NCBI GenBank assembly: GCA_003661385.1
Contig: QMWA01000051.1
Coordinates: forward strand, 1 to 9,927
DNA from: Thermoproteota archaeon
GTDB lineage: Archaea; Korarchaeota; Korarchaeia; B14-G2
DNA: 9,927 nt
Direction of reading: 5' to 3'
A model generated the notes under the pieces. It ran no database searches. It saw nothing but the letters and a program-made list of their open reading frames with translations, and was not told the DNA's origin. The position numbers were made by a program, and so were the translations under genes. The stretch's first letter is position 1. Each line of letters starts with the position of its first letter. Below, one piece after another: positions 1 to 9,927 of the stretch.

Positions 1-353
1 AATGACTGGTGTAGCCTCTCAGCCTCCTCTAGAGCTCTGTGGAAGCAGCTGTGCTCTCCTAGGTGGCATGCGTCACCTACCTGCTCGACTTGAAGCAGGA
101 TCGCGTCTCCATCGCAGTCCACGTATATCCTTCTGACCCTCTGGATGCTTCCGCTTGTCTCACCTTTCATCCACAGCCTCCGCCTGCTCCTGCTGTAGTA
201 GTGTGCTAGCCTCGTCTCCAGGGTCTTCTCAAGCGCCTCTCTGTTCATGTACGCTAGCATTAGGACCTTTCTGGTCTTGTACTCCTGTACTATAGCTGGT
301 ATGAGGCCTCCTCCCTTCTCGAAGTCTAGGTCCTCTATCCTAGCCTTCTTCAA
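1..353 (-). CDS. hisI: Phosphoribosyl-AMP cyclohydrolase HisI (partial, cut by window edge)
   Basis: HisI opens the purine ring of phosphoribosyl-AMP to give ProFAR precursor in the cytoplasm. I translated 117 residues by hand. Seen: GLIPAIVQ (about residues 16-23), VLMLAYMN (30-37), [17 protein letters not shown] (52-68), DCDGDAILL (79-87) and CHLGEHSCF (96-104). The family's zinc-binding cysteines fit C80, C96 and C103, and the DxD magnesium site fits D81/D83. The family's usual ETG before the SRSR motif reads ETR here. The start is a TTG whose last two bases overlap the hisF stop (TTGA, 353-350), implying translational coupling. The C-terminus lies outside the window, so it is not possible to say whether a HisE domain is fused. 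Identity is firm; only the end is unknown. Confidence 0.95.
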
Positions 354-1147
354 GCTCTCACCACTATACCCGCCCTCCTGAGGTAGTCCTTCACCTCTCT
401 GATGGTGTACCTCCTGTAGTGGAACATGCTTGCCGCCAGAGCCGCGTCTGCTCCTGCTTTGAATGCCTCTAGGAAGTGCTCTGGCCTGCTAGCTCCGCCG
501 CTTGCTATGACTGGTATGCTTACTGCCTCAGCTATGGCCTTTAGAAGGGGGATGTCGTAGCCTAGGCCTGTCCCATCTCTGTCTATTGAGGTCACTAGAA
601 GCTCTCCTGCCCCGAGCTCCTCAGCTCTCCTGCTCCACTCTACTGCATTCAAGCCTGTCTGCTTCCTCCCGCTGTATATGTATACTTCAGGCCAGAACTC
701 TCTCCCCTGCTCGTCCTGTAGCATCGGGTTTCCCCTTGTGTAGTTCCTCTTGGCGTCTATTGCCACAACTGTGCTCTGAGACCCGAACTCCCTTGAGATC
801 GCTGCTATCGAGGCTGGCTTCACCACCGCTAGGGTGTTGACTGAGACCTTGTCAGCTCCACTCTCCAGGAGCCTTCTAGCGTCCTCCACGCTCCCCACGC
901 CTCCACCTACTGTGAAGGGTATGCTTATCTCCTCAGCTACCCTCCTAGCTACCTCGACCATGGTCTTCCTGCCCTCCACTGAGGCTGTTACATCGAGGAG
1001 CACCAGCTCATCTGCTCCCTGAGCCGTGTAGTATGCTGCTAGCTCAACTGGGTCACCTACCCCTCTTAGGCCTGTGAACTTCACGCCCTTGACTACACGC
1101 CCTCTGTCTACGTCTAAGCAGGGTATGATCCTCTTAGCTAGAGGCAT
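350..1147 (-). CDS. hisF: Imidazole glycerol phosphate synthase, cyclase subunit HisF
   Basis: HisF uses ammonia channelled from HisH to convert PRFAR into imidazole glycerol phosphate and AICAR, in the cytosolic HisF-HisH complex. The 265 residues match the usual length of about 250-260. Seen: the start [19 protein letters not shown] with catalytic Asp at D12, the second catalytic Asp at D131 in VVAIDAKR, phosphate-binding loops VGGGV (80-84) and ASGGAS (215-220), and TSIDRDGTG (186-194). The two-fold half-barrel repeat (VGGG and ASGG) is clear. This is the only his gene in the window with an ATG start. The ATG lies inside the end of hisA (10-base overlap), with GGAGGTG a few bases upstream. 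Downstream it overlaps hisI by TTGA. Confidence 0.98.
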
Positions 1148-1854
1148 CCAGCCACCTCCATCGCCTCTCTGAGGGTGATCAGCCCCTCGTAGATGGCTCT
1201 GCCCAGGATGACGCCGTCAGCTCCAGCCTCCCTCAAGCTAGCTATGTCCCTGAGCGAGGCCACGCCTCCTGAGGCCACCACACGCAGCCTGGAGGCCCTC
1301 TTGAGCAGAGCTATGGTATCTAGGTCTGGGCCTGATAGAGCTCCGTCTCTCTCAACTGAAGTCAGGATTGCCCACCTCACCCCTAGCTTCTCCAGCTCTA
1401 GCGCGAGGGCTATGGGGCTCTTGGCTGCGAGCTTCCTCCAGCCCTCTAAGGCGACTTTCCCGCCCCTGTAGTCTATTGCGACAGCCACCCTGTCTCCTCC
1501 AGCCTCCTCTATCAGCCTTGGTATGAGGAGTGGGCTCCTGACAGCTATGGTCCCGACAACCACCCTCTGGACTCCTTGAGCTAGCAGGGCAGCTGCCTCC
1601 TCTACGCTCCTGACTCCCCCACCTACCTGTAGTGGTATGCCTGCTTGAGCTAGCTCTGCTATGACCTCTCTGTTGCTGCCTAACCCCATGGCAGCATCTA
1701 GGTCTACTGCGTGTATCAGCTTGGCTCCATGCTCTAGGAGCTCCTGCGCGGTTGCTAGAGGGCTGCTGCTATAGACCTTCACAGTGCTTGGGTCACCATG
1801 CTTCAGCCGGACTACCTTGCCACGCATGAGGTCTATGCTAGGTATCACGAGCAA
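1138..1854 (-). CDS. hisA: ProFAR isomerase HisA
   Basis: HisA isomerises ProFAR to PRFAR by an Amadori rearrangement. The protein has 238 residues, normal for the family. It opens [17 protein letters not shown], giving the general base at D8; the second acid is D128 in VAIDYRGG, and T165 in ILTSVERDG matches the conserved threonine of the Thermotoga enzyme. Phosphate loops are VGGGV (77-81) and ASGGVAS (194-200). The start is TTG. A perfect GGAGGTGA site (1866-1859) inside the end of hisH, four bases before it, decides this start. The gene lies four bases after hisH and overlaps hisF by ten. A bifunctional PriA-like (HisA/TrpF) role is possible in principle, but nothing seen supports it. Confidence 0.97.
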
Positions 1855-1858
1855 GAGC

Positions 1859-2458
1859 TCACCTCCTAGCTTCTCCCAGGAAGTTGGACAGGATCCTGAG
1901 GCCTACTTGACCTGACCTCTCAGGGTGGAACTGCACTCCGTAGGCTGGTGGCTTCCCAGCTATGCTGGGGAAGGTCACGCCATAGGTCGTCTCAGCTATG
2001 GCTATCTGCTCCTCTAGCACTGGGTAGTAGGAGTGGAGGAAGTACACGAAGCACCCTTCCTCCACGCCCTCGGTCAGGGGGGTCTGCTTGACCCTCTCTA
2101 GGGTGTTCCACCCTATGTGCGGGGCCTTTACGTGCTTAGGCAGCCTCACAACCCTGCCCTTGAAGAGCTCTAGCCCTCTGCCAGGGCCCTCTTCACTCTC
2201 TCTGAAGAAGAGCTGGTACCCTAGGCATATGCCTAGGGTCGGGGCCCCGCTTTCTACTGCCTCTAGCAGGTGGGGCCTCAGCGGCTCCAGCCTCCTCAAC
2301 GCGCTGCTGAAGCTCCCTACTCCAGGTAGGACTATGGCGTCTGCCTCCCTGAGGGCTCTTAGGCTGAGGGTGACCTCTGGCTCCCCGCCTAGCCTCCTGA
2401 GCGCTGTAGCTAAGCTGTGTATGTTCCCTACTCCGGTTGCTGCTATGAAGATCTTCAC
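1859..2458 (-). CDS. hisH: Imidazole glycerol phosphate synthase, glutamine amidotransferase subunit HisH
   Basis: HisH hydrolyses glutamine and passes ammonia to HisF. It is a class I glutamine amidotransferase of about 199-201 residues. Seen (numbered from the longer start at 2464): the oxyanion loop LPGVGSF (46-52), nucleophile C80 in GICLGYQ, and the H180/E182 pair in GVQFHPE. Two GTG codons are possible. I prefer the one at 2458, because the protein then opens VKIFIAATGVGN like family members, and a GGGGGTG site (2470-2464) sits five bases before it. The 2464 start would place that site on the start codon itself. With the preferred start, GTG shares one base with the hisB stop (TAGTG). 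It is followed closely by hisA. Confidence 0.96.
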   Translation of the reverse strand: MKIFIAATGVGNIHSLATALRRLGGEPEVTLSLRALREADAIVLPGVGSFSSALRRLEPLRPHLLEAVESGAPTLGICLGYQLFFRESEEGPGRGLELFKGRVVRLPKHVKAPHIGWNTLERVKQTPLTEGVEEGCFVYFLHSYYPVLEEQIAIAETTYGVTFPSIAGKPPAYGVQFHPERSGQVGLRILSNFLGEARR

Positions 2459-3018
2459 TAGCACACCCCCTTTGTGGAGGCTGTGTACTCTGTGAGAGCC
2501 CAGGCCTCTCTGAGAGCTAGCGCTAAGGCCTTGAAAGCCGCCTCCACCTTGTGGTGGCTGCTGTAGCCGTATACTACGCTGACGTGTATGGTTGCCGGGA
2601 TGTTGAAGGCTAGGCTGCTGATGAAGTGTGAGAGGAGAGCTCCCTCAACCCCCTCTACGCTCTCTGCCTTCAAGTCCACTACTGCATAGGGCCTTGTGGC
2701 TAGGTCCACGGCAGCCTCTGCTAGAGCCTCGTCCATAGGCGCCCTCGCGTAGCCGAACCTCCTCAGCTTGCTTCTGTCACCTAGAGCTTCACCTATAGCC
2801 TTCCCTAGCGCTATTGAGGTGTCCTCTACGATGTGGTGTACTAGGTCCCCTCTGGCCTCTACTGAGAGGTCTAGGTGGCTGTGTACACAGAGGGTTGAGA
2901 GCATGTGGTCTAGTAGGGGGACTGTAGTCGACACTCTACACCTGCCTCTTCCATCTATGCAGACCTCCACCTCCACTCTGGTCTCCTTGGTCTCCCGCTT
3001 GAAGCGAGCAGCTCTCAA
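2458..3018 (-). CDS. hisB: Imidazoleglycerol-phosphate dehydratase HisB (monofunctional)
   Basis: HisB dehydrates imidazole glycerol phosphate to imidazole acetol phosphate, using two manganese ions in a 24-mer. The 186 residues are slightly short of the usual 190-200, and no phosphatase domain is fused. Metal-binding motifs are intact: DHM (37-39), HHIVED (61-66), SHF (130-132) and SSHHKVEAAFKA (153-164). The start is TTG, overlapping the stop of the HAD gene as TTGA (3018-3015). The phosphatase activity that is fused to this enzyme in Escherichia coli is probably supplied by the separate HAD protein encoded immediately upstream. Confidence 0.97.
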   Translation of the reverse strand: MRAARFKRETKETRVEVEVCIDGRGRCRVSTTVPLLDHMLSTLCVHSHLDLSVEARGDLVHHIVEDTSIALGKAIGEALGDRSKLRRFGYARAPMDEALAEAAVDLATRPYAVVDLKAESVEGVEGALLSHFISSLAFNIPATIHVSVVYGYSSHHKVEAAFKALALALREAWALTEYTASTKGVC

Positions 3019-4061
3019 GCTATCACCTTAGGAAGCTCGTTGACTGTAGGCACCACCACAGCAGCTCCTAGCTCGAGCAGCTTGGAGGCGAGCTCGCCTG
3101 GAGCTGGGTGGGTGCTGTAGACTCCTATGAAGTAGGCTCCAGCTCTGAGGGCCATCTCAGCGTCCTCGGGGGAGTCTCCTACGTATGCTGCTGCAGTGAA
3201 GGGCTCCAGAGCCCTTAAGCTGGCCTCCAGGAGCCTCGGGTCTGGCTTCGAGGCCCTGACGCCCATTCTAGCTAGGTCCTCTGTGAAGACTGTGGCTCTG
3301 GGGTTGAAGTATGACATGAGGTGGCCTAGAACCTCCTCTGCAGACGCTCTAGACCTGCCTGAGACTATCCCAAGCCTCCCTCCAGTCGCCTTGCTAAGCC
3401 ACCTCAGGGTTCTCTCCTCTACTATGAGCTTCTCCCTCTCTATGAGGCCAGGTCTGCCTCCGACTACGACCCTGCCTGCTAGCTTGAGGTACCTGGTGGA
3501 CCCGTAGTAGACCTCGTCGAAGACTGATGCAAGCAGGCTGTCTGCTGACCTCTCAGGGTACCCTAGGTACTCCCTGACCTTGGCTAGGAGCTTTAGGCGC
3601 CTTGAGCTGCAGCTGGAGAGGAGCCTTCTGGTGAACTGAGCTACGCCTCCAGCTGCTAGCTCTAGGCCAGACTGCAGGGACCTCAGCATTGCAGTGCTGT
3701 CAGCTCTGGCTGGCGGTTTGCTTGGGAGGCTGAAGCTCCCTGGTTTAGCTTCCTCTGCGACCTCAGCTAGAGCCTCCTCGCTTAAGCCTGCTAGAGCTGA
3801 CATGACCACCACGTAGGCGGTGTCCCAGTCTAGGTTGTAGAAGCCTGTCATCCTAAGCCTGTACACTGCCTTGAGTACCTCCTGCTCAGGTAGGGATGCT
3901 CCAGTGAGGCTTAGGAGGATCAGGTTAGCTGCCTCCACTACCGCTCTGTCATAGGACTCTCTTGTGTCCACTAGAGTCCCATCTACGTCGAACACGACTG
4001 CGTCCACCTTGAGCTCTGAGAAGCCCCTGCATGCTCTGCTGGGCAGGCCAGCTGAGGTCAC
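3015..4061 (-). CDS. HAD-superfamily phosphatase, candidate histidinol-phosphatase
   Basis: The protein has 348 residues and all four HAD motifs: DVDGTLVD (25-32, nucleophile D25 and acid D27), a serine in IVSGRS (232-237), K272 in SKPDP, and GDSPEDAEMA (295-304). Between motifs I and II lies a cap of about 200 residues, much larger than in usual subfamily IA members. It includes a Ser/Pro/Ala-rich stretch (about 107-150) that may be a loop. The GTG start overlaps the hisC stop as GTGA, and the end overlaps hisB as TTGA, so it is cotranslated between the enzymes that make and precede histidinol phosphate. Inference: it dephosphorylates histidinol phosphate, as no other phosphatase (HisN, PHP-type, or HisB fusion) is present. 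A start at V19 would also retain the domain. Function moderately sure; HAD family certain. Confidence 0.9.
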   Translation of the reverse strand: MTSAGLPSRACRGFSELKVDAVVFDVDGTLVDTRESYDRAVVEAANLILLSLTGASLPEQEVLKAVYRLRMTGFYNLDWDTAYVVVMSALAGLSEEALAEVAEEAKPGSFSLPSKPPARADSTAMLRSLQSGLELAAGGVAQFTRRLLSSCSSRRLKLLAKVREYLGYPERSADSLLASVFDEVYYGSTRYLKLAGRVVVGGRPGLIEREKLIVEERTLRWLSKATGGRLGIVSGRSRASAEEVLGHLMSYFNPRATVFTEDLARMGVRASKPDPRLLEASLRALEPFTAAAYVGDSPEDAEMALRAGAYFIGVYSTHPAPGELASKLLELGAAVVVPTVNELPKVIA

Positions 4062-5101
4062 TTGACCACCTCGCCTAGAGCTTTAGCAGCCCCCTCTAGG
4101 GTCTCCACTGGCGCTAGCGTGACCCTGACTAGGCTCCTGGAGCCTAGGAGCCCTGGGAACACCCTGACCAGGTACCCTCTCCTCAAGAGGCCCTCGTAGG
4201 CTGCTTGAGGGTCTATGTCCGCTCTTATGGAGACGAAGTTTGCTTGAGATGGTATTGCTCTGAGCCCCTGGCCTCTGAGCTTCCTGTAAAACCAGCTCCT
4301 GACCCTCTTGACCTCGCTCCACACCTGCTTGAAGTAGCTTAGCATGTCGAGGAGAGCTGAGGCGTACCTTAAGCTGAACCCCGAAGCTGGGTACGGCTGC
4401 TGAGCCCTCCTGACCTCCTTTGCAGCAGCTGGGTGAGCTACTAGGTAGCCTACCCTGGCTCCAGCTGCTGCAAAGGCCTTTGAGAAGGACCTTATGACCA
4501 GTGTGTTCTCCAGCTCCAGTGGCAGGGTGTGTAGCTGCCTGTCTGCGAACTCAGCGTAGGTCTCGTCGACCACCACGAGGCCTCTGCAGGCTTCAGCAGC
4601 AGCCTTCACAGCCTCCTCTGGCATGGCTGTGCCAGTCGGGTTGTTTGGCGTGTTCAGTATGACTAGGCTTGAGCTTTCAGCTAGCTCCACCAGCTCCTCT
4701 AAGTCTAGCTCGAGGCTCCTGGTCAGCTCAGTGTACCTGTAGGAGATCTTGTATGCCATGCACCTGTCCATGTAGTAGGTGTAGGTTGGGTGGACTGTAG
4801 CCACGCCTCCTCTGCCGAAGGCTGCTATAAGCAGGTCTATCAGCTGGTCAGCGCCACACCCTATGGCTATGCACTCTTCACCTACCCCCAGGTAGCTTGA
4901 CAGCTTCTCCACGAGCTCTCCCTCTAGGTCTGGGTATAGCCTGTGATCCACCTCCTCAGCAGCCTTCCTAGCGACTCTAGCAGCCAGCTCCCTTGGGACA
5001 AACAGGTTCTCATTTGAGTTCAGCTTAGCTATCCTGCTCTCGTCTAGCCCTAGCCTGGCTGCAGCCTCTCTCGGTGACTCAGCTCTAGCATACCACTGCA
5101 A
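4058..5101 (-). CDS. hisC: Histidinol-phosphate aminotransferase HisC
   Basis: HisC transfers the amino group of glutamate to imidazole acetol phosphate. It is a fold type I PLP enzyme of 347 residues, normal length. Seen: LNSNEN (27-32), NTPNNPTG (150-157), VVVDETYAEF (176-185, with PLP-ring aspartate D179 and Y182), the PLP lysine K208 in RSFSK, GARVGY (214-219), and the carboxylate-binding arginine R326 in VRVTLAP. The start is TTG at 5101, preceded by AGGTGGGAG, eleven bases after the hisG stop. The end overlaps the HAD gene by four bases. Family members can accept aromatic substrates, so a broader aminotransferase role is not excluded. Confidence 0.97.
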   Translation of the reverse strand: MQWYARAESPREAAARLGLDESRIAKLNSNENLFVPRELAARVARKAAEEVDHRLYPDLEGELVEKLSSYLGVGEECIAIGCGADQLIDLLIAAFGRGGVATVHPTYTYYMDRCMAYKISYRYTELTRSLELDLEELVELAESSSLVILNTPNNPTGTAMPEEAVKAAAEACRGLVVVDETYAEFADRQLHTLPLELENTLVIRSFSKAFAAAGARVGYLVAHPAAAKEVRRAQQPYPASGFSLRYASALLDMLSYFKQVWSEVKRVRSWFYRKLRGQGLRAIPSQANFVSIRADIDPQAAYEGLLRRGYLVRVFPGLLGSRSLVRVTLAPVETLEGAAKALGEVVK

Positions 5102-5112
5102 GCTCCCACCTG

Positions 5113-6075
5113 CTACGCTGTTATCTCGTCTAGTGGAAGCACCTGCCTAGGCTTGTAGACGACTAGCCCCTGAGCGTACCTCCTGAGGGGTGGGAGTATC
5201 TTGAGGAACTCGTCTTCGTCTATCACGGTGTTTATGGCGTACCAGCCCTCTTTCGCTAGAGGGCTTATGGTAGGGCTTTTGAGAGCTGGCAGCATGGCTA
5301 TAAGCTTCTCCAGGTTCTCCTCCTTGACGTTCACGAATATGTGTAGCTTCCTCCTGGCCTCAGTGACCCCCTTTAGCAGGCTGAGGACATCCAGTATCTT
5401 CTCCCTCTTCTCTCCTTGGAGTGAGCTCCTGTTCGCTATGAGGACTGCTGAGGAGGACATCAGGACCTCTATGGGCTTGAGGTTGTTCCTCTCTAGGGTT
5501 ATCCCAGTGCTCATGGCGTCTACTATGGCGTCAGCGTTCTCAGGAGGCTTAGCCTCGGTGGCACCGAAGCTCAAGTAGATCCTGACCTTGCTGTTCCCAC
5601 CTCTCTTCATCCAGGGAGTTATGACCTGAGGCTCTGCCTCCGAGAAAATCCTCCTGTATGCTTGCTGAGAAGCTATCCACCTGCTAGCTATGTTCAGGTA
5701 CTCGGTGTAAACTATCAGAGCTCCCTTCTCTCTAAGCACCTTCTCAAGCAAGCTCTCAAAGCCCTCTACATCCTTCCACTCCCTGCTGACAGCGAGCACG
5801 ACCTTAACCCTCCCATAGCCTAGGTCTAGGAGGACTTCTACGTCGGCTTCTGTCTCAACAACCCAGTCTAGCCCTGTGATCCCGATGTCGAAGAAGCCAT
5901 CCTGGACCAGCAGAGGGATCTCCTGCGGCCTCAGAACCTTAACTGATATGCCAGGGTCGTTGATCGAAGGCCTGTACGACCTCTCGTAGCCCCTAAGCTT
6001 GTACCCAGCTTCCTCAAGGAACCTCAGAGTCTCAGCCTCAAGTGAGCCCTTTGAGATAGCGAACCTGACCTTCAC
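5113..6075 (-). CDS. hisG: ATP phosphoribosyltransferase HisG, long form
   Basis: HisG joins ATP and PRPP in the first, committed step of the pathway. About 320 residues make it the long form, with a C-terminal ACT-like regulatory domain (about 244-314, containing LPALKSPTISPL and the gly/ala-rich turn before LVVYKP), so it should work without HisZ and be feedback-inhibited by histidine. The PRPP loop is in ADAIVDAMSTGITL (184-197), and the N-terminus reads VKVRFAISKGSLE. Numbers count from an upstream GTG at 6084. I prefer the GTG at 6075: GGAGGTGA (6088-6081) lies five bases before it but overlaps the 6084 codon. It is the first gene of the minus-strand operon, divergent from hisD. Confidence 0.96.
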   Translation of the reverse strand: MKVRFAISKGSLEAETLRFLEEAGYKLRGYERSYRPSINDPGISVKVLRPQEIPLLVQDGFFDIGITGLDWVVETEADVEVLLDLGYGRVKVVLAVSREWKDVEGFESLLEKVLREKGALIVYTEYLNIASRWIASQQAYRRIFSEAEPQVITPWMKRGGNSKVRIYLSFGATEAKPPENADAIVDAMSTGITLERNNLKPIEVLMSSSAVLIANRSSLQGEKREKILDVLSLLKGVTEARRKLHIFVNVKEENLEKLIAMLPALKSPTISPLAKEGWYAINTVIDEDEFLKILPPLRRYAQGLVVYKPRQVLPLDEITA

Positions 6076-6148
6076 ACTACTCACCTCCAGCTCTCATAGG
6101 CGATAGCCTCAAGCTGCAGGCTGGAGCCTCAGGGCTGCACCTCGAGGC

Positions 6149-6168
6149 GCTGTGTGAGCGCACACAGC
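6149..6168 (-). other. GC-rich hairpin in putative hisG leader
   Basis: The arms are GCTGTGTG and CACACAGC, a perfect 8-bp stem around a 4-base loop. It lies 75 bases before the hisG start, inside the proposed leader. It could be an RNA structure or a dyad binding site; the sequence alone does not decide. Confidence 0.5.
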
Positions 6169-6320
6169 TCTTGGAGGCAGCTTCAAGCTGATGCTGTTGG
6201 TTGCTGCTGGCTTCTTGGCGGCTGACAAGCTAGAAGGCAGGGCAGCTAGGCTGAGGCGCCTACTCACAGTGAACACGCATACCTCTGCACCCCAGAACTC
6301 TAAGCCCCCTCGTCGGCCTC

Positions 6321-6329
6321 TACTTAAAG
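6321..6329 (-). promoter_or_regulatory. Candidate TATA box for the his operon (minus strand)
   Basis: On the minus strand this reads CTTTAAGTA, preceded by a purine-rich GCAAA that could act as a BRE. The predicted transcript start is near 6299, giving a leader of about 225 bases before hisG. I see no better A/T-rich box closer to hisG. Confidence 0.4.
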
Positions 6330-6389
6330 TTTGCCCAGCACCTGGCGCCTCTAGCAGCTTGTGCATTGAGGGTAGGTGAGAGTGTGACA

Positions 6390-6397
6390 TTAATATG
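6390..6397 (+). promoter_or_regulatory. TATA box for leaderless hisD
   Basis: The box TTAATATG is centred about 24 bases before the GTG at 6417. That spacing puts transcription start at or next to the first base of hisD, the usual layout of a leaderless archaeal gene. Confidence 0.6.
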
Positions 6398-6416
6398 TGC
6401 TTGAGGAGAGCAGGCT

Positions 6417-7712
6417 GTGAGTGGGATTGTGGAGGTGTGGAGAGCCAGCCAGCTGAGCAGAGAAGCAAGGCGTAGGCTGTTTGAGAGGCGTCTCCAGGCT
6501 GAGGCTCTTCTTAGCAGGGTCAGGGAGGTCATAGAGGACGTGAAGGCGAGGGGCGACGAGGCTATCAGAGACTTTTACGAGTCGTTTTACAGGATACCTA
6601 GGGACACGCCAATTGTCATAGGTGAAGAGGAGTTTGAGGAGGCTCTCAGCAAGGTGAGCTCCAGGCTTACTGAGGCTCTTGAGGAGGCTGCTAGCAGGAT
6701 CAAGGAGGTGGCCTCCAGGCAGCTCCCCCCTAGCCTAGTGCTCTACGATGTCAGCGGTGCTCTAGTTGGTGTGGCTTGGAGGCCAGTTGAGAGCGTAGGT
6801 GTGTATGTCCCAGGTGGTGGGGCAGCTTACCCCTCAACAGCCTTGATGACCGTGATCCCAGCTCTAGCTGCTGGCGTCCAGGAGGTTGCTGTAGCTACTC
6901 CACCTGGAGAGGAGGGTGAAGCTAACCCAGCTGTCCTGGCTGCGCTGAGCATTGCAGGGGTGAGGAGAGCTTATAGGGTCGGTGGAGCCCATGCTGCAGC
7001 TGCCATGGCCTATGGTACAGAGACTGTTCCACGCGTATGCAAGATCATTGGGCCAGGTGGCTCGTGGTTCACTGCTGCCAAGCTAGCTCTCACGGGGGTG
7101 GTGGACATGGAGTTCCCAGCAGGGCCGACTGAGCTCGTAGTCCTGGCTGACAGCTCTGCTGACCCAAGGCTGGTGGCACACGACATGGCAGCTCAAGCTG
7201 AGCACGGGTCAGACTCGTTCATAGCTCTCGTGACGACCTCAGAGAGGGTGGCGAAGGAAGCTCTCAGCTGGCTTTCTAAGCTCGTGGAAGAGCTGCCTAG
7301 AGGCGGCGTAGTGCAGGAGGCCCTAGACAAGAGCGGGGCAGTTATCTTGGCTGACAGCATAGATGAGGCTATAGAGCTGGTCAATGAGATAGCACCAGAG
7401 CACCTTGAGCTTCTGGTAGAAGACCCCTGGAGCGTGGTCTCTAAGGTTAGGAACGCTGGCTCGGTCTCAGTAGGGCATGCTACGCCACCAGCGCTGGTAG
7501 ACTACATGCTAGGCTCAAACCACGTCCTACCAACCTACAGCTGGGCTAAAGCTAGAGGAGGGCTCACAGTACTAGACTACATGAAGCCTATCTACGTAAA
7601 CGCTGCAGGAAAGCTCCCCAGCCACCTATACGAGAAGGCCGCCTTGATAGCGAGGGAGGAAGGGCTTGAGGCACATGCCCAGAGCATAGAGGCACGTATC
7701 AGAGAGCTGTAA
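6417..7712 (+). CDS. hisD: Histidinol dehydrogenase HisD
   Basis: HisD oxidises histidinol to histidine in two NAD-dependent steps, the last reactions of the pathway. The 431 residues equal the family norm. Zinc ligands fit Q260 and H263 (AAQAEHG), D362 (VDYMLGSNH) and H420 (GLEAHAQ). The catalytic Glu-His pair is E328-H329 in IAPEHLEL. VPGGGAAYPS (131-140) and FPAGPTE (233-239) are typical. The nucleotide-binding stretch reads IIGPGGSW, where bacterial enzymes usually have GPGN. The GTG start is 24 bases from the TATA box; GAGGAG lies upstream but at long spacing, so leaderless translation is likely. It is the only his gene on this strand, so it can be transcribed independently of the others. 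Confidence 0.97.
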   Translation: MSGIVEVWRASQLSREARRRLFERRLQAEALLSRVREVIEDVKARGDEAIRDFYESFYRIPRDTPIVIGEEEFEEALSKVSSRLTEALEEAASRIKEVASRQLPPSLVLYDVSGALVGVAWRPVESVGVYVPGGGAAYPSTALMTVIPALAAGVQEVAVATPPGEEGEANPAVLAALSIAGVRRAYRVGGAHAAAAMAYGTETVPRVCKIIGPGGSWFTAAKLALTGVVDMEFPAGPTELVVLADSSADPRLVAHDMAAQAEHGSDSFIALVTTSERVAKEALSWLSKLVEELPRGGVVQEALDKSGAVILADSIDEAIELVNEIAPEHLELLVEDPWSVVSKVRNAGSVSVGHATPPALVDYMLGSNHVLPTYSWAKARGGLTVLDYMKPIYVNAAGKLPSHLYEKAALIAREEGLEAHAQSIEARIREL

Positions 7713-7883
7713 GCTAGCTGCCCTATCATGTGCATCCGCTTTCAGGGCAGCAGGTGCTAGAGGCCTTGAGCCTGTGAAGCCCTGCTGTCGCTGAGGCTCC
7801 TGGCTGCAGCAGAGCAGCTGTAGCAGCTAGCTGGAGATGTGTCAGCTGCCTTCTAGCCCACCTAGAACGGAGATGTGCTGTCT
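7713..7883. other. Non-coding spacer after hisD
   Basis: No credible gene is present. An 8-bp stem (7717-7724 with 7744-7751) follows the hisD stop, and a second, 6-bp one (GAGCCT/AGGCTC) lies near 7770-7800. The words AGCAGCTG and AGCTAGCTG recur. CTAG use matches the his region, so this stretch belongs to the left-hand segment. Confidence 0.5.
7717..7751 (+). terminator. Stem-loop just after hisD
   Basis: The arms GCTGCCCT and AGGGCAGC pair perfectly over 8 bp around a 19-base loop, starting 5 bases after the hisD stop. No T-run follows, so this may be a 3'-end stabilising structure rather than a terminator. Confidence 0.35.
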
Positions 7884-8058
7884 TCAGCTGTCCTCCGCAC
7901 CTCTGATGCATGTGACCTCTAGAGACAGGTCTACTGGCTTAGCTGAGTGGGTTAAGGTACCCCATGCTCACGACACCTGGGTTCAGCTTCACGTAGTCTA
8001 GTAGGTTCTCTGGTGTTATGCCTCCTGAAACCTCAATCTTAGCTCTCCCCCTTACTGA
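7884..8058 (-). pseudogene. nadC: C-terminal remnant of quinolinate phosphoribosyltransferase NadC, frameshifted
   Basis: NadC makes nicotinate mononucleotide from quinolinate and PRPP. The minus strand here encodes RGRAKIEVSGGITPENLL, then DYVKLNPGVVSMGY, the family's phosphate-binding end of the barrel. After that, one extra base in CTTAACC (plus 7951-7957) shifts the frame and gives a stop (7939-7941). Dropping one base restores LTHSAKPVDLSLEVTCIRGA and a stop at 7884, exactly the family's C-terminus (the LTHS motif). Upstream, the same frame reaches a stop near 8079, and no NadC-like sequence is visible further right, so about four fifths of the gene is missing. It is either a decayed fragment or a contig artefact at a junction. 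Confidence 0.8.
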
Positions 8059-8075
8059 GGCACCTCGCAGGGAGG

Positions 8076-8083
8076 CTTATAAG
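8076..8083 (-). promoter_or_regulatory. TATA-like palindrome CTTATAAG facing the nadC remnant
   Basis: This is a perfect 8-bp palindrome in an otherwise GC-rich setting. On the minus strand the predicted transcript start is near 8054, next to a GGGGGAG ribosome-site-like sequence. No proper gene follows, only the nadC fragment, so this could be a promoter left without its gene. Confidence 0.35.
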
Positions 8084-8117
8084 TTCGTACCGATTTTAAC
8101 GCCTTCAAGCGTGGAGG

Positions 8118-9455
8118 CTAGGGTATGGTTACCTCGAAGGGCCAGGGCGTCTTTAGGTACTCCTCGACAATTCTGCATGGTATTGAGAGAACGAAGGCCC
8201 AGCCACCTAGGCTTCGACTCCACATCCCCTTCCTCGTGACCCTTATCTGGTTGGCCCCTCTTTCGAGGTGGCCTAGGAGCTGGCCTATCCTTAGGGCCAT
8301 GCTATAGCCGCTTCTTTTCATAAGTGCGTCAAAGGGCTCGCCGAACTCCTTTTCGAAATCGCTTATCTTTAGCTTCAAGGCGCTTAGCCTCTCTGACACC
8401 CACCTCACGGCCCTCTCCTCCTTACTCACAATTCTTCCCCCGGCCACTGGGAGCCTGCCCCTCCCCACTGCCCTAACGTACTCCCTGCTCGAGCATGTGT
8501 TTATGTATTCGTAGCCCCCAGTGAAGCTCATTGCACCGCACCCAAAGCCTATCAGGGGACCAACCATCTCGAGCTCAACTGTGCTATACTCCCCTTTCCC
8601 CCGCCCAAACGAGTAGTATCGGAGCGGATGGTATCCCTCCTCGCCTAAAACATCAATGCAGGCATAGTACATTCGCTTGAACTCCTTCATGCCCGGCTGC
8701 TTGGGGACCCTTCCGCTTCTCATGAGCTCATGCATGCGGGTATATGGGGGGACTAGAAGCGGGTAGCACGTGATTTGGTCCACGCCCTGCTCGGCAGCCA
8801 GCCTTAGGTCGTGAGCCCACTCTTCAGCCGTCTGGTTTGGTATCATGTACATCATGTCGATGTTTATGAGGGCGAAGCCGGCGTCCTTGCAGTTTTCTAT
8901 GGCCTCTAGGGAGTCTTCGATGCTATGCCTTCTCCCAAGCATCCTTAGGTTTGGTTTGAAGAAGGATTGGACTCCTATGCTTACCTCCCTTACCCCAGCC
9001 TCTATCAGCAATGCGACCTTATCTTCGGTTAAGTCTTCGGGGTTTGCCTCTATTCCGAAGCTACATCCCTTCGAGACATTGAAGTTTTCGCCTATCGTTT
9101 CGATGACCTCAGCCCACTCCCTTCCTATCAGGCTAGGAGTCCCACCTCCTGCATGTACATCGACCACCTTTAGGTCTAAGTCGCTGAGAAGCTCACCTAC
9201 CATCCTTATCTCGGCTTTTAAGGCTGAGACATAGGCTTCGATCTTCCCCTTGCCCGCAATCTCCCTTACATACGGGCATGCGGGGCATAAGCCCCGACAA
9301 AAGGGGAAATGTATGTAGATTCCAATCTCCTTGCCGATAAATGTGTCATGTATGTGGCTTCTTAGGGCCTCCTCTCCCTCCCTACGGAAGGTTGCAGTAA
9401 AGACCTTCTTTATCCGCCCACCGATCCTGCCTAAGCCTTGGAGGTCAAGGATCAT
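8118..9455 (-). CDS. HemN/HemW-like radical SAM protein
   Basis: This is a radical SAM enzyme of the coproporphyrinogen oxidase-like group, about 445 residues. Numbered from the ATG at 9455: iron-sulfur cysteines C53, C57 and C60 in FCRGLCPAC, HAGGGTPSL (101-109), GIEANPED (134-141), GVQSF (161-165), DMMYMIPNQT (200-209) and the HemW-type GFGCGAMSF (303-311), then a winged-helix-like end. The aromatic residue usual between the last two cysteines is alanine here. The ATG at 9455 is preferred to the GTG at 9488: it has GGAGG seven bases upstream, and the TATA-like box at 9490-9497 predicts a transcript start near 9468. It is divergent from feoA. The role (haem synthesis, haem transfer or haem breakdown) cannot be settled from sequence. 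Confidence 0.9.
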   Translation of the reverse strand: MILDLQGLGRIGGRIKKVFTATFRREGEEALRSHIHDTFIGKEIGIYIHFPFCRGLCPACPYVREIAGKGKIEAYVSALKAEIRMVGELLSDLDLKVVDVHAGGGTPSLIGREWAEVIETIGENFNVSKGCSFGIEANPEDLTEDKVALLIEAGVREVSIGVQSFFKPNLRMLGRRHSIEDSLEAIENCKDAGFALINIDMMYMIPNQTAEEWAHDLRLAAEQGVDQITCYPLLVPPYTRMHELMRSGRVPKQPGMKEFKRMYYACIDVLGEEGYHPLRYYSFGRGKGEYSTVELEMVGPLIGFGCGAMSFTGGYEYINTCSSREYVRAVGRGRLPVAGGRIVSKEERAVRWVSERLSALKLKISDFEKEFGEPFDALMKRSGYSMALRIGQLLGHLERGANQIRVTRKGMWSRSLGGWAFVLSIPCRIVEEYLKTPWPFEVTIP

Positions 9456-9489
9456 GCGTGATCCTCCGATGGTAAGGTGGGTGCCCACG

Positions 9490-9497
9490 AAATAAAA
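9490..9497 (-). promoter_or_regulatory. TATA-like box of the radical SAM gene
   Basis: The minus strand reads TTTTATTT. The expected transcript start near 9468 lies about 13 bases before the preferred ATG, which supports the shorter protein. Confidence 0.5.
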
Positions 9498-9526
9498 GTG
9501 TTATCATTGCATCACATGGTAACACT
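9497..9526. promoter_or_regulatory. 30-bp inverted repeat, putative operator of the radical SAM gene
   Basis: The arms AGTGTTATCAT (9497-9507) and ATGGTAACACT (9516-9526) match at 10 of 11 positions around an 8-base spacer. The repeat abuts the upstream side of the radical SAM TATA box, where a regulator would affect TFB/TBP binding. Confidence 0.5.
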
Positions 9527-9570
9527 ATTCCGCCCCGCCAGAGCTTGGAGCTCGATCTCCGCGCGCCATA

Positions 9571-9581
9571 TTTTTAAATAA
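9571..9581 (+). promoter_or_regulatory. TATA box of feoA
   Basis: The sequence TTTTTAAATAA sits in a sharply A/T-rich patch after a GC-rich stretch. Transcription should begin near 9600-9603, which is downstream of the ATG at 9588 and raises doubt about that start. Confidence 0.6.
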
Positions 9582-9602
9582 TTTTAGATGACCCTAAAAT
9601 TA
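9579..9602. promoter_or_regulatory. 24-bp perfect palindrome over the feoA promoter, putative metal-regulator operator
   Basis: The arms TAATTTTAG (9579-9587) and CTAAAATTA (9594-9602) are exact inverse complements around a 6-base spacer. It runs from the TATA box to the predicted transcript start. TTAG/CTAA half-sites recall DtxR/MntR/SirR-type operators; the assignment to that family is inference. Confidence 0.55.
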
Positions 9603-9869
9603 GGGTTTAGCTTGCCTAAAAGTGGACGGGAGGTTCCACTAAGCAGCCTCGAGCCTGGGCAGAAGGGCATAGTCGTCCGTGTGGCTGGGCCACCCGATCT
9701 TAGAAGGCGGTTGATGGATATGGGGCTCGTTGGGGGCACGGAGGTTGTCGTAGTGCGTAAGGCTCCTCTAGCTGATCCCATCGAATACGAGGTTCGAGGC
9801 TACAACCTGAGCCTGCGTAGGAGGGAGGCAGATCTAGTCTATGTCACACCTGTTTATGGAGGGCGGTGA
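9588..9869 (+). CDS. feoA: FeoA-like small SH3-domain protein of ferrous iron transport
   Basis: FeoA is a small cytosolic SH3-like protein that assists the FeoB iron transporter. The 93 residues contain the family core: PLSSLEPGQKGIVVRV (17-32), the LRRRLMDMGLVGGTEV (38-53) segment, RKAPLADPIEYEVRGYNLSLRRREA (57-81, with the family's G-Y/N-L-S-L-R) and a final VYV strand. The ATG at 9588 gives a 16-residue extension and lies in the palindrome. A TTG at 9612 would give 85 residues starting PKSGREV, the usual FeoA length, and fits the TATA box better, so the shorter form is a serious alternative. Divergent from the radical SAM gene and followed closely by another reading frame. Confidence 0.9.
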   Translation: MTLKLGFSLPKSGREVPLSSLEPGQKGIVVRVAGPPDLRRRLMDMGLVGGTEVVVVRKAPLADPIEYEVRGYNLSLRRREADLVYVTPVYGGR

Positions 9870-9872
9870 GGT

Positions 9873-9927
9873 TTGCTAATCCCTATGGCGATGCTTCCTG
9901 AGGGTAAGGAAGCCGTGATAGTTGATG
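9873..9927 (+). CDS. Start of next gene, probably FeoB (partial)
   Basis: Only 18 codons are visible. Frame-checking leaves one open frame, from TTG at 9873 (or ATG at 9885 or 9891): LIPMAMLPEGKEAVIVD. GGAGGG (9858-9863) lies nine bases before the TTG. Assignment to FeoB rests on position after feoA; the G1 GTPase loop would come just beyond the edge, so it is unproven. Confidence 0.4.
   Translation, partial: MLIPMAMLPEGKEAVIVD

Follow-up and report, generated by a model that had tools for sequence, protein, structure and literature searches.

A candidate DtxR/IdeR-type operator overlaps the promoter of an archaeal ferrous iron transport gene

The inverted repeat at positions 9579–9602 of the DNA analyzed here is very probably an operator at the feoA promoter for a metal-dependent repressor of the DtxR/IdeR family, whose metal-loaded dimer would block RNA polymerase. 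This proposal was built from sequence comparisons. They show the repeat itself, where it lies, how it is conserved, and that a regulator gene is present, and from them we infer that a protein binds, that the metal is iron, that control is negative, and that polymerase recruitment is the step that is blocked. The window, meaning the whole stretch of 9,927 nucleotides that was analyzed, is the entire contig C51 of the genome of a little-studied archaeon, which is assembled in 206 contigs and is 91% complete.

Results

An inverted repeat lies between the TATA-like box and the predicted transcription start of feoA

The repeat is composed of the arms TAATTTTAG (9579–9587) and CTAAAATTA (9594–9602), which are exactly complementary over 9 bp each and are separated by the 6-nt spacer ATGACC. 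An earlier note on this DNA had described a perfect 24-bp palindrome. The exact 9-base arms and the 6-base gap are indeed present, but the spacer is asymmetric and the word perfect therefore does not apply. The promoter region comprises the following features.

9571–9579, + strand: TATA-like box TTTTTAAAT for feoA, predicted from its A/T-rich sequence and the spacing in relatives
9579–9602, no strand: inverted repeat TAATTTTAG-N6-CTAAAATTA, the proposed operator, recognized by its arms and by the top matrix score
9584–9597, no strand: 14-bp core TTAGATGACCCTAA, which departs at one position from the consensus TTAGGNNNNCCTAA for a single DtxR/IdeR dimer
9601–9624, no strand: weak possible second site 22 bp downstream, with core TTTAGCTTGCCTAA at 9606–9619 and two mismatches
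9612–9869, + strand: feoA, ferrous iron transport protein A (Pfam FeoA, 4.1e-25; alignments of relatives)
9885–9927, + strand: probable 5′ part of another feoA-like gene; the contig stops after 14 of its codons (MAMLPEGKEAVIVD)

The repeat lies directly 3′ of the TATA-like stretch. Archaeal transcription begins ~25 nt past the TATA box, and therefore feoA transcription is predicted to start near 9602, where the repeat ends. This arrangement agrees with the earlier proposal that the repeat sits between the TATA box and the predicted start, and the Pfam match agrees with the proposal that the target is an iron transport gene. The feoA reading frame is open from an in-frame ATG at 9588, inside the spacer of the repeat. 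Because transcription begins ~25 nt past the TATA box, the TTG at 9612 is more likely to be the coding start. As for the partial gene at the contig end, relatives carry tandem feoA genes.

The gene divergent from feoA encodes a HemN/HutW-like radical SAM protein (8118–9488, − strand) whose best NCBIfam model is that for anaerobic heme degradation by ChuW/HutW (174.6 bits, cut-off 400). This protein is possibly heme- or iron-related. On the promoter side of its gene, at 9494–9529, an imperfect inverted repeat (AAAAGTGTTATCAT / ATGGTAACACTATT; 14-nt arms, 86%, 8 nt apart) may be the site of another regulator; its half-site (ATGGTAACAC) showed no enrichment in the genome relative to the control. 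Past the radical SAM gene are histidine biosynthesis genes, of which histidinol dehydrogenase was recognized by a match and the others by reading the predicted open reading frames. A perfect 22-bp palindrome, ACCCTAGGCATATGCCTAGGGT, with 11-bp arms and no spacer, is located at 2218–2239 within a hisH-like coding region. The 76-nt tRNA-Ser (aga) reported by ARAGORN at 3312–3387 (− strand) is probably a false positive because it resides inside a HAD-like open reading frame, has an unusual anticodon, and has no Rfam match.

Repeats with arms of at least 9 nt and spacers of 0 to 10 nt occurred in 48% of simulated whole windows. When the intergenic region (9489–9612) was simulated with an order-1 Markov model, the same class occurred in only ~0.6% of runs, a rate that does not yet count conservation, and the figure was 0.7% for the AT-rich 47 nt alone. 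Coincidence is a poor explanation of the repeat at 9579–9602. A second repeat with 7-nt arms (ACCCTAAAATTAGGGT) at 9591–9606 overlaps the main one.

The core of the repeat resembles the DtxR/IdeR box

The half-sites within the repeat are TTAGA and CCTAA, and the core is one mismatch away from the consensus, which is consistent with the earlier suggestion that the TTAG/CTAA half-sites resemble those of DtxR-family regulators. The 14-bp consensus was proposed by the authors of a study of IdeR from S. erythraea (PMC8464063). In that study, changing the first C to T in every CCTAA repeat did not significantly affect affinity, and specific binding was lost when both C's were changed (PMC8464063). 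The single mismatch in the window core, a C to T change at position 1 in one half-site, is of the same type as the change tolerated by IdeR. Note that this tolerance is suggestive when carried over to the present site, because residue 43 is Gln in the S. erythraea protein and Ala in the candidate regulator described below.

The consensus is the single-dimer form of the 19-bp DtxR/IdeR box TTAGGTTAGSCTAACCTAA, with which the window site shares the half-site, the TTAG-N6-CTAA spacing, and an iron transport target. Unlike that box, the window site has TTAGA for TTAGG in one half-site, has no clear second overlapping dimer site, and is part of an archaeal TATA/TFB promoter.

We scored the window with a symmetrised matrix made from the feoA-promoter sites of 23 distinct relatives, with the window excluded. 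Because the training sites were required to hold TTAG-N6-CTAA, the matrix measures resemblance to this class of site. By that measure the repeat ranked first with 19.9 bits, which is at the low end of the training range (15.0–35.0). Among 300 simulated windows the mean maximum was 4.8 bits and the highest was 15.3, such that none of the 300 reached 19.9. The runner-up in the window was the weak possible second site at 9601–9624, whose 4.45 bits are not significant alone.

Related sites are present at feoA promoters of other archaea

To assess conservation, we used 22 feoA loci from the same class (Korarchaeia, by our assignment), with L006, which belongs to another class, set aside and the site of the window itself uncounted. 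The consensus was found upstream of feoA with at most one mismatch in 19 of the 22 loci and with at most two in 20 (adding L027). No motif was found upstream of feoA in the same-class locus L003, which is among the closest homologs of the window, or in L006, and both absences count against the operator reading.

Exact motifs are concentrated upstream of feoA. Across 23 loci, one of which is from another class, there were 15 in ~6,200 upstream positions versus 0 in 64,600 positions elsewhere, and for 19 named archaeal loci the numbers were 13 in 3,990 versus 2 in 85,997. Records named Bathyarchaeota, Terraquivivens, Hecatellales, and Zestosphaera are among those with exact sites. The counts should not be read as independent trials, because the relatives have common ancestry and the named loci L112, L116, L136, L145, L151, and L156 belong to genomes that are also in the class set. 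Even with two mismatches allowed, the motif was absent from nine bacterial feoA controls, and it was also lacking at most methanogen feoA loci. The window genome is the sole member of its family among the genomes searched.

In many relatives the site starts ~8–12 nt after the beginning of a TATA-like box, and the corresponding distance in the window is 11–13 nt. Spacing like that of the window was seen in L004, L011, L012, L017, L018, L025, L027, and L028, and in other relatives (e.g., L016, L019, L020, and L022) a candidate TATA box is ~25–30 nt from the site. Tandem sites are present at feoA in L007, L009, L100, L101, and L108. In the last three loci, which are from other archaea, the tandem TTAG-N6-CTAA sites are ~17–19 bp apart and include TTAGA/TCTAA variants that resemble the left half-site of the window.

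A DtxR-family protein is encoded upstream of feoB

One DtxR-family protein, of 234 aa, was detected in the genome (G000:C165; Fe_dep_repr_C, 108 bits), and among solved structures it is closest to those of IdeR (best match 2.5e-34). Alignment revealed that the IdeR metal residues H79, E83, H98, C102, E105, and H106 (IdeR/DtxR numbering) are conserved, and that the Met10 ligand is replaced by Glu. In the recognition helix, the base-contacting IdeR positions P39, T40, and Q43 are changed to Ser, Ser, and Ala, respectively. Because the helix residues and Met10 differ from those of IdeR, the DNA specificity and the metal of this protein cannot be read from its sequence, a point that weighs against the operator reading. 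The DtxR-family proteins of other class members are more divergent, as in an example with 33% identity over 128 residues.

The dtxR gene is directly upstream of the single feoB found in the genome. This feoB starts on contig C165 and its remainder opens contig C45. The end of C165 (L032) and the start of C45 (L180) share 14 bases within feoB, and therefore the two contigs probably adjoin. No Fur protein to which a Fur box could be assigned was detected when the genome (91% complete) was searched with PF01475. A further regulator could be absent from the assembly, given its 206 contigs and 91% completeness. The earlier note would have taken a lack of conservation at related feoA promoters as speaking against its reading. 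Instead, TTAG-N6-CTAA is present at the feoA promoter in nearly all same-class relatives and several other archaea, and together with the DtxR-family gene in the same genome this supports the interpretation as a DtxR-family site.

Search for additional sites in the genome

The earlier note had also looked to copies of the palindrome near other metal genes, and here the genome offered no convincing site among those read. The 24-mer pattern has no second genomic copy at up to three mismatches. Sites within one mismatch numbered 21, versus 13 for the reversed control, and the others that we read were not convincing metal-gene promoter sites. Loose matches numbered 488 versus 195 in the reversed control, which we do not take as evidence because almost all of them hold two mismatches and our reading covered part of the first 50 or so. 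An exact TTTAGN6CTAAA on C10 was rejected because it is within a coding frame, as was one on C142 in GT-rich DNA upstream of a dehydrogenase-like gene, which is not a metal-gene promoter. The sites C20:6983 and C97:4238 are intergenic but are not at metal genes. No obvious site was evident by eye in the dtxR-feoB promoter, which counts against the operator reading.

Discussion

A DtxR/IdeR operator is expected to have a consensus core with at most one tolerated mismatch, to overlap the promoter of a metal-uptake gene, to be kept at orthologous promoters, and to have a DtxR-family regulator in the genome. The repeat has such a core, it overlaps the feoA promoter (judged by a predicted transcription start), it is kept at feoA in relatives, and the genome encodes the regulator on C165. 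Several metal-gene sites per genome are usual, though not strictly defining, and such a set was not found among the sites read in this incomplete genome.

We propose that, when ferrous iron is plentiful, a metal-loaded dimer would occupy the TTAGA and CCTAA half-sites and span from just past the TATA box up to the expected transcription start. Bound there, it would hinder RNA polymerase from joining TBP/TFB and so lower iron uptake, and when iron is scarce the repressor would leave the site. The likely repressor is the only DtxR-family member detected, whose gene is directly upstream of feoB. By analogy, TBP and TFB most likely would be allowed to bind while polymerase stays out. According to PMC2995911 and PMC4158304, archaeal repressors located just past the TATA box, such as MDR1 of Archaeoglobus fulgidus, allow TBP/TFB to bind and exclude polymerase. 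MDR1 is likewise an archaeal metal-dependent repressor that blocks polymerase recruitment from a position downstream of TATA (as cited in PMC2995911 and PMC4158304).

It is unlikely, though worth weighing, that the repeat is a DtxR-family operator whose regulator senses manganese or another metal, as MntR does. The best NCBIfam match of the protein is the MntR model (160 bits, below the cut-off of 350), its helix SPSSVTAMLQRL is similar to that of MntR (HPSSVTKMVQKL), and Glu replaces Met10. However, the target feoA and feoB, the neighbor of the regulator gene, both serve ferrous iron transport, Cys102 in the metal site is as in IdeR, and the best matches among solved structures are IdeR proteins.

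We consider it very unlikely that an unrelated regulator uses a half-site that resembles that of DtxR by coincidence. The outer arms of the window site (TAATT/AATTA) are unlike those of most relatives, which are often AAG/CTT, and no other regulon member was seen among the sites read in the genome, but the core and its position agree with the sites of relatives and no Fur was detected. Least probable of all is that the repeat arose by chance in the AT-rich DNA of the promoter, where such arms form easily, or that it is an RNA hairpin, whose stem is present in the predicted fold. The intergenic simulations and the conservation at feoA promoters of relatives speak against chance. Against the hairpin, the fold is unremarkable (z −1.39; 19 of 200 shuffles fold equally well), there is no Rfam match, and transcription is predicted to start where the repeat ends, such that feoA RNA would not contain it.

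A DtxR/IdeR-family operator at feoA is an instance of a switch type that is already well known; the instance at the feoA gene of the window is new. Archaeal DtxR-family regulons with a similar type of regulator and metal-gene targets were reportedly described by Leyn and Rodionov in 2015 (J Bacteriol 197:451). More tentatively, and in our view rather doubtfully, a divergent DtxR of archaea whose recognition helix resembles that of MntR may read the bacterial IdeR sequence at feoA, perhaps its sole target, with dtxR-feoB controlled separately. If true, feoA would be under iron control through one operator and dtxR-feoB under separate control. The general picture of such regulation is unchanged by the operator, which is useful for annotation and yields a directly testable prediction. 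With it, the recognizable DtxR-type operator at feoA reaches a family, presumably of the Korarchaeia, whose only representative in the genomes searched is the window genome, and the presence of the same element at feoA in several archaeal groups suggests a control of iron uptake that is old or has been repeatedly recruited.
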